The notes beneath the pieces are model-generated. The model worked only from the letters and a program-made list of their open reading frames with translations, had not been told where the DNA came from and searched no databases. Source: Sphingomonadaceae bacterium (lineage in GTDB: Bacteria > Pseudomonadota > Alphaproteobacteria > Sphingomonadales > Sphingomonadaceae). Taken from it: DNA of 55,742 nucleotides. Each line of letters begins with the position of its first letter. Position 1 is the first letter of the stretch. Below are positions 1-55,742 of this stretch, in pieces. The position numbers and the translations under genes are program-made. The stretch lies in NCBI GenBank assembly GCA_020630295.1, contig JAHDBR010000011.1, positions 1-55,742 on the forward strand. Direction: 5' to 3'.

Positions 1-66
1 CCCTCACATCGGATGACGCGCCATTAGGGGGAGTCGGGTGTGAGGTCAAGGGGTGTGTACGACAGC

Positions 67-630
67 CTAACAGCCCAACATCATCGACCGACTACGGCGT
101 TGATCGAAAAACTCAACCGCGCATTTTGCGGTATTTTCACTAAGCGACAGAAAAGTGCGACGACGGTCTTGCCGGTCCTCCTCCCTTATTAGAATCTCAT
201 CTTCAACCATTCGATTGATCCAGCGCAGTGCGGTCGTCGTTGGGACTCTACTCGCGATGCAAAGAGAGGTTACAGAAACCCTTTTTCGCATTGTTTTGGC
301 CAATAAAAGATCAAGGATCATGTCCCATGCGGGATCAGCAAACAGGGACGGGGCAAAGAAACGGCTACGATCGTCTCTGGTTTTAATAATCGCTCGCAGA
401 AGTTCTGGCTCGGGCAAAAAGCTTGCCCTATTTCGATCTGCCACTTTTGACCCAAGTATAAGATCTTCTCTGCCGAATTCTCCACCTTGAGAGATTTTTG
501 GCGCTGTGAGCCAAACCGGATCGGCAGTATCGCAATTTGGCTTGTTAGGATCAACGGTCAGCTGCCGTTTAAGCTGTTCAAGTTGTTGTTCAATTGCAAT
601 AATACTGCTTTCAATTACGTTGGCACTCAT
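67..630 (-). CDS. Winged-helix (MarR-like) DNA-binding protein
   Basis: Soluble protein of 187 residues. The N-terminal part is a short Glu/Gln-rich helix (QQLEQLKRQL) followed by a linker. The C-terminal half is a winged-helix DNA-binding fold: a helix-turn-helix region (VTSLCIASRVPTTTALRWI, about residues 120-140) and a charged wing (EEDRQDRRRTFLSLS), as in MarR-type regulators. An upstream ATG at 657 is possible, but the ATG at 630 has a GGGGG tract about 9 bases ahead and is preferred. It is the last gene of a minus-strand cassette with a LuxR-type protein and a membrane protein. It is separated from the gene before it by about 80 bases holding an inverted repeat, so it may have its own promoter. 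Ligand and targets are unknown. The fold call is fairly sure; the MarR family assignment is inference. Confidence 0.75.
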   Translation of the reverse strand: MSANVIESSIIAIEQQLEQLKRQLTVDPNKPNCDTADPVWLTAPKISQGGEFGREDLILGSKVADRNRASFLPEPELLRAIIKTRDDRSRFFAPSLFADPAWDMILDLLLAKTMRKRVSVTSLCIASRVPTTTALRWINRMVEDEILIREEDRQDRRRTFLSLSENTAKCAVEFFDQRRSRSMMLGC

Positions 631-671
631 AACAATAACCCCCGAATGATAATGCAATGACTATCTTTACC

Positions 672-715
672 AACAACATATTAGACATCTCGGTAGTGCG
701 AATAATATTGTTGTT
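672..715. repeat. Imperfect inverted repeat ahead of winged-helix gene
   Basis: AACAACATATTA (672-683) is mirrored by TAATATTGTTGTT (703-715) with one extra T, across a 19-base gap. It overlaps the stop codon of the membrane protein gene and lies about 40-85 bases upstream of the winged-helix start. It could be an operator of that regulator or a weak hairpin in the intergenic transcript. It lacks a GC-rich stem with a T-tract, so a standard terminator is unlikely. Confidence 0.4.
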
Positions 716-1160
716 AAATCTGATTAATTTTCTTGCGCTCCTGAGATCTTAAAAAACGAGCGAACATTATTGAACCTACCAATAGAGTACACACACCAAA
801 AATAGCGGGTAACTGCGTCATCATCCAATACGCGCGCTGCATCCCGTTGAACGCAAGCGCGACCGTCAAATGCGCTCCAATCGGCAGGAACGCCAATGCC
901 GCAGAAATTAGTGGCCAAACTTTATGCGAATTCAGTGCAATATAACTTAGTCCAAGCAATAATAGAGCATCAAGCACTACGTGCCCGATCATGATGCGGC
1001 TAAAATCCGCTTGGCTACCGATAGAGTGGTAAACCACGTCTGCACTAAAATAAGCAACATAAAGAGCCGCACCTCGCCTTTCCGTTCTGCCACCCAAAAT
1101 CCACGCAAATGCACAAGCTGCAGGCAGGAGAACGAATAAGATTGCGATAGAAAAAGACAT
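714..1160 (-). CDS. Four-helix integral membrane protein, unknown function
   Basis: About 148 residues. Four hydrophobic segments are visible: residues 3-22, about 50-75 (including VVLDALLLLGLSYIAL), about 80-103, and about 112-135. A basic tail (RFLRSQERKKINQI) follows and suggests a cytoplasmic C-terminus. No recognisable enzyme motif. A GTG one codon earlier (1163) is an alternative start. The gene starts 11 bases after the stop of the small helical protein gene and is probably co-transcribed with it and the LuxR-type gene. The neighbourhood suggests a membrane partner in a signalling cassette, but this is inference. I do not recognise the family. Confidence 0.7.
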   Translation of the reverse strand: MSFSIAILFVLLPAACAFAWILGGRTERRGAALYVAYFSADVVYHSIGSQADFSRIMIGHVVLDALLLLGLSYIALNSHKVWPLISAALAFLPIGAHLTVALAFNGMQRAYWMMTQLPAIFGVCTLLVGSIMFARFLRSQERKKINQI

Positions 1161-1170
1161 CACTATTCAC

Positions 1171-1488
1171 TCATGCTGTCTGTTTGAGATTATCCACACC
1201 CATCGGCTCATTCGGGGGGCAATCGTCCAAACCAGTCTCTTCAAACTGTATTTGCAGCAGTCCGCCATGTACCCGCGCCATGTCCCCGCCAGCTGCCAGG
1301 AGCGATTGTTGAGAACGTACGAGCTTTAGGAGAGATTCGTGGCCCACATAGGGCCCGACATCAGCCTCACGCCTAGCAGACACCATCGTAGTTAAAAGAG
1401 CAGACTGGCGTAGAAGCGCATCATCCAGTGCGCGTTCCGCCTCTTGAATACATTTTGATAAACGTACTCTTGCGATATCTTTGTTCAT
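1171..1488 (-). CDS. Small helical protein, unknown function
   Basis: A 105-residue soluble protein, mostly predicted helix with alternating charge and hydrophobic positions at the N-terminus (KCIQEAERALDDALLRQ). No transmembrane segment, signal peptide or cysteine motif. ATG at 1488 is preceded by an AGGGG Shine-Dalgarno about 9 bases away, which supports real translation. It lies between the LuxR-type regulator and the four-helix membrane protein, all on the minus strand with short gaps, so it is probably part of the same transcription unit. Function not recognised. Confidence 0.65.
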   Translation of the reverse strand: MNKDIARVRLSKCIQEAERALDDALLRQSALLTTMVSARREADVGPYVGHESLLKLVRSQQSLLAAGGDMARVHGGLLQIQFEETGLDDCPPNEPMGVDNLKQTA

Positions 1489-1538
1489 GATAAATTGCCC
1501 CTGTTATAATTTTGCGACCATCCGTCGCTGGCTTTGCC

Positions 1539-2066
1539 CTACTTATTCAGCAATTCGAAATACTCAGACAACGTCACAAAAATGGCGATTGATCCCAGAG
1601 CCACTAGTAGTGTCGAGCCTGACAACATTAGGATTAACAGAAATCGAGATAGATACTGTCGTTGCTGTGCTACGTTTTTTGCGTCCCGATCAAACGTCAC
1701 ATCTTCTAAATGCCGTTCCAAAGAAGTGTTTTCATCTCCATGACGATGATTAGATATTACATATTCATCAGGACACGCACCTTCTTTAGTAAACATCAAA
1801 CCGTCGCCAATACGGGATTCTTCGTATATCGGTCTTTCGTATATACGGTTTAGCTCGCGATACCTTTCCGCGGCTTCACGGCGCGATCCTACATTCAGTT
1901 TCTTTTTGGAAAATTGGATTCTTTGATCGACGGTGTGAGGAGATATCCCGAGTTCACGTGCGATTTCTTTGGAAGTCTTGTGCTGGATCAGTCGATCCAA
2001 CACCTCGCGCTGTTTTTCAGTCAAACTGTTGAGTATATGTTGAGCAGTAGCGGCGCTTGTTGACAT
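1539..2066 (-). CDS. LuxR-type HTH regulator with C-terminal membrane anchor
   Basis: A 175-residue protein of unusual order. A GerE/LuxR helix-turn-helix occupies residues about 12-60 (LTEKQREVLDRL, TSKEIARELGISPHTVDQRI, the typical KEIA and SxxTV positions). A charged linker of about 75 residues follows, then one strong hydrophobic segment near the C-terminus (residues about 143-168, LSRFLLILMLSGSTLLVAL). There is no N-terminal receiver or autoinducer domain, so the DNA-binding head would hang from the inner membrane by its tail. AGGAG lies 6-7 bases before the ATG. It heads the cassette that ends with a winged-helix regulator. Target genes are unknown; autoregulation through the dyad at 2157-2181 is an inference. 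Confidence 0.85.
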   Translation of the reverse strand: MSTSAATAQHILNSLTEKQREVLDRLIQHKTSKEIARELGISPHTVDQRIQFSKKKLNVGSRREAAERYRELNRIYERPIYEESRIGDGLMFTKEGACPDEYVISNHRHGDENTSLERHLEDVTFDRDAKNVAQQRQYLSRFLLILMLSGSTLLVALGSIAIFVTLSEYFELLNK

Positions 2067-2156
2067 GCTTCTCCTGTTCAGATGCGCTTAACCAATTAAA
2101 TTCAGAAACTTTAAAGCGTTGGTCAATGCGCATTCTTATATCTTCGAACTCCTCAC

Positions 2157-2181
2157 AATTGTAAACGAATTGTTTACAATT
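2157..2181. promoter_or_regulatory. Perfect 10-bp dyad, probable operator
   Basis: AATTGTAAAC (2157-2166), a 5-base spacer GAATT, then GTTTACAATT (2172-2181) form a perfect inverted repeat about 90 bases upstream of the LuxR-type gene. The AT-rich, fully symmetric form fits a dimeric regulator site. The binding protein is unknown; the LuxR-type or winged-helix protein of the cassette are the obvious candidates. Confidence 0.6.
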
Positions 2182-2700
2182 AGGTTCCGAAAACTTCGCT
2201 TCATGCATTTTGTTCAATCAAGAAAGACTTGAGACAAAACCATTTTCCTACACCCCATCTATTTGCTTTAGTCCCTCAAGCGCCGGACGCGGGCTATGCG
2301 GCCCACTTGCCTACCTCGCATAAGCTCCGGCGGCCGGTCGGCCTTGGGGTTGGCGGGCCGCCAACCGGATCAGCGCGGGTCGGCTATGGCGCTCTTGTTC
2401 CTGATCGCGGCAATCGCAGCCGGTCACAAACAATAAGGACTCCCCTGACCATCTCACCCAGCACCGGAAATTACCGCCCTGCCCCACACCTGCCCTGCAT
2501 TCGCGGGTCCGTTTGTGCGCGTCGCGGCGGGGTGTTTACGCTCCTTTTGGAGTGCCCCGGCTTTTTTCTTCTAGAGGGTGGTCCATGTGGTCCATGTCTC
2601 TGGCGGAAAAGCGTCCGGCGGCGCGGTGCTGACCGCCGTCTGACCGTTTTGCAGGAACCAGCCGGTCCGCGAACCGTCTGACATCTGAACAGGGAACGGC
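2182..2700. other. Intergenic stretch without a convincing gene
   Basis: About 520 GC-rich bases between the accessory cassette and the EEP phosphatase gene. Reading frames here show low-complexity, arginine/proline/glycine-rich translations without family resemblance. A plus-strand frame ending at 2435 finishes with a hydrophobic stretch (MALLFLIAAIAAGHKQ) and may be a decayed gene tail. A 9-base unit TGGTCCATG is duplicated in tandem at 2579-2596. No terminator, tRNA or attachment site could be defined. Confidence 0.4.
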
Positions 2701-3816
2701 ATGACCACAAAGACGCGTAATCGCTGGAAAACCATCGGCTTATGGACATTGCGCGTGGTGGCGGCGGTGCTGATAACGGGCGTGCTGTTGAGCACCACCG
2801 AATCCAACCAGTGGTGGATCCGCGCATGGGACTTCCCCCGCGCGCAATTGCTGGTGGTGATGTTCGCGCTTTCCGTAGCGCTATGGGTGTATGACCGGCG
2901 CAATGCTGGGCCGTGGCTGCCGCTTGCGCTGGTCATGCTGTGCCTGTGGCAGGCGTGGCGGATATATCCGTATAGCGCGCTGGCACCGGTAGATGTCGCG
3001 ATGGCAGATGCGGAAACAGCGCAAGGCGGAGCGTGCTTCTCTGTGCTGTCGCTAAATGTGCTGCAAACCAACCGCGAATATGGCCGGACCACTGAAATGC
3101 TGGAGCGGATAGATCCCGATATCCTGCTGCTGATGGAAACCGATCAGGCGTGGATTGAGGCGATGACGCCCGTGACCGGCCAATATGCCCACGTGACCGC
3201 AAAGCCGCTCGACAACAAATACGGCCTGCTATTCGCCTCCCGCCTGCCCGTGCGCGATGCCCGCATCCGCGATCTGGCGCAGGAAGACACGCCATCGATC
3301 ATGGCGACGATGACCGTGGCAGATCAGGATTTCCACATGATCGGTCTGCACCCGCGCCCGCCGCGCCCCGGGCAGGATACTGAAGAACGCGATGCGGAGC
3401 TGATCGTCGCGGCGAAGGAAGCGCGCGCGATTGGTCTGCCTGCGATTGCGATCGGGGATTTCAACGATGTTGCATGGTCCGATACGACGCGGCTGTTCAT
3501 GCAAATGGGCCAGTTCATCGATCCGCGCATCGGGCGCGGCACCTATGCGACCTTCCCCGCCGATATGACCTATCTCGGCTGGCCGCTCGACCATGTGTTT
3601 GTGACCGAGCAGTTTCTGATGAAGGATATGCGGGTGCTGGATCCGGTCGGTTCTGATCACCGCCCCATATTGGCGGAGTTCTGTTTGAACCCGTCCGCCG
3701 GGCGCGCGCAAAACGCCGAGGCAGAGGACGCGACAGCGGAGAATATGCGCGAAGCTGAAACGGTAATGGACGAATTTGACGAGGACACAGCCGAAGACAA
3801 GTTAGCCGGTGAGTAA
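2701..3816 (+). CDS. Membrane-anchored endonuclease/exonuclease/phosphatase family protein
   Basis: 371 residues. Three hydrophobic segments open the protein (about 11-31, 41-59, 66-84). A complete EEP (DNase I-like) domain follows from about residue 110 to 335, with the expected metal and catalytic positions: LNVLQTN, the Glu in LLMETDQ, GLHPRPP, GDFNDVAWS, LDHVFVT and GSDHRPI. Members of this membrane-bound subgroup (YafD-like) are thought to act on phosphoesters at the periplasmic face; the substrate is unknown. The C-terminal 35 residues are an acidic tail. The start at 2701 follows AGGGAACGGC. It stands alone and is convergent with the GNAT gene. Confidence 0.85.
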   Translation: MTTKTRNRWKTIGLWTLRVVAAVLITGVLLSTTESNQWWIRAWDFPRAQLLVVMFALSVALWVYDRRNAGPWLPLALVMLCLWQAWRIYPYSALAPVDVAMADAETAQGGACFSVLSLNVLQTNREYGRTTEMLERIDPDILLLMETDQAWIEAMTPVTGQYAHVTAKPLDNKYGLLFASRLPVRDARIRDLAQEDTPSIMATMTVADQDFHMIGLHPRPPRPGQDTEERDAELIVAAKEARAIGLPAIAIGDFNDVAWSDTTRLFMQMGQFIDPRIGRGTYATFPADMTYLGWPLDHVFVTEQFLMKDMRVLDPVGSDHRPILAEFCLNPSAGRAQNAEAEDATAENMREAETVMDEFDEDTAEDKLAGE

Positions 3817-3835
3817 AACGGCGCGCTTCCTCCCC

Positions 3836-4384
3836 TTACTGCTCGCTCCAGTCGCAGCGCCGCAGCTCCCATTTCAGTTCATCGCACCAGCCGATATGCG
3901 TTTGGACGCTGCGCCGTAAATGCGCCTTTCGCGTAAAGCCCAGCCGTTCCAGCAGGGCGTTTGACGCAGTGTTCCGCGGATCGGTTTCGGCGGTGACAAG
4001 GTGGAGCTGCTCCGTCCCGAACAGATGCGTGATCATTGCGGCGGCACATTCCCCCGCAATGCCCTGCCCCTGATGCTGTTTGATGGTAATGTAGCCAATC
4101 TCGGCAATGCCCTGCGCCACTGGCACAGCGACCAGACGCGCGGCGGCGGCTCCGTCAGTGCGGTCCGTTGCAATCCATGTCCGTCCGTCCCAATCAGGGT
4201 CAAACAGCCACGCTTCGAGTTCTTTAATGGTCGCAAATGCGGCGCGGGTCAGATACCGGCACTGCGCCTCGTCAGACAGGGTTGGAAACAGCGCGGCTGC
4301 ATCTGCAGGCTCAATCGGGCGGAGTACAAACCGCTCCGTATTAAGAACCGGCGTGGCCGGATCTGTGCTGCCGGTCAGGCTCAC
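3836..4384 (-). CDS. GNAT family N-acetyltransferase (RimJ/RimL-like)
   Basis: About 182 residues from a GTG at 4384 whose last two bases enter the TGA stop of the LysR gene (GTGA overlap), with GGGAAAGA just ahead. This coupling is more credible than an ATG further upstream inside the LysR gene. The sequence starts LNTERFVLRPIEPADAAAL, the usual opening of Acetyltransf_3/RimJ-type enzymes. It has the acetyl-CoA loop region (QHQGQGIAGECAAAM) and ends with the NTASNALLERLGF helix typical of this group. It transfers acetyl from acetyl-CoA to an amine; the substrate is unknown. Translational coupling to the LysR gene suggests a shared regulon. Confidence 0.85.
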   Translation of the reverse strand: MSLTGSTDPATPVLNTERFVLRPIEPADAAALFPTLSDEAQCRYLTRAAFATIKELEAWLFDPDWDGRTWIATDRTDGAAAARLVAVPVAQGIAEIGYITIKQHQGQGIAGECAAAMITHLFGTEQLHLVTAETDPRNTASNALLERLGFTRKAHLRRSVQTHIGWCDELKWELRRCDWSEQ

Positions 4385-5172
4385 TCTTTCCCGAGGAAGG
4401 CAACCAGCGCCTTGACCTTCTTCTGCCGCCATTGCGGCGGAGGCGCGATCAGCCAATAGGCGCGGCGCCCCTCATCCGGCCCTTCCAGAATAGTCAGGCG
4501 CCCGGCATCGACCGCTTCGGACACAAGCAGATACGGCAAAATTGCCTTGCCCATGCCCGCCATCGCGCTGCTTAAAGCTTGTCCCGCATTGCCAACCTCA
4601 ACCGTGGGTGACGCTGATTCCGGCAGCGGAGCGCCCGGCCAGTCGATCCATTCATCCGGCGCATCCTCGGTAGAAACAACTACGCGCCGCGCGGGCGCAA
4701 GTTCAACCCCGTTCAACTCTCCCGGACCATCTACCAAGCGGACAGCAAGATCGAGGTTAGCCTCGGTAAAATCGGCATTCTCGTCTTCTACCAGATGGTA
4801 ACGGATTTCCGGATTCTCCTTCCGGAATGCCGATAGCCGCGGAGCCAGCCATTGCGCATAGAACTCGCGCGGAGCAGCAATTGTATAACTGTCGCTCGCC
4901 TGTCCCGCCTGCATGGCCTGCACGCTTTCCTCGAACTTCAAGAAGCCTTCGCGAAGCGCATCAAGACCGGCACAGCCTTCCGGAGTCAGTTCCAACCCCT
5001 TGCTGGTCCGGCGGAACAATACAGTCCCCAGATGATCTTCAAGAGCGCGTATTTGCTGGCCGACGGCGGCGGGCGTAACCGCAAGCTCGTCTGCCGCGCG
5101 GGTAAAGCTTAAATGCCGGGCGGCGGCATCATATACGCGCAAGGCGTTCAAAGGCAGGTGCGTGCGTTTCAT
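4381..5172 (-). CDS. LysR-family transcriptional regulator (GcvA-like)
   Basis: 263 residues. The N-terminal winged HTH is of the GcvA/AmpR type (LPLNALRVYDAAARHLSFTRAADEL, AVTPAAVGQQIRALEDHLG). A substrate-binding domain of two alpha/beta lobes follows from about residue 90. It is somewhat short for a LysR protein (usually about 290-310). The stop overlaps the GTG of the GNAT gene. Regulated genes may be the GNAT gene or the GTPase pair upstream; neither is shown. Family sure, role unknown. Confidence 0.88.
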   Translation of the reverse strand: MKRTHLPLNALRVYDAAARHLSFTRAADELAVTPAAVGQQIRALEDHLGTVLFRRTSKGLELTPEGCAGLDALREGFLKFEESVQAMQAGQASDSYTIAAPREFYAQWLAPRLSAFRKENPEIRYHLVEDENADFTEANLDLAVRLVDGPGELNGVELAPARRVVVSTEDAPDEWIDWPGAPLPESASPTVEVGNAGQALSSAMAGMGKAILPYLLVSEAVDAGRLTILEGPDEGRRAYWLIAPPPQWRQKKVKALVAFLGKE

Positions 5173-5220
5173 CGGAGGGGCGGTTTAAGCGAGCCCGCGC
5201 TGCAGCGCAACATAATGCTG

Positions 5221-6723
5221 TCACCCGCGTTCCGGATTGGCACGTAAATCGCCCAGCATCGGCCCGGCCTGCGGATACAGACGCACCAACAGCGATCTAC
5301 CCGCATTCTGCAATAGTGCTGCAATATCGCGTTCCAAACCGGCGCGATCCGCGGATTTGGCGCGGTTATATATGCCTTCCAGTTCGGCCTGATTGTCGGC
5401 CAGCACAGCATCGACATGATCCCGCCAGTATATCGGGTGCTCGCCTTCTTCCCACTCGCCGCGGCCTCTACCGAAATGAGCAACCGCCAGATAGCGCAGC
5501 AGAGATGCGCCGACAAAGCGTGTGAAGAATTCTGACGACCATCGGACGTAATTGCCATCATCGCCCATGGCCAGATTGACCCCTTTGGCCAGCCCGCCCG
5601 CACCTAGCGCGCCCAGCACACCGCCAACAATCATGCCCCCGCCCAGTGTCAGGCCGCCAGCCATCACATCCGCGGCGATGCCGGTGATGGCGCCGGACAT
5701 AATACCGCCCAAAAGCGCGGAAATACCTTCAGGTGCCTTTTTGGTCTGGCTGTAATCATCCCCGATTCTTTCCAGTACCTTTACCGTCGCGCTACCGGAG
5801 AGATTATGCAGACGGATTAGCGCATCGGTGGAATCGCGTGTTCCATTGGCTAATCGCTCGGACAAAGCGGTCATCGCTGTATTTGCGGCAATCGCCTCTT
5901 TCTTGCCGCCCGCTATCGCGTCGGTCAGTCCGCGCCGCCAGTCGCCCTCTCCCATCTTTTCACGGTCTTGCAGAGTTTCCGCCAAGGGGACCGCCAGCGC
6001 CGCCATTGATGCAGTGAAACGTTCCCGGTTCATCTCTGCCCAGCGCGCCGAAAGCCGGTCCATGGCAGGAGTTTTCCCGGCGGGAAGCAGAGGCTTCACC
6101 TGCTCCAGCAAGACTCCTTCCTGAACCCAGCATCGGGCAAACGCATCCAGCGGCAGCGCGCCTGCTACTTCTGCATATTGCGCAACCAGACGCGACCAGC
6201 GCTCCGTCTCCTTATCCGCATCCTGTTTGGGCGGCCCCATCTGGTTCAGTAGCAACAGCACAGGTTTACCCACCCAAGCCAGCACCTCCATCTCCAGATC
6301 GACATAGGCAGCGGCGGCCGGATCTTCTGCTGAATTTACCAGATACAGGATCACATCGGCCTGATCGCGGGCGTTCTGGACGGCTTGTTGGCTGGACCAT
6401 AATGGCCGTTCGCGCCAACGGTCCCAAACTTGCGTCAAAAACCAGCCGATTGGGTTGCCTGACATACGCAGCCGGTCAAGCAGGCGGGCCGTATCGCCAA
6501 AGCCGGGTGTGTCCCATAGCATCAGCGTATCATCGCCCTGCTGCACCAGCACGTGCCCGCTCGACAAATCAGTCACGTGGGCGGCATCGCGAACTTCGCC
6601 AATATCCTTGCCCAGCAGGGTTCTGGCCAATGTGGTTTTGCCCGCATTGGTGTGGCTTATGAGGCTGAGATTGATCGTGGTGCCGCCAGTGGCGGCCGGG
6701 GAAAGATCGGTTTCACTGTCCAT
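5221..6723 (-). CDS. Dynamin/Era-like GTPase with DUF3482 domain
   Basis: About 500 residues from ATG 6723, with AGGG about 8 bases ahead; longer readings would run into the DUF2868 gene. The N-terminal G domain shows a P-loop variant (ISHTNAGKTTL, with Ser in place of the first Gly), the G3 motif WDTPGFGDT, and a degenerate G4 (LLNQMG rather than NKxD). A helical region and a glycine-rich hydrophobic stretch (about residues 330-390, including GGLTLGGGMIVGGVLGALG) follow, suggesting membrane insertion like the DUF3482 family. It is 10 bases downstream of the DUF2868 gene, its usual companion. The pair's biological role is not established; membrane remodelling or stress is a guess. Confidence 0.85.
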   Translation of the reverse strand: MDSETDLSPAATGGTTINLSLISHTNAGKTTLARTLLGKDIGEVRDAAHVTDLSSGHVLVQQGDDTLMLWDTPGFGDTARLLDRLRMSGNPIGWFLTQVWDRWRERPLWSSQQAVQNARDQADVILYLVNSAEDPAAAAYVDLEMEVLAWVGKPVLLLLNQMGPPKQDADKETERWSRLVAQYAEVAGALPLDAFARCWVQEGVLLEQVKPLLPAGKTPAMDRLSARWAEMNRERFTASMAALAVPLAETLQDREKMGEGDWRRGLTDAIAGGKKEAIAANTAMTALSERLANGTRDSTDALIRLHNLSGSATVKVLERIGDDYSQTKKAPEGISALLGGIMSGAITGIAADVMAGGLTLGGGMIVGGVLGALGAGGLAKGVNLAMGDDGNYVRWSSEFFTRFVGASLLRYLAVAHFGRGRGEWEEGEHPIYWRDHVDAVLADNQAELEGIYNRAKSADRAGLERDIAALLQNAGRSLLVRLYPQAGPMLGDLRANPERG

Positions 6724-6733
6724 ATTGGTCACC

Positions 6734-8239
6734 CTAACCGCTTTGCGCCGTAAATTGCAGCGCTCCGCCCAAAAGTGCACTTTCAATGGCTTCGGAGACC
6801 ACGGCATTATCAGCGGAAGACAGGTCAAACCGCAACAGGTTCACGCCGATCGGCTGGACCATAGTTTCCCAGCTTTTAGCGCGGGCTGCCAAGCGGTCAC
6901 CGGCACCCGCTTGACCGGCAAAATGTTTGGCGAAAGGAGCTTCGTCTACAATAGCGCCAATTTTTACCCCTGTGCCGCCTGTCTTGTGACGCTGCTGCAG
7001 GCCCTGCAGAAAGGCACCGTGGTTCTCGTTCTCCGGCGTGGCGGTCATGCTGAACAGCGCAATATGCAGATCAAGGTCATTCATCCGGGCCTCCCGCTTC
7101 AGCCATTCATCTTCTGCGCCGTAGAGAACCGGCGGATCGATTTGCACCACAATTCTGTCACCCAGCGCCTGACGCAAAATATGTTCCAGTGCGCTCAATG
7201 ATGCGGCATCGGGCGTATAGGCATAGGGCGTTATTCTAATCGCACCGCCGCCGCCTTCCCGCGCACGCAACAAGCGCCTTACATAAAAATTCTCGCGGCC
7301 CGGAATGGTGAAGCTGCGAGTGCGCATGAAAGCACGCAGCCGGTTCCATCCGGCGAAAATCAAACGCGGCAAAACGACTACGCCGACGAGCGTAGCTGCC
7401 CAAAGTTTGATCCATGGCCCCGCATTGGTGCCGCCAGCTTCACCCCCGCTCCATCGCAGTTCGCCAATGCCGCTGACGGAAGGTATTTCGATACCCGTCA
7501 GCGTAGATGCCGGCCCCAAGATCACAGCCAGAATTGCATGGACCTGCCCTGCATCAAGAAAGGTACTTTCCCAACCCGCACGGTACTCAACGGTCAGCGC
7601 CCGCAGGAATATTCCCGCGCACAGGCCCAGCGCAAACAATGCTGCCGACAGATGTAGCGTAGTGCCGATACGGCGCGACGCCAGCGGCACCGACGCTGCG
7701 GACCAGTCAGCGGCGAACCGTGCGAGCGCCTGTCCCGTCACACCGGGAGCGCGCGACGATAGGCTGTGCACAGCGCGGAATGGCAAACGTGCCAAGGCCG
7801 GCGCATTCTTGCGGCGCAGGATCATTCTAACAAACATCCAGCCATAGATGACGAGGTTCCAGGCAATCACACCCAAAAGCGGGAAGCCGAGCAGTTCCAG
7901 CCTGCTACCTCCATCAAGCTCGTTACTCACCACCCCGGCAATAAACGCCGCGAGCGGAATAAGAGCCGTCATGGCGGCGGGCCAGCGGCTGCGTTTCAGC
8001 GCAGTATCAATCGCCGGATGACGCGTAGCGAGGCGCGCTGCGGCAAAGCGCGATCTCGCTGCCAGATATGCCGCATCGCCTTCGCCGCCATTCTGCGCAG
8101 CCGCCGAAACTGCGTGGGCCGTAGCCTGCAAACGGTCTTCTTCTGTCAGTAATTGCGCGGTGCCGTCTTCCTGCTCGGCTGCGCGGACCAGATAGAATGC
8201 GCGTGCATCGTCTTCGTTCAGGGTAAGATCGCTGGCCAT
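6734..8239 (-). CDS. DUF2868 membrane protein, partner of the DUF3482 GTPase
   Basis: 501 residues, matching the usual size of DUF2868 proteins. Hydrophobic segments occur at about 88-108, 118-140, 200-222, and two more between about 235 and 305. The cytoplasmic C-terminal part (about 340-501) has an alpha/beta character. The N-terminal region is acidic and helical. The stop lies 10 bases before the GTPase start, so the two are surely co-transcribed. This gene order (DUF2868 then a DUF3482 GTPase) is a known proteobacterial association. Function unknown; a membrane platform for the GTPase is the natural hypothesis. Confidence 0.85.
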   Translation of the reverse strand: MASDLTLNEDDARAFYLVRAAEQEDGTAQLLTEEDRLQATAHAVSAAAQNGGEGDAAYLAARSRFAAARLATRHPAIDTALKRSRWPAAMTALIPLAAFIAGVVSNELDGGSRLELLGFPLLGVIAWNLVIYGWMFVRMILRRKNAPALARLPFRAVHSLSSRAPGVTGQALARFAADWSAASVPLASRRIGTTLHLSAALFALGLCAGIFLRALTVEYRAGWESTFLDAGQVHAILAVILGPASTLTGIEIPSVSGIGELRWSGGEAGGTNAGPWIKLWAATLVGVVVLPRLIFAGWNRLRAFMRTRSFTIPGRENFYVRRLLRAREGGGGAIRITPYAYTPDAASLSALEHILRQALGDRIVVQIDPPVLYGAEDEWLKREARMNDLDLHIALFSMTATPENENHGAFLQGLQQRHKTGGTGVKIGAIVDEAPFAKHFAGQAGAGDRLAARAKSWETMVQPIGVNLLRFDLSSADNAVVSEAIESALLGGALQFTAQSG

Positions 8240-8257
8240 GCCCTGCTTGCGGCAGTC

Positions 8258-8656
8258 CTATGTCGCTTCGGCAGGGGCAGAAAGCGGGAAATACGGAATA
8301 CGCACTTCCATTTGCGCATTCTCGCGGTTGGTGAAGGTATAGAATCCTTCCATCGAACCGCTTGGCGTGGTCAGCGGACAACCGGACACATAATCATGCG
8401 TCTGGCCCGGCTCCAGCACAGGGGTCTCACCGACTACGCCTTCGCCATCAATATGGTTCACCATGCCGCGCGCATCTGTGATCCGCCAATGGCGCGATTG
8501 CAGCTGAACGGTCTGGTCCGAATTATTCTCGATCCGGATGTGATAAACCCAGAACCACTTACCGGCTTCGGGGTGCGACTGCTCCGGCAAAAAGTTGACC
8601 GCGACGCGCACGGTAATATCATCGGTAATTGCGGCGTGTTGGAACAATTCCTTCAT
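8258..8656 (-). CDS. apaG: ApaG family protein
   Basis: 132 residues, about the length of the ApaG family (around 125-130), which forms a fibronectin-III-like beta sandwich. Typical motifs are present: ITVRVAVNFLPEQS, VYHIRIENNSDQTVQL, SRHWRITDARG, VVGETPVLEPGQTHDYVSG, and the G-SMEGFYTF strand. ApaG has been linked to cobalt/magnesium homeostasis and to diadenosine tetraphosphate metabolism genes in enterics, but the biochemical role is unclear. It lies 18 bases upstream of the DUF2868 gene and probably starts that transcript. Confidence 0.93.
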   Translation of the reverse strand: MKELFQHAAITDDITVRVAVNFLPEQSHPEAGKWFWVYHIRIENNSDQTVQLQSRHWRITDARGMVNHIDGEGVVGETPVLEPGQTHDYVSGCPLTTPSGSMEGFYTFTNRENAQMEVRIPYFPLSAPAEAT

Positions 8657-8727
8657 AGTCCCACCAGTCTAGCGCCTTTCCCGCCAAGCGCAAATCGCCT
8701 CGCCGCATTTCTGCGGATTGGCAGCAA

Positions 8728-10242
8728 TCAATGCGGGGCGAGGCCGGTTTCCAGCCCTGTGCGGTCTTCCAGCGCGAAACGGTCGAACAGATCGGCACTA
8801 GCCTTATTCAAGCCGACGATCCGCGTGTGGCGGCCATTACGGCGCATTCGGTCAACGACCTTATCCAATGCTTCGATTGCGGAAATGTCCCAGAAATGCG
8901 CACCGGTCACGTCAATTACCACATGGTGCGCAGCATCGTCGAACTGGCTTTCAGGCCCGAGTTCGCGCATGAATTTGTCAACGCTGGCGAAGAAGATTTG
9001 TCCGGTTACGCGGTACACAGCGCTATGTTCGCGCCGGATACGCTCTACGCTGAACATCGTGCGGACTTTACCGGCGAAAAAGATACCCGACAGCAACACG
9101 CCAACCAGCACGCCCAGCGCCAGATCGTGCGTCAGGACAACCACGATGACTGTCGCAATCATGACGAATGATGACGTTGGCGGGTGACGGCGCAGATTGG
9201 CAATCGAGTTCCAGCTGAAGGTACCAATCGACACCATAATCATCACGGCAACCAGTGCTGGCATTGGTACGCTGCCGACATACGGACCCAGCACAGTCAG
9301 CAGGAACAACAGAAACGCACCCGCAGTGAATGTGGAAAGTCTTCCGCGCCCGCCAGAGGCTACGTTGATCACTGATTGCCCAATCATCGCGCACCCGCCC
9401 ATGCCGCCAAAGAATGCTGCGACCGTATTGGCAACGCCCTGCCCCCATGTCTCTCGCTGCTTGTTGCTGTCAGTGTGCGTCAGATCGTCAACGATCTGGG
9501 CTGTCAGCAGGCTTTCCAGCAAACCGACAGCTGCCATCGTCAGCGAAAATGGCAGGATGATCATGAATGTTTCCCACGTGAACGGGACGTTGGGAATGCC
9601 AAAGGTCGGCAGGCCGTCAGGCAGCTTACCCTCACCGGCAACGTTATTCACCGGAACATTCCAGAACACCGCAACTGCAGTCAGCAGGATAATTGCCACC
9701 AACGGGCTCGGCACAATCTTTGTGATACGGGGAAAGCCGTAAATGATCGCCAGACCTGCCGCGACCATTGCATAGGTTTCCCAACCGACATTCGTAAGCT
9801 GCGGAATTTGCGCCATGAAAATGAGGATCGCGAGCGCATTCACAAAACCGGTAATGACCGAGCGCGACACAAACTGCATCAGCAGGTCCAGCCGCAGAAT
9901 TGCAGCGATGCCCTGAATAATGCCCATAAGTATGGTCGCGGCGAACAGATAATCGACGCCATATTCTTTCACGAGCGGGATCACCACCACCGCCACAGCT
10001 GCAGTAGCGGCAGAGATCATGCCTGGACGCCCGCCGACAAGTGCGATCACCATTGCGATAGCCACGGATGCATAAAGACCAACGCTGGGATCCACACCTG
10101 CGATCAGAGAAAAGCCGATTGCCTCGGGAATGAGCGCCAGTGCCACCACAATACCGGCCAGAATATCGGCGCGAACATTGCCGAACCATTCTTGCATTGT
10201 CGAAGAGCGTGCAGCCACAGGCGCAGCGATATTGGCAGCCAT
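8728..10242 (-). CDS. SulP family anion permease with STAS domain
   Basis: About 504 residues from ATG 10242 (CGGAA about 9 bases upstream); an earlier ATG at 10317 would add a polar tail unlike the family. A transmembrane sulfate-transporter domain occupies about residues 20-390. It opens with [24 protein letters not shown], the SulP signature region, followed by many hydrophobic helices. The C-terminal STAS domain (about 415-500) contains [18 protein letters not shown]. It imports inorganic anions such as sulfate or bicarbonate across the inner membrane; the substrate cannot be read from sequence. It is monocistronic in appearance. Confidence 0.92.
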
Positions 10243-10358
10243 AGTAAATTCCGTTTGGTTGAGAAGCGCGCCAGTAGCGCGGTCGTTCGCGTGCGCCTCT
10301 AAAGAATTATGCTGCAACGCACAACAGCGCGGGCAATCTTTTCAGCTGCCCCGCGGCC

Positions 10359-10961
10359 TCAGCCCTCGGCTAACATTTCTTCGATTTGGCCCAGCCGCTC
10401 TTTCCCGAAGAACATTTCATTGCCCACAAAAAATGTCGGAATGCCGAATGCACCGCGCTCTACCGCCTGTTCGGTGTTGTCCATCAGCATTTGCTTGACC
10501 GCCGGATCCTGCGTTTTGGCGAACATCTGTTCCGCATCCAGACCGGCTTTGCTCAGCACCTCGCCAATGACCGCTGCATCGGTAACGTCCACGCCGTCAT
10601 GCCAGATTGCCGGGAGGAATATCTCCAGCAAAGTCAGCCGCTGCGCATCGTCTGCGGCGCATAGAAGCCGCTGCAGTGTTACCGAGTTGAAAGGAAATTT
10701 GGGGTTCATTTTCCATTCGGTCATGCCGTGCTTGGCAATGAAACGGTTCATCTCCAGCATCGCGTACTCATTTTTGCCCTTAACTTCGGCATCGCGGATG
10801 AATGGCGGCGCATTGCCTGTATGCTTGTGCATTCCGGCCAAAAAAACCGGCGTGACCCGTAACTCGGCTCCATGGCGAGCAGCGATATCCTTGAGCGGAA
10901 AATAGGCAAAATATGCGTTCGGGCTTACAAAATCGAAAACCAGTTCAACCGTTGTGCTCAT
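10359..10961 (-). CDS. 2-hydroxychromene-2-carboxylate isomerase-like DsbA-family protein
   Basis: 200 residues with the thioredoxin-fold DSBA/HCCA-isomerase pattern: [17 protein letters not shown] at the N-terminus, where Ser stands in the position of the DsbA active-site cysteine. A long helical insertion and a C-terminal [27 protein letters not shown] complete the fold. HCCA isomerases act in naphthalene-type aromatic breakdown with glutathione as cofactor, but most chromosomal homologues in non-degraders have no known substrate. It lies 12 bases downstream of the MetZ gene and is probably co-transcribed with it. The enzyme family is sure; the actual reaction is not. Confidence 0.85.
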
Positions 10962-10973
10962 TGATTCTCTCCC

Positions 10974-12179
10974 CTACAGGCCTGCCGCTGTTAGCGCCTG
11001 ATCCATATCTTCGATAATGTCCTGCGGATCTTCCAGCCCCACATTGATCCGCAGCATGCCTTCAAGCACACCCATTTCCGCACGGTCTTCCTCGCTCATT
11101 CCGGCGTGGGTAGTGCTGGCCGGATGACACATCAGGCTGCGCGCATCACCAATATTGTTGCTGATATCCACCAGTTGAAGTGCATCGAGAATAGCGTGCG
11201 CCTGTGCGCGTCCGTCTACAACAAAGCTGAATATCGGGCCGCACGCATCCATTTGCTTTTGCGCCAGATCAAAGCGTGGATGGCTGGCCAAGCCGGGATG
11301 CAGCATATGCGGCACCCGGCCTTCCATGAACTGCCCCAGCTTCAATGCATTCTCGCTTTGTTTATGCGCCCGCAAGCTCAGCGTCTCCAGCCCCTTATGT
11401 ACCACCCATGCGTTGAACGGCGCGCAATTCGGGCCGGTGTTTCGCTGGAACGGGAGTAGTGTCTCGTTGATGAACTCTTCTGTCCCGCATATTGCGCCGG
11501 CCAACACGCGGCCCTGCCCGTCCATCAGCTTGGTCGCGGAATAGGCAACGACATCTGCGCCGAACTCCATTGGTCGCTGCAAGGCCGGGCTGCAAAATGC
11601 GTTGTCTACCACTGTCACGATACCGTGTGCGCTGGCCAGTTTGCAGACAAACTCCATATCGACAATGTCGAGCGTCGGGTTCGCGGGACTTTCAAAGAAA
11701 AACACCTTCGTATTGGGCCGGATCGCTTCTTCCCACGCGGCGTTATCGGCGCTGTCGATCACGGTGGTTTCAATCCCAAACCGGGGCAGCAAACTATCGA
11801 CCAACCACCGGCATGATCCAAATGCTGCACGCGCAGCAACGCAATGATCGCCCGCAGATAGCTGGCATAGCAGAGCGGCGGTCATTGCCGCCATACCGCT
11901 GGCCTGCGTCCGGCATGCCTCTGCCCCTTCCATCAATGCAATGCGTTCTTCCAACATTGCCACTGTCGGGTTCTGCAAGCGTGAATAGGTCATTCCGTCC
12001 TGTTCACCGGCAAAGCGTGCTGCCACGGTAGCGGCATCGTCATAGGTGTAACCGGAGGTCAGAAACAGCGCCTCGCTCGTTTCGCCATGTTCACTGCGCC
12101 ACGTTCCGCCGCGAATTGCCTGCGTTGCGGGTCGCCATTTCTGGGTAATCGAACGGTCTGTGCCAGTGGTCTTTTTCAT
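10974..12179 (-). CDS. metZ: O-succinylhomoserine sulfhydrylase
   Basis: 401 residues, a PLP enzyme of the Cys/Met-metabolism family. It shows the N-terminal TLAIRGG-like stretch (ATQAIRGGTWRSEHGE), TSGYTYDDAATVAARF, YSRLQNPTV, the ASGMAAMTAAL phosphate-binding segment, ESPANPTLDIVD, and the Schiff-base lysine region SATKLMDGQGR. It joins sulfide to O-succinylhomoserine to make homocysteine, the direct sulfhydrylation route to methionine. The specific MetZ call, rather than MetB or MetY, rests on overall resemblance to alphaproteobacterial MetZ. The short upstream gap (12180-12222) shows no SAM riboswitch. Confidence 0.9.
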   Translation of the reverse strand: MKKTTGTDRSITQKWRPATQAIRGGTWRSEHGETSEALFLTSGYTYDDAATVAARFAGEQDGMTYSRLQNPTVAMLEERIALMEGAEACRTQASGMAAMTAALLCQLSAGDHCVAARAAFGSCRWLVDSLLPRFGIETTVIDSADNAAWEEAIRPNTKVFFFESPANPTLDIVDMEFVCKLASAHGIVTVVDNAFCSPALQRPMEFGADVVAYSATKLMDGQGRVLAGAICGTEEFINETLLPFQRNTGPNCAPFNAWVVHKGLETLSLRAHKQSENALKLGQFMEGRVPHMLHPGLASHPRFDLAQKQMDACGPIFSFVVDGRAQAHAILDALQLVDISNNIGDARSLMCHPASTTHAGMSEEDRAEMGVLEGMLRINVGLEDPQDIIEDMDQALTAAGL

Positions 12180-12222
12180 AGTGCGCGCGGTTTAGGTCGG
12201 TGTGCGCCTACGGGCAAGCAAA

Positions 12223-12762
12223 CTAAAGTTCTGCGGCAGCAATTCCCGCATCGGCAAGGTGCCCCTGATCGAGAACATCAAGCATCAGCGCACCTTCAAT
12301 CAGGGTGAAAAGCAATTTTGCCCCTTGTTTAGGGTCGGGATCATCTTGCGGCATATGCGCCTCGAACCAGTCCAGCAACTGCTCGGCAATTACTTTGGCA
12401 CTTTCCCTATATGCGTCGTTTCCTGACGCTGCACCGGCAATGATGTCCCACCATAGCCGCATAAATGGCCGGAACGGATCGGTGCGTACGATTGCCAGAA
12501 CCTGCATTACGCATTCCTTTCGTGATGCGGCCACTGCCTGCGGAAACGCCGTATCCAGCGCCTCTGCATAATTGCGCGCAAGATAGTCCAGCAATGCAGC
12601 TATCAATGCGCTTTTACTGCCAAAATGATACAGCAGCATCCGGTCACTCGTGCCGATCGCCTTCGCAAGCGGCCGCAAGCTGACGTCCGACAAGCCGTGT
12701 TGCAACACGTAGTCTGCCAGCGCCGGCAAAAGGTTTTCAGGTGTCATTCGTTGTTTCGCCAT
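12223..12762 (-). CDS. TetR-family transcriptional repressor
   Basis: 179 residues. The N-terminal TetR HTH is clear (about residues 17-58: GLSDVSLRPLAKAIGTSDRMLLYHFGSKSALIAAL). The ligand-binding helical domain follows. It is transcribed divergently from a small membrane protein gene. The 70-base gap between them carries symmetric GCTACA/TGTAGC repeats that are almost certainly its operators. It thus probably represses itself and the membrane protein gene. Ligand unknown. Confidence 0.9.
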   Translation of the reverse strand: MAKQRMTPENLLPALADYVLQHGLSDVSLRPLAKAIGTSDRMLLYHFGSKSALIAALLDYLARNYAEALDTAFPQAVAASRKECVMQVLAIVRTDPFRPFMRLWWDIIAGAASGNDAYRESAKVIAEQLLDWFEAHMPQDDPDPKQGAKLLFTLIEGALMLDVLDQGHLADAGIAAAEL

Positions 12763-12769
12763 GCCCTAT

Positions 12770-12813
12770 TGTAGCGTTCGCTACATCGCGCTACAAGTGT
12801 AGCAGTCGCTACA
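12770..12813. promoter_or_regulatory. TetR operator array between divergent genes
   Basis: TGTAGCG-TT-CGCTACA (12770-12785) is a perfect dyad with 7-base arms. TGTAGCA-GT-CGCTACA (12798-12813) is the same dyad with one mismatch, centred 28 bases away. A third overlapping dyad, GCTACA-AG-TGTAGC (12790-12803), bridges them. The array fills the gap between the divergent tetR and membrane-protein genes, as expected for an autoregulating TetR repressor. Confidence 0.85.
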
Positions 12814-12832
12814 ATTCGAGTCGGAGATGGAA

Positions 12833-13240
12833 ATGCTACAGACGCTCACCGCTTATGAAATTTTGTTTTTCGCCGGGATTGCCATTGTCGGGCCGCTTAT
12901 TCTGTATCTTGCACTGTCGGCAAAATATACGGAAAGCGCGACACTCGCTGCGGTGCTGAGCGCGGGATTTGCTGCGTTTACAGCGGTAACAATTTGGGCC
13001 GAAGGTGTTCTGCCGGTCTATCTAAACCACAGCTCGAACTTGTGGGGCGTTCAAGTCTGGTATGATCTGCTCATTTCGGTCGGCATTGCGCTTTTGTTTG
13101 TCGTGCCGCGTGCGCGCAAAGTGCATATGAATTGCACAGCTTGGGTTCTGTTGGTGGGTGCTACCGCAAGCATCGGACTCCTTGCGATGGTGGCGCGGCT
13201 GTTCTGGTTGGAACAAGACGCAAAAGATAGCGCAGCCTAG
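12833..13240 (+). CDS. Small four-helix membrane protein, TetR-controlled
   Basis: About 135 residues with four hydrophobic helices (about 9-29, 38-56, 76-93 and 100-121 from the first Met). ATG 12833 is chosen over 12827 because GGAG lies 6 bases ahead of it but abuts the earlier one. No catalytic motif is recognised. It is divergent from the TetR gene across the operator array, so it is very probably the repressor's target. That arrangement often marks a small exporter or membrane-stress protein, but nothing in the sequence proves transport. Confidence 0.8.
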   Translation: MLQTLTAYEILFFAGIAIVGPLILYLALSAKYTESATLAAVLSAGFAAFTAVTIWAEGVLPVYLNHSSNLWGVQVWYDLLISVGIALLFVVPRARKVHMNCTAWVLLVGATASIGLLAMVARLFWLEQDAKDSAA

Positions 13241-13440
13241 ACCGCTTCACCCGTGGTCGGATGCATCTTTCTGCTGTCTTCGGCATCACGCTGCACATCA
13301 AATTTGCGCCACTCCCCGAACGTACGGATGAGCGGTGTACCGCAGGCAGAGCAGCGTGTTCGGTAATTGTGACCATCATGCCATACACGGCGCCGGTTCA
13401 CACTATGACTGTTGGTTAGACATTTCAGACGCTTAATCAT
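13237..13440 (-). CDS. Small zinc-ribbon-like protein
   Basis: 67 residues starting at ATG 13440 with AGGAA 6 bases ahead; longer readings to 13653 run through the upstream promoter region and are disfavoured. A CSACG pair (CxxC) sits mid-protein after a basic, His-containing segment (NRRRVWHDGHNYRTRCSACG), and another Cys lies near the N-terminus (KRLKCLTNSH). This may be a half zinc ribbon that needs a dimer or the first Cys/His to complete the site. It is convergent and overlapping by 4 bases with the membrane protein gene. Not assigned to a family. Confidence 0.6.
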   Translation of the reverse strand: MIKRLKCLTNSHSVNRRRVWHDGHNYRTRCSACGTPLIRTFGEWRKFDVQRDAEDSRKMHPTTGEAV

Positions 13441-13545
13441 TGAATTTCCTTCACGAGCGACCCGTGAAGCAAAGAAGCCGCAAGCGGCGACTCTTTGGAT
13501 AAGACTGAACCTGTTTTTGTTATGCAAGCATACTAACAGCAAATT

Positions 13546-13575
13546 GTAACATTTGCGAGGCGAAACGTAACATTT
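13546..13575. repeat. Direct repeat GTAACATTT spaced two helical turns
   Basis: GTAACATTT occurs at 13546-13554 and again at 13567-13575, 21 bases apart, in the AT-rich gap between the zinc-ribbon-like gene (minus) and the PMT-like gene (plus). The spacing would put both on one DNA face, so a regulator binding site is plausible. No matching regulator is identified. Confidence 0.4.
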
Positions 13576-13641
13576 TATACCGACGCTTAATAGGTGCCTA
13601 GCAGCTTGCGGGGTCGGGCCAGTGAAGATACCAATCACTCG

Positions 13642-14916
13642 ATGATTGCCCAACCGGAAAAGTCTGACGACCCAATGATTTGGAGTTGCCTTTTAGCGCT
13701 CGCATTTGGCGCCGCTTGCTCTATCCGCCTCGCCACTCCGGCCAGCCCGTATTTTGATGAGGTGCATTACATTCCGGCGGCCAAAGCTTGGCTTGAAAAC
13801 GGGGCATGGCTTAACCGCGAACATCCGCCGCTGGGCAAATACATCATTGCTGCCGGCATCGCCCTGTTTGGTGACAATGCGCTGGGCTGGCGTATATTTT
13901 CGGTGCTAGCGGGCGTGGTGACACTCTTCGCCGCTATGCGGGCGATTTGGTATGCCAGCCTCTCACGCTTTGCGGTAATTTCATATGGTGTCTTATTGGG
14001 CACCGGATTTCTGCTGTTCGTACATTCCCGTATCGCGATGCTCGATATTTTCATGCTAGCCTTTTTTGCAGTCGCATTGTGGCAATTTAGCGGTGCGGTC
14101 CGCAAGCCGGAACAGGGACGGCGAAGGCTGGCCATCGCGGGGATCGCGCTTGGCCTGTCGATGGGATCCAAATGGAACGTGGCGCTGGCCGCCATGTTGC
14201 CCGGTATCGCATTCTTGATTGCACGGCTGAGCGCAGGGCGGCGGCGCTTACTCACCAGCCAGAGGGGCATTCCAGTACCGGGTGTGTCGCTGGCCGAGGC
14301 GGCAATTTGGCTGGGTCTGCTTCCGCTAACAGTTTATTGGCTGACATATTGGCCAGCCTATAACGCCCCCGAAAATCCGCTTCTGCCAGGCGGCTTTACC
14401 GGATTGCATGAGACGATGCTCGCGATGCAGAGCTCTGTGAAACAGCCGCACACCTATCAAAGCGTGTGGTCCGAATGGCTGCTGAATATACGGGCAATCT
14501 GGTACCTCTACGATCCGGTTGACGGGGCACAGCGCGGGGTTTTGCTCATCGGAAACCCGCTGACCGCATTGTTGGCCATACCAGCAATGCTTTGGGCGTT
14601 TTGGGCCGGCATCACGCAGCGCCGATGGGATGCGCTGGCAATCGCAGTAATGTTTACGATCAGCTTGGGAATGTGGGCATTCGCCGACAAGCCGGTGCAG
14701 TTCTATTATCATTATCTGTTGCCAAGCATGTTTCTGTTTGCCGCGCTTGCGCTGGCACTGGATGAGTTTTGGAAACGCGATCTGCGATGGATAGCGGTAC
14801 TGGCCCTTTTGGGGGCGACCGCAATGTTTGCGTGGTTCTATCCCATCCTCAGCGCCGCGCCGTTAGATGGGAAGATGGCGTTTCAGCAATGGATGTGGCT
14901 GGATAGCTGGCGCTAA
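13642..14916 (+). CDS. PMT-like (GT39/PMT_2) membrane glycosyltransferase
   Basis: About 424 residues from ATG 13642; a GTG at 13594 is an alternative start. It is a multi-spanning GT-C enzyme. The first periplasmic loop carries FDEVHYIPAAKAWL with the Asp-Glu pair typical of protein O-mannosyltransferases, then REHPPLGKYII, the second PMT hallmark. About ten hydrophobic helices follow. Such enzymes move a sugar from a polyprenyl-phosphate donor to a protein or lipid on the outer face of the membrane. The gene converges on, and overlaps by 4 bases, a GT2-GtrA gene that could make that donor. Acceptor and sugar are unknown; ArnT-type lipid A modification is an alternative. Confidence 0.82.
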   Translation: MIAQPEKSDDPMIWSCLLALAFGAACSIRLATPASPYFDEVHYIPAAKAWLENGAWLNREHPPLGKYIIAAGIALFGDNALGWRIFSVLAGVVTLFAAMRAIWYASLSRFAVISYGVLLGTGFLLFVHSRIAMLDIFMLAFFAVALWQFSGAVRKPEQGRRRLAIAGIALGLSMGSKWNVALAAMLPGIAFLIARLSAGRRRLLTSQRGIPVPGVSLAEAAIWLGLLPLTVYWLTYWPAYNAPENPLLPGGFTGLHETMLAMQSSVKQPHTYQSVWSEWLLNIRAIWYLYDPVDGAQRGVLLIGNPLTALLAIPAMLWAFWAGITQRRWDALAIAVMFTISLGMWAFADKPVQFYYHYLLPSMFLFAALALALDEFWKRDLRWIAVLALLGATAMFAWFYPILSAAPLDGKMAFQQWMWLDSWR

Positions 14917-16034
14917 TAGCGCCCCCAAACGAATTTGCTCGATATGGCAAAGTTCCACACTGCGCCGATCACGATACCGACCAGCGCCGCAAGCAACCAA
15001 TAGACACCGCGCGCCTCCAGCAAGGACGCGGCCCCGATATTGGCGAGCGCGCCGACCGAGCACGTAGCACAAAATCCGATCCAGCCCCGCAGTAGCGCAG
15101 CCGTTCCGCGCAACCGCTGATCGCGATAGGTCAGCCAATTATTCAGCCAGAAATTAAACGTCATTGCGGTCAATGTTGCCATAGCAGTGGCGAGAACGAA
15201 GCTGCGCCCTGCTGCCAAATGCAGCATTGCAAGGGCCGCCATATGAACCACAACGCCAGCTGCACCAACGGTCCCGAACATTGCAAAACGCGTCGGGATG
15301 ATCCGCCCGAAGCTGCGATCATATAGGCCGGCCAAAAAGGCGAATGCCACCGCGCGGTCCAGCTTGCTTTCGCCGCTGCGCCGCTCGGCAAATCGCAGCG
15401 GAAACTCTTTTACCTGAAGCGCGGGCGAAGACACCGCCAATATGTCGAATAATATCTTGAAGCCAATTCCGGACAGTTTGGGCGCAAGCGCCCTCACTCT
15501 GTCGGTGGCAAGCAGGAAATACCCGCTCATCGGATCCGTCAGTTCAGCGCCGGTGATACGCCGGGCAATACGGTTCGCCAAATTGGAGGCGCTTTCACGT
15601 CCGGTCGTCTGAAGCCCGTCAGCGCTGGAACCTTCCATAAAACGCGATGCCACGGAAATATCGGATTGCCCCAGCCGTACTTCCTCCAGCATCCCCAACA
15701 ATAGTTCCGGATCATGCTGGTGATCGGCATCCATCACGGCAACGTATGGCGCAGCGGTTGCGCACATTCCCTCGATTGCAGCAGAGGCAAGACCTGTCCT
15801 GCCGATGCGCTGGATGATACGAATGCGCGGATCACGCCGGGCCAGATGACGGACCAGATCAGCAGTGCCGTCTGAGCTATCATCATCTACGAAGATTGCC
15901 TCCCAGCCGTCCGGTCCAAGGGCATTATGCAACCGCTCGACAAGCGTTACGATATTGTCATGCTCATTCAGGGTGGGCAGCACGATACCCAGTTGCAATG
16001 TCGGTATAAGGTCAGGTGGCGCTTTGCCGCTCAC
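14913..16034 (-). CDS. GT2 polyprenyl-phosphate sugar synthase fused to GtrA domain
   Basis: 373 residues, GTG start overlapping the leuB stop (GTGA). Residues about 13-235 are a family 2 glycosyltransferase like dolichol-phosphate mannose synthase: [50 protein letters not shown]. Residues about 245-370 form a GtrA domain with four helices (including [16 protein letters not shown] and [10 protein letters not shown]). The enzyme would load a sugar from its nucleotide carrier onto polyprenyl phosphate, with GtrA possibly aiding flipping or membrane docking. It sits downstream of leuB but is a natural partner of the facing PMT-like enzyme. Confidence 0.88.
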
Positions 16035-17089
16035 AGCCGCTCCAGCACCGCATCGCCAATCGCCTGCGTCCCTAGAGTCCCGCCCAGATCACCGCCCCGA
16101 ATGCCATCGGCCAAAGCGTTGCTGACTGCCGCCTCGATCCGTTCAGCCTGGTCCGCCTTGCCAAACGAATGCCGCAGCATCATCGCAGCGGAAAGGATGG
16201 TCGCCATGGGGTTTGCCTTGCCTTGCCCGGCGATATCGGGCGCGCTGCCATGAATGGGTTCATAGAGACCAAACGTGCCGTAATCTGTTTGACGCTCACC
16301 CAATGATGCGCTTGCCAGCAAACCGATAGAGCCCACGCACATACTCGCCAGATCGGACAGGATATCGCCGAACAAATTGCCCGTCAGGATCACATCAAAC
16401 TGGCCCGGATCTTTTACCATCTGCATCGCCGCATTATCGACATACATATGGCTCAGCTCGACGTCGGGATATTCCCTGGCCACGGCGATCACCGTATCAC
16501 GCCAGACCTGACTGGTTTCGAGCACGTTGGCCTTGTCCACACTGCATAGTTTCCCGCCACGCTTTTGCGCCGCCTGAAAGCCGGAATGCGCGATGCGTCG
16601 GACCTCGCTTTCGGAATAGGACATCATATCCCAGCCCTCGCGCTCTCCCCCATCAATCTCGCGGATGCCCTTATCACCGAAATACACATCGCCGTTTAGC
16701 TCCCGCACGATCAGCATATCGATAGTGCGCGCCAGTTCTGGGCGTAGGCCGGACATATCTTCCAGCCCGCTAAACACAGTTGCAGGGCGTAAATTGGCAA
16801 ATAAACCCAATTCGGACCGCAGACCCAATACGGCCTGTTCAGGCCGCAAATGCCGTGCCAGATTATCGCAAGACGGATCGCCAACCGCACCGAACAAAAC
16901 CGCATCGCTGGCGTTCGCCATTGCAAGCGTCTCGGGCGGCAGCGGATGGCCATGGCGGTGATAGGCAATAGCGCCTACATCACCTTCAAACAGGGTCAGT
17001 CCCGGCAGGTCGAGCGCCTCCAGCACCCGCACGGCTTCGCGCGTCACTTCGCTGCCGATGCCGTCCCCGGGAAATATCGCAATCTTCAT
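16031..17089 (-). CDS. leuB: 3-isopropylmalate dehydrogenase
   Basis: 352 residues, the normal LeuB size. Motifs include [15 protein letters not shown] at the N-terminus, [12 protein letters not shown], the [16 protein letters not shown] stretch that holds the catalytic Lys, [28 protein letters not shown], and [22 protein letters not shown]. It oxidises and decarboxylates 3-isopropylmalate to 2-oxoisocaproate in leucine synthesis, using NAD+ and a divalent metal. It is separated from other leu genes here and follows recO by 4 bases. Downstream, its stop overlaps the GT2-GtrA start, so all three are probably one transcript. Confidence 0.96.
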
Positions 17090-17093
17090 AGTC

Positions 17094-17702
17094 TCAATCC
17101 GCCCCTGAAATCTTTGCGAGACGTGTTCTCAGCAAAGTTCGTGCGGACATAACATCGCCATAAGTGCCAGCAAGCAAGTGTTTCTCTAGCGGGGTAAACA
17201 TCTGTTCGAATGCGGCGAATGTTTCGGCAAAGCTGCCAAATTGCGGAGGATTTCCGCCGCCATAGCCAAGCTCTCTCAACATCAATGTTTCATAGGCGAC
17301 CAATCCGCTCAGCCAGTCGCGCGCGGCAGGCGCAGAGCAGATGGCATCAAGAACGCCTTCCAAAGCATTGTATAGGCTGGGATAGGCAACACGTTCTGGC
17401 AGCACAGCCGCGGTGACAGCCGTTACCCAGTTAATCGCAGCAGCGGGCAGCGGCTCGGTAAGCCATGGACCGCGGCTGGCAACCAGCTCCAACCGGGCGT
17501 AGGGAAGTTGGCTATCGGATTTTGCGCGCATTTCCGCATCGACAAGATTTCCCGGGATCACAACAGGCCGCAAATGCCTGCCGCGCCCGCCCGCAACATA
17601 GCCCGCAACCAATCCGTTCTCTTCGGTCAGGATGCGCGCAATAATAGCTGTCTCACCATGCGGGCGAGCAGCCAGAAAAATTGCAGGGGCACGAAAATGC
17701 AT
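17094..17702 (-). CDS. recO: DNA repair protein RecO
   Basis: 202 residues. The N-terminal OB-fold is recognisable: [33 protein letters not shown], then [14 protein letters not shown]. The helical C-terminal domain follows ([29 protein letters not shown]). RecO binds SSB and loads RecA onto gapped DNA together with RecR. It is shorter than most RecO proteins (about 240) and no four-cysteine zinc ribbon is present, as in several alphaproteobacterial versions. Immediately upstream of leuB. Confidence 0.9.
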
Positions 17703-17762
17703 GGCCCGGATGTGTCGGAGGATTAGCTGGCTGGCAAGTATAAGCCGCGCCTACTGCGCCGC

Positions 17763-18011
17763 TTACTTAGCGGATTTTGCTTCCAGAGCAGCAATACGCT
17801 CGGCCAGCTTCTCGTTCTCTTCACGGGCTTTGGCTGCCATGTCTTTCACCGCGTCAAACTCTTCGCGAGTAACGAAATCCATGCCGCCCATCGCTTCCTT
17901 CATCCGCTCGCGTGCGCTTTCACGCGCTTCACGCGTCATGCCTGCAAAAGTGCCGGCTGCACTGTTTGCGAGTTTCACAAAATCGGCGATCATTGGGTTC
18001 TGGCTTTGCAT
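17763..18011 (-). CDS. ubiK: UbiK (BMFP) ubiquinone biosynthesis accessory factor
   Basis: 82 residues, the usual small size. An amphipathic N-terminal segment (MIADFVKLANSAAGTFAGM) is followed by an acidic/basic helix and a C-terminal coiled coil (MAAKAREENEKLAERIAALEAK), the pattern of the BMFP/UbiK family. The coiled coil supports a homotrimer. UbiK assists the ubiquinone-making complex at the membrane through UbiJ and also binds lipid. Just downstream (on this strand) of tspO, probably one transcript. Confidence 0.9.
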   Translation of the reverse strand: MQSQNPMIADFVKLANSAAGTFAGMTREARESARERMKEAMGGMDFVTREEFDAVKDMAAKAREENEKLAERIAALEAKSAK

Positions 18012-18048
18012 AAGCGCTACTTGGTCATTCTACCCGCGTGCTACAAGT

Positions 18049-18600
18049 CTAAAGTTCGATACGCTGCACAGCGCGGTTCGGGTCTTGGCCATCCGCATCC
18101 GGGTTCAGGCGCAAAAACTCGTAATTCAGCAATGTGGCAAAACATACCCATGCGAGATACGGGATGAGCAGCGCAGCGGCCAGTTTGCGCACGCGATAAA
18201 ACAGCCCCATCACCACCAGCAAGGAAAGCACAATCGCGACCAGCACATACAGCGCGATTGTCATCTGGTGAGCACCGAAGAAGATCGGTGACCAAGAAAG
18301 ATTAAGCAGGAAATGCAGCGCAAAGACGATCAGCGCCGCCTTGCGCCCGCGCGCGCCCCAAGCGGCGCAAATCAACGCCACTGCAATGCCGATCATCACA
18401 TAAAGAATGGTCCAAACGATTCCGAACCATTTGGGCTCCGGGAAAATATCCGGCTTTACCAGCCCTTCAAACCACAATGAATTCGGACTGCCGCCAAGCT
18501 GACCGGCCAAGAAGCCGAGCAATACGCACGTCGGCACGGTAAACAGCGCCCAACGGAAAAAGCTGGCCCGAAGCTGACCTTGAGAAGCAAGTACGTTCAT
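18049..18600 (-). CDS. tspO: TspO/MBR family tryptophan-rich sensory protein
   Basis: About 183 residues from ATG 18600 with TTGGAAA ahead; the upstream Met at 18672 is unlikely. Five hydrophobic helices and the family's tryptophan-rich segments are visible: GLVKPDIFPEPKWFGIVWTILYVMIG and LLNLSWSPIFFGAH, with YLAWVCFATLLNY in the last helix. TspO proteins bind porphyrins and related tetrapyrroles and affect stress and pigment genes in alphaproteobacteria. Its ligand here is unknown. It is followed by the ubiK gene. Confidence 0.92.
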   Translation of the reverse strand: MNVLASQGQLRASFFRWALFTVPTCVLLGFLAGQLGGSPNSLWFEGLVKPDIFPEPKWFGIVWTILYVMIGIAVALICAAWGARGRKAALIVFALHFLLNLSWSPIFFGAHQMTIALYVLVAIVLSLLVVMGLFYRVRKLAAALLIPYLAWVCFATLLNYEFLRLNPDADGQDPNRAVQRIEL

Positions 18601-18696
18601 TGGTTTTCCAAATCGATTCGTGTTTCTGTGATAGTGCCCGTCTGATCTGAACCCTGCAATGGGGGCTTGCACGCTGTGCCGCGCCGGGAAACAATT

Positions 18697-19434
18697 TCAT
18701 CCCCTATTTGCCGCGATCAAGAACTCTACATTACCTTCCGGCCCGGTAATCGGGCTGCGGGTGATCCCCTGGACCGTCCAGCCGCCCTCCTGCAGCCAGG
18801 CGCGTGCTTCTGCGCATACGCGGCTATGCAGCGCCTCGTCTCGGACAACGCCGCCCTTGCCCACTTCTTCGCGGCTGACTTCAAATTGGGGTTTGATCAG
18901 AGCCACCAGCTGGCATTGCGCCGCTGCCAATTGCAACGGTACCTCCAGCACTTTGCGCAGGCTGATGAACGACGCATCGCACACAACCCATTCATATTCG
19001 CGGCCAATCATATCTGGGGTCAGGATGCGCGCACTGGTCTGCTCCAGAACGGTGACTCGCTCATCCTGTCTCAACTTCCATGCCAGCTGGTTGGTGCCGC
19101 TATCAACGGCGATGACGTGCTCCGCCCCGCCTTGCAGCAGGACATCGGTAAACCCGCCGGTAGAACTGCCGACATCCATGGCCGTTACGCCAGCTGGGTC
19201 GAGTGAAAACTCCGCAATCGCATGAGCCAGTTTGATGCCCCCGCGGCTAACCCATGGATGATCGCGCCCGCGAACCTCCAACGGCGCATCTTCGGCCAAT
19301 TGTTGACCAGATTTTACCAATTTGGTTTCGCCGGAGAAAACCAGTCCAGCCATGACCAGCGCCTGCGCACGGGTTCGGCTTTCAACCAAACCCCGTTCTA
19401 CAAGCATTTGATCAAGGCGGCGTTTTTTGGGCAT
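18697..19434 (-). CDS. tlyA: TlyA family 16S/23S rRNA 2'-O-methyltransferase
   Basis: 245 residues. An N-terminal S4 RNA-binding domain (RRLDQMLVERGLVESRTRAQALVMAGLVFSG) is followed by an FtsJ-like Rossmann methyltransferase domain. The SAM loop is MDVGSSTGGFTDVLLQGGA, and the WVVCDASFISL and IKPQFEVSREEVGKGGVV stretches match TlyA. These enzymes methylate cytidines in ribosomal RNA; the old name 'hemolysin A' is a misnomer for most. In many alphaproteobacteria it neighbours dxs, which is not seen here. Confidence 0.93.
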   Translation of the reverse strand: MPKKRRLDQMLVERGLVESRTRAQALVMAGLVFSGETKLVKSGQQLAEDAPLEVRGRDHPWVSRGGIKLAHAIAEFSLDPAGVTAMDVGSSTGGFTDVLLQGGAEHVIAVDSGTNQLAWKLRQDERVTVLEQTSARILTPDMIGREYEWVVCDASFISLRKVLEVPLQLAAAQCQLVALIKPQFEVSREEVGKGGVVRDEALHSRVCAEARAWLQEGGWTVQGITRSPITGPEGNVEFLIAANRG

Positions 19435-19525
19435 GAAACGGGCTGAATCTTCGATAGGGAATGGACCCGAACGCCATTAGCGCGCATTACGTGCATAAGG
19501 AACCTTTAGAACCACCGGAGTTACC

Positions 19526-20065
19526 GTGAATATTTTGCGCGCCGTTTCTGTTTTGCCTCTTCTTGCACTGGCCTGCTGCACGCCTGCCGTGCCTACCGCA
19601 GATCCTACGCCGCCGCCGCCGGTAAACACGGCTCCGCCTGCACCCCCACCCGCACTTGCAGCGCCGCAATATGATAATTGGCTGGATGCCCCGCAAACCG
19701 CAGGCGACTGGACGTATCGCGATGGAAACGCGCTTAGCTTCGCCACTTTCGCGCAAGCAGGTTCTGCCGCACGGTTTGGCATTGAATGCGCAAAATCCAC
19801 GCAGACCGTCCGTCTGGTTCGCGGAGCCAATGCAAACGGACAGGTGCCTATGCGTATCCGCACGGAAACTGCATCGCGTCTGCTGACTGCAACGCCTTCA
19901 CCGGATGGACGCCCTATTCTGGCGGCTGAACTCTCTGCACGTGATAGCCTGCTTGACGCAATCGCGCTCAGCCGGGGCCGGTTTGCCGTCGAAACAGGCG
20001 GGCTTGATACGTTGTACCTGCCCGCATGGAGCGAAGTTACCCGCGTGATCGAGGATTGCCGCTAA
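19526..20065 (+). CDS. Probable lipoprotein, unknown function
   Basis: 179 residues, GTG start with CGGAG 5 bases ahead. The signal peptide has a hydrophobic core (VLPLLALACC) that ends in a cysteine pair compatible with a lipobox, followed by a Pro/Ala/Thr-rich linker (residues about 22-46). The mature domain holds two Cys (ECAKST and a terminal EDCR) that may form a disulfide. No family recognised. It stands alone on the plus strand between two minus-strand operons. Confidence 0.75.
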   Translation: MNILRAVSVLPLLALACCTPAVPTADPTPPPPVNTAPPAPPPALAAPQYDNWLDAPQTAGDWTYRDGNALSFATFAQAGSAARFGIECAKSTQTVRLVRGANANGQVPMRIRTETASRLLTATPSPDGRPILAAELSARDSLLDAIALSRGRFAVETGGLDTLYLPAWSEVTRVIEDCR

Positions 20066-20083
20066 CCGGCGCTCATCCGAACA

Positions 20084-20830
20084 TTAGCCGTCAAATTCAT
20101 CGCCGGTCAGCATTTCGTTGCGGAAAAACACGCCGAGCGAACTGGTCCAGGCAGACAGCGCGTCGTCAATTTGCGCACCATCGACATGGATGACCACAGT
20201 TTCCTTTTGATAGGAAAGCGACATGGAAAACCCGGACCGGAACAGCGACTGATTCAGCACAACGCTTGCCTGATCCGAACCGCCTTCAAATTTCACGGCG
20301 CACGGATTGTCTTTCGAAACCGCGAAACCCTGACCGAAAGTCTCGCCGTCAACCGATACGGCCAACATTGTCTCGGCAATTTTCTGGCCGATATCCTTTG
20401 CTGACAATTCGGCGCTGGTGATGAATTTGATGATGCGGGACAGACGCACGGCCAATTCTTCGTCAAAATCCCCGGAGCCTCTGATAACGTCGCACCAGTT
20501 GGTGTAATTATCGAGCTGCGAAAATTCGCCGGATACATAATACCGCAGCGCATTCAGGATAGGGTAGATTTCCTGCTTATGCTTGCCCTCAACATCCAGC
20601 GTCACATTCTTGATGATGCGGCGCGAGGCATGGCTCATCAGAATCACGTTCGTGACCAGAAATAGCGCGCTCAACCGTTCGACCTGCACTCCGACACATT
20701 GCGGGTTCTGGACAATCAGTGCCAGCTTGCCAAAGGAGGACAAATCCTTGCCGCCCATAAAGCTGGCGAGCCGTCCGGATTCGGACTCTTCAAATAGTGG
20801 CACATCCACCAGAGTATCGACTTCACTCAT
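20084..20830 (-). CDS. Unrecognised soluble protein, last gene of the TyrA-PheA-2TM operon
   Basis: 248 residues from ATG 20830, overlapping the upstream gene by 8 bases (ATGAGTGA). It has no signal peptide or transmembrane helix. A mixed alpha/beta composition is seen, with a helix-rich middle (EIYPILNALRYYVSGEFSQL, LSRIIKFITSAEL) and a beta-rich C-terminal third (FSMSLSYQKETVVIHVDGAQI). One hydrophobic stretch (LSALFLVTNVILM) looks like a buried core helix. I recognise no family. The overlap implies that it is translated with the 2TM protein and works with it, perhaps as a soluble regulator or effector. Confidence 0.75.
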   Translation of the reverse strand: MSEVDTLVDVPLFEESESGRLASFMGGKDLSSFGKLALIVQNPQCVGVQVERLSALFLVTNVILMSHASRRIIKNVTLDVEGKHKQEIYPILNALRYYVSGEFSQLDNYTNWCDVIRGSGDFDEELAVRLSRIIKFITSAELSAKDIGQKIAETMLAVSVDGETFGQGFAVSKDNPCAVKFEGGSDQASVVLNQSLFRSGFSMSLSYQKETVVIHVDGAQIDDALSAWTSSLGVFFRNEMLTGDEFDG

Positions 20831-21464
20831 TTCTACCGCTTTCTTCCTGCGACCACAGCGCATATTTATCGAAAAATTCTTTCGGCCTTGCCGCGAACAT
20901 GACGCCGCTGGACACTTCCGGCCCTGTGCCCTTGTCAACGACCGACGACCAATCGCCTTGCAATGTATCAAGTTCCTGCAGTTCTAACCGCAACCGGCCA
21001 TACCGCCTGAAACTGCCCGAATTCAGTTTGACGTTATATAGCACGTGGACCGCTTTCTTATCGGGATCGTAATTTAGCGCTGTGCTGTAAGCGCGACCAC
21101 GCGAATTAACTGCCGCGACCATCGCATCCGCATCCGGATACAGCGTCACTTCGTAACAGAGCATCCCGTCCTTATTGAAGTGAAAGCGCATCCGCGCAAA
21201 ATTCTCGTCCTTGAACTGCGAATTTGAAATGGTGACATAGTACCACGCACCCAGAACACGGCGATAATAAAACCGCCGCAGCGCTCTCTCCGATAACAAA
21301 AAGCATCCGTAAAGAGCCGGAATGCTGAATAGAGCATAGAGTGCCTTCTCAGCGGAGCTGGCGCTTTGGATATAGGGTTCGACATAGACGGCCAGCAGCG
21401 ATGCTGCCGCAGCGAGTACCGTGGCAGAAAGCGCCTGAATTTGGGATCGCTGAAGGTCGAACAT
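20823..21464 (-). CDS. 2TM plus beta-strand-rich membrane protein (Cap15/S-2TMbeta-like layout)
   Basis: 213 residues. Two hydrophobic helices lie at about 10-31 (ALSATVLAAAASLLAVYVEP) and 39-60 (KALYALFSIPALYGCFLLSE), then a basic juxtamembrane patch (RALRRFYYRR). The remaining 145 residues are a beta-rich domain that opens with VLGAWYYV and contains alternating strands (MRFHFNKDGMLCYEVTLY, YGRLRLELQEL) and a late LQGDWSSVVD. Two N-terminal helices followed by a beta barrel opening with G-x-W is the layout of the SMODS-associated 2TM-beta (Cap15) effectors of CBASS, but no CD-NTase lies nearby and the match is by eye. The start is 7 bases after the prephenate dehydratase stop. Confidence 0.7.
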   Translation of the reverse strand: MFDLQRSQIQALSATVLAAAASLLAVYVEPYIQSASSAEKALYALFSIPALYGCFLLSERALRRFYYRRVLGAWYYVTISNSQFKDENFARMRFHFNKDGMLCYEVTLYPDADAMVAAVNSRGRAYSTALNYDPDKKAVHVLYNVKLNSGSFRRYGRLRLELQELDTLQGDWSSVVDKGTGPEVSSGVMFAARPKEFFDKYALWSQEESGRNE

Positions 21465-21470
21465 TCCAGC

Positions 21471-22328
21471 TTAAGGTTCCAAAAAGCCGTCGCAGGTCTT
21501 GCGCCGCGGATCGGACTGGTAAGCGCCCAGTAATTTAAGCGACGAGATGTGGTCCTTAATGCCTTCCATTGCAGCAGCGAACCGGTCATCATCTGTGCTG
21601 CACGCCAGCTCTATATAGAAAGTCGGCAAGCCCATTTTGGAGATTGTCGTAAAGGTTTCCAGCTTGATCATATTGATATCCGCATCGCCAAATGCGCTCA
21701 GCGCCTTGGCCAAAGCGTTAGCATCGTGGTTCACCTGAATGACGATCGAAGTCATATTCACCGGCCCCTGATCGGGCAGTTCCTTGGTGACCAATACAAA
21801 ACGCGTATTGTTGTCCGCACGGTTGGAAATTCCGGCCTGCAATACGCTGGCGGAATAGCGGTCCGCAGCAAATTCCGATCCGATCGCAGCCACTGTGCGA
21901 TCACCCTTTTTGATCATGTCGCGCACAGCACTGGCCGTATCGCTTTTCGGTTCCTGTTCAACATCAGGAAGATATTGCGCCAGAAAACGGGATGACTGGA
22001 TAAAACCCTGCGGGTGACTGTACACAGTCAGGATTTCGTCCCGGCTGGCGCCTTTTACGCCCACCAGCATATGGTCGATATCCTGCAAATATTCCTGCAC
22101 GATAAACAGCTCTGTAGAGACAATCAGCGGTAGAATGCTGGGGATCGGGCCAGAGCTTGAATTTTCGAACGGCAGTATGGCCGCATCGATATCGCCCGCG
22201 ACCACCGCGTCCACCAATTGCTGGAACGATTTGAAGCCCTTATAATCAGCATCAGGGCAAAGCGCCGTTGCCGCCTGATGCGAATAGGAGCCCACTACGC
22301 CCAAATGGCCAACCGAATTATAGGTCAT
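21471..22328 (-). CDS. pheA: Prephenate dehydratase, divergent regulatory domain
   Basis: 285 residues, PDT domain plus ACT domain with no chorismate mutase. The catalytic domain has GVVGSYSHQAATAL, LPFENSSSGPIPSIL, DIDHMLVG, VYSHPQGFIQSSRF, DTASAVRDM, and the Thr of NNTRFVLV. It converts prephenate to phenylpyruvate in phenylalanine synthesis. The ACT domain (from about residue 195) lacks the clear GAL and ESRP motifs that bind phenylalanine; their place is taken by ALAKALSAFGDADINMIKLETF. Feedback control may therefore be altered. Start overlaps the dehydrogenase stop (ATGA). Confidence 0.9.
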   Translation of the reverse strand: MTYNSVGHLGVVGSYSHQAATALCPDADYKGFKSFQQLVDAVVAGDIDAAILPFENSSSGPIPSILPLIVSTELFIVQEYLQDIDHMLVGVKGASRDEILTVYSHPQGFIQSSRFLAQYLPDVEQEPKSDTASAVRDMIKKGDRTVAAIGSEFAADRYSASVLQAGISNRADNNTRFVLVTKELPDQGPVNMTSIVIQVNHDANALAKALSAFGDADINMIKLETFTTISKMGLPTFYIELACSTDDDRFAAAMEGIKDHISSLKLLGAYQSDPRRKTCDGFLEP

Positions 22329-23230
22329 ATCTCGTCCAATCCCGCCCGTGTTTTATAGTCACTTATATGCGATAGTTCTTGCAGCAAATCGGTTTCGCTT
22401 TCCTCCGCCGCGATTTTCTGGAGCCGCTGGAGATTTCCGATAAATGCCTCCAGCCAACCTGCCAGCGCATCGTTACCGCGAAACACGTCGGTCCACATTT
22501 GTCCGTTTTCACTGGCAAATTTAGCCATCGTCTTGGTCGATCTACTTGCCAGCTTAGCCATCTCTGCATCGTCCAAACCGCTGTCCTGAGCCAGCGTCGA
22601 GGTATAGGCGTAAGCGATAAGATGCGGCAGATGCGACGTGAGCGATAACATCTGGTCATGCCGGTCAGCCGCCATCTCGAGAACTTGAAATCCCAACCTC
22701 TCCAAGAACAATTCAGCCCGCCGGTAATTCTCTTGCGGTAGCGCGCCATGCGGGGACAGAATGAAAGTCGCGCCGCGTAATTTGTGTGCCCCGGCATCAG
22801 ACGGGCCAAGCCGGTTGCCGCCAGCCAAAGGATGTCCGCCAACATAGCGTGCGGTATCTGCGCCGCTTCCCAGAACGTCAGCCATAATTGCGCGTTTGGT
22901 CGACGCCGTATCAATAATCAATGCCGCGCTATCTTGCTGGTTGAGCAATTCGATAAGGATCGGCGCGGTCACGCCAGGGGGCGTACACACCAGCACCAGA
23001 TCACAGGCAGCCAAGTAATCCAGTTTGGCGCACGGCTCAGCGCGGGAGAACCGTTCGGCAACCACTTTGCTGTGGACCGGATTGGCCTCCACAAAGCGGA
23101 CCTGCGCATCGTCAATTTCAGACAGGACGAGATCAATAATGCTGGTACCCAACAGACCTGCGCCGACAACCCCGATCAACGGGCTGCCGGCATCTCCGGA
23201 GTGCAGCAAAATGTCACGTTCTGGCGTCAT
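22325..23230 (-). CDS. tyrA: Prephenate dehydrogenase
   Basis: 301 residues. The N-terminal nucleotide-binding fold carries GVVGAGLLGTSI. VLVCTPPGVTAP, IIDTASTKRAIM, and the substrate region YVGGHPLAGGNRLGP follow, then the helical dimer domain with ADRHDQMLSLTSHLPHLIAYA. It oxidises prephenate (or arogenate) to the tyrosine precursor; the exact substrate cannot be read here. ATG 23230 has AGGA at 6-9 bases. It is the first gene of a tightly linked operon with prephenate dehydratase, the 2TM protein and the unrecognised protein. Confidence 0.9.
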   Translation of the reverse strand: MTPERDILLHSGDAGSPLIGVVGAGLLGTSIIDLVLSEIDDAQVRFVEANPVHSKVVAERFSRAEPCAKLDYLAACDLVLVCTPPGVTAPILIELLNQQDSAALIIDTASTKRAIMADVLGSGADTARYVGGHPLAGGNRLGPSDAGAHKLRGATFILSPHGALPQENYRRAELFLERLGFQVLEMAADRHDQMLSLTSHLPHLIAYAYTSTLAQDSGLDDAEMAKLASRSTKTMAKFASENGQMWTDVFRGNDALAGWLEAFIGNLQRLQKIAAEESETDLLQELSHISDYKTRAGLDEI

Positions 23231-23277
23231 GCCGGTCCTGTTCTACACGCGTACTTAAGTCCGCTTTACAGTATGAA

Positions 23278-23292
23278 GGTGGCAAAACCACC
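23278..23292 (-). repeat. Short hairpin upstream of tyrA
   Basis: GGTGG-CAAAA-CCACC forms a small perfect stem in the leader region about 50 bases upstream of the tyrA start. It may be a regulatory site or leader hairpin. The rest of 23231-23549 holds no gene I can support. Confidence 0.3.
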
Positions 23293-23549
23293 CCGTTCAC
23301 ATTGCTCACTTTGCGGCTAGCAGCTTTCCCGACAACATAGAAAAATTGGTCTGCCACCGATAATAGCTGTGTAGCTCCTGATCTACTCAAGTCTTCCAGC
23401 CCGTATTCCACGCGCAAGATAAAGCGATGTGGGAAAAGCAAAAATCAGGGCTTGCAATTAAAATCAAACAGACTCAAATTGGACGCAAGATCAGCGGCGA
23501 ACGCGGTCTTGGGCCTCCGGTGAAACGCGGGCTCTGGCTTTCAAGCGCG

Positions 23550-23563
23550 AAAGGAGGTGATCC
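23550..23563 (+). promoter_or_regulatory. Fourteen-base extended Shine-Dalgarno
   Basis: AAAGGAGGTGATCC is perfectly complementary to the conserved 3' end of bacterial 16S rRNA (GGATCACCTCCTTT). GGAGG sits 7 bases ahead of the ATG at 23565. Such a full-length match is far beyond what normal genes in this window use (usually 4-6 bases), so it probably serves a special role. Confidence 0.8.
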
Positions 23564-23564
23564 G

Positions 23565-23621
23565 ATGTCTCATGGTTCAGTAAGAGGGTCGGTAAAGTTC
23601 CACACAAGGCATTATTGGTGA
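23565..23621 (+). CDS. 18-codon mini-gene / leader peptide
   Basis: ATG at 23565, stop at 23619-23621. The peptide is MSHGSVRGSVKFHTRHYW, basic and ending in aromatic residues. It is preceded by the 14-base Shine-Dalgarno and followed within 90 bases by a strong terminator hairpin. The codons for Tyr-Trp and the first base of the stop lie in one arm of a perfect 8-bp hairpin (TTATTGGT 23612-23619 with ACCAATAA 23630-23637). This looks like a leader-peptide attenuator or a small dual-function RNA. It is not rich in Leu, Ile or Val, so classical ilv attenuation of the downstream ilvE is doubtful. Confidence 0.6.
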   Translation: MSHGSVRGSVKFHTRHYW

Positions 23622-23667
23622 GCATTTGAACCAATAAAGGCATTTGTGAGCGGCACTTTCGGCCGCT
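23612..23667 (+). promoter_or_regulatory. Two tandem hairpins after the mini-ORF
   Basis: Hairpin 1 pairs TTATTGGT (23612-23619) with ACCAATAA (23630-23637) and would melt when a ribosome reaches the Tyr-Trp codons. Hairpin 2 pairs AGCGGC (23649-23654) with GCCGCT (23662-23667). Both precede the terminator stem, as in attenuation leaders. Confidence 0.55.
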
Positions 23668-23676
23668 GACCATGTT

Positions 23677-23711
23677 AAGGGCGGTACCTCCTACGTGCGA
23701 GGGCCGCCCTT
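23677..23711 (+). terminator. Terminator hairpin with anti-Shine-Dalgarno loop
   Basis: AAGGGCGG (23677-23684) pairs perfectly with CCGCCCTT (23704-23711), with an inner CCTC/GAGG stem (23687-23690 with 23699-23702). It is followed by a moderately T-rich run (CTCATTTGGCCTTTTC). The loop side carries ACCTCCT, complementary to the AGGAGGT core of the mini-gene's own Shine-Dalgarno. Confidence 0.65.
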
Positions 23712-23787
23712 CTCATTTGGCCTTTTCATTTGCCTCTTTCATTCGACCCTTCACTTTAGCTGAGTGCATAGGCGAAAATTAAACACC

Positions 23788-23860
23788 GCCGGAACTGTGA
23801 TCCGGTCTGGCACCGGCGCGCAACAAGACTTGCCCTAATTCGCGCCGGGTATTAACCGGA
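23788..23860 (+). promoter_or_regulatory. Structured 5' leader of ilvE with alternative pairings
   Basis: CCGGCGCG (23813-23820) pairs perfectly with CGCGCCGG (23841-23848). Upstream, CCGGA (23789-23793) can pair with TCCGG (23801-23805), while TCCGGT (23801-23806) can pair instead with ACCGGA (23855-23860), just 4 bases before the ilvE ATG. Mutually exclusive folds next to the start suggest translational control. No known riboswitch class is recognised. Confidence 0.45.
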
Positions 23861-23864
23861 CCGC

Positions 23865-24956
23865 ATGGACTTCACGCACATCAAACATCCCTCACCCACC
23901 GATCCTTCACAGCGTGATAATGCGCTGCAGGATCCGGGTTTTGGCACGCTTTATTCCGATCACATGGTCACAATTGATTTCCATGAAGATCATACGGGGC
24001 CTGATGGCAGTTGGCACAATGCGGTGCTTGGTCCGCGGGGGCCGATATCGCTCGATCCGGCAGCGGCAGTGCTGCATTACGGACAGGAGATTTTCGAAGG
24101 AATGAAGTGCTACCGCCATGAAAATGGTGAACTTGCACTGTTCCGTCCGATGGAGAATGCCCGCCGGCTGAATGACAGCGCGCGGCGTATGGCAATGCCG
24201 ACCATTCCCGAAGACCTGTTTCTGGAATCGATCAAACGTCTGGTCGAAGCTGACAAAGACTGGATGCCCACCATCGCCGGTGGTTCGCTATATTTGCGGC
24301 CCTTCATGTTCGCGACCGAGGCATTTTTGGGCGTGCGCCCGGCAAAAGAATATAAGTTCATGGTTATCGCCAGTCCCGCCGGAAATTATTTCAAATCAGG
24401 GGCGCCAGCGGTAAAGATCTGGATTTCGCATGATTATGTTCGCGCGGCTCCCGGCGGAATGGGCGCAGCGAAAACCGGCGGCAATTATGCAGCCAGTCTG
24501 GTTCCGCAGGCAGAGGCTATTCAGAATGGCTGCGACCAGGTGGTCTTTCTGGACGCGGGAGAGCGCAAGTGGATTGAAGAATTGGGCGGCATGAACCTGT
24601 TCTTCGTCATGGCCGATGGCAGCGTGATTACACCGCCGCTTACCGGAACCATCTTGCCCGGCATTACCCGCAACAGCCTGATCACCTTGCTGCGCGAAGA
24701 AGGCCTGACCGTCCGTGAGGAACAATACAGCATCGACCAATGGCGTGATGACGCCAAATCCGGCCAACTGGTAGAGGCGATGGCTTGCGGCACTGCAGCC
24801 GTTGTCACCCCTGTTGGCTCTGTCGCAGACCGTGACGGCGAATTCACCATCGGCAGCGGCGGCCCCGGCCAACTTACCACTAAATTACGCGATGCGCTGG
24901 TAGGCATTCAGCAAGGCCGCATCGAAGATCAGCATGGATGGGTCATTAAACTGTAG
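23865..24956 (+). CDS. ilvE: Branched-chain amino-acid aminotransferase
   Basis: 363 residues, the longer class IV (BCAT type II) form. Motifs include LHYGQEIFEGMKCYR near residue 70-80, FRPMENARRLNDSARRM, LYLRPFMFATE, and the PLP-lysine region GGMGAAKTGGNYAAS. QVVFLDAGERKWIEELGGMNLFFV and PPLTGTILPGITR close the active site. It transfers the amino group between glutamate and leucine, isoleucine or valine keto acids. It is preceded by a structured leader and followed after 11 bases by a small secreted protein. Confidence 0.95.
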   Translation: MDFTHIKHPSPTDPSQRDNALQDPGFGTLYSDHMVTIDFHEDHTGPDGSWHNAVLGPRGPISLDPAAAVLHYGQEIFEGMKCYRHENGELALFRPMENARRLNDSARRMAMPTIPEDLFLESIKRLVEADKDWMPTIAGGSLYLRPFMFATEAFLGVRPAKEYKFMVIASPAGNYFKSGAPAVKIWISHDYVRAAPGGMGAAKTGGNYAASLVPQAEAIQNGCDQVVFLDAGERKWIEELGGMNLFFVMADGSVITPPLTGTILPGITRNSLITLLREEGLTVREEQYSIDQWRDDAKSGQLVEAMACGTAAVVTPVGSVADRDGEFTIGSGGPGQLTTKLRDALVGIQQGRIEDQHGWVIKL

Positions 24957-24967
24957 GGAGACTTTCG

Positions 24968-25261
24968 ATGACGCATATTCTTTCCGCAATCCTTCCACTT
25001 CTTTTGGCCTCCAATCCGGTGACCGAATGGACGGCAGACAGCGAAGTGAAAGTGCGCGCTGATTTTGACGCTTCAAACCCCGACAAGATGTTTAAAGCCG
25101 GAAAGAAGGAACTGAAAGAACTTGCCGATGTCGCTTGCAAGGACAAAGGGTTCGGAGAAGCCAAGATGACCGGTGAAGTCATGGTCAGCGGTATTGGATT
25201 AACTGCAAATGGCGGGCGCTATGCCACCCTTAACGCAAGTTTTTTCTGCGAAGACAGCTAG
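24968..25261 (+). CDS. Small secreted protein, unknown function
   Basis: 97 residues with a short signal-like N-terminus (MTHILSAILPLLLAS). The mature part is lysine/aspartate rich, has two cysteines (VACKDKG and FFCEDS) that could form a disulfide, and a central helix (KELKELADVA). GGAG lies about 8 bases before the ATG. The gene follows ilvE by 11 bases and is surely co-transcribed, but no functional link is evident. Family not recognised. Confidence 0.7.
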   Translation: MTHILSAILPLLLASNPVTEWTADSEVKVRADFDASNPDKMFKAGKKELKELADVACKDKGFGEAKMTGEVMVSGIGLTANGGRYATLNASFFCEDS

Positions 25262-25270
25262 GTCTGCCTG

Positions 25271-26176
25271 TCATTGATCGGCGCACTCCCCCAGCCGTTT
25301 CCTGATCGCGTCAATCAGCCAGTGTGTCGCAGGCCCGGGCCGCTTGTCACGGCGCCATAAGGCGCTGAGCGTATAGGCATCACCAGGCTTTTCGGGCAGA
25401 TCAAGCTCCACCAAAGCGCCTGAAACAAGATCGGCAGCAACCATATGTCGCGGCATATTGCCCCAACCGATCCCCTCTTTCAGTAATGAATGCTTGGCTC
25501 CCAAATCTGCAAGCCGCCAGCTTTTCGGGCTCAAAACCGAAAATTCGCGTCCAGACGTCAGCGGCGAACGATCAGTTAGCACCAGTTGCAAATGCTTCCG
25601 GCTTTCGCCTGCCCGAATATCAGCGGCGGTCAAAGCGTGGCCCGGTGCTGCCACAGGTACCAGATCGACGCTGCCGATCGCTTGCCTTTCCAGATCATCG
25701 TGATCGCCCAGCACAGGGCCGCCGATGGCCAATACCGCTTCCCCGTCCAGTAAGCACGCCGCAACCGCGCCCAGCGCCTCTACGTGCAGCCTCAAGGCAA
25801 CAGTAGGGAATATCTCCCGGAATTCGCGCAAGACATAAGCGGTCACCTCGCCCGGCAGCATTACATCAACTACCAGCGATACATCGCTCTCCAGACCTGC
25901 GTGCAGGCTGCGCGTTTTGGCCAGCAAGGCATCTACTTCGTCCGTCACTTTGCGCGCCTCAGCCAGCAGCCCTTTGCCCGCATCTGTCAGTACAGGTTTG
26001 CGCGACCCTTCCCGCGCAAACAGTGTCACGCCCAGCTGGGCCTCCATCTGGGCGATACCGTAACTTATGGCTGAAATCGCCCGGCCTGATTGCCGTGCAG
26101 CCCCGCCAAAACTGCCATGCTCAGCCACCGCCAGAAAAATCCGCAGCTGGTCCAATGTTGGTTCACCGATGCGCAT
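25271..26176 (-). CDS. LysR-family regulator of the pirin-azoR-doxX operon
   Basis: 301 residues. The N-terminal HTH is typical (PTLDQLRIFLAVAEHGSFGGAARQSGRAISAISYGIAQMEAQLG), followed by the two-lobed effector domain. It is divergent from pirin, azoreductase and DoxX genes. The gap holds a 21-base dyad of LysR type. In many proteobacteria such a regulator switches on pirin/azoreductase/DoxX cassettes in response to electrophiles or redox stress; that is the likely role here. Effector unknown. Confidence 0.9.
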   Translation of the reverse strand: MRIGEPTLDQLRIFLAVAEHGSFGGAARQSGRAISAISYGIAQMEAQLGVTLFAREGSRKPVLTDAGKGLLAEARKVTDEVDALLAKTRSLHAGLESDVSLVVDVMLPGEVTAYVLREFREIFPTVALRLHVEALGAVAACLLDGEAVLAIGGPVLGDHDDLERQAIGSVDLVPVAAPGHALTAADIRAGESRKHLQLVLTDRSPLTSGREFSVLSPKSWRLADLGAKHSLLKEGIGWGNMPRHMVAADLVSGALVELDLPEKPGDAYTLSALWRRDKRPGPATHWLIDAIRKRLGECADQ

Positions 26177-26186
26177 ACATTCCCTT

Positions 26187-26207
26187 ATGTTCTGAAAATT
26201 CGAACAT
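26187..26207. promoter_or_regulatory. LysR-type binding dyad (T-N11-A)
   Basis: ATGTTC (26187-26192), 9 bases, GAACAT (26202-26207) form a perfect dyad that contains the T-N11-A core. It lies 10 bases upstream of the LysR start and about 80 bases upstream of the pirin gene, the standard position for control of a divergent promoter. Confidence 0.75.
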
Positions 26208-26288
26208 TATGTCTAATTTTATTCCACTTATACGAATTAAACTCAAGGCCTATCTACGCTTCAACAGCAACTTACATGGAGACTTCCC

Positions 26289-26990
26289 GTGATCGAACTC
26301 AGGCCCTTTCAATCTCTTGGCGCAGCCAATCATGGATGGCTGGATGCGCATCACCATTTTTCCTTTGGCAATTACCGCGATCCTTCGCGCGTAAATTGGG
26401 GCGCGCTGCGCGTATGGAACGATGATAGTATCGAGGCCGGAACCGGCTTCCCCACCCATCCGCACGAGGATATGGAAATCATCACCTATGTTCGTGAAGG
26501 TGCCATTACCCACCGTGACAGCTTGGGAAATGAAGGCCGCACTGAAGCGGGAGATGTGCAGGTAATGAGCGCCGGCACCGGCGTACGCCATTCCGAGTAT
26601 AATCACGAAAGCGTGGATACTACCCTCTTCCAAATCTGGATTATCCCGGATGAGCGCGGCGGTTCCCCGAATTGGGGAGCAGCCAAGTTCCCCAAAGATG
26701 ACCGCAGCGGCGCATTCGTGACGCTGGCCAGCGGAATGCACGCCGATAGCGATGATGCACTGCCCATCCGTGCCAACGCCCGCGTATCGGGAGCAACGGT
26801 CAAAGCGGGCGAAAGCGTGACGTATGACACATCCGCAGATCGTCATCTCTATCTGGTACCTGCGACAGGCAAAATCCGGATCGGTGACGTAGAAGCGAAC
26901 GCCCGCGACGGCGTGGCCATAACCCAGCAGGAAAGCATCACCATTACCGCATTGGAGGACAGCGAAATCGTCCTCGTAGATGCAGCGTGA
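26289..26990 (+). CDS. Pirin family protein (YhhW-like quercetinase)
   Basis: 233 residues, bicupin. The N-terminal cupin has the metal-binding set HHHFSFGNY, HPHEDMEIITYV, and the His/Glu of GTGVRHSEYNH. The class includes E. coli YhhW, which cleaves quercetin in vitro; the physiological substrate is generally unknown. It is the first gene of a three-gene operon with azoreductase and a DoxX protein, divergent from a LysR gene. The context points to detoxification of aromatic or quinone compounds. Confidence 0.92.
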   Translation: MIELRPFQSLGAANHGWLDAHHHFSFGNYRDPSRVNWGALRVWNDDSIEAGTGFPTHPHEDMEIITYVREGAITHRDSLGNEGRTEAGDVQVMSAGTGVRHSEYNHESVDTTLFQIWIIPDERGGSPNWGAAKFPKDDRSGAFVTLASGMHADSDDALPIRANARVSGATVKAGESVTYDTSADRHLYLVPATGKIRIGDVEANARDGVAITQQESITITALEDSEIVLVDAA

Positions 26991-27013
26991 AACCGGCATC
27001 AGGAGCCAAGCAA

Positions 27014-27607
27014 ATGAACACAATTCTACATATAAGCGCCAGCATTCGCGGCACAGAATCCATCTCTCGAACACTCGGCGCTACACTGGTATCCGGCTTG
27101 GCGAAGAAAACCGGCGCGAAGGTGATAGAGCGCGATCTGAGCGTCAATGAGCTACCGTTCATTGACGCTGCGCGCTTCGCCGCCAACGGCACGCCTCCGG
27201 CAGACCGGAGCGAAGAACAGGAAAAACTAGCGGAAATTGCCGACGGACTAATCGCCGAGTTGGTAGCAGCTGACACCATTGTTCTTTCTGTACCGGTCTA
27301 CAATTTCGGCGTTCCAGCAATCGTGAAGGCATGGGCCGATCTGGTGGCGCGTGCAGGCACTACCTTCGCCTATACCCCCGATGGTCCCAAAGGCCTGTTG
27401 GAAGGCAAGACTGCTTACATCGCGGCCGCATCCGGCGGTACACAGATAGGAAGCGATGCAGACTTCATGACCCCGTGGCTGCGCTTTTTCCTCGGCTTCA
27501 TCGGGATCCATAATACCGAGATTGTCGCGGCGGACGGCATTATGGGCGCTGATGGAGAGGCCAAAATTGCCCAAGCGACCGAAACGGTCCAAAACCTGGT
27601 CGGATAA
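27014..27607 (+). CDS. azoR: FMN-dependent NADH-azoreductase
   Basis: 197 residues, flavodoxin-like quinone reductase fold. ATG 27014 has AGGAG 8 bases ahead. The FMN loop ISASIRGTESISRTLG, the PVYNFGVPAIVKAWADLVARAGTTF block (split YNFGVP and KAWAD motifs), and AAASGGTQIGS are typical of AzoR. It reduces quinones and azo compounds with NAD(P)H in two-electron steps, limiting radical formation. Middle gene of the pirin operon. Confidence 0.93.
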   Translation: MNTILHISASIRGTESISRTLGATLVSGLAKKTGAKVIERDLSVNELPFIDAARFAANGTPPADRSEEQEKLAEIADGLIAELVAADTIVLSVPVYNFGVPAIVKAWADLVARAGTTFAYTPDGPKGLLEGKTAYIAAASGGTQIGSDADFMTPWLRFFLGFIGIHNTEIVAADGIMGADGEAKIAQATETVQNLVG

Positions 27608-27634
27608 TCAAAACAGAAGAAAAGGGACAGACTA

Positions 27635-28027
27635 ATGGAAACGATGACCTCAAACCGAGATGCGGCAGCGCTTATCGGCCGCGCCTTGCTCGCATTGTTG
27701 TTCATTCTGGCCGGTATCAGCAAAGTAACCGACCCAGCAGGAACGATGGCATATATCGGCTCGGCGGGACTGCCACTACCGCAAGCGGCATATGCGGGAA
27801 CCGTTGCGGTGGAGGTACTTGGCGGGCTGGCGTTATTGGCCGGGTTCAAGGCCCGCTGGGCTGCATTGGCGCTGGCACTGTTCAGCTTCGCGACCGCAAT
27901 CTTTTTTCACAACGATTTCTCGGTGCAAACGGAGATGACCGCGTTTTTGAAGAATCTAGCCATTGGTGGCGGAATGCTGATGGTTTATGCTTTTGGCCCT
28001 GGCAAATACTCGCTCGATAAGGGCTGA
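27635..28027 (+). CDS. DoxX family membrane protein
   Basis: 130 residues with four hydrophobic helices. The DoxX signature region is LIGRALLALLFILAGISKV near the N-terminus, then AGTVAVEVLGGLALLAGF and FFHNDFSV. DoxX-like proteins occur with oxidoreductases and are thought to help redox homeostasis at the membrane. It ends the pirin-azoR operon and terminates in a long bidirectional hairpin shared with nadE. Confidence 0.88.
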   Translation: METMTSNRDAAALIGRALLALLFILAGISKVTDPAGTMAYIGSAGLPLPQAAYAGTVAVEVLGGLALLAGFKARWAALALALFSFATAIFFHNDFSVQTEMTAFLKNLAIGGGMLMVYAFGPGKYSLDKG

Positions 28028-28038
28028 CTAGCTTTAGA

Positions 28039-28086
28039 AAAGCGCGGCGTGCCGGACCAGTTCAGTTTTCCGGCACGCCGCGCTTT
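28039..28086. terminator. Bidirectional terminator, 17-bp perfect stem
   Basis: A 17-base arm at 28039-28055 (starting AAAGCGCGGCG) is perfectly mirrored at 28070-28086 across a 14-base loop. It serves the convergent doxX (plus) and nadE (minus) genes. The right arm consists of the last coding bases of nadE, so the nadE C-terminal codons double as the terminator of doxX. Confidence 0.85.
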
Positions 28087-30371
28087 AGCTCTTCCAGCCA
28101 CACATCGGCGACCGCATCACTGGGTGCGCGCCAATCCCCTCTGGGACTTAGTGCGCCGCCTGCGCTCACCTTTGGTCCATTAGGCAGAGCGCTGCGTTTG
28201 AACTGGCTGAACTGGAAGAAGCGCCACAGGAATTTCTCCAGCCATTTGCGCAACGTCGCCAGATCATATTCGTTCTTTTTGGCTTCGGGAAATTCGGCGG
28301 GCCACAGCCCTGCACCCGCATCTTTCCATGCGTGATAGGCCAGAAATGCGACTTTGCTCGGCTTCTGACCGTAGCGGATAATATGGTGCAAAAAGAAGTC
28401 ATTGAGCTCGTACGGACCAATCTTTTCTTCAGTACTCTGCATCCCGCCCTGCTCGTCGGCCGGAACCAGCTCCGGCGAAATCTCGGTATCTAGTATGGCT
28501 TGCAGCACCTTGTCCGTCGCCGCATCAAACTGGCTGGTCTGGATAGACCAGCGGATGAGATACTGGATCAACGTTTTCGGCACACCGGCATTCACACCGT
28601 AATGGCTCATGTGATCGCCGACACCATATGTGCACCAGCCCAGTGCGAGCTCGGACAAATCGCCCGTGCCCAAAACAAAGCCGTTATGCTGGCCCGAAAG
28701 ACGGAACAAATAATCAGTTCGCAGGCCTGCCTGAACATTTTCGAATGTCACATCATAGACCGGCTCCCCATCCGCGAAGGGATGCCCGATATCTTCCAGC
28801 ATCCGAGTGGCGGCAGGAACGATATCAATCTCCTCGGCAGAGATTCCCATCGCCTCCATCAACTTCCATGCGTTCGACTTGGTATAGTCAGATGTCCCGA
28901 AGCCGGGCATGGTGAAGCCCTTGATCATTTTGCGGTCCAAGCCAAGCCGGTCACACGTCTTGGCTGCGACAATCAACGCATGTGTGCTATCAAGCCCGCC
29001 GGAGATGCCGATCACGATGCTCTTTGCCTGTGTGGCTGTCATCCGCCGCATCAGGCCATCCACCTGAATGTTAAACGCCTCGTAGCAATCCTCATCCAGC
29101 TTGCCCGCGCGGTTGGGCACAAAGGGAAAGCGGCGGATCGGGCGGTGAAGGCCAATATCGCCGCCAACGGATTTGTGCGTGAATTCAACCGTGCGGAACC
29201 AGTTTTCAGGACAATCTTCTGCTTCTGCCGCATCGTTGAAAGTCTGGTTCCGCATCCTTTCCGCCAGCAACCGCTCGGTGTCGATATCCGCGATGCTCAG
29301 CTCTGCATCGAGACTGAAACGCTCGCTCTCGGCCAGCAAATCACCGAATTCGTAGATCATGCCCTGCCCGTCCCATGCCAGATCGGTAGTGCTTTCGCCG
29401 TGTCCGCTGGCGGAATATGCATATGCGGCAATTGCCCGGCTGGATTGCGCCCGGGCAAGCATGTGCCGCTCGTCCGATTTGCCGATGGTAACGTTGGAAG
29501 CAGACAGATTGGCCAGCACCGTCGCCCCGGCAAGCGCACCCAATGTCGAAGGCGGGTTCGGGCTCCAGTAATCCTCACAGATTTCGACAAACAATTTGAG
29601 ACCGGGCAAATTAGAGGCTGCAAATATCAAATCCGTGCCGAACGGTACGGTCTGCCCGGCTACGGAAATTTCCTGCCCCTGCACGCTACGGCCATGCGCA
29701 AACCAGCGCTTCTCGTAATATTCGCGGTAATTGGGCAGAAAGCTTTTGGGCACGACGCCCAGCAATTTGCCTCCCGATATTGCTAAAGCGCAATTAAAAA
29801 TCTTGCCATTCCGGCGCAACGGCGCACCTATCAACAACACCGGCTCCAGCTTAGCCGATGCGGTTACGATTTCGCCGATCGCGCTCTCTACGGCATCCAG
29901 CAAAGCACCCTGCAAATGCAGATCATCAATTGCATAGCTGGATACGCACAGTTCCGGATAGACCACCAGATCGACTTTGGCATCCTGCGCCCGCTTCGCT
30001 TCTGTCAAAATGGCATCACGGTTAAAGGCGACATCAGCAGTGCGCACTTGCGGCGTGCTGGTCGCAACGCGGACAAATCCGTGCGTGTGAGCACAATAAA
30101 ACGGATGCGGTTCACTATTCATCGGCGATGTTCTTTCAGGAATTTTGGGATGTTTTGCCGGGGTTAGCCAGTCGGCAGGCTGGCAAATTCCAAGTTCTGC
30201 AAGCCGGGTTTGGACCGCCGGGCGGGCAATTTTGCCCTTGGTTTCCCAGCCATATACTGTCCGGCTGGGCCACGGCTTTGGCTGACCATAGGCCTGGCCA
30301 AACTCCGCAGCATTGAGGGGCGGCGATTGCGCCTCCCTCCACTTACGGATTTTCTGACCGGCCAGATGCAT
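28062..30371 (-). CDS. nadE: NAD+ synthase (glutamine-dependent) with N-terminal HTH domain
   Basis: 769 residues. The canonical enzyme begins near residue 84 (MNSEPHPFYCAHTHGF). The nitrilase-like glutaminase domain spans about 85-380 (VVYPELCVSSYAI with the catalytic Glu, CEDYWSP with the Cys). The synthetase domain spans about 400-760, with the ATP loop GISGGLDSTHALIVA. It makes NAD+ from deamido-NAD+. The 83 extra N-terminal residues look like an XRE-type HTH (IRKWREAQ, SRTVYGWETKGKIARPAVQTRLAEL). An in-frame stop 9 bases upstream and a promoter 8 bases upstream of ATG 30371 indicate a leaderless start that includes this domain. If the start were 30122 the HTH would be lost, but no strong ribosome site is seen there. 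Confidence 0.9.
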   Translation of the reverse strand: MHLAGQKIRKWREAQSPPLNAAEFGQAYGQPKPWPSRTVYGWETKGKIARPAVQTRLAELGICQPADWLTPAKHPKIPERTSPMNSEPHPFYCAHTHGFVRVATSTPQVRTADVAFNRDAILTEAKRAQDAKVDLVVYPELCVSSYAIDDLHLQGALLDAVESAIGEIVTASAKLEPVLLIGAPLRRNGKIFNCALAISGGKLLGVVPKSFLPNYREYYEKRWFAHGRSVQGQEISVAGQTVPFGTDLIFAASNLPGLKLFVEICEDYWSPNPPSTLGALAGATVLANLSASNVTIGKSDERHMLARAQSSRAIAAYAYSASGHGESTTDLAWDGQGMIYEFGDLLAESERFSLDAELSIADIDTERLLAERMRNQTFNDAAEAEDCPENWFRTVEFTHKSVGGDIGLHRPIRRFPFVPNRAGKLDEDCYEAFNIQVDGLMRRMTATQAKSIVIGISGGLDSTHALIVAAKTCDRLGLDRKMIKGFTMPGFGTSDYTKSNAWKLMEAMGISAEEIDIVPAATRMLEDIGHPFADGEPVYDVTFENVQAGLRTDYLFRLSGQHNGFVLGTGDLSELALGWCTYGVGDHMSHYGVNAGVPKTLIQYLIRWSIQTSQFDAATDKVLQAILDTEISPELVPADEQGGMQSTEEKIGPYELNDFFLHHIIRYGQKPSKVAFLAYHAWKDAGAGLWPAEFPEAKKNEYDLATLRKWLEKFLWRFFQFSQFKRSALPNGPKVSAGGALSPRGDWRAPSDAVADVWLEELKRGVPEN

Positions 30372-30379
30372 TCCGCATC

Positions 30380-30407
30380 AGTATCCGAAAAGGATACTAC
30401 GCTGCAA
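30380..30407 (-). promoter_or_regulatory. Promoter with overlapping dyad operator for HTH-nadE
   Basis: On the minus strand TTGCAG (30402-30407) and GATACT (30380-30385) form -35 and -10 boxes 16 bases apart. AGTATCC (30380-30386) and GGATACT (30392-30398) form a perfect 7-base dyad with 5-base spacer covering the -10 box. Only 8 bases separate the -10 from the nadE ATG, so the transcript should be leaderless. The dyad is a natural site for the HTH domain of the same gene. Confidence 0.7.
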
Positions 30408-31404
30408 GCAATTCCTGCGCGGGAGGGCTTTCTTCCAATATTCCGATCAGAGCACGCTCTATTCCTGATTGGTACTTTGTGCGGCGGGGGACTGCAAATT
30501 GGCTGCGCCATGCTTCTTGGTTTTCGACCAAGTCAATGACTGCCGGATGGATGTAGCTGTTGCGCGTAATCGTCGGGGTATTGCCCAGGCGATCCGATAC
30601 GTGATCGCACATTGCGCTGATTGTGACCCGCTCTTTGGCAGCCGAAAGGCATTGCAAGGCCAGAACCGATGCGTGCCATGTGCGAAAGTTTTTGGCCGTA
30701 AAGTCCTCGCCCATGGTTTCGCGCAGATATGCATTAACATCGCCGCTGCTTATTGGGTGCCGCGCGCCATCCGCATCATAATATTGGAAAAGATGCTGTC
30801 CCGGCACATCGCGGGCATCCTGCACCGCGCTGGCCAGTTCCGCATCCCGCAGCGAGATATCCCGATCCTTGCCGCCTTTGCCGACGAAGCTGATATGTAC
30901 CTCGTCACCGTCAATATGCGCATGGCGATCGCGCAGCGTAGACGCGCCGAAGCTGCGATTGCTTTTGGTGTATGCGGAGTTGCCGATGCGGACAAAACCG
31001 AGATCAAGCAGCCGGACGACTGCGGCCAAAACCCGGTCCCGCGTTGCGCTGTCTCCGTCAATATCCTGCGCCACTCGCTTGCGAATAAGCGGCAGCAATT
31101 TGCCGAAGGTCACACACCCGTCAAACTTCTCGCCTTCGCGCATCGCCCTGAAGTCAGGGTGATAGCGGTATTGCTTGCGGCCCTTATCATCATATCCCGT
31201 TGCCAGAATATGGCCATTAGGTGCGGGACAAAACCACGCATCGGTATAGGCCGGCGGCAAAGCAACGGCATTCAGGCGCGTCTTCTCAGCACGATCTTTA
31301 ATCAGTTGACCCTTGGCATCGTAATAGGCCCATCCGCGTCCCGCCCCCTTGCGGGTGATGCCGGGAAGACTATCGTCGACATATATGAGCTTCGCGTCTG
31401 ACAT
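30397..31404 (-). CDS. DNA topoisomerase IB (eukaryote-like type)
   Basis: 335 residues, the size of bacterial (poxvirus-like) topoisomerase IB. Motifs include RKGAGRGWAYYDAKG, IWICPAPNGHI-like (AWFCPAPNGHI), GYDDKGRKQYRYHPDFRAMRE, a KSNRSFGASTLRDRH core, and SFVGKGGKD. The tyrosine nucleophile is in the NSYIHPAVID segment near the C-terminus. It relaxes supercoils by a 3'-phosphotyrosine intermediate. The stop codon touches the nadE operator. Divergent from the YghU-like GST gene. Confidence 0.93.
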   Translation of the reverse strand: MSDAKLIYVDDSLPGITRKGAGRGWAYYDAKGQLIKDRAEKTRLNAVALPPAYTDAWFCPAPNGHILATGYDDKGRKQYRYHPDFRAMREGEKFDGCVTFGKLLPLIRKRVAQDIDGDSATRDRVLAAVVRLLDLGFVRIGNSAYTKSNRSFGASTLRDRHAHIDGDEVHISFVGKGGKDRDISLRDAELASAVQDARDVPGQHLFQYYDADGARHPISSGDVNAYLRETMGEDFTAKNFRTWHASVLALQCLSAAKERVTISAMCDHVSDRLGNTPTITRNSYIHPAVIDLVENQEAWRSQFAVPRRTKYQSGIERALIGILEESPPAQELLAA

Positions 31405-31412
31405 ACGATCCT

Positions 31413-31435
31413 AACCACCCGCAAGGGTTGTGGTT
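31413..31435. promoter_or_regulatory. Inverted repeat between topoisomerase IB and GST genes
   Basis: AACCAC (31413-31418) and GTGGTT (31430-31435) form a 6-base dyad with an 11-base spacer in the divergent promoter gap. A regulator site is possible; none is known. Confidence 0.3.
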
Positions 31436-31493
31436 CCGTAACCTCAACACCACTTCGCACGTATATAACGCTACAATATCTGGAGATTTATGC

Positions 31494-32342
31494 ATGGCCG
31501 ACCCCACCTATTCACCGCCCGAAGTCTGGACCCACGATGCAGAAAACGGCGGTAAGTTTGCCAATATCAATCGGCCGACAGCAGGCGCGCGCGAGGACAA
31601 AGACCTCCCGCGCGGCGAGCATCCCCATCAGCTTTACTCGCTAGCCACGCCAAACGGAGTGAAGGCAAACATCATCTTCGAAGAGCTGCTGGAAGCGGGG
31701 CATTCGGATGCTGAATATGATGCGTGGATCATCAATATCGGTGAGGGTGCGCAATTCACCAGCGGCTTTGTAGACATCAATCCCAATTCGAAAATTCCGG
31801 CCATGGTAGATCATTCCGGGGAATCGCCCGTGCGGGTCTTCGAAAGCGGCGCGATCCTGATGCATATGGCGGAGAAGTTCGGAAAGTTCCTGCCCACTGA
31901 TACCGCCGCACGCGCCGAAACGCTTAGCTGGCTTTTCTGGCAAGTAGGCAGCGCGCCGTTCATTGGCGGCGGGTTTGGACATTTTTATGCCTATGCGCCG
32001 GAAAAATACGAATATCCCATCAACCGGTATGCGATGGAGACTAAACGACTATTCGATGTCGCCAATAATCGTTTGAAGGAAACGCGCTTCCTTGCTGGCG
32101 ATGATTATACAGTAGCGGACATGGCCGCCGCACCATGGCTGGCGCCGTTCACCACGGGCGAAATTTACGGCGAGGCAAAGAAATTTCTGTCGATCCATGA
32201 ATATGAAGCGGTGAACCGGTGGGCCGATGAAGTGATGAATCGCCCCGCAGTGAAACGCGCGAAAATGGTGAACCGGACATGGGGTGAAGAAGGCACAAAT
32301 GTGCCAAACCGGCATTCTGCGGACGATTTCCCCAAATCATAA
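31494..32342 (+). CDS. yghU: Glutathione S-transferase, YghU-type disulfide-bond oxidoreductase
   Basis: 282 residues, the length of the YghU/Nu class (about 285), longer than ordinary GSTs. The thioredoxin-like domain is HQLYSLATPNGVKANIIFEELLEAG, then FVDINPNSKIPAMVDH and VFESGAILMHMAEKFG, which binds the glutathione gamma-glutamyl group. The helical domain has RYAMETKRLFDVANNRL and GDDYTVADMAAAPW. Nu-class enzymes reduce organic disulfides with two glutathiones. ATG 31494 is preceded by GGAG at 8 bases. Stands alone, upstream of tRNA-Gln. Confidence 0.9.
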   Translation: MADPTYSPPEVWTHDAENGGKFANINRPTAGAREDKDLPRGEHPHQLYSLATPNGVKANIIFEELLEAGHSDAEYDAWIINIGEGAQFTSGFVDINPNSKIPAMVDHSGESPVRVFESGAILMHMAEKFGKFLPTDTAARAETLSWLFWQVGSAPFIGGGFGHFYAYAPEKYEYPINRYAMETKRLFDVANNRLKETRFLAGDDYTVADMAAAPWLAPFTTGEIYGEAKKFLSIHEYEAVNRWADEVMNRPAVKRAKMVNRTWGEEGTNVPNRHSADDFPKS

Positions 32343-32487
32343 GCCCGCATCAATCCGTAAATCGTAGGAAATTTGCGAAGCGGGGCAATTTCACGCAATT
32401 GCCCCCTTCCCTTCCCGGATTGGCGCGCTATATGGGCCGTCCCTGACACAGTCACAGGTTGCGAAACCGAAGACACCGTCAGGGTGC

Positions 32488-32562
32488 TGGGGTGTGGCCA
32501 AGTGGTAAGGCACCGGTTTTTGGTATCGGCATTCGCAGGTTCGATCCCTGCCACCCCAGCCA
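32488..32562 (+). tRNA. tRNA-Gln (anticodon UUG)
   Basis: 75 bases including an encoded CCA (32560-32562). Acceptor arms TGGGGTG (32488-32494) and CACCCCA (32552-32558) pair fully, with discriminator G. The anticodon stem CCGGT/ATCGG encloses TTTTGGT, giving anticodon TTG. The T-arm CAGGTTCGATCCCTG is canonical. Confidence 0.95.
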
Positions 32563-32608
32563 TTTTACCTTTTCGTTGATTTTTTTAGAGGCGCTTTGCC
32601 GCGTCCGC

Positions 32609-33490
32609 TTATTCGTCGGCCGAAGCGGTAGCTTCTGCGCCTGCGTCACCAGCCGGCTCTGCGGTTTCAACTTCCATTTTCGGGAAATCTTTCGCCAGAC
32701 GGTCTGCTACCGCGCTGCGCAGATCCAGAACCCGCTCTGCATTCACGCCCAGATCGCTCGTACCAAGGCGCGAGGTTGAACGAAAATCAATGCTCGCGCC
32801 CGTATCAGTGCCGCGCACCCGGGCAACCACATCGTCTTCGAAACCGTACCAGAATACGATGGCGGTTCCCTCTACGGTGCCTGCATTCTCATCCACGGTC
32901 ACATTCTCGAAACCGCGCATTTCCATTGCATCCTTGATGGCTGTGATTGCGTCAGCAGGCGATTGTTCCACGACCAGAGTCTGTAGGTCAGGATAGCCTT
33001 CTGCAATCAGCTGCGCAGAAGTCATGCTGGCTAGATCTTCATTACCGGCCCATTTTTCATACTCTCCGAGCGGTTTGCCAAAATCCATAATCGGATTGGC
33101 ATCAGCCTCGGTCCGCTCCGCCACGATACGGTCGGAATAGGTCGGTGCATCGGCGGTATTGGTAGTAACATCGTAAATGAACGGAACCGAACCCGCTTGC
33201 GCGCGCAACTGGTTAAATCCGGCGAGCACCGCCAGCGGAATGGCCAGAGCGACCAAAGCGGCGATAATGCCTTTACGCGGCTTCACGACCAGTGCGACGA
33301 TGAGCGCGATCAGGGCAATGACGGCTGTGACCATTGCAGCAGGTGCCCCTATGCCTGCGGTCATTGTGCCGAAGGCGGTCATCTTGTCGATCAGCCCCGT
33401 CTTCGCGCCAAACAGCGCAATCAGGAACCAGATGATCAGGAGAATGGCGAGAACCAGCGCAGCGCGCGGCAGGAAGCTGAGTTTTTTCAT
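32609..33490 (-). CDS. DUF1499 family membrane-anchored protein
   Basis: 293 residues from ATG 33490. The N-terminal half has three hydrophobic segments (about 9-29, 41-68, 75-92). The DUF1499 domain follows from about 110 to 265 with SVPFIYDVTTNTADAP, VWARVR-like VVARVR, GTDTGASIDFRSTSRLGTSDLGVNAERV, which is the family's most conserved block. The C-terminal tail is acidic and alanine rich. Function of the family is unknown. It follows the aspartic protease gene by about 50 bases. Confidence 0.85.
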   Translation of the reverse strand: MKKLSFLPRAALVLAILLIIWFLIALFGAKTGLIDKMTAFGTMTAGIGAPAAMVTAVIALIALIVALVVKPRKGIIAALVALAIPLAVLAGFNQLRAQAGSVPFIYDVTTNTADAPTYSDRIVAERTEADANPIMDFGKPLGEYEKWAGNEDLASMTSAQLIAEGYPDLQTLVVEQSPADAITAIKDAMEMRGFENVTVDENAGTVEGTAIVFWYGFEDDVVARVRGTDTGASIDFRSTSRLGTSDLGVNAERVLDLRSAVADRLAKDFPKMEVETAEPAGDAGAEATASADE

Positions 33491-33544
33491 TGGCGCGTGA
33501 TGCACCACGGCGCGCGCCGCCGCAAGCATGGTAATAAATGCGCC

Positions 33545-34237
33545 TTATCGGGTGGCTTCAGTATCCAGCACTGGCTGCGGATTGTTAGGGGTGAGAATCA
33601 GCGTGTTATCCTCCACTCGCCAGCCCTTGAGCCGTGACAGAAAATTCATGCCGATCACGCTGGTTTCCCCCAGATTGGGCGCAATCACTGTATCCAGTCC
33701 GCGGGCCGCAATATTGCCGAAGCGAATCTCGTCAGCAGTTGCGACGTGCGCTGCAATCGTGCCGTTTGCCGTGCTCAGGCGGATAGGGATGCCGCCCCTG
33801 CGCGGCTTCAGACCGGCGCGTTCGGCAACCTCTGTCGACACGGCGGTCAACGTGGCGCCTGTATCGACCATGAAATTCACCGGCTCGCCATTAAGCTGGG
33901 CAGTGAGCCAGAAATGACCGTCAGGCGATAATGGGATGCGCGTTTCTCCACCGGAAACTACCTGTTCCGGTAGGCCCATATCCGGCAGAGCCAAGTCAAT
34001 TCTAGGATCAAAGCGCGACAGTTGCAGGACGATTGTCACCAGAATACCTGTGAGGACCAGAGTGCTACCCAAACGGACCAGCCCGCCCGCCGGCACGCGG
34101 TGGCGCATCATGATAGTCCCGATCCAGCCGCCAGCCAAAGCCGCCAAGGTCGCAATCAGCAAGCCGGAGCGCGGCACTTCGCGGATGACAGCGCTCGCCG
34201 CATCCCAAATTTCTGCCAATGCGCCTGCTTCGCTCAT
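33545..34237 (-). CDS. Retropepsin-like aspartic protease (TIGR02281 type)
   Basis: 230 residues. Two N-terminal hydrophobic segments (about 22-41 and 55-73) are followed by a single retropepsin-like domain. The catalytic motif is FMVDTGATLTAVS, with one Asp per chain, so the active enzyme would be a dimer. NIAARGLDTVIAP and TSVIGMNFLSRL are typical of the clan AA family in alphaproteobacteria. The protease domain is probably periplasmic. Substrate unknown. Confidence 0.87.
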   Translation of the reverse strand: MSEAGALAEIWDAASAVIREVPRSGLLIATLAALAGGWIGTIMMRHRVPAGGLVRLGSTLVLTGILVTIVLQLSRFDPRIDLALPDMGLPEQVVSGGETRIPLSPDGHFWLTAQLNGEPVNFMVDTGATLTAVSTEVAERAGLKPRRGGIPIRLSTANGTIAAHVATADEIRFGNIAARGLDTVIAPNLGETSVIGMNFLSRLKGWRVEDNTLILTPNNPQPVLDTEATR

Positions 34238-34295
34238 ATGACCGATATAACAACCATGCGGCTACATTTCCATGAACAGGTTGCGGTGCGCGACC

Positions 34296-35264
34296 TTATA
34301 ATGAGCCAATGACTTTGCCTGCCAGCGCTGTGCCTGACAGCCATGCGCCCTCTACGCGTGGTTCCACCAGCCAGTCTCCCGCAACGCCGATGCGTGCCTC
34401 TGTGTCCCATAGCGCCGGCGCAGGATCGGATGCGCCAGCGGCACGTCCTACTTGGGCGAACCGCCAGCGATGCGCGGTAAGGTATTGCGCAGTTACTTCG
34501 GCGATTTCTGCTTGTGCGAAGAATGCCGTCATAAGCAGCGGAGCAGCGACATCCTTATCCAGCTCCAAAATCTCGCGCGAATATTCCGGAGATGCGTGGA
34601 TTACCCAGCTTTCCGGTCCGCTGCGGCCCGGTTTCGCGCTATTCCTTGCCGCCCACGATATCTTGCCATCACGGCTTCGAATTGTGTCGGCAGCAATTGG
34701 TACTGGCCGCTCGAAACTGGCCATGGCAGCCCAACACGGGTTCGACACCACATTGCCCGCTTTAGCTGCATAATCAGGCGCAATATCTTTCAAAAGCTCC
34801 GCAGCCTGTTCGGCTGGAATAGCGATCAGGATATGTGAAAACTCTTCAGCCCCCGCGTCGCTGAACACACGCCAGAACGAACCCGATCGCTCTATCGAAA
34901 CAATGCGCGTGGCCCAGCTTACATCTTGGCTTGCGGCCATATGTTGCAGCGGCGCATTCATACCGGGCGTACCGACAAATGCTTCTTCGCCAGCTGCCGG
35001 CCATTTAGCTGCAGCACCATTGGCTACCCAACCTTTCACGGCGGCGATGAACGCAGGATCGCGTGCGGTAAAATACTGTGCGCCGTGGTCAAAGCGGAGC
35101 GTTTCACCGCCCGGTGCTTCGCCCAGTTCGGCGCGGCGCGTTGCCATCCTGCCGCCCGGGCCGCGACCTTTATCATATAGTTTTGCCGCATGGCCGTGTT
35201 TGGCAAGTTCGGTCGCGCAAGCAAGACCTGCCATTCCTGCACCGATGATGGCAATTCTCGGCAC
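34296..35264 (-). CDS. FAD-dependent renalase-like amine oxidoreductase
   Basis: About 322 residues from GTG 35264 (GTG 35270, overlapping the egtD stop, is equally possible). The Rossmann motif is RIAIIGAGMAGLACATELAKHG, then LYDKGRGPGGRMATRR, as in renalase and COG3380 proteins. FDHGAQYFTARDPAF and a C-terminal IGVAGDWLVEPRVEGAWLSG FAD-binding segment complete the fold. It would oxidise a reduced nicotinamide or amine; the substrate is unknown. It directly follows egtD and may be translated with it. Confidence 0.87.
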   Translation of the reverse strand: MPRIAIIGAGMAGLACATELAKHGHAAKLYDKGRGPGGRMATRRAELGEAPGGETLRFDHGAQYFTARDPAFIAAVKGWVANGAAAKWPAAGEEAFVGTPGMNAPLQHMAASQDVSWATRIVSIERSGSFWRVFSDAGAEEFSHILIAIPAEQAAELLKDIAPDYAAKAGNVVSNPCWAAMASFERPVPIAADTIRSRDGKISWAARNSAKPGRSGPESWVIHASPEYSREILELDKDVAAPLLMTAFFAQAEIAEVTAQYLTAHRWRFAQVGRAAGASDPAPALWDTEARIGVAGDWLVEPRVEGAWLSGTALAGKVIGSL

Positions 35265-35266
35265 GG

Positions 35267-36253
35267 TCACGGAGCGCTGCGCGCTACGGTTGCGTCGGCC
35301 AAGATCAGTGAGAAACGCCCCTTTGCGTCCATCCACCGTGTTGTCGGGGTCCAACCACCCGCCTGCAACAATGTCGACGAGCTTCGCCGGTCAAACTTGT
35401 GGCTGTTTTCCGTATGGATTGTCTCGCCAGCTTTCATCGCAAAGCTCTGACCAGCAACGGTAAAGTCAATATCGCGATCCGTTTGCAGATGCATTTCCAC
35501 CCGGGCAAATTCGTCATTCCACCGTGCCACATGGCTAAGATGATCCACGGGGATCGTCCCGTCCAGTTCCCCATTGATGCGGCGGGCCAAATTAATATTA
35601 AACTGCGCGGTGACACCGCCCGCATCATCATATGCAGCTTCCAAGACATCCGGATCCTTGATCAGATCCATACCGATCAGCAGTTTCGCCCCCTCGCCCA
35701 ATGTCTGCCGCATCGTGCGGAGCAGATCGACCGCAGTCAGCGGGATCATGTTGCCGATTGTCGAGCCGGGGAAAAAGCCCAGCTTCGGCATTTGATCAAC
35801 CTGTGCCGGCAGTTCCACCTTACGCATGAAATCGGCTTCGACGGGATAGACCGGCAGGCCCGGAAACTTCGCGCCAAGATCAGCCGCAGCAGCGCGGAGA
35901 AAGTCGCCCGAAATGTCGAGCGGAACGTAAGCCGCAGGCGCGATTGCACGCAGTAACAATGGCGTCTTGACCGAACTACCTGACCCGAACTCAACGACAG
36001 CACGGCCCGGGCCGATCATTTCTGCAAATTCCCGCCCGCGCGATTCAAGGATGCTGGTTTCCGCACGCGTCGGGTAATATTCGGGTATTTGGGTAATATC
36101 TTCAAACAACTGCGATCCGGCATCGTCATACAGCCAGCGCGCCGGAACCGCTTTTTGCGGCTCTGACAGCCCGGCCAGCACGTCCGCACGGAAAGCCTTA
36201 TCGACACCGTCACTATCGCGGTCGACCAGTTTCAAGCTTTGGGGGTTACTCAT
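35267..36253 (-). CDS. egtD: L-histidine N-alpha-methyltransferase
   Basis: 328 residues from ATG 36253, which shares one base with the egtB stop (TGATG). The class matches EgtD: YDDAGSQLFEDITQIPEYYPTR near the start, VVEFGSGSSVKTPLLL (SAM site), YVPLDISGDFL, GFFPGSTIGNM, and a C-terminal HTENSHKFD. It trimethylates histidine to hercynine with three SAM molecules, the first step of ergothioneine synthesis. Co-transcribed with egtB. Confidence 0.95.
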   Translation of the reverse strand: MSNPQSLKLVDRDSDGVDKAFRADVLAGLSEPQKAVPARWLYDDAGSQLFEDITQIPEYYPTRAETSILESRGREFAEMIGPGRAVVEFGSGSSVKTPLLLRAIAPAAYVPLDISGDFLRAAAADLGAKFPGLPVYPVEADFMRKVELPAQVDQMPKLGFFPGSTIGNMIPLTAVDLLRTMRQTLGEGAKLLIGMDLIKDPDVLEAAYDDAGGVTAQFNINLARRINGELDGTIPVDHLSHVARWNDEFARVEMHLQTDRDIDFTVAGQSFAMKAGETIHTENSHKFDRRSSSTLLQAGGWTPTTRWMDAKGRFSLILADATVARSAP

Positions 36254-37491
36254 CAAATATCCTTGGCGAGCCTTAGCCCGGTAAATTGCCACCGCTGATG
36301 CGGGTAAAAGAAGTTGCGATAGGTCGTCCGCGAATGACCGCGCGCAGTGGCGCAGCTGGCGCCGCGCAGTACGAACTGGCCGCTCATGAATTTGCCGTTA
36401 TATTCGCCAATCGCCCCCTCGGCGGGCTGGTATCGCGGATATGGCAAATATGCGGAACGGGTAAATTGCCAGCAATCGCCGAACAGATCGGTCCCGCCGC
36501 TCGGTGTCAGATCGTCCAAGCCAGATAGCTGGTTGCCAGCCGCAGCGTCATGAGACTGCGCAATAGCTTCCCACTCGAACTCTGTCGGCAGCCGGGCACC
36601 TGCCCAGGTCGCAAACGCATCCGCCTCGAAATAAGAAATATGCGTGACCGGCGCATCGGGATTACGTTTCTGCCAGCCGTAATGGGTGAAATGGTCAGCG
36701 CCGTGCCAATAGAGCGGCGCGGTCACAGATTGCTGCTGAACCCATGCCCAGCCATCAGCAAGCCACAAGGCCGCATCGCGATACCCGCCTGCATCGATAA
36801 ACTCCTGCCATTCGCCATTTGTTACGAGAACGGGAGCAAGCGCGAACGGCTCCAGCAGAACGCGGTGCTGCGGGCCCTCATTATCATATGCAAAACCGTC
36901 GCCGTCATGTCCGATCTTGGCAATGCCGCCCGGATGCGAATGCCAGTCTGCATTGGGCTTCAGCGCGGATGCGGGATCCAACTGCCCATCCAGCATTGCA
37001 GGCCCCAGCGGGTTCTGATGCAACGCGTGTTTGATATCGGTCAGCAAGAGCTCCTGATGCTGCTGCTCATGGGCGATGCCAAGCTCGATCAAGGGCGCGA
37101 ATTCGGGATCGTCCAACAGGGGCTTGATCGCGGCATCCACGCTATCGCGCCATTCGCGTATTTCGGAAACCGTGGGACGCGACAACATACCGCGGGAAAA
37201 CCGTGCGATCCTCTCTCCCTCAGCCTCGTAATAGGAATTGAAAACAAACGGCCAACGATCATCGAATAAGGCGTAATCGGGCAGGTGGTCGCGCAGCAGG
37301 AAAGTTTCAAAGAACCAGTTTGTATGCCCTAGATGCCATTTGGCTGGCGAGGCATCCTCCATCGATTGCAGCGTCGCATCTGCCTCTGACAGAGGGTCCA
37401 GCAGCGCGCAGGTCAATGCCCGCGTCGCACGGTAGCGTTCCGATAATTGATTTGATTTCGCAGCTGGTAGTGCGGCGGTAGAGGCTGGCAC
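36253..37491 (-). CDS. egtB: Ergothioneine biosynthesis sulfoxide synthase EgtB
   Basis: 412 residues, GTG start with GGGAGA about 7 bases ahead. The N-terminal DinB-like domain carries iron ligands in WHLGHTNWFFET and AHEQQHQELLL. The C-terminal formylglycine-enzyme-like domain (from about 185) includes VTNGEWQEFIDAGGY, RLPTEFEWEAIA, and VLRGASCATARGHSRTTYRNFF. It joins a thiol donor to hercynine using oxygen. No egtA, egtC or C-S lyase is nearby. A short dyad sits next to its ribosome site. Confidence 0.95.
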   Translation of the reverse strand: MPASTAALPAAKSNQLSERYRATRALTCALLDPLSEADATLQSMEDASPAKWHLGHTNWFFETFLLRDHLPDYALFDDRWPFVFNSYYEAEGERIARFSRGMLSRPTVSEIREWRDSVDAAIKPLLDDPEFAPLIELGIAHEQQHQELLLTDIKHALHQNPLGPAMLDGQLDPASALKPNADWHSHPGGIAKIGHDGDGFAYDNEGPQHRVLLEPFALAPVLVTNGEWQEFIDAGGYRDAALWLADGWAWVQQQSVTAPLYWHGADHFTHYGWQKRNPDAPVTHISYFEADAFATWAGARLPTEFEWEAIAQSHDAAAGNQLSGLDDLTPSGGTDLFGDCWQFTRSAYLPYPRYQPAEGAIGEYNGKFMSGQFVLRGASCATARGHSRTTYRNFFYPHQRWQFTGLRLAKDI

Positions 37492-37501
37492 ACCAATTCT
37501 C

Positions 37502-37519
37502 CCTTGCGAATGTGCAAGG
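37502..37519 (-). repeat. Hairpin next to the egtB ribosome site
   Basis: CCTTGC-GAATGT-GCAAGG forms a perfect 6-base dyad that ends at the GGGAGA Shine-Dalgarno of egtB. It could modulate translation or be an operator. Confidence 0.35.
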
Positions 37520-37573
37520 CAACAATGGCGATAATTCGTTCAGTTTTAAAGGGCTAACCTTGCCCATTGCAAA

Positions 37574-38677
37574 TTAGGCCGCCTGTTTGATCTGGTTGCG
37601 ACCTGCATCCTTCGCCGCATATAGCGCCTCGTCTGCCCGCGCGAATACAGCGAGGCCAGTGTCACAATCGGTACAGGTGACGAAACCTGCGCTGATCGTG
37701 ATTGGCGGAGCGCCACCTGCCGCGCTCCCGCGCTCCATAGCAGCGCGCAAACGTTCCGATGCTTTCTTGACTGTGGCCTCGTTCGTGTCCGGCATGATCC
37801 AAAGGAACTCCTCGCCGCCAATACGCGCCACCAAATCATTTTTACGTGTAGCTTCGCTGGCTATGTCAGCCACTTTGCGCAGTATGGCGTCACCGGCTGG
37901 ATGCCCATAAGTGTCATTGACCGCTTTGAAGTGGTCGATGTCGAACATCACCACGGACAATCGCTTCTTCTGATTACGTGATGCAACGATCTGGCGGTCG
38001 AGCTCCGCCATCGCCCGACGCCTGTTAGCCAGACCCGTTAGCGAGTCAGTCATTGCCAGTTCGCGCGCCCGCTCCGCCTCGGCCTGCGCCGCCGAATAGG
38101 CTTCACTGATTGCCTGAAAGTGATCATAGTCGCGGGTCACATCGATAACTACGCCATATGTCTCGATCAGGCGTCCGGTTACGGAGAAATGGTTGCGCGC
38201 AAAAATACGCAACACGCAGTCGCTACCATCGGTCTTGGGAACTTCGACCTCGAAACGAAATGGCTCGGTATCGGCACCGTGATGTTCCAGCACAGACCAC
38301 ACGTCCTCTCCGGCCGTAGAGCCGGACACGACACCGTGCGCTGCGCACAGGCTGTCGGACCAGCTTTGCAAACCGGTTTCATAGTCAATCCGCCACCGGC
38401 CAATACCGGCATGTTCTTCCGCCAGCCTGAGCGCGCCGCGGTAATGCGATCTGCGCTTCTTGCCATCGATACTTGTATGCTTGTCAGTCATTCGCCGGAA
38501 CAGGATGGGCAATCCGGACACGGCCACTATCACGCCCACTATATGCAGGCCGGTCAATTCAGCAACGTCGCGAAGAACCAACAGACATATCGTCGCAATT
38601 GCTGCGGCCATCCAGATGCTGGCATTAATGGCCAGCAGGCTGCCTTTGGCTAAGATAGGGCGTGTCGGAGTAGTCAC
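37574..38677 (-). CDS. Diguanylate cyclase with PAS-like sensor
   Basis: 367 residues, GTG start. Two hydrophobic helices (about 13-33 and 42-60) are followed by a PAS-like region (about 85-185, with GRWRIDYETGLQSW). A coiled-coil linker (AYSAAQAEAERARELA) leads to a GGDEF domain (about 210-365): DSLTGLANRRRAMAELD, MFDIDHFKAVNDTYGHPAGD, and the active site ARIGGEEFLWIMP. It makes cyclic di-GMP from GTP. No RxxD inhibitory site is evident before GGEEF. The signal is unknown. Monocistronic in appearance. Confidence 0.92.
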   Translation of the reverse strand: MTTPTRPILAKGSLLAINASIWMAAAIATICLLVLRDVAELTGLHIVGVIVAVSGLPILFRRMTDKHTSIDGKKRRSHYRGALRLAEEHAGIGRWRIDYETGLQSWSDSLCAAHGVVSGSTAGEDVWSVLEHHGADTEPFRFEVEVPKTDGSDCVLRIFARNHFSVTGRLIETYGVVIDVTRDYDHFQAISEAYSAAQAEAERARELAMTDSLTGLANRRRAMAELDRQIVASRNQKKRLSVVMFDIDHFKAVNDTYGHPAGDAILRKVADIASEATRKNDLVARIGGEEFLWIMPDTNEATVKKASERLRAAMERGSAAGGAPPITISAGFVTCTDCDTGLAVFARADEALYAAKDAGRNQIKQAA

Positions 38678-38776
38678 ATCAGGCGCACTACCCCCTAATG
38701 GTCAAATTCGCCCTGTATTGTCCTAAGGGACCATACGTAGTGCCGCTCGAATGGCAGGTTGTCTTGGCGGCAAATT

Positions 38777-40168
38777 TTACGCGGCGTTCGCCTGTGCTTG
38801 CCCTGCTTCCATAGTCATCATTTCGGCCAGAAGGAACGCCAGCTCCAAAGACTGCGCGGCATTAAGGCGCGGATCGCAATGCGTGTGGTAGCGATCGCCC
38901 AGACGCTCATCCGCGATGCCCACCGCGCCGCCAACGCATTCAGTCACATCCTGACCAGTCATTTCAATATGAATTCCGCCGGCGTGCGTACCTTCAGCGC
39001 GGTGAACGGCGAAGAAACCCTTTACCTCTGTCAGTATCCGGTCGAACGGGCGCGTTTTATATCCGCTATCCGACTTGATGACGTTGCCGTGCATCGGATC
39101 GCACGACCAGATCACCGGGTGCCCTTCACGTTTGACCGCTCTCACCAGCTTTGGCAGTCCTGCCTCAACCTTGTCATGACCAAACCGGCTAATCAGCGTG
39201 ATGCGGCCTGCTTCGCGGTTAGGGTTCAACGTGTCGAGCAGCTTGAGCAACACGTCCGGCTCCATCGAGGGGCCGCATTTCATGCCGAGCGGGTTGCCGA
39301 TGCCGCGCGCGAATTCGATATGGGCGCTGCCTTCAAACCGGGTCCGGTCACCAATCCACACCATATGCGCGCTGGTGTCATACCAATCGCCGGTCAAGGA
39401 ATCGCGGCGCGTCAGGCTTTGCTCGTAAGGCAGCAGCAAAGCCTCGTGACTGGTGTAGAAGCTGGTACGCTGAAGTTGCTGAACCTTGTCAGGATCGACG
39501 CCGCAAGCCTCCATAAAATCAAGCGCTTCGCCAATCCGGTCTGCCGTCTGGGCGAATTTATCTGCCCACGGGCTACGGCCCATGAAATCCAGGGTCCATT
39601 TATGAACCTGCCGCAAGTTGGAATAACCGCCGACCGCGAAAGCGCGTAGCAGATTGAGCGTGGCCGCCGCCTGCGAATAGGCGCGCAGCATACGCTGCGG
39701 ATCGTTCTTGCGCTGGACAGGGTCAAAATCGATCCCGTTCACATTGTCGCCGAAATAGCTCGGCAGCGTTACGCCGTCTTTCGTTTCTGTATCGCTGCTG
39801 CGCGGCTTGGCGAACTGGCCAGCCATCCGGCCTACCTTCACGACCGGCACCTTGCCTGCATAGGTCAGCACCACCGCCATTTGCAGCAATACGCGGAATG
39901 TATCGCGGATATTATGCGGATGAAACTCGGCAAAACTTTCTGCACAATCGCCGCCTTGCAGCAAAAACGCTTTCCCGTTTGCGACTTCCGCCAGATCAGC
40001 CTTAAGCGCACGCGCTTCTCCGGCAAATACCAGCGGCGGATAGGTGGTGAGAGTATGCTCCGCCTCTGCCAGCGCCTGGGCGTCGGTATAGCTTGGCAGG
40101 TGCCGTGCTTCGTGCGCCTTCCAGCTATCGGGGGTCCAGTTCTCTGCCACTTTAACCTGTCTTTCCAT
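38777..40168 (-). CDS. Class II 3-deoxy-7-phosphoheptulonate (DAHP) synthase
   Basis: 463 residues, the plant-type class II enzyme found in many alphaproteobacteria. It opens [78 protein letters not shown] and [11 protein letters not shown] are hallmark blocks. It condenses phosphoenolpyruvate and erythrose 4-phosphate to start the shikimate pathway. Commonly named AroG/AroF class II; I leave the symbol blank as usage varies. Confidence 0.95.
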
Positions 40169-40291
40169 TCAAATCCGAAGCGATACTACGCCTCGCGATA
40201 CTCAAGAGCAAAGACGATTCTTGCGCAAGCGTAAGAAACTTTCGCGGTGCCGAAGCCCTGCTTGTCAGGAAAGCAAAGCCTTTCCGCTCAC

Positions 40292-43234
40292 TTAGCGCCC
40301 GGTTATCTCTGCTGCGCGCCCCGCACCGCCCGTTGCCAATTCCTGCCCCTGCGGCAGTACCGCGAGCTGAAAACCTTCGCGCGACGCCAGATATTGCTGG
40401 GCCAGCGCCTGCATCCGTTGCGGCGTTGTCTGCGTGTAATCGCTCAGCAGGGTCCGCAATACGCCCAATCGGCGCGGATCATTGCTGGAGCCTTCCAGTT
40501 GATACATCCAGAACGTATTGCCCGTCGATGCCCTGCTGATGAGTTGGCGAAGCGGTTCGGTTACGCGCGCCAGTTCATCTGCGGTTGGCGGGTTAGCTGC
40601 CAGATCTTTGGCAATAGAATTTGCTGCGGCGAAAAATACCGGCACATCTTCTGGCCGCAACTGCGCGACCGCCATAATCCGCCCGCCACCGTTAATGTCT
40701 GTGGGCCACGTAGAGCTGACATTAGGCGCATAGCTGGCTCCGGCACGCTCGCGCATCGCATCCACCAATCGATTGTTAAACAGGTCGGTCAGAATTTCGA
40801 GCTGACGCGATGCTGGCAACCCGGGAACGCCGCCGCCGCTTGGCCATGCGATTGCCGCGGCTGCTGTGTTGGCATCGCCGCGATGCTCTAGCACTACGGT
40901 GCCCTGCCCCGGCGCTGCGAAGTCTGGAACGCGGTTTGCGATGTTTGCCGGGATCGGTTCGCGCGGCGGCAAAGCGCCAATCGTTTTGCGCAGCGCCTCC
41001 ACAGTTGCATCGCGATCAAATTCACCGAAGATCAGTATCTCCACATCGCCCTGTGCCAGCAATGGCGCCCAGACCTCGCGGAAGCCCTGCGGTGAAGTCG
41101 CCGCAAGCTGTGCGGGTGTGGCGGTCCCAAAGCGCGGGTCCTTTGCCCGGATAAGATAGTCCAAATCGCGGCCTAAAACGCCGCCGGGGCTGGAGGCGAA
41201 ACTCTCATAGGCCAAGCGCTGTGCCGCCTGCGCCCGCGTTACAGGGTTCGGGTCCCAGCGCGGCATCGCCAGCTTGCCCGCAAACAGATAGAGCTGGTCA
41301 GCCAGATCAGCATTGCGGGTTTGCGCGGAAAAGGTGAAAACAGCTTCGTCTACGCCAAAATCAAAGCCCATGACGCGGCCGGTGGAAATCCGGTCGAGAG
41401 CTTCCTGATCCAGTTCGCCAAGCCCCGAGCCGATCAAGGCCATTTCACCCAGACCGATATAGGCAGCACTATCTGCATCAAATGCGCGATAACCCGCGCC
41501 AAAGCGCATTTTCACAGCCACACGGCCCGGCTCTGCATCATTCGACCAGAGCAGCGCGCGCGTGCCATTCGCAAATTCGACCCGCTCGATATCGAGCACG
41601 CCAAGAGGTCCCCGCGACGTGATCTCTCCGGGTTCGCCAATCGGCGGGAGTTCGTCAAAAGAAATGGACTTGGCAGTTAAGCGCGCGCTTGAATCAGCCG
41701 CGACAGGTGCCAAAAGAGCGGCCCGCAAAGAGTTTTCATCTGCCTCATTCGCATCCGGTGTTGCATAAGTGGCGCGAATAACATCGCCTGTGAATAGCTG
41801 CCGAGTATGCCGTAAAATGGCCGCCGGAGTGATTTTGTCCTTCATCCCGCGAAACACGACGAGCACCGTATCAGGCGCGGCAACCGTCTCGCGAATATCC
41901 ACCGCGTTGACGATTTCATCAGCCAATCGCGATCCGGGCAGGACAGCTTTTTGCTCCACCTGACTTACGAAAATCGAATCAAACTCGGCCACTTCACGGT
42001 CGATTTCTTCCTGTGTGGGCGCTGTCTGCAAAGCATCTGCGATAACCCCGCGCACATCGGTGAGCGCGGCTTGCCAGTCTTCGCCGAGCGGGCCGACCGA
42101 GACGAACGTCGCATCGGTAGACCGGCTGACATCGTCCTGCTGAACCTGCGCATACAGATATGATCCGCCAGACCGCGCGCGCGCTTCCAACCGCCGGTTT
42201 ATGATTGCCTGAGCAAGCGAATCGATCAGCAATCCTTCATTGTAGACAATTGTGTCATTGACAGGCCGCCACGGACGCATGACCGAATAAGTCAGTGAGC
42301 GCGGCAAATCCGGTTCGACGATGACCGCAACCTCACCCACAGGATTCGCAGGATCTGCACCAGCCGGCGCAACCGGATCGCCGAAATCAGGGGCCGGTGT
42401 GTGCGCGCCCTTGCCCTTCCAGTCGCCAAAATATTTCTCGACCAAACGCGCCAGCCGATCGCGGTCAAAATCTCCAGCCACGGAAATTACAGTATTTTCA
42501 GGGCGGTACCACCGGTCATGGAATGCCTGCATCGCCGGCGCTGTTGCGCCTGTCAAAGTCGCCTCTGTCCCGATAGGAAGCCGGTTCGCCAGCCGCTGTC
42601 CGGCGAATAACGTCGCGCGGGTTTGTTCACCAACCCGCTGCGCTGCACCGCTGCGTTCACGCTTTTCCGCAAGAACAATCGGAACTTCCGCCGCCAGATT
42701 TTCTGACGACAGAACTGGTGCCTGAATCATACCCGACAGCAGTTTGAAGCTTTCCTCTAAACCGCCGCCCGATGCATTTGGCAGGTCCAGTTTATAGACT
42801 GTATGCGTTGGGCTGGTTTCCGCATTGGTATCGCTGCCAAAAGTCGCGCCGAGTCGCTGCCATGTCGGGATCGCCTGACCTTGTTCAAGATAGCGGCTTT
42901 CACGGAAGCTGAGATGTTCGAGCAAATGCGCAAAGCCGAGCTCGCTCTCCCGTTCATGCAATGAACCGGCATCAATGCGGATACGTATCGACACTTGGCC
43001 GGGCGGAACGCCGTTCTTCCGCGTGGCATAACGCAGGCCGTTATCCATCTCGCCGAACAACCATTCGGTATCACGCGGGACATCGCTGCCTTCATATATC
43101 CAGGGCGTTTCATCGCCAACCTGCGCCGATTGCGGCGGGCGTTCCTGCTGTTGCTGTGCCGAAACCGGCAACGATAGCAGAGTAAACGGAAGGAGAAGCG
43201 CGAAATGCCGTGCGGCACGCGAAAGATATATCAT
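40292..43234 (-). CDS. Large M16 family zinc metalloprotease, secreted
   Basis: 980 residues from ATG 43234, followed by a signal peptide (FALLLPFTLLSLPVSA). An earlier in-frame Met at 43594 would span the divergent nfu promoter and is rejected. The first M16 domain has the inverted zinc motif HLLEHLSF. Further catalytic and C-terminal M16 domains follow (PENTVISVAGDFDRDRL; second half from about residue 560). The second domain lacks HxxEH (GLGEMALIGSG), as usual for the paired inactive half. Likely periplasmic or outer-membrane-facing peptidase, substrate unknown. Confidence 0.9.
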   Translation of the reverse strand: MIYLSRAARHFALLLPFTLLSLPVSAQQQQERPPQSAQVGDETPWIYEGSDVPRDTEWLFGEMDNGLRYATRKNGVPPGQVSIRIRIDAGSLHERESELGFAHLLEHLSFRESRYLEQGQAIPTWQRLGATFGSDTNAETSPTHTVYKLDLPNASGGGLEESFKLLSGMIQAPVLSSENLAAEVPIVLAEKRERSGAAQRVGEQTRATLFAGQRLANRLPIGTEATLTGATAPAMQAFHDRWYRPENTVISVAGDFDRDRLARLVEKYFGDWKGKGAHTPAPDFGDPVAPAGADPANPVGEVAVIVEPDLPRSLTYSVMRPWRPVNDTIVYNEGLLIDSLAQAIINRRLEARARSGGSYLYAQVQQDDVSRSTDATFVSVGPLGEDWQAALTDVRGVIADALQTAPTQEEIDREVAEFDSIFVSQVEQKAVLPGSRLADEIVNAVDIRETVAAPDTVLVVFRGMKDKITPAAILRHTRQLFTGDVIRATYATPDANEADENSLRAALLAPVAADSSARLTAKSISFDELPPIGEPGEITSRGPLGVLDIERVEFANGTRALLWSNDAEPGRVAVKMRFGAGYRAFDADSAAYIGLGEMALIGSGLGELDQEALDRISTGRVMGFDFGVDEAVFTFSAQTRNADLADQLYLFAGKLAMPRWDPNPVTRAQAAQRLAYESFASSPGGVLGRDLDYLIRAKDPRFGTATPAQLAATSPQGFREVWAPLLAQGDVEILIFGEFDRDATVEALRKTIGALPPREPIPANIANRVPDFAAPGQGTVVLEHRGDANTAAAAIAWPSGGGVPGLPASRQLEILTDLFNNRLVDAMRERAGASYAPNVSSTWPTDINGGGRIMAVAQLRPEDVPVFFAAANSIAKDLAANPPTADELARVTEPLRQLISRASTGNTFWMYQLEGSSNDPRRLGVLRTLLSDYTQTTPQRMQALAQQYLASREGFQLAVLPQGQELATGGAGRAAEITGR

Positions 43235-43363
43235 GTGGGCGATATAGAGCACCAGCGTATGAAGCGATAGTGAATGAAGCCGAAATTTAGTTCGCCCGGT
43301 GAAATTGCCGCTACGATGCTTGGCTACCTTGCCCAAAAGCCGGGTCGTGCCTACATCCTGACC

Positions 43364-43942
43364 ATGTTTATTGAAACCGAAACCACTCCGAACCCCGCAA
43401 GCCTGAAGTTCCTTCCCGGCCAGCAAGTCATGCCCAACGGCACGCGCGAGTTTTCCTCGCCCGAAGCCGCCGAGATTTCGCCGCTTGCACAAGCGATCTT
43501 TGATACTGGCGAAGTCGTCAATGTCTTCTTCGGAGGTGACTTTATTTCCGTGACTGCAGCGCCCGGTGCGGAATGGTCTGCATTGAAACCGCAAGTCGTT
43601 TCAATATTGCTCGATCATTTCGTGTCGCAGGCACCGCTATTCGCAGGCGGTAGTGCGGCTGGCATTGCCGTACCTGCGGAGGATGAACTGGTCGTCGAGG
43701 ACAGCCCCGAGAATGCAGATATCGTCGCCCAGATTAACGAGTTGCTGGAAACGCGTGTGCGACCAGCTGTTGCGGGTGATGGAGGTGACATTGCCTATCG
43801 CGGATTTAAGGACGGGATCGTCTATTTGACATTGCAAGGCGCCTGTTCCGGCTGTCCGTCCTCTACCGCGACGCTGAAACACGGAATCGAAGGTTTGCTG
43901 AAACATTATGTTCCTGAAGTCGTTGAGGTCAGAGCAGCCTGA
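43364..43942 (+). CDS. NifU-like Fe-S cluster scaffold/carrier (Nfu)
   Basis: 192 residues from ATG 43364. The N-terminal Nfu domain is MFIETETTPNPASLKFLPGQ, typical of NFU1/alphaproteobacterial Nfu; an NifU C-terminal domain (from about 115) carries the cluster ligands CSGCPSS in a LTLQGACSGCPSSTATLKHGIE block. It carries [4Fe-4S] clusters to target enzymes. It precedes a nitroreductase and tsaB. Confidence 0.95.
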   Translation: MFIETETTPNPASLKFLPGQQVMPNGTREFSSPEAAEISPLAQAIFDTGEVVNVFFGGDFISVTAAPGAEWSALKPQVVSILLDHFVSQAPLFAGGSAAGIAVPAEDELVVEDSPENADIVAQINELLETRVRPAVAGDGGDIAYRGFKDGIVYLTLQGACSGCPSSTATLKHGIEGLLKHYVPEVVEVRAA

Positions 43943-43978
43943 AACATCGGCTGAACGCAACTGATTTCAGAGGATTTT

Positions 43979-44587
43979 ATGACTGAACAATTTCACGGCA
44001 ATGTTCTTGCCGACAGCGCGCTTGATCAACTTTTTAACGAAGCCCGGACCTATAATGGCTGGTTGGACAAAGACGTAACCGACGCGCAAATCCATCACAT
44101 CTATGATTTGATGAAAATGGCCCCGACCTCTGCCAATATGCAGCCAGGCCGGTTTGTCTGGGTCCGTTCGGATGACGCAAAAGCGAAATTGTCCGAAATG
44201 GCATCAGACGGAAACAAGGATAAGATTCTTGCCGCACCGGCAACGGTCATCATCGGATATGACATCGACTTTCACGAGGAACTGCCTTGGCTGTTTCCGC
44301 ACACCGATGCCAAAAGCTGGTTCGAAGGTGACGAGGAAGGCCGCAAAGAAGGCGCGTTTCGTAACTCGGCTTTGCAAGGCGCCTATTTGATTATGGCCGC
44401 CCGTGCAATCGGGCTCGATTGCGGGCCTATGTCCGGCGTCGATCTGGATGCTGTTACCGAACACTTCTTTGCCGATCAGCCTCGTGTGCGGGCCGACTGG
44501 ATCTGTTCGGTGGGATATGGCGATCCCTCTACGATCTTCGATCGCAGTCCTCGCCCTGATTTCGGCAAATTTAATAAGGTCGTCTGA
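43979..44587 (+). CDS. RutE-like malonic semialdehyde reductase / nitroreductase
   Basis: 202 residues, FMN nitroreductase fold. NGWLDKDVTDAQIHHIYDLMKMAPTSANMQPGRFVWV at the start and AIGLDCGPMSGVDLDAV near the end match the RutE/HadB subgroup. RutE reduces malonic semialdehyde in uracil catabolism; no other rut genes are here, so a general aldehyde or enone reductase role is equally likely. It is 36 bases after nfu. Confidence 0.88.
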   Translation: MTEQFHGNVLADSALDQLFNEARTYNGWLDKDVTDAQIHHIYDLMKMAPTSANMQPGRFVWVRSDDAKAKLSEMASDGNKDKILAAPATVIIGYDIDFHEELPWLFPHTDAKSWFEGDEEGRKEGAFRNSALQGAYLIMAARAIGLDCGPMSGVDLDAVTEHFFADQPRVRADWICSVGYGDPSTIFDRSPRPDFGKFNKVV

Positions 44588-44632
44588 TCAGACACGCTTG
44601 AACTCGGCTAAGGCTTGGTCCATCGCCGCGCC

Positions 44633-45259
44633 ATGCGAACGCTCGTAATCGATACCTCCACTGAGGCCTGCTCCGCAGCGCTATATGAAGGAGAGCCTTT
44701 GGTATTACTGGACCACAGGCATGAAGTGATCGGACGCGGTCACGCAGAGCGTCTAATACCTATGATTTCAGAACTGCCCGGAAAAGGGAAAGCGGATCTG
44801 ATCCGCGTTTCGCTTGGCCCGGGCAGTTTTACCGGGTTGCGTATCGGGATTGCTGCTGCACGCGCACTGGGCATTGCTTGGGACGCGCAAGTTTTGGGCT
44901 ATCCCACATTGGCAATGGTCGCAGCTTGTGCCCGCGCGGGAACGGTTCGGCCTGTGACGGTCTGCATGAATGGCGGACACGGCGAATGGTTCGTCCAGAA
45001 TTTCAACGAACAACTTCAGCCAGAAGAAGCACCGCGTTCTCTGGTGCCAGAGATGGCCGCGCAATATGCGCAGCACAAGCTTGTTGCCGGCAACCGAGCG
45101 AATGAGCTCGCAGCGCTCATGGGGCCCGAAGCAACGGCACGCGATCTTTTGCCGAGCGCACACCAATTTTATTTGCTGGACTCGTCCCATCTGACCGGCG
45201 CGCTCGCGCCCGTCTATGGCCGCGAGCCGGATGCGAAACTTCCCGCACCAAAGCCATGA
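44633..45259 (+). CDS. tsaB: tRNA threonylcarbamoyladenosine biosynthesis protein TsaB
   Basis: 208 residues, ASKHA fold. LVIDTSTEACSAALYEG opens the protein, then GRGHAERLIPMI and RVSLGPGSFTGLRIGIAAARALG, the family signature. TsaB supports TsaD and TsaE in making t6A at position 37 of ANN-decoding tRNAs. Its stop overlaps the rimI start by 4 bases. Confidence 0.95.
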   Translation: MRTLVIDTSTEACSAALYEGEPLVLLDHRHEVIGRGHAERLIPMISELPGKGKADLIRVSLGPGSFTGLRIGIAAARALGIAWDAQVLGYPTLAMVAACARAGTVRPVTVCMNGGHGEWFVQNFNEQLQPEEAPRSLVPEMAAQYAQHKLVAGNRANELAALMGPEATARDLLPSAHQFYLLDSSHLTGALAPVYGREPDAKLPAPKP

Positions 45260-45711
45260 CTGACGATATCGACAGAATTATGGACGTGATGGCCGAGGCT
45301 TTCGACCCCGAATATGGCGAAGCGTGGAACCGCCGTCAGATCACGGATTCTATCGTTCTTCCGCTGACCAATTATTACTTGATAACGGCCACAGGTAAAA
45401 CGCCCGATGAAAACGAAATTGCAGCCGGTTTTGCCCTCACCAGAAGCGCCCCTGGGGAAGAAGAATTGCTACTGATAGGTGTACGGCCATCAGCTCGCGG
45501 TGCGGGATTAGGGCGCCGCCTGCTGGACCGGTTCATGTCAGAAGCCAAACGCCGGGGCGCGGAGAAAGTCTTTCTGGAAATGCGCGCCAATAACCCGGCA
45601 GAACACTTATACCGTTCCGCAGGCTTCGAACCGATCGGCCAGCGCAAGGATTATTACTTGATGCGCGACGGAAAACGCATCGATGCAATAACCTTCGGGA
45701 AAGTTCTGTAG
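45256..45711 (+). CDS. rimI: Ribosomal protein S18-alanine N-acetyltransferase RimI
   Basis: 151 residues, GNAT fold. IMDVMAEAFDPEYGEAWNRRQI at the start, the acetyl-CoA loop VRPSARGAGLGRRLL, and NPAEHLYRSAGFEPIGQRKDYY at the end are typical. It acetylates the N-terminal alanine of S18. Overlap with tsaB is the usual bacterial arrangement. Confidence 0.93.
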   Translation: MTDDIDRIMDVMAEAFDPEYGEAWNRRQITDSIVLPLTNYYLITATGKTPDENEIAAGFALTRSAPGEEELLLIGVRPSARGAGLGRRLLDRFMSEAKRRGAEKVFLEMRANNPAEHLYRSAGFEPIGQRKDYYLMRDGKRIDAITFGKVL

Positions 45712-45753
45712 CATTCGCGCATCCTAACAGCGGCATTACTTACGCTTTGCTTG

Positions 45754-45776
45754 CAGGCAAACTTGCAAGAATTGCA
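45754..45776. promoter_or_regulatory. TTGCA-rich repeats upstream of mucR
   Basis: CTTGCA and TGCAAG flank an 8-base spacer (CTTGCAGGCAAACTTGCAAG), with more TTGC/TTGCA units on either side. It lies about 85 bases upstream of mucR and may be a control region, perhaps autoregulatory. Confidence 0.3.
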
Positions 45777-45851
45777 CATAAGGTTCAAAGGGCGTCCATC
45801 CGCGAATTTTAACGCGGGCTTATAGTGGTCGCACACTAGATGAGGACACCA

Positions 45852-46292
45852 ATGGATAATTATGAAGACGATATGAAGGAGACGCTTATTACGCTGACCT
45901 CCGATATCGTTGCTGCTCATGTGAGTAACAATGATGTCGAAGTAAGCGAAGTACCGTCTTTGATTACAACCGTATTTGGCGCGCTGGCCGGTCTTGGACA
46001 GGATGAGGACCCTGTCGAAGAATTACCCGACCCGGCTGTTTCAATTCGATCATCGATCAAAAAAGATCACATCGTTTGCCTCGATTGCGGCAAGAAGATG
46101 AAGATGTTGAAACGTCATCTTATGACCGAACACGGAATGACTATCGACGAGTACAAGGCTCGCTGGAGCCTGGGCGCGGATTATCCGATGGTTGCGCCGA
46201 ACTACGCTGAAACCCGCCGCGATCTCGCCAAGAAAATTGGTCTGGGCCGCAAGCCGGGTCAGAAGCGTGGACGGAAGAAAAAGGCGGCCTGA
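45852..46292 (+). CDS. MucR/Ros-family zinc-finger regulator
   Basis: 146 residues from ATG 45852 (GAGG about 7 bases ahead; the ATG at 45840 overlaps that site). A helical oligomerisation N-terminus (TLITLTSDIVAAHVSNN) is followed by the prokaryotic zinc finger CLDCGKKMKMLKRHLMTEHG (Cys2-His2) and the basic C-terminal tail RKPGQKRGRKKKAA. MucR proteins silence horizontally acquired and AT-rich genes and control envelope and cell-cycle genes in alphaproteobacteria. A terminator follows. Confidence 0.93.
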   Translation: MDNYEDDMKETLITLTSDIVAAHVSNNDVEVSEVPSLITTVFGALAGLGQDEDPVEELPDPAVSIRSSIKKDHIVCLDCGKKMKMLKRHLMTEHGMTIDEYKARWSLGADYPMVAPNYAETRRDLAKKIGLGRKPGQKRGRKKKAA

Positions 46293-46393
46293 TTTAGGCC
46301 GGAGCTTAGCCTTCGATAGCGTTCGGATGAACGCCTTGCACCGCGCATTGAAATAGCGGCTGTGAGTTTTCATAGGCCAATGCTTGAGAAGAG

Positions 46394-46426
46394 CGCCCCT
46401 CCCCTCTAAGGGTCAGGGGCGTTTTT
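46394..46426 (+). terminator. Rho-independent terminator between mucR and fur
   Basis: CGCCCCT (46394-46400) pairs with AGGGGCG (46415-46421), with inner CCCT/AGGG support, followed by TTTTT (46422-46426). It ends only 5 bases before the AGGAA ribosome site of fur, an unusual position that hints at attenuation or a promoter within the hairpin. Confidence 0.85.
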
Positions 46427-46442
46427 CGTTCAGGAACCCATT

Positions 46443-46877
46443 TTGCAACAACGTATCGATCTAGAACAGCTTTGCGCAGAGCGCGGCCTTCGCATTACCG
46501 AACAGCGGCGCGTGATTGCACGGGTCCTGTCAGAAAGTGATGACCACCCTGATGTGGAATTGCTGCATGAACGGGCGTCCGCGATTGATCCCAAAATATC
46601 GATAGCGACCGTGTACCGCACAGTTCGCCTGTTTGAAGAGGCGGGGATTCTGGACCGGCATGATTTTGGTGATGGCCGCGCACGGTATGAAGCTGCGCCT
46701 GAAGCGCATCATGACCATCTGATTGATGTGGAAAGCGGAACGGTGGTCGAATTCGTCGATCCTGAATTGGAAGCGCTGCAAAAACAGATTGCAGAAAAGC
46801 TCGGCTACAGGCTCGTCGATCACCGGATGGAGCTGTACGGGGTGCGGCTGGACCGGCCGAAAGACAATGCCAATTGA
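46443..46877 (+). CDS. fur: Ferric uptake regulator family protein
   Basis: 144 residues from TTG 46443, with AGGAA 7 bases ahead. The winged HTH (GLRITEQRRVIARVL, PKISIATVYRTVRLFEEAGI) is typical. The metal sites are seen in the HHDHLIDVESG block, and the C-terminal CxxC pairs of some Fur proteins are absent. It represses iron uptake genes when bound to Fe2+; a Fur-like role (Mur/Irr-type differences cannot be excluded) is likely. The stop overlaps the plsC start. Confidence 0.9.
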   Translation: MQQRIDLEQLCAERGLRITEQRRVIARVLSESDDHPDVELLHERASAIDPKISIATVYRTVRLFEEAGILDRHDFGDGRARYEAAPEAHHDHLIDVESGTVVEFVDPELEALQKQIAEKLGYRLVDHRMELYGVRLDRPKDNAN

Positions 46878-47755
46878 GCAAGACTGACCTTCGCGCCGCC
46901 GCAGAGCGCGGGGAAACAACCCCACTTTCACTCGCAGGCTGGCTTCGGTTCGGGGTGCGGTTATCCGCCCTCATCCTGCTTTTGATCGTATTTGTCCCGC
47001 TGCATTATGCCTATCGGATATTCAAATATGGATCGCCATTTCCGATGCTGTTTCTGCGGTATTCGGCGTGGATAGCTGGCGCACGCGTAAAGAAAATCGG
47101 CACCCCTCTACGGCGCGACGTATTCTTTATTGCCAACCATGTTTCATGGCTGGATATTCTGGCATTGGCAGGGGCGAGCGGCACCGCATTTGTTGCCAAG
47201 GCTGAACTGGCTGAAGTGCCCGTGATTGGTTGGCTTTGCAGCCTGAACCGGACGGTCCATGTCAAACGTGAAAACCGCTTGGGCGTTGCCGAACAGATCA
47301 ACTCTCTGCGCGAAGCGTTGGAAGATAACTGGTCCGTGACCGTTTTTCCCGAAGGGACGACCACAGACGGACAGTCTCTGCTCCCTTTCAAGACATCGAT
47401 GCTCAGCGTTTTGGAGCCGCCGCCAAAAGACGTTCTGGTCCAGCCCGTTCTGATTGATTACGGGCCAGAAGTCGGCGCAGATCTGGGATGGGTTGGCGAT
47501 GAAACCGGCATCAATAATGCGAAGCGAGTTCTTAGCCGGAAAGGCAGTTTCGAGCTTCGGCTACACTTCCTCGAACCTTTCAGTCCGGAGGAGTTTCGCG
47601 GGCGCAAGGCCATCGGTGCCCGCGCTAGAGCAGCGATAGAGGCTGCACTTTTGACCTCGCTCGGCAAACCGCTGCGTGAGTTTAAACATGATGTGGTTCC
47701 GATCCGCTATGCCGCGCCTAAGGACCAGCCGGAAAAATATAGCGAGCTTGAGTGA
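46874..47755 (+). CDS. plsC: 1-acyl-sn-glycerol-3-phosphate acyltransferase
   Basis: 293 residues from TTG 46874, overlapping the fur stop (TTGA). An N-terminal hydrophobic helix (SALILLLIVFVPLHYAY) anchors it. The acyltransferase motifs are NHVSWLD (H-x4-D) and FPEGTTTDG. It makes phosphatidic acid from lysophosphatidic acid at the inner membrane; ornithine-lipid-type acylation (OlsA) is an alternative. Confidence 0.9.
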   Translation: MSKTDLRAAAERGETTPLSLAGWLRFGVRLSALILLLIVFVPLHYAYRIFKYGSPFPMLFLRYSAWIAGARVKKIGTPLRRDVFFIANHVSWLDILALAGASGTAFVAKAELAEVPVIGWLCSLNRTVHVKRENRLGVAEQINSLREALEDNWSVTVFPEGTTTDGQSLLPFKTSMLSVLEPPPKDVLVQPVLIDYGPEVGADLGWVGDETGINNAKRVLSRKGSFELRLHFLEPFSPEEFRGRKAIGARARAAIEAALLTSLGKPLREFKHDVVPIRYAAPKDQPEKYSELE

Positions 47756-47807
47756 TCTGACGCTTGCCATTGCGGCAAAGCAGCTAACGCCGTAAGGGCG
47801 CGCTTCT

Positions 47808-49163
47808 ATGAAAACGACTGCATTCCCTTCCAAGACCCAGCCAAAGACCTATCGGGTCAAGAGCTTCGGCTGTCAGATGAACGTCTATGATGGCGAGCGC
47901 ATGGCCGAAATGCTGGCAGAAAAGGGCATTACCGAAGCGCCGGAAGGCGAGGATGCCGATCTGGTGGTGCTGAACACGTGCCACATTCGCGAGAAGGCCG
48001 CGGAGAAAGTCTATTCCGATATTGGCCGTTTGACGAAGGGCAAAACGCAGAAGAAAGCGCCGATGATCGCGGTAGCCGGATGCGTTGCTCAGGCTGAGGG
48101 CGAAGAGATCATGGCGCGCGCGCCCTCTGTGTCCATGGTTGTCGGCCCGCAGGCCTATCACCGGCTCCCCGGCATGATCGACGACGCCGTGGCAGGTAAG
48201 CGCTCTACCGATACCGATATGCCCGCAGATGCAAAATTTGCGGCCCTTCCCCAACGGCGCAAATCTGCTCCGTCCGCTTTTCTGACGATTCAGGAAGGGT
48301 GCGACAAGTTCTGCACCTATTGCGTAGTCCCCTATACACGCGGCGCAGAAATTTCCCGCCCTTACAACGCTTTGGTCGACGAGGCTAAGAAACTGGTTGT
48401 AGCAGGCGCAAAGGAAATCACTCTGCTGGGCCAGAATGTCAGTGCATGGACCGGCGAGGACAGCAAGGGTCGCAAGCTCGGCATGGCCGGTTTGATCCGC
48501 GAACTCGCCAAGGATCCGGATCTGAAACGCATCCGTTACACCACAAGCCACCCGGCTGATATGGATGACGAACTGATCGATACGCATGGCGAAATCGAAA
48601 AGCTGATGCCGTATCTGCACCTTCCAGTTCAAAGCGGTAATGACCGTATTCTGAAGGCAATGAACCGCAGCCATACTGCGGAAAGCTATCTCAAGCTGTT
48701 AGAGCGTTTTCGTGCCGCCCGGCCTGATCTGGCATTATCGGGTGACTTTATCGTCGGCTTTCCCGGTGAAACGGATGCAGAGTTCGAAGATACGCTGAGA
48801 ATCGTTGACGAGGTTCGCTATTCGCAAGCCTACAGCTTTAAATACTCACCGCGCCCCGGCACGCCAGCGGCAACGATGGATGATCAAGTTCCGCTCGAAG
48901 TGATGGATGAACGCCTGCAACGGTTGCAAGCCTCCCTGCGCCGCGATCAACAAGCCTTTAACGATGCCAGCGTCGGCAAAACCTGCGAAGTTCTGGTTGA
49001 GCGCAAAGGCAAGCTGGACGGGCAATGGCTGGGCAAGTCGCCTTGGCTGCAATCGGTCCATTTCACAGGCGATGTGCAAATCGGCGATCTGGTAACCGCG
49101 GAACTCGTCCAGGCCGGGCAACAATCCATGGGCGGTATTTTGCGGGAAACCGTTGAGGCTTAA
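47808..49163 (+). CDS. miaB: tRNA-2-methylthio-N6-dimethylallyladenosine synthase MiaB
   Basis: 451 residues. N-terminal UPF0004 domain with the auxiliary cluster (VKSFGCQMNVYDGERM, NTCHIREKA, VAGCVAQ), radical SAM domain with QEGCDKFCTYCVVPYTRG (CxxxCxxC), and a C-terminal TRAM domain. It adds a methylthio group to i6A37 in tRNA. ATG 47808. First of the miaB-phoH-ybeY-corC run. Confidence 0.96.
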   Translation: MKTTAFPSKTQPKTYRVKSFGCQMNVYDGERMAEMLAEKGITEAPEGEDADLVVLNTCHIREKAAEKVYSDIGRLTKGKTQKKAPMIAVAGCVAQAEGEEIMARAPSVSMVVGPQAYHRLPGMIDDAVAGKRSTDTDMPADAKFAALPQRRKSAPSAFLTIQEGCDKFCTYCVVPYTRGAEISRPYNALVDEAKKLVVAGAKEITLLGQNVSAWTGEDSKGRKLGMAGLIRELAKDPDLKRIRYTTSHPADMDDELIDTHGEIEKLMPYLHLPVQSGNDRILKAMNRSHTAESYLKLLERFRAARPDLALSGDFIVGFPGETDAEFEDTLRIVDEVRYSQAYSFKYSPRPGTPAATMDDQVPLEVMDERLQRLQASLRRDQQAFNDASVGKTCEVLVERKGKLDGQWLGKSPWLQSVHFTGDVQIGDLVTAELVQAGQQSMGGILRETVEA

Positions 49164-49288
49164 GGGGCTGTTGCCGTTTGGTGACTTTCCACCGTAATCC
49201 GCCGCACACCCGCTTGCCTCCGCGCAGGAACGCCTTACATTCCAGATAGAAACACGGTCCGGTTCACGGACAGACGCACTGGAGACGC

Positions 49289-50320
49289 ATGGGACGTAAA
49301 CCCACTCAGGCCGCCAATACGGCCCTATCACCCGACCCGACGCCGCAACGTGAGATACGCCGCGCGCAGGTGGATATGGATTTTGAGAACCAGTCATTGC
49401 TGGTTCCGCTGTTCGGTCAGTTTGATGCAAATCTGGTGCAGATTGAAAACCGCCTTGGCGTATTCATTTCGGCGCGCGGCGATACGCTGCATATTGAAGG
49501 ACCGGAAGATAGCGTTGCCCGCGCGCGTGACGTGATCCAGTCGCTCTATGACCGGTTGGCGCAGGGGCAGGACCTGGATACAGGCGCGATTGAATCGGTA
49601 ATCGCCATGTCAAACGAACCAACGCTGGACGGCATTGTGAATGCTGACAAAAGCGCCCCGCCCATCAGCATCCGCACCCGCCGCAAGACCATCGTGCCCC
49701 GCTCCAAAGCGCAGGCAGGCTATATGCACCAGTTGGCCCGCGAAGATGTAATATTCGCTTTGGGTCCTGCGGGAACGGGTAAAACCTATGTCGCGGTGGC
49801 GCAGGCAGTCAGTCAGCTTATCACCGGCAGTGTGCAGCGCCTTATCCTCTCGCGCCCCGCCGTCGAAGCAGGCGAAAAGTTGGGTTTTCTGCCCGGCGAT
49901 ATGAAGGACAAGGTCGATCCGTATTTGCGGCCCCTTTATGATGCGCTTTTCGATTGTATGCCGCCTGAGCAAGTCGAACGGCGCATTGCCAGCGGCGAGA
50001 TTGAAATCGCGCCTATCGCCTTCATGCGCGGTCGGACGTTGGCCGATGCCTTCGTTATTCTGGACGAGGCACAAAACACCACGAAGGAGCAGATGAAAAT
50101 GTTCCTCACCCGGTTTGGTCAAAACAGCCGGATGGTGGTTTGCGGTGATCCAAGACAGGTCGATATTCCGGGCGGCGACCGAATGAGCGGCCTTGCCGAT
50201 GCAGTGGGCAGGTTGGAAGGCGTGGACGGCATTGCGGTAACCCGCTTCACCGCCGCCGATGTTGTGCGCCACCCGATTGTTGGCCGCATCGTGGAAGCAT
50301 ATGAAGGACCAAATGCTTGA
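49289..50320 (+). CDS. phoH: PhoH-like ATPase
   Basis: 343 residues. N-terminal KH-like region, then the ATPase core with Walker A LGPAGTGKTYVAVA, Walker B FVILDEAQNTTKEQMKMFLTRFG, and SRPAVEAGEKLGFLPGD. Family members are linked to RNA metabolism along with YbeY, their usual neighbour, as here. ATG 49289 follows GGAGAC. Confidence 0.95.
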   Translation: MGRKPTQAANTALSPDPTPQREIRRAQVDMDFENQSLLVPLFGQFDANLVQIENRLGVFISARGDTLHIEGPEDSVARARDVIQSLYDRLAQGQDLDTGAIESVIAMSNEPTLDGIVNADKSAPPISIRTRRKTIVPRSKAQAGYMHQLAREDVIFALGPAGTGKTYVAVAQAVSQLITGSVQRLILSRPAVEAGEKLGFLPGDMKDKVDPYLRPLYDALFDCMPPEQVERRIASGEIEIAPIAFMRGRTLADAFVILDEAQNTTKEQMKMFLTRFGQNSRMVVCGDPRQVDIPGGDRMSGLADAVGRLEGVDGIAVTRFTAADVVRHPIVGRIVEAYEGPNA

Positions 50321-50345
50321 CGCTTAGGGCAAACGGATTTGCCAC

Positions 50346-50834
50346 GTGCAGTTAGACACGGAGTTTGAAGGATGGCCAGCCGGATCTTGGGACGCGCTGA
50401 CCATGCGTGCGGCCACGGCTGCGTCCGGAGTAGCACCAGAATTGGCCAACCCGCGCCTAAGCACCAGCGTGCTTTTTACCACCGATGCCGAAGTCCATAC
50501 GCTGAACCGGGAATGGCGCGACCGGGACAAGCCGACCAACGTTCTAAGCTTTCCGATGCTGGAACGGTCCGAACTTCTTGAACTTTCAGCCGAAGGCCAT
50601 CCGGTCATGCTTGGCGATCTGGCGCTGGCCTTTGAAACTTGCGCCCGCGAGGCAGAGGAGAAAGGCGTTTCGCTGGCGGATCACGCGGCCCATCTGATAG
50701 TTCACGGGATGCTGCATCTGGCAGGTTTTGATCATGTCGATAGTGACGCACAAGCCGAGCAAATGGAAACGTTGGAGATAAAGGCTCTTGCGCAAATGGG
50801 TATTGCGGACCCATATGCGGACAGAGATATTTAG
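50346..50834 (+). CDS. ybeY: Endoribonuclease YbeY, rRNA maturation factor
   Basis: 162 residues, GTG start at 50346. The metal site HGMLHLAGFDH (H-x3-H-x5-H) in the HLIVHGMLHLAGFDHVD block is diagnostic, and REWRDRDKPTNVLSFP matches the family. It processes 16S rRNA ends and serves ribosome quality control. Between phoH and corC. Confidence 0.95.
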   Translation: MQLDTEFEGWPAGSWDALTMRAATAASGVAPELANPRLSTSVLFTTDAEVHTLNREWRDRDKPTNVLSFPMLERSELLELSAEGHPVMLGDLALAFETCAREAEEKGVSLADHAAHLIVHGMLHLAGFDHVDSDAQAEQMETLEIKALAQMGIADPYADRDI

Positions 50835-50852
50835 GAGTACCCAAGAAGGGCC

Positions 50853-51776
50853 ATGCCCGACATCGAGAATCCCGCCGGAGACGCGGACAGTAGCGGCGGG
50901 TTTTGGCCCGCGATCAAGAAATTTTTCGGTGCCGATGACGGCGATCGTTCACTGCGTGCGCAGCTGGAAGACGCCATTGACGAGCATGAGGACGAGAACC
51001 CGGATGACGATCAGGAAAGCAGCGTAGACGGAGACCTGTCTGGCGTTGAGCGGCAGATGCTGCGCAATCTGCTGCATTTCAGCGAACATGATGCCGATGA
51101 CGTATCGATCCCGCGCGGGGAAATTGTCGCTGTTGCAGCCGATCTGACTTGGGAAGAACTGATCGATAGCTTTTCTGAGAACGGACATTCGCGGATGCCG
51201 GTTTACCGCGACCAGCTCGACTCGGTTATCGGCATGATCCACATCAAGGATGTCTTTCCGTTTCTGGCCAAAGGCACGCCTCCTCCGGCGGATTGGACCA
51301 CTCTTATGCGCCAGCCGCTATATGTGCCGCAGGCGCGCAACGCGATTGACGTATTGGCAGATATGCGCGCCAACCGGACGCATCTTGCAATTGTACTCGA
51401 CGAGTTTTCCGGCACGGACGGAGTGATAACGATCGAAGATCTGGTCGAAGAGATCGTCGGTGATATTGAAGACGAGCATGATGATCTGCCCGAAGAACTG
51501 ATCTCGCCGATTGGTGAAGGTATGTGGGACTGTGATGCCCGTGCCGAGCTGGACGATGTTGCGGAGCTAGTCGATCCGCGTCTTGCCGAAGTCGAGGAGG
51601 CTGTCGACACGCTTGGCGGTCTGGCTTTCGTTTTGGCCGAGCAAGTTCCCAGCACCGGAATGGTCGTAGAACATCCGAGCGGATGGCGAATTGAGATCAC
51701 GGCTGCAGATGAAACGCACGTCAAACGAATGCGTCTTCATCCGCCAAGTGACGCGCCAGACGCAACACCCAATTAA
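50853..51776 (+). CDS. corC: CorC/HlyC family CBS-domain transporter-associated protein
   Basis: 307 residues. Acidic N-terminus, then a CBS pair (about 85-215: VSIPRGEIVAVAADLTWEELIDSFSENGHSRMPVY, and HLAIVLDEFSGTDGVITIEDLVEEIVGDIEDEHD), and a CorC_HlyC domain (about 230-295). No DUF21 membrane domain, so it is the soluble CorC form. Thought to act with magnesium or cobalt efflux. In many proteobacteria lnt follows; here a LysR gene does. Confidence 0.93.
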   Translation: MPDIENPAGDADSSGGFWPAIKKFFGADDGDRSLRAQLEDAIDEHEDENPDDDQESSVDGDLSGVERQMLRNLLHFSEHDADDVSIPRGEIVAVAADLTWEELIDSFSENGHSRMPVYRDQLDSVIGMIHIKDVFPFLAKGTPPPADWTTLMRQPLYVPQARNAIDVLADMRANRTHLAIVLDEFSGTDGVITIEDLVEEIVGDIEDEHDDLPEELISPIGEGMWDCDARAELDDVAELVDPRLAEVEEAVDTLGGLAFVLAEQVPSTGMVVEHPSGWRIEITAADETHVKRMRLHPPSDAPDATPN

Positions 51777-51848
51777 TTTCCGCCTGAATCACTACTTTTT
51801 TGCAACTAACTGTGCCCCCGCGCATTGGGAGGATAACAGGAGAGTGAG

Positions 51849-52733
51849 ATGGCGACCCGGCGGCTACCCCCACTGCGAGCTTTAGAAGCTTTTATGCGCA
51901 CCGTGCGCCTTGGTTCCGCACGTGCCGCGGCGGAAGAATTGGGCCTGAGCCCGTCCGCTTTGTCACGCCGCATCGCCAATCTTGAAGAATTTACCGGCAA
52001 AAAACTGTTTACCCGCGCTAAACAGGCGATGCAGCTGACAGATGAAGGTCAGGCCTTTCACGATGCCGTAGCACCACATCTGGAATCGCTGGCTATGGCG
52101 ATTGAAAACCAGTCAGAGAACCTGTCACTGCTTCGCCTTCGCTTGGGTGTTTTGCCACTGTTCGGAAGCCAGCGACTGTTCCCGCACTTGGGAGAATTAC
52201 GGAAACGCCACCCTCTGCTCCATATCGATATCGATACCGGACCGCATTTGGAAGACCGTGTTGGTGATACGCTGGACGCTGCGATCATACTTTCCACCGG
52301 CCCCAATACCGCCCTCCACGCTATCCGCCTGGATCATAATATGGTGCACGCCATCTGTAGCAAGGAACTGGCCGCTGCGCTTGGCAAGTCGCCCGATGCC
52401 AGCAAGCTCGCCAAGCAAACCTTCCTTATCCACAATGAACTGCCCGCCAGTTTCGAAGCGTGGAAGAAGGCCCTAGAAATCGAGGACATGGACCCCGCTG
52501 CTATCGATCACTACGATTCCGGTCAGCTCATGCTGGAAGCCGCGGCGCAGGGGCTAGGTATCGCGATTATGCACGATGATCATATGAAACGCGCTGCGGA
52601 TAACCGGCTTGATCATTTGTTCGATGCCGCCGTTGAAAGCCCGTATAGCTACTGGTTCATCTGTAAACCGCAGGCGCTGGAAAGCCGTCCGGTACGCTTG
52701 TTCCACGATTGGTTGGTACGCGCAGGACTTTAG
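51849..52733 (+). CDS. LysR-family transcriptional regulator (GcvA-like)
   Basis: 294 residues. HTH LPPLRALEAFMRTVRLGSARAAAEELGLSPSALSRRIANLEEFTG, then the effector domain (LLRLRLGVLPLFGSQRLFP). It overlaps by 4 bases the stop of the convergent lipase gene. Target unknown. Located where lnt often stands. Confidence 0.9.
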   Translation: MATRRLPPLRALEAFMRTVRLGSARAAAEELGLSPSALSRRIANLEEFTGKKLFTRAKQAMQLTDEGQAFHDAVAPHLESLAMAIENQSENLSLLRLRLGVLPLFGSQRLFPHLGELRKRHPLLHIDIDTGPHLEDRVGDTLDAAIILSTGPNTALHAIRLDHNMVHAICSKELAAALGKSPDASKLAKQTFLIHNELPASFEAWKKALEIEDMDPAAIDHYDSGQLMLEAAAQGLGIAIMHDDHMKRAADNRLDHLFDAAVESPYSYWFICKPQALESRPVRLFHDWLVRAGL

Positions 52734-53662
52734 GTCTCGGCTTCCTCTTCGGCTTCATCGCCAATGCGTGCGCTATGAACGCACAGGTCATTTTTAGAAT
52801 TGAGACCGGGATGCACCTTGTCCGCGTCGCCGCATTCAATCTCGGGCTTCATGATCCCGTTAGGCGATATCGCGCTCTGGGCTGCATTGCTTTCGTAAGC
52901 AGCAATCCAGGTCAGGCAGTCCGCCAGTTTGCGGATGCTGTGCTTTTCACCGGCGCTAGCGGACGGGTTGCAATTGAGGATCACCGAATTGGCTGCGGGC
53001 GGTGCTTTGTACTTCCTCAACACCCGAAGGAACTCGCCTCGCTCTGCGATGGCCAGGCGCCGCATATCGTTATGCATCGGATCACCACTGAAGAACGGTG
53101 AAGTGTTGAAAACATAGGCTTTTACGTCGGGATGATCGATCGATATCTGCGTGGCGAGTGCGCCGCCCAGCGAATGGCCGGTAACCTCAATTGCCACATC
53201 CTGATAATTCTCGCGGTCGAGATTGGCACGCTCTGCATCATAGACCATGCGCGCACCGTCGCGCTGGCTGCTGCCAAGGGAGCCTGAGAATATATCGGAA
53301 GTCGAACCGAATTCAGTACCGCGAAACGCTATCACGCGCGCGACGAGTTTTCCCCGCTTGCCGCCTTTGACTTCGTACCGGTCAAACACCGAATATGCGA
53401 GGCCGCTATCATCATTGTCAGCGGCTTCGCGTTCCAGAAATGCAAGTGGCAGCGAGGTATAGGTATCTTCGTCCTGATAGGCATTGGAGGCGAGCATGGC
53501 ATAGCCAAAGCTCTCAACCGCAGCTTCTCTGACGAAACCGCACCAGCCGCCCGGATCGCTCCGGCACGGGCTGCGCGACTGGGAAATATCGGGATAGGCC
53601 GTAATACAGCCGGAGAGCGTTAAAGCGCCCAGAGCTACGGCGAGGTTTCGAAAGAGACGCAT
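52730..53662 (-). CDS. Lipase-like alpha/beta hydrolase lipoprotein
   Basis: 310 residues. A signal peptide ends with the lipobox LSGC (about residue 18). The fold is lipase class 3-like: VIAFRGTEFGS, the nucleophile elbow VTGHSLGGALATQISIDHP, and a likely catalytic His in EKHSIRKLADC near the end. Cysteines at positions after the lipobox may form disulfides. Probably an outer- or inner-membrane-anchored esterase; substrate unknown. Confidence 0.88.
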   Translation of the reverse strand: MRLFRNLAVALGALTLSGCITAYPDISQSRSPCRSDPGGWCGFVREAAVESFGYAMLASNAYQDEDTYTSLPLAFLEREAADNDDSGLAYSVFDRYEVKGGKRGKLVARVIAFRGTEFGSTSDIFSGSLGSSQRDGARMVYDAERANLDRENYQDVAIEVTGHSLGGALATQISIDHPDVKAYVFNTSPFFSGDPMHNDMRRLAIAERGEFLRVLRKYKAPPAANSVILNCNPSASAGEKHSIRKLADCLTWIAAYESNAAQSAISPNGIMKPEIECGDADKVHPGLNSKNDLCVHSARIGDEAEEEAET

Positions 53663-53694
53663 CGCGAGCGGCCTATCCCGATCAATATGAACCG

Positions 53695-54147
53695 TTAGGA
53701 AACGGACGCTTTCACAATCTTGCCCGGCTCGCGCGGTGGTTCACCCTTTGGCAATGCGTGGACGTGCTCCATGCCGCTTTCGACCTGACCCCAAACGGTA
53801 TATTGACCGTCCAGGAAGTGCGCGTCTGCAAGGCAGATGAAGAACTGGCTGTTCGCGCTGTCCGGCACTTGAGTACGGGCCATCGAACAGGTGCCTTCGC
53901 TATGCGGCTCCGAATTGAATTCGGCTTTCAGATCAGGCTTGTCGCTTCCGCTCATGCCGGTGCCGGTCGGATCGCCGCCTTGCGCCATAAATCCGTCGAT
54001 CACGCGGTGGAAAACCACACCATCGTAAAAGCCTTCGCCAGCCAGCTCTGTGATACGCTCTACGTGGCCGGGGGCCAAATCAGGGCGCAGTTTGATAACA
54101 ACATCGCCGCCGGAATCGAGCGAAAGGGTGAGTTTCTGGTCTGCCAT
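53695..54147 (-). CDS. Cyclophilin-type peptidyl-prolyl isomerase
   Basis: 150 residues, no signal peptide, so cytoplasmic. FYDGVVFHRVIDGFMAQGGDPTGTGMSG, GTCSMARTQVPDSANSQFFICLADAHFLDGQYTVWGQV are canonical, with the catalytic Arg in FHRVI. It speeds proline isomerisation during folding. AGGAGA precedes the ATG. Confidence 0.95.
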   Translation of the reverse strand: MADQKLTLSLDSGGDVVIKLRPDLAPGHVERITELAGEGFYDGVVFHRVIDGFMAQGGDPTGTGMSGSDKPDLKAEFNSEPHSEGTCSMARTQVPDSANSQFFICLADAHFLDGQYTVWGQVESGMEHVHALPKGEPPREPGKIVKASVS

Positions 54148-54268
54148 ATTCTAAGTCTCCTTTTGAGTTGGCCCCGATATAGACATTGGATCGCCAATGT
54201 CACCTGCAACTAACACCAAGAATTGCGCTTCGCCTTGCTTTTCAGCCTGACCCGCTTATTCGAACGCC

Positions 54269-55717
54269 ATGGCCTATGAACCGGACCGGGATGAAGAACT
54301 GATGCTGGCGGAGAGCACGCCGGATGCAGGCGCGCGTCCCGATGACCGCATAGATGACGAACGGCTGGATGAAGAGAACACGCTGAAGGCCGATTACGTC
54401 CGGCAGGTACGTGACGCGCTGGATGCGGGCGACAAGGCCGCTGCCTATGATCTGGTCGAGCCGCTGCACCCTGCCGACATTGCCGATTTGCTGGAGCTGT
54501 TCGATCAGGATGACCGGCTGAAACTGGCCGCCGCGATTACCGATCTGATGTCCAGCGAAGTGGTCGCGGAACTGAACGATTACGTCCGTGAGGACATGAT
54601 GGAGGCGCTGCCGGCAGAGGCGGTTGCCAGCATCGCCGAGCAGCTGGATACCGATGATGCGGTGCAGCTGATCGAGGATCTGGACGAGCCGGACCAGCAG
54701 GCGATCCTGGCCGAACTCGATGATGAAGACCGGGTCGCGATTGAAAGCGCGCTCGCCTATCCCGAGGAGACCGCAGGGCGCTTGATGGGCCGCGAATTGG
54801 TCGCAGTGCCAGAGCATATGACGGTTGGTAGCCTGATCGATTTCCTGCGCGACACGGGCGATCTGGCGGATGACTTCTACGAGGTGTTCGTAGTTGACCA
54901 TAAGCACCACCCCGTCGGCACCTGCGCACTCAGCTGGATATTGCGCACCCCGCGCAACATCGCCCTGTCCGATGTGATGAAACGCGATCAAACGCTGATT
55001 CCGGTCACTCTCGATCAGGAAGAGGTCGCGCTGATGTTCCAGAAATACGCGCTGATCTCCGCCGCGGTCGTGGATGAGAGCGGCCGGCTGGTCGGCCAGA
55101 TGACGGTGGATGACGTGGTGCACATCATCTCCGAAGAAGCCAGCGAAGATGCTCTGTTGATGTCCGGTGCAGGCGAAGGCGACATTAACGAACCGATCCG
55201 CGACGCATATGGGTCGCGGGTGCGCTGGCTGATTGCCAATCTGGGCACTGCCCTGATCGCCAGCCTGATTATTGCCGCTTTCGGGGCCGCGATCGAGAAG
55301 CTGGTTGCGCTCGCCATTCTGATGCCGATAGTCGCCAGCATTGGCGGAAATGCAGGTACGCAGACTATGGCTGTCTCGGTGCGCGCCATCGCGATGAACC
55401 AGCTGACAGAGGCCAATACAATGCGCATCCTGTGGCGCGAATTGCGCGTGGCGATGCTGAACGGTTTTACCATCGCGGTATTGATCGGACTTGCGACAGG
55501 TGTGATCTTTACGCCTATGCTCGGCGGCGTGATTGCGCTCGCGATGCTGATCAATGTGATTACTGCGGGCCTTGCCGGTGTGCTGGTGCCGGTAATCTTC
55601 GAACGGTTGAAGCAAGACCCCGCCGTGGCCAGTTCGGTTTTTGTGACCATGATCACAGACTCGATGGGCTTTTTCGCCTTTCTCGGTCTTGCGGTCGCCG
55701 CCGGTCTTGCCAGCTAG
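54269..55717 (+). CDS. mgtE: Magnesium transporter MgtE
   Basis: 482 residues. The acidic N domain (helical repeats, LHPADIADLLELFDQDDRL) is followed by a CBS pair (about 165-290) and five C-terminal membrane helices with the pore motifs GGNAGTQTMAVSVRAIA and the last PVIFERLKQDPAVASSVFVTMITD. It is a Mg2+ channel gated by intracellular Mg2+ through the N and CBS domains. It ends 25 bases before the window edge. Confidence 0.95.
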   Translation: MAYEPDRDEELMLAESTPDAGARPDDRIDDERLDEENTLKADYVRQVRDALDAGDKAAAYDLVEPLHPADIADLLELFDQDDRLKLAAAITDLMSSEVVAELNDYVREDMMEALPAEAVASIAEQLDTDDAVQLIEDLDEPDQQAILAELDDEDRVAIESALAYPEETAGRLMGRELVAVPEHMTVGSLIDFLRDTGDLADDFYEVFVVDHKHHPVGTCALSWILRTPRNIALSDVMKRDQTLIPVTLDQEEVALMFQKYALISAAVVDESGRLVGQMTVDDVVHIISEEASEDALLMSGAGEGDINEPIRDAYGSRVRWLIANLGTALIASLIIAAFGAAIEKLVALAILMPIVASIGGNAGTQTMAVSVRAIAMNQLTEANTMRILWRELRVAMLNGFTIAVLIGLATGVIFTPMLGGVIALAMLINVITAGLAGVLVPVIFERLKQDPAVASSVFVTMITDSMGFFAFLGLAVAAGLAS

Positions 55718-55742
55718 AACCAGCACCATAAGCAGAGACATG

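Follow-up and report, generated by a model that had tools for sequence, protein, structure and literature searches.

Why would two enzymes of the aromatic amino-acid pathway be encoded, with no gap between genes, alongside a small membrane protein and a soluble protein that belongs to no family? The question was raised by a four-gene operon in a Sphingomonadaceae bacterium (assembly GCA_020630295.1, contig JAHDBR010000011.1), in a stretch of DNA of 55,742 nucleotides, the whole of which is called the window here. The original prediction had offered two answers: a joint role for the four genes, for example a membrane sensor responding to a prephenate-derived compound, or an orphan Cap15-like effector with a partner of its own.

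Layout of the operon

The four genes are packed on the minus strand from 23230 down to 20084, beginning with a TyrA-like dehydrogenase of 301 residues (22325-23230), followed by a PheA-like prephenate dehydratase of 285 residues with an ACT domain (21471-22328), a 213-residue membrane protein with two predicted transmembrane helices (2TM; 20823-21464) and a soluble protein of 248 residues, gene 4 (20084-20830). The tyrA and pheA genes overlap by 4 bases (ATGA), 6 bases separate pheA from the 2TM gene, and the latter overlaps gene 4 by 8 bases; for gene 4 the ATG start was adopted, and not the longer TTG reading frame of the mechanical listing. Coordinates and spacing were correct as originally given, as was the recognition of two aromatic-pathway enzymes, for which Pfam gave matches to PDT (2e-49), PDH_N (1.6e-18) and PDH_C (4.3e-15). 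The other two proteins had been called unrecognised, and they indeed returned nothing convincing from Pfam, NCBIfam, PADLOC or PHROGs and nothing useful from a sequence search of the PDB. The AF2 model of gene 4 had no usable fold (pLDDT 36), and the protein is known from a homologue at the equivalent place in the metagenome-assembled genome (MAG) PL24a_bin.80.

Insertion of the cassette and loss of the native genes

Five congeners (L070-L074) have an empty site, at which the flanking genes tlyA, a short lipoprotein-like gene and ilvE are adjacent. In blastn comparisons the homology of the window to congeners ended at 20064 and restarted at 23426 (L071, L073 and L074), and where the congeners have about 36 bp the window has an insertion of 3361 bp (3.36 kb; 20065-23425). 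Because homology breaks at these two points, the inserted unit comprises just the four genes and a leader of about 195 bp (23231-23425, minus strand), which would hold the promoter. No consensus promoter was found in the leader, and neither a leader peptide nor an Rfam element was found for the cassette. The insertion showed no transposase, transposon ends or flanking repeats, and its GC content is slightly below that of its surroundings (0.52-0.55 versus 0.56-0.59). Contamination was rejected as an explanation: the sequence to either side of the insertion, on the one contig, matches the congeners.

The region beyond the leader (23426-23719) is 75-78% conserved among congeners, and upstream of ilvE, at 23542-23710 on the plus strand, the Caulobacter sRNA CC2171 (RF01867) is matched over its full length, with a score of 37 bits that lies under the curated threshold; similar matches of 33-47 bits occupy the equivalent place in all five congeners examined. 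A genuine RNA linked to ilvE therefore probably exists outside Caulobacter.

The genome that carries the cassette is 99.85% complete and has one PDT match and one PDH_N match, both inside the cassette; two congeners carry these domains elsewhere, not at the cassette site. The place of the native tyrA is seen in genome G002, in the order metX-hisC-tyrA-acyltransferase, and in the window's genome hisC is followed directly by the acyltransferase gene. The native pheA of G002 lies between a cytochrome c gene (cytC) and a gene that we take to be DUF4129, and the window's genome is without pheA between these neighbours. There, the contigs that hold the two neighbours overlap by exactly 55 bp, and because of this shared stretch nothing can be placed between them. 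The possibility that a gap between contigs hides the native pheA was rejected on the same ground, the contigs being abutting, with a k-mer branch to another strain still conceivable. Native tyrA and pheA are absent at their usual loci and each domain is found once in the genome; therefore, the cassette genes are the only TyrA and PheA found in it.

A membrane protein with a predicted effector-like fold

The AF2 model of the 213-residue protein (three sequences; pLDDT 78.7, pTM 0.67) has predicted helices at residues 2-27 and 37-66, eight strands from 72 to 192 and a C-terminal helix; a simple hydropathy cut-off gave one transmembrane helix in the window's protein and two in its homologue from Iodidimonas. 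The motif GxWxYVT (G72, W74, Y76-T78), which opens the barrel, and a second motif, RYGRL (154-158), do not vary among the three homologues. When the model was compared with the PDB by Foldseek, Cap15 ranked first (7n34, E 1.6e-4) and its other entry, 7n35, seventh, with lipocalins, nitrobindins, avidins and designed barrels between and after them, and the TM-scores to Cap15 were modest (0.33 by query, 0.56 by target). Among the BFVD viral models the top match was a "SMODS-associating 2TM beta-strand rich effector", which aligned over the full length with an E of 3.3e-7, the next match having one of 2.3e-3. The layout of Cap15 and other S-2TM-beta effectors of bacterial cell suicide, originally read from the letters of the gene, is in keeping with this predicted fold. 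By sequence the outcome was the opposite, as the Cap15 model PF18153 did not match the protein in Pfam at E<=1, and by that sequence model it is not placed in the Cap15 family; a PF18153 search of its own genome was without a match, and the controls were silent too. From its modelled structure, the protein looks like, and probably works like, an S-2TM-beta protein.

Recurrence of a rare cassette

Homologues of the 2TM-beta protein were sought in 61 relatives and in partly overlapping sets of genomes from the order (401), the class (385) and the phylum (399), and two were found. Scanning 84,980 species genomes gave these two and no others, in Iodidimonas muriae JCM 17843 and in MAG Alphaproteobacteria PL24a_bin.80, although the scan rested on two peptide patterns only and more carriers may exist. 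The cassette is very rare, being present in three genomes, the window's included, among more than 1,000 searched. Plasmid and viral-contig searches with the 2TM-beta protein and gene 4 were unproductive, and the plasmid and phage matches to PDT and PDH, all below 60% identity, were uninformative.

In the MAG, the order is tyrA-pheA-aminotransferase-2TM-beta-gene 4, the aminotransferase being an aromatic one of class I/II that we read as TyrB/AspC type. Identities to the window's proteins are 30% for TyrA, 39% for PheA, 32% for 2TM-beta and 25% for gene 4 (E 6e-16), and the last two genes overlap by 11 bases. In I. muriae, pheA and the 2TM-beta gene are 5 to 6 bases apart, and tyrA and gene 4 are not beside them; its genome gave no PDH_N match. 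That linkage has been kept in two other genomes at 24-40% protein identity is more than chance would lead one to expect. A lineage-conserved Sphingomonadales operon was rejected, with homologues in only two of the 401 genomes of the order: the cassette is a sporadic, horizontally moved unit, and because of this the two unknown genes are not kept across Sphingomonadales. The expectation of a conserved four-gene order in that group consequently failed, while the association itself held in a distant MAG, where the unknown genes again stand beside tyrA-pheA.

Two observations concern the neighbours of the cassettes. In the MAG, an N-terminal remnant of an AspC-type aminotransferase (L015:4770-5336) adjoins the cassette beside gene 4, and the Iodidimonas cassette also adjoins an intact aspC-like gene, possibly a preferred insertion neighbourhood. 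Iodidimonas muriae in addition encodes (L019:4997-7078; G058 contig 4) a 693-residue protein in which chorismate mutase, prephenate dehydratase, an ACT domain and DAHP synthase are fused, so that phenylalanine synthesis has its first and its last enzyme on a single chain.

The MAG contains a second TyrA-PheA pair of the cassette type (L044:2236-11145; G564 contig 11). It comes right after a gene for a DUF4062-NACHT-WD40 protein of 1143 residues, with a 1-base overlap, the DUF4062 and NACHT matches being under the Pfam cut-offs, and the contig ends shortly past the second pheA. The NACHT-WD40 gene is in turn preceded by one for an 821-residue protein with five predicted transmembrane segments, whose N-terminus we take for a SLOG domain (it had no HMM match). 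Proteins of the NACHT-WD40 type are characteristic of conflict systems in bacteria. Enzymes of the cassette breed stand beside effector-like genes twice in this one genome, and the run of 5-TM, NACHT-WD40, TyrA and PheA genes is possibly a separate conflict system that uses the same breed of enzymes.

These contexts bear on an explanation that involves no defence role at all, namely that the cassette is an acquired and separately regulated Phe/Tyr operon in which the 2TM-beta protein and gene 4 would handle aromatic keto acids as a membrane anchor, a sensor or an exporter. The aminotransferase of the MAG cassette would complete the Phe/Tyr branch, lipocalin-type barrels bind small molecules, and the cassette now serves primary metabolism in the window's genome. 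However, such an operon would account poorly for the full-length predicted likeness to S-2TM-beta effectors, the extreme rarity of the cassette and the related TyrA-PheA pair adjoining a NACHT-WD40 gene, and we consider it a serious rival, though a rather unlikely one.

Diverged enzymes

The cassette TyrA has PDH_N and PDH_C domains and keeps the GHP, SHLPH and S-T-K motifs, and the cassette PheA has a PDT domain with the TRF motif and also keeps ENS and SHPQ. Nonetheless, both score far under the NCBIfam cut-offs for housekeeping enzymes, at 123.8 versus 409 bits (PRK07502) and 193.9 versus 359 bits (PRK11899). In a tree of 12 PDTs the PheAs of the window and the MAG cassette, together with the second MAG copy, split from the housekeeping forms with a bootstrap of 97; the Iodidimonas PDT, on a long branch, was placed elsewhere.

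The PheA data help to weigh the view that the 2TM-beta protein and gene 4 act together as an orphan pair, with tyrA and pheA as passengers that chanced to replace the native genes. The overlaps between the two genes, 8 bases in the window and 11 in the MAG, would suit such a pair, but PheA accompanies the 2TM-beta protein at all three loci, one of them without gene 4, and the window and MAG cassette PheAs form a clade of their own. It is very unlikely in our estimation. For the two original answers this means that the joint unit with the enzymes has fared better, and the orphan effector with a partner of its own is the less probable of the two because pheA was kept at 3/3 loci and gene 4 at 2/3.

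The substrate-binding arginine of TyrA, at a column set by alignment to the A. aeolicus TyrA and which, from the motif of the E. coli enzyme, we take to be Arg294, is not kept: the window has Lys and the two MAG copies have Ala and Val, so that it is lost in 3/3 cassette-type TyrAs and kept in 6/6 of the others aligned. This residue (Arg294 in E. coli, Arg297 in H. influenzae) is described as critical to the binding of substrate, and as conserved in the TyrA of all kingdoms (PMC2954222). Because it is lost, we infer that the substrate of the cassette TyrA may have changed.

A changed substrate would favour a CBASS-like activating messenger, an unusual aromatic signal that altered TyrA and PheA would make on infection and that would open the 2TM-beta effector, in the way that ligand binding opens Cap15 (PMC12657218). 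Against this, the enzymes are the cell's only copies and should work constantly; if a product of normal metabolism activated the effector, the cell would die. An activating signal is, for these reasons, unlikely.

A metabolite-gated switch?

The replacement of the native enzymes, taken with the predicted effector-like fold, suggests that an amino-acid metabolite, and not a nucleotide, may run a defence or addiction switch. Our preferred reading, held tentatively and as no more than quite possible, is that of a horizontally moved conflict or addiction cassette whose metabolite-gated 2TM-beta effector is held off by the product of the enzymes, as in Panoptes, where a ligand produced at all times silences the 2TM-beta protein OptE (PMC12657230, PMC12657218). 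The effector would oligomerise and its membrane helices would damage the inner membrane, while its barrel would bind a small ligand, perhaps an aromatic keto acid, amino acid or derivative, that TyrA and PheA (in the MAG also the TyrB-type aminotransferase) would make, or make the precursor of, from prephenate. Sensing of a prephenate-derived compound, as first proposed, would be retained in this scheme. The ligand would most likely hold the effector off, inhibition being the more coherent polarity because its makers are the sole Phe/Tyr enzymes of the cell and are expected to be always on. If the ligand then fell, because a phage took over the cell or the cassette was lost, the effector would be released, with gene 4 as a putative cytosolic adaptor or sensor. 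Such a cassette would be addictive, which would fit the later loss of the native tyrA and pheA.

The 2TM-beta effectors with known gating in the papers cited respond to cyclic nucleotides (PMC12657230, PMC12657218). That this one answers instead to an aromatic metabolite from captured Phe/Tyr enzymes, in an immune or addiction switch that has made itself essential by displacing the host tyrA and pheA, is possible but somewhat doubtful. Several points weigh against a gated conflict cassette: there are three 2TM-beta loci only, gene 4 and TyrA are absent from that of Iodidimonas, the likeness to Cap15 is modest and unmatched by its HMM, with lipocalin and avidin barrels close behind, and the lost arginine makes the substrate of TyrA uncertain. 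If TyrA were impaired, tyrosine may come from another route, and the argument that the enzymes are always on would be weaker.

If the metabolite-gated switch is real, immune signalling would reach into central metabolism through an effector linked with enzymes of amino-acid synthesis, and a defence or addiction unit could make itself indispensable simply by displacing essential biosynthetic genes of the host. Among the papers of the library searched, none was found to connect prephenate enzymes with phage defence or conflict systems.

Comparison with known systems

The effector type is known; its partnership with prephenate enzymes is not, as far as the searched literature goes. Like Cap15, the S-2TM-beta effector of CBASS (PF18153; 7n34/7n35), the 213-residue protein has two predicted N-terminal transmembrane helices and a predicted eight-stranded barrel; unlike Cap15, it is without a PF18153 match, has about 13% identity and is partnered by TyrA and PheA. 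CBASS is defined by a CD-NTase, and profile matches showed none among the four operon genes (PDH, PDT, 2TM-beta and an unmatched gene), as the original prediction had noted. The enzymes are of the same families as the housekeeping alphaproteobacterial ones (PRK07502, PRK11899), share most of their catalytic motifs and stand in for the native copies, yet they fall far below the equivalog cut-offs, with PheA in a separate clade and the arginine of TyrA lost. The comparison with Panoptes (OptS/mCpol plus OptE/2TM-beta) has the same two sides. None of the four genes matches an mCpol or Cas10-like cyclase, the enzymes here being of the aromatic amino-acid pathway and inhibition being proposed by analogy, but both are small operons that couple a putative ligand-making enzyme to an S-2TM-beta-like protein, and the two would share an inhibitory logic.

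What the first reader, a model, noticed from the sequence alone, without database searches (positions are those of the whole stretch)
23550..23711. Mini-gene with a 14-base perfect anti-anti-SD and a self-complementary terminator loop
AAAGGAGGTGATCC matches the whole 3' end of 16S rRNA and precedes an 18-codon frame ending in Tyr-Trp. Two hairpins and a terminator follow; the first hairpin covers the last codons. The terminator loop contains ACCTCCT, complementary to the SD core. This could be a leader-peptide attenuator, a dual-function small RNA, or a ribosome-titrating element, and it is not a feature I can match to a known family.
Basis: partly seen in the sequence, partly recalled or inferred. 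Interest (0 to 1): 0.65.

Follow-up and report, generated by a model that had tools for sequence, protein, structure and literature searches.

The report
Class-wide translated small RNA, CC2171 family
A short gene here makes a small RNA with the strongest ribosome-binding site in the genome and a tiny reading frame that runs up one side of a long hairpin and stops near its tip; it belongs to an ancient, almost unstudied RNA family found across the Alphaproteobacteria.

Summary
GAAAGGAGGTGATCC (23549-23563) occurs once in this genome; in relatives the other exact copies are 16S 3' ends. It precedes an 18-codon frame, two hairpins and a terminator. The element is a diverged full-length match to Rfam RF01867 (CC2171, a Caulobacter sRNA; 37.2 bits, E 1e-6, gathering score 75). 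Relatives were found only in Alphaproteobacteria, without a conserved neighbour gene, so it is a stand-alone RNA gene, not an attenuator. In 110 non-redundant relatives the frame always closes at 14-31 codons; other frames do not. Codons 3-8 pair with the strand before the terminator, and this pairing covaries (own strands beat swapped ones in 106 of 111). The stop codon is enriched in apical loops (46 of 110, background below 0.2). The peptide shows no purifying selection: the act of translation, not the product, appears conserved. The Sphingomonadales promoter is CTTG-N16-GANTC (16 of 21), suggesting GcrA/CcrM control. The terminator anti-SD occurs in only 5 of 29 relatives. Best mechanism, inferred: a ribosome-gated small RNA. 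Its targets and output are unknown.

The parts
23451..23475 (+). Putative promoter: CTTG (23451-23454), 16 bases, GACTC (23471-23475), a GANTC methylation site
   Evidence: CTTG-N16-GANTC in 16 of 21 non-redundant Sphingomonadales relatives, middle base C, T or A; GANTC background 0.13 per 120 bases; site confirmed in own genome
23487..23548 (+). Probable 5' leader of the transcript; start inferred from the promoter, about +/-4 bases
   Evidence: inference from promoter position; leader aligns among close genera and is shorter or different elsewhere
23549..23563 (+). Extended Shine-Dalgarno, perfect 15-base complement of the free 3' tail of 16S rRNA
   Evidence: only exact copy in the genome; relatives' 16S ends match; identical in 97 of 110 relatives
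23565..23621 (+). 18-codon reading frame with stop TGA at 23619-23621
   Evidence: frame closure at 14-31 codons in 110 of 110 relatives; no protein-level constraint
23571..23581 (+). P1 5' strand CATGGTTCAGT, codons 3 to 6
   Evidence: covaries with 23665-23674
23603..23648 (+). P2 hairpin; the stop codon overlaps its apical loop
   Evidence: fold; stop in an apical loop in 16 of 21 Sphingomonadales
23649..23667 (+). P3 hairpin AGCGGC...GCCGCT, which competes with the top of P1
   Evidence: fold; conserved in alignment
23665..23674 (+). P1 3' strand GCTGACCATG
   Evidence: covariation
23677..23718 (+). Intrinsic terminator, stem AAGGGCGG/CCGCCCTT with T-rich tail; contains ACCTCCT at 23686-23692
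   Evidence: sequence, fold, counterparts in relatives

Best explanation
A stand-alone small RNA gene of the CC2171 family, read from its own promoter (probably GcrA/CcrM-dependent) and ending at its own terminator. Its extended Shine-Dalgarno captures a 30S subunit by pairing with the whole free 3' tail of 16S rRNA. The ribosome translates an 18-26-codon frame that forms the 5' strand of a long hairpin, opens that hairpin from its base, and stops near its tip. The RNA would thus switch between a closed form (no ribosome) and an open form (ribosome loaded) whose freed 3' strand can pair elsewhere or be cut. Shown here: match to the family model, class-wide spread, the 15-base complement, frame closure, covariation of P1, enrichment of the stop codon in apical loops, no protein-level selection, no conserved neighbour, and the promoter motif. 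Inferred: transcription and translation in this species, the switching, GcrA control, and any target. The confidence is for the whole statement; identity alone is about 0.9.
For: RF01867 full-length match bridged by class-wide loci at 40-90 bits; only alphaproteobacterial hits in 249 genomes of the phylum; unique 15-base SD; frame closes at 14-31 codons in 110 of 110 relatives against 32% and 26% in the other frames, and stop in apical loops 46 of 110 against background 0.17-0.20 and 16 of 106 for other frames; P1 own pairing better than swapped in 106 of 111; pN/pS 1.18 and 0.77; varied neighbours; CTTG-N16-GANTC and a GcrA gene in the genome.
Against: No expression, ribosome or target data were examined. 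Outside Sphingomonadales the stop is in a predicted apical loop in only 30 of 89. The match is far below the Rfam gathering score. GANTC is missing in many non-Sphingomonadales members. Predicted SD accessibility is moderate (median about 0.4), and in this lineage a fold that masks the SD is predicted.
Confidence: 0.45

Rival explanations
1. Ribosome decoy: the RNA binds 30S subunits very tightly through the 15-base complement and holds them in front of a strong hairpin, lowering initiation on other mRNAs. The frame only lets the ribosome leave.
For: The SD is the longest possible and nearly invariant, and unique in the genome; the hairpin starts at codon 3.
Against: A decoy needs no precise frame length, stop position or long covarying stem, and it would have to be very abundant; abundance is unknown here.
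Confidence: 0.2
2. A small mRNA whose micropeptide (Met-Ser-His...) is the functional product.
For: Strong SD and start codon; codon 2 is nearly always Ser, through several synonymous codons; short functional leader peptides are known in Sinorhizobium (PMC10117765).
Against: pN/pS is not below that of the other frames in Sphingomonadales and barely so elsewhere. The peptide differs completely between orders, and residues 3-8 change together with their pairing strand.
Confidence: 0.12
3. A base-pairing sRNA in which the frame is incidental and the SD-like stretch pairs with something else or is masked.
For: Own terminator; catalogued as a non-coding sRNA; SD-masking fold predicted in this lineage.
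Against: Frame closure and stop placement are not expected without translation; no conserved unpaired seed other than the SD was seen.
Confidence: 0.14
4. A leader-peptide attenuator of ilvE, tyrA or pheA.
For: ilvE lies about 150 bases downstream here and follows in many close relatives; aromatic codons at the end of the frame.
Against: ilvE is absent near more distant relatives, neighbours vary in identity and strand, tyrA is divergent, and the Trp codon is not conserved.
Confidence: 0.03

Closest known systems
Rfam RF01867, CC2171 (Caulobacter sRNA)
   Same: Whole-length match with the same order of parts: GAAAGGAGGUGAUCC, start codon, UCUCAU, long-range helix, inner hairpins, terminator.
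   Different: Scores 37 bits against a gathering score of 75; different P1 letters with pairing kept; shorter frame; listed as non-coding, whereas the frame is evidently maintained in the class-wide set.
rnTrpL/peTrpL of Sinorhizobium (dual-function attenuator sRNA)
   Same: Small alphaproteobacterial RNA with a translated short frame and a terminator (PMC10117765).
   Different: rnTrpL is leaderless, lies before trpE and has Trp codons and a functional peptide; this one has an extended SD, no fixed downstream gene and no conserved peptide.
Extended Shine-Dalgarno mRNAs (e.g. Staphylococcus aureus, PMC13009471)
   Same: Pairing with the 16S tail beyond the usual core.
   Different: There described as a general feature of mRNAs; here a single locus per genome inside a conserved structured RNA.

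Membership tests
RF01867 CC2171 sRNA | Full-length match to the covariance model | tested here: met
   positions 1-159 of 159, E 1.2e-6
RF01867 CC2171 sRNA | Score at or above the curated gathering score of 75 bits | tested here: not met
   37.2 bits; so it is filed as a diverged relative, bridged by loci at 40-90 bits
RF01867 CC2171 sRNA | Helix between the start of the frame and the strand before the terminator | tested here: met
   covarying P1, 106 of 111
RF01867 CC2171 sRNA | Expressed as an independent small transcript | not testable with these tools
   a Mesorhizobium homologue has a 215-nt RNA-seq product (PMC5596092); not measured in this species
Leader-peptide attenuator | Conserved regulated gene downstream on the same strand | tested here: not met
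Leader-peptide attenuator | Conserved run of codons for the regulated amino acid | tested here: not met
Dual-function small RNA | Translated reading frame | tested here: inconclusive
   strong comparative support, no ribosome data
Dual-function small RNA | Functional peptide | tested here: inconclusive
   no purifying selection seen
Dual-function small RNA | Base-pairing with target RNAs | not tested
   no target search was made
GcrA/CcrM-dependent promoter | GANTC near the promoter elements, kept across relatives | tested here: met
   CTTG-N16-GANTC in 16 of 21 Sphingomonadales; 36 of 89 elsewhere have a GANTC
GcrA/CcrM-dependent promoter | GcrA present in the genome | tested here: met
GcrA/CcrM-dependent promoter | Loss of expression without GcrA or methylation | not testable with these tools
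   needs an experiment

The most novel reading that the evidence does not exclude
An ancient alphaproteobacterial RNA in which the ribosome itself is the switch: the tightest ribosome-binding site in the genome feeds a peptide-neutral reading frame that is one strand of a hairpin and ends near its tip, so that ribosome supply, perhaps timed to DNA replication through GcrA/CcrM, sets the RNA's fold and activity.
Probability: 0.3. Interest if true: 0.85.

Novelty: new variant of a known kind. Interest (0 to 1): 0.62.

Why it matters
RF01867 is a named but, as far as I could find, functionally unexplained RNA family. These results extend it across the Alphaproteobacteria, indicate that it is translated although its peptide is not conserved, and point to exact mutations that would test the idea in Caulobacter. 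If right, it is a rare case of a reading frame kept for the passage of the ribosome rather than for its product, and it may link ribosome availability to the cell cycle.

Tried and rejected
Misread 16S gene: rejected; the letters after the SD are not 16S, and at Rfam's thresholds only a tRNA is found in the window. Attenuator of tyrA, pheA or ilvE: rejected. Conserved anti-SD in the terminator: rejected as a family feature, 5 of 29, though real as an alternative fold here. Conserved peptide: not supported. Restriction to Sphingomonadales: rejected. Phage origin: only two viral contigs hold the exact pattern. CTTG-N16-GANTCA as a genome-wide promoter class: only weakly more frequent than an off-spacing control (10 against 4 sites), so no claim is made.

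Full report
OBSERVATION. GAAAGGAGGTGATCC is at 23549-23563 and ATG follows at 23565. The frame MSHGSVRGSVKFHTRHYW* ends at 23621; hairpins P2 and P3 and a terminator follow. The segment folds better than dinucleotide shuffles (z -3.2; -4.0 with the leader). The 15-mer occurs once in the 2.4 Mb genome, and the nearest other sites have two mismatches. The assembly lacks a 16S 3' end, but in relatives the 16S ends match the complement exactly; in congener G005 the only other exact copy is its 16S.

IDENTITY. At Rfam's curated thresholds only a tRNA is found in the window. With an E-value threshold the element matches RF01867, Caulobacter sRNA CC2171, over all 159 positions (37.2 bits, E 1.2e-6; gathering score 75). 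Thirty-one of 61 genomes in a relatives search have a match. A pattern of SD, start and UCUCAU finds 33 of 289 genomes of the class, with no hit for the reversed control; 19 of 20 of those and related loci that were scanned score 40-90 bits with RF01867. In 249 genomes of the phylum 57 have a hit, and every listed hit is in the same class; of 14 control genomes only Caulobacter rings. Named carriers include Bosea, Methylobacterium, Microvirga, Kaistia, Brevundimonas and Azospirillum.

STAND-ALONE GENE. ilvE follows in the closer relatives (L001-L020, L059) but not near L021-L029 or in the rest of the class. Across the class the next gene lies on either strand (91 against 63, from a crude gene call) and the neighbours differ. 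With its own promoter and terminator, this argues against an attenuator.

READING FRAME. In 110 non-redundant relatives the frame closes at 14-31 codons every time and at 18-26 codons in 95%; the other two frames do so in 32% and 26% (14-31) and in 15% and 14% (18-26). pN/pS is 1.18 in Sphingomonadales and 0.77 elsewhere, not clearly below the other frames. The frame is kept; the peptide is not. Among 20 covariance-model hits that were not chosen by letters, 19 show the SD core and a start codon.

STRUCTURE. Codons 3-8 pair with the strand just before the terminator (P1). With the 3' strand located only by the terminator, own strands pair at -11.6 kcal/mol on average and swapped strands at -6.8; own is better in 106 of 111. 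Examples: CAUGGU/ACCAUG here, CAUUGUC/GACAAUG in many Rhizobiales, CAUAGU/ACUAUG in L193, AUGAGAUU/AAUCUCAU in L044. The stop codon falls in a predicted apical loop in 16 of 21 Sphingomonadales (background 0.17) and in 30 of 89 others (background 0.20); stops of other frames do so in 16 of 106. So the frame runs along one strand of a long hairpin to near its tip, clearly so in Sphingomonadales and as a tendency elsewhere.

PROMOTER. In Sphingomonadales the upstream region has CTTG, exactly 16 bases, then GANTC in 16 of 21, with the middle base varying; GANTC within 120 bases is seen in 25 of 28 against a background of 0.13. GANTC is the CcrM site, and GcrA acts at methylated GANTC promoters (PMC7987155). 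A GcrA gene is present. In the rest of the class 36 of 89 have a GANTC. This suggests cell-cycle control but does not prove it.

TERMINATOR ANTI-SD. ACCTCCT is in 5 of 29 relatives, and its CCTC belongs to the terminator stem. In this lineage a whole-RNA fold with the SD masked by it is predicted to be more stable by about 6 kcal/mol, so it may tune the element here, but it does not define the family.

LITERATURE. Rfam 15 lists RF01867 among families whose structure was revised with R-scape (PMC11701678). A Mesorhizobium homologue has a 215-nt RNA-seq product (PMC5596092). Schrader et al. state that two earlier Caulobacter ncRNAs are translated, without naming them in the main text (PMC4117421). 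I found no functional study of CC2171, but the original 2008 paper is not held.

MECHANISM. Inferred: the SD captures 30S, translation opens P1 and the 5' strand of P2, and the ribosome leaves near the tip, which gives a ribosome-gated RNA. The decoy, peptide and plain-sRNA rivals remain open.

LIMITS. Many loci were fetched by patterns that fix part of the 5' end, so conservation of those letters is partly by construction; the covariance-model hits and the similarity hits are the less biased sets. Related genomes are over-represented and were thinned only by an 80% identity cut. Gene calls in flanks were crude. No expression data were examined.

Noticed in passing
L204:3865-5320 (IMG/VR contig): A tyrosine-recombinase-like gene (4064-5320, minus strand) ends about 100 bases from a CC2171-type element, which suggests that a prophage may use this RNA gene as its attachment site. 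No second copy was found in the stretch held.
   Followed up: partly
L185, L186, L189, L198, L199: One family of the class (handle f29) has an 18-codon variant whose 3' strand carries CACCTCC or close to it, an anti-SD sequence just before the terminator; it resembles the terminator anti-SD of the window lineage but sits elsewhere.
   Followed up: no
L197 and G072:C1:2921849-2922077; L030: Genome G072 carries two copies, one of the Sphingomonadales letter type and one of the CAUUGUC type found in Rhizobiales; L030 in another relative is also of the latter type. Old paralogy or transfer.
   Followed up: no
L055:1194-1290: A 4.5S (SRP) RNA gene lies just downstream of the element on the same strand in this genome.
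   Followed up: no
window 23487-23548: A leader of about 60 bases with its own predicted small hairpins aligns among the closest genera and is absent or much shorter in others.
   Followed up: no
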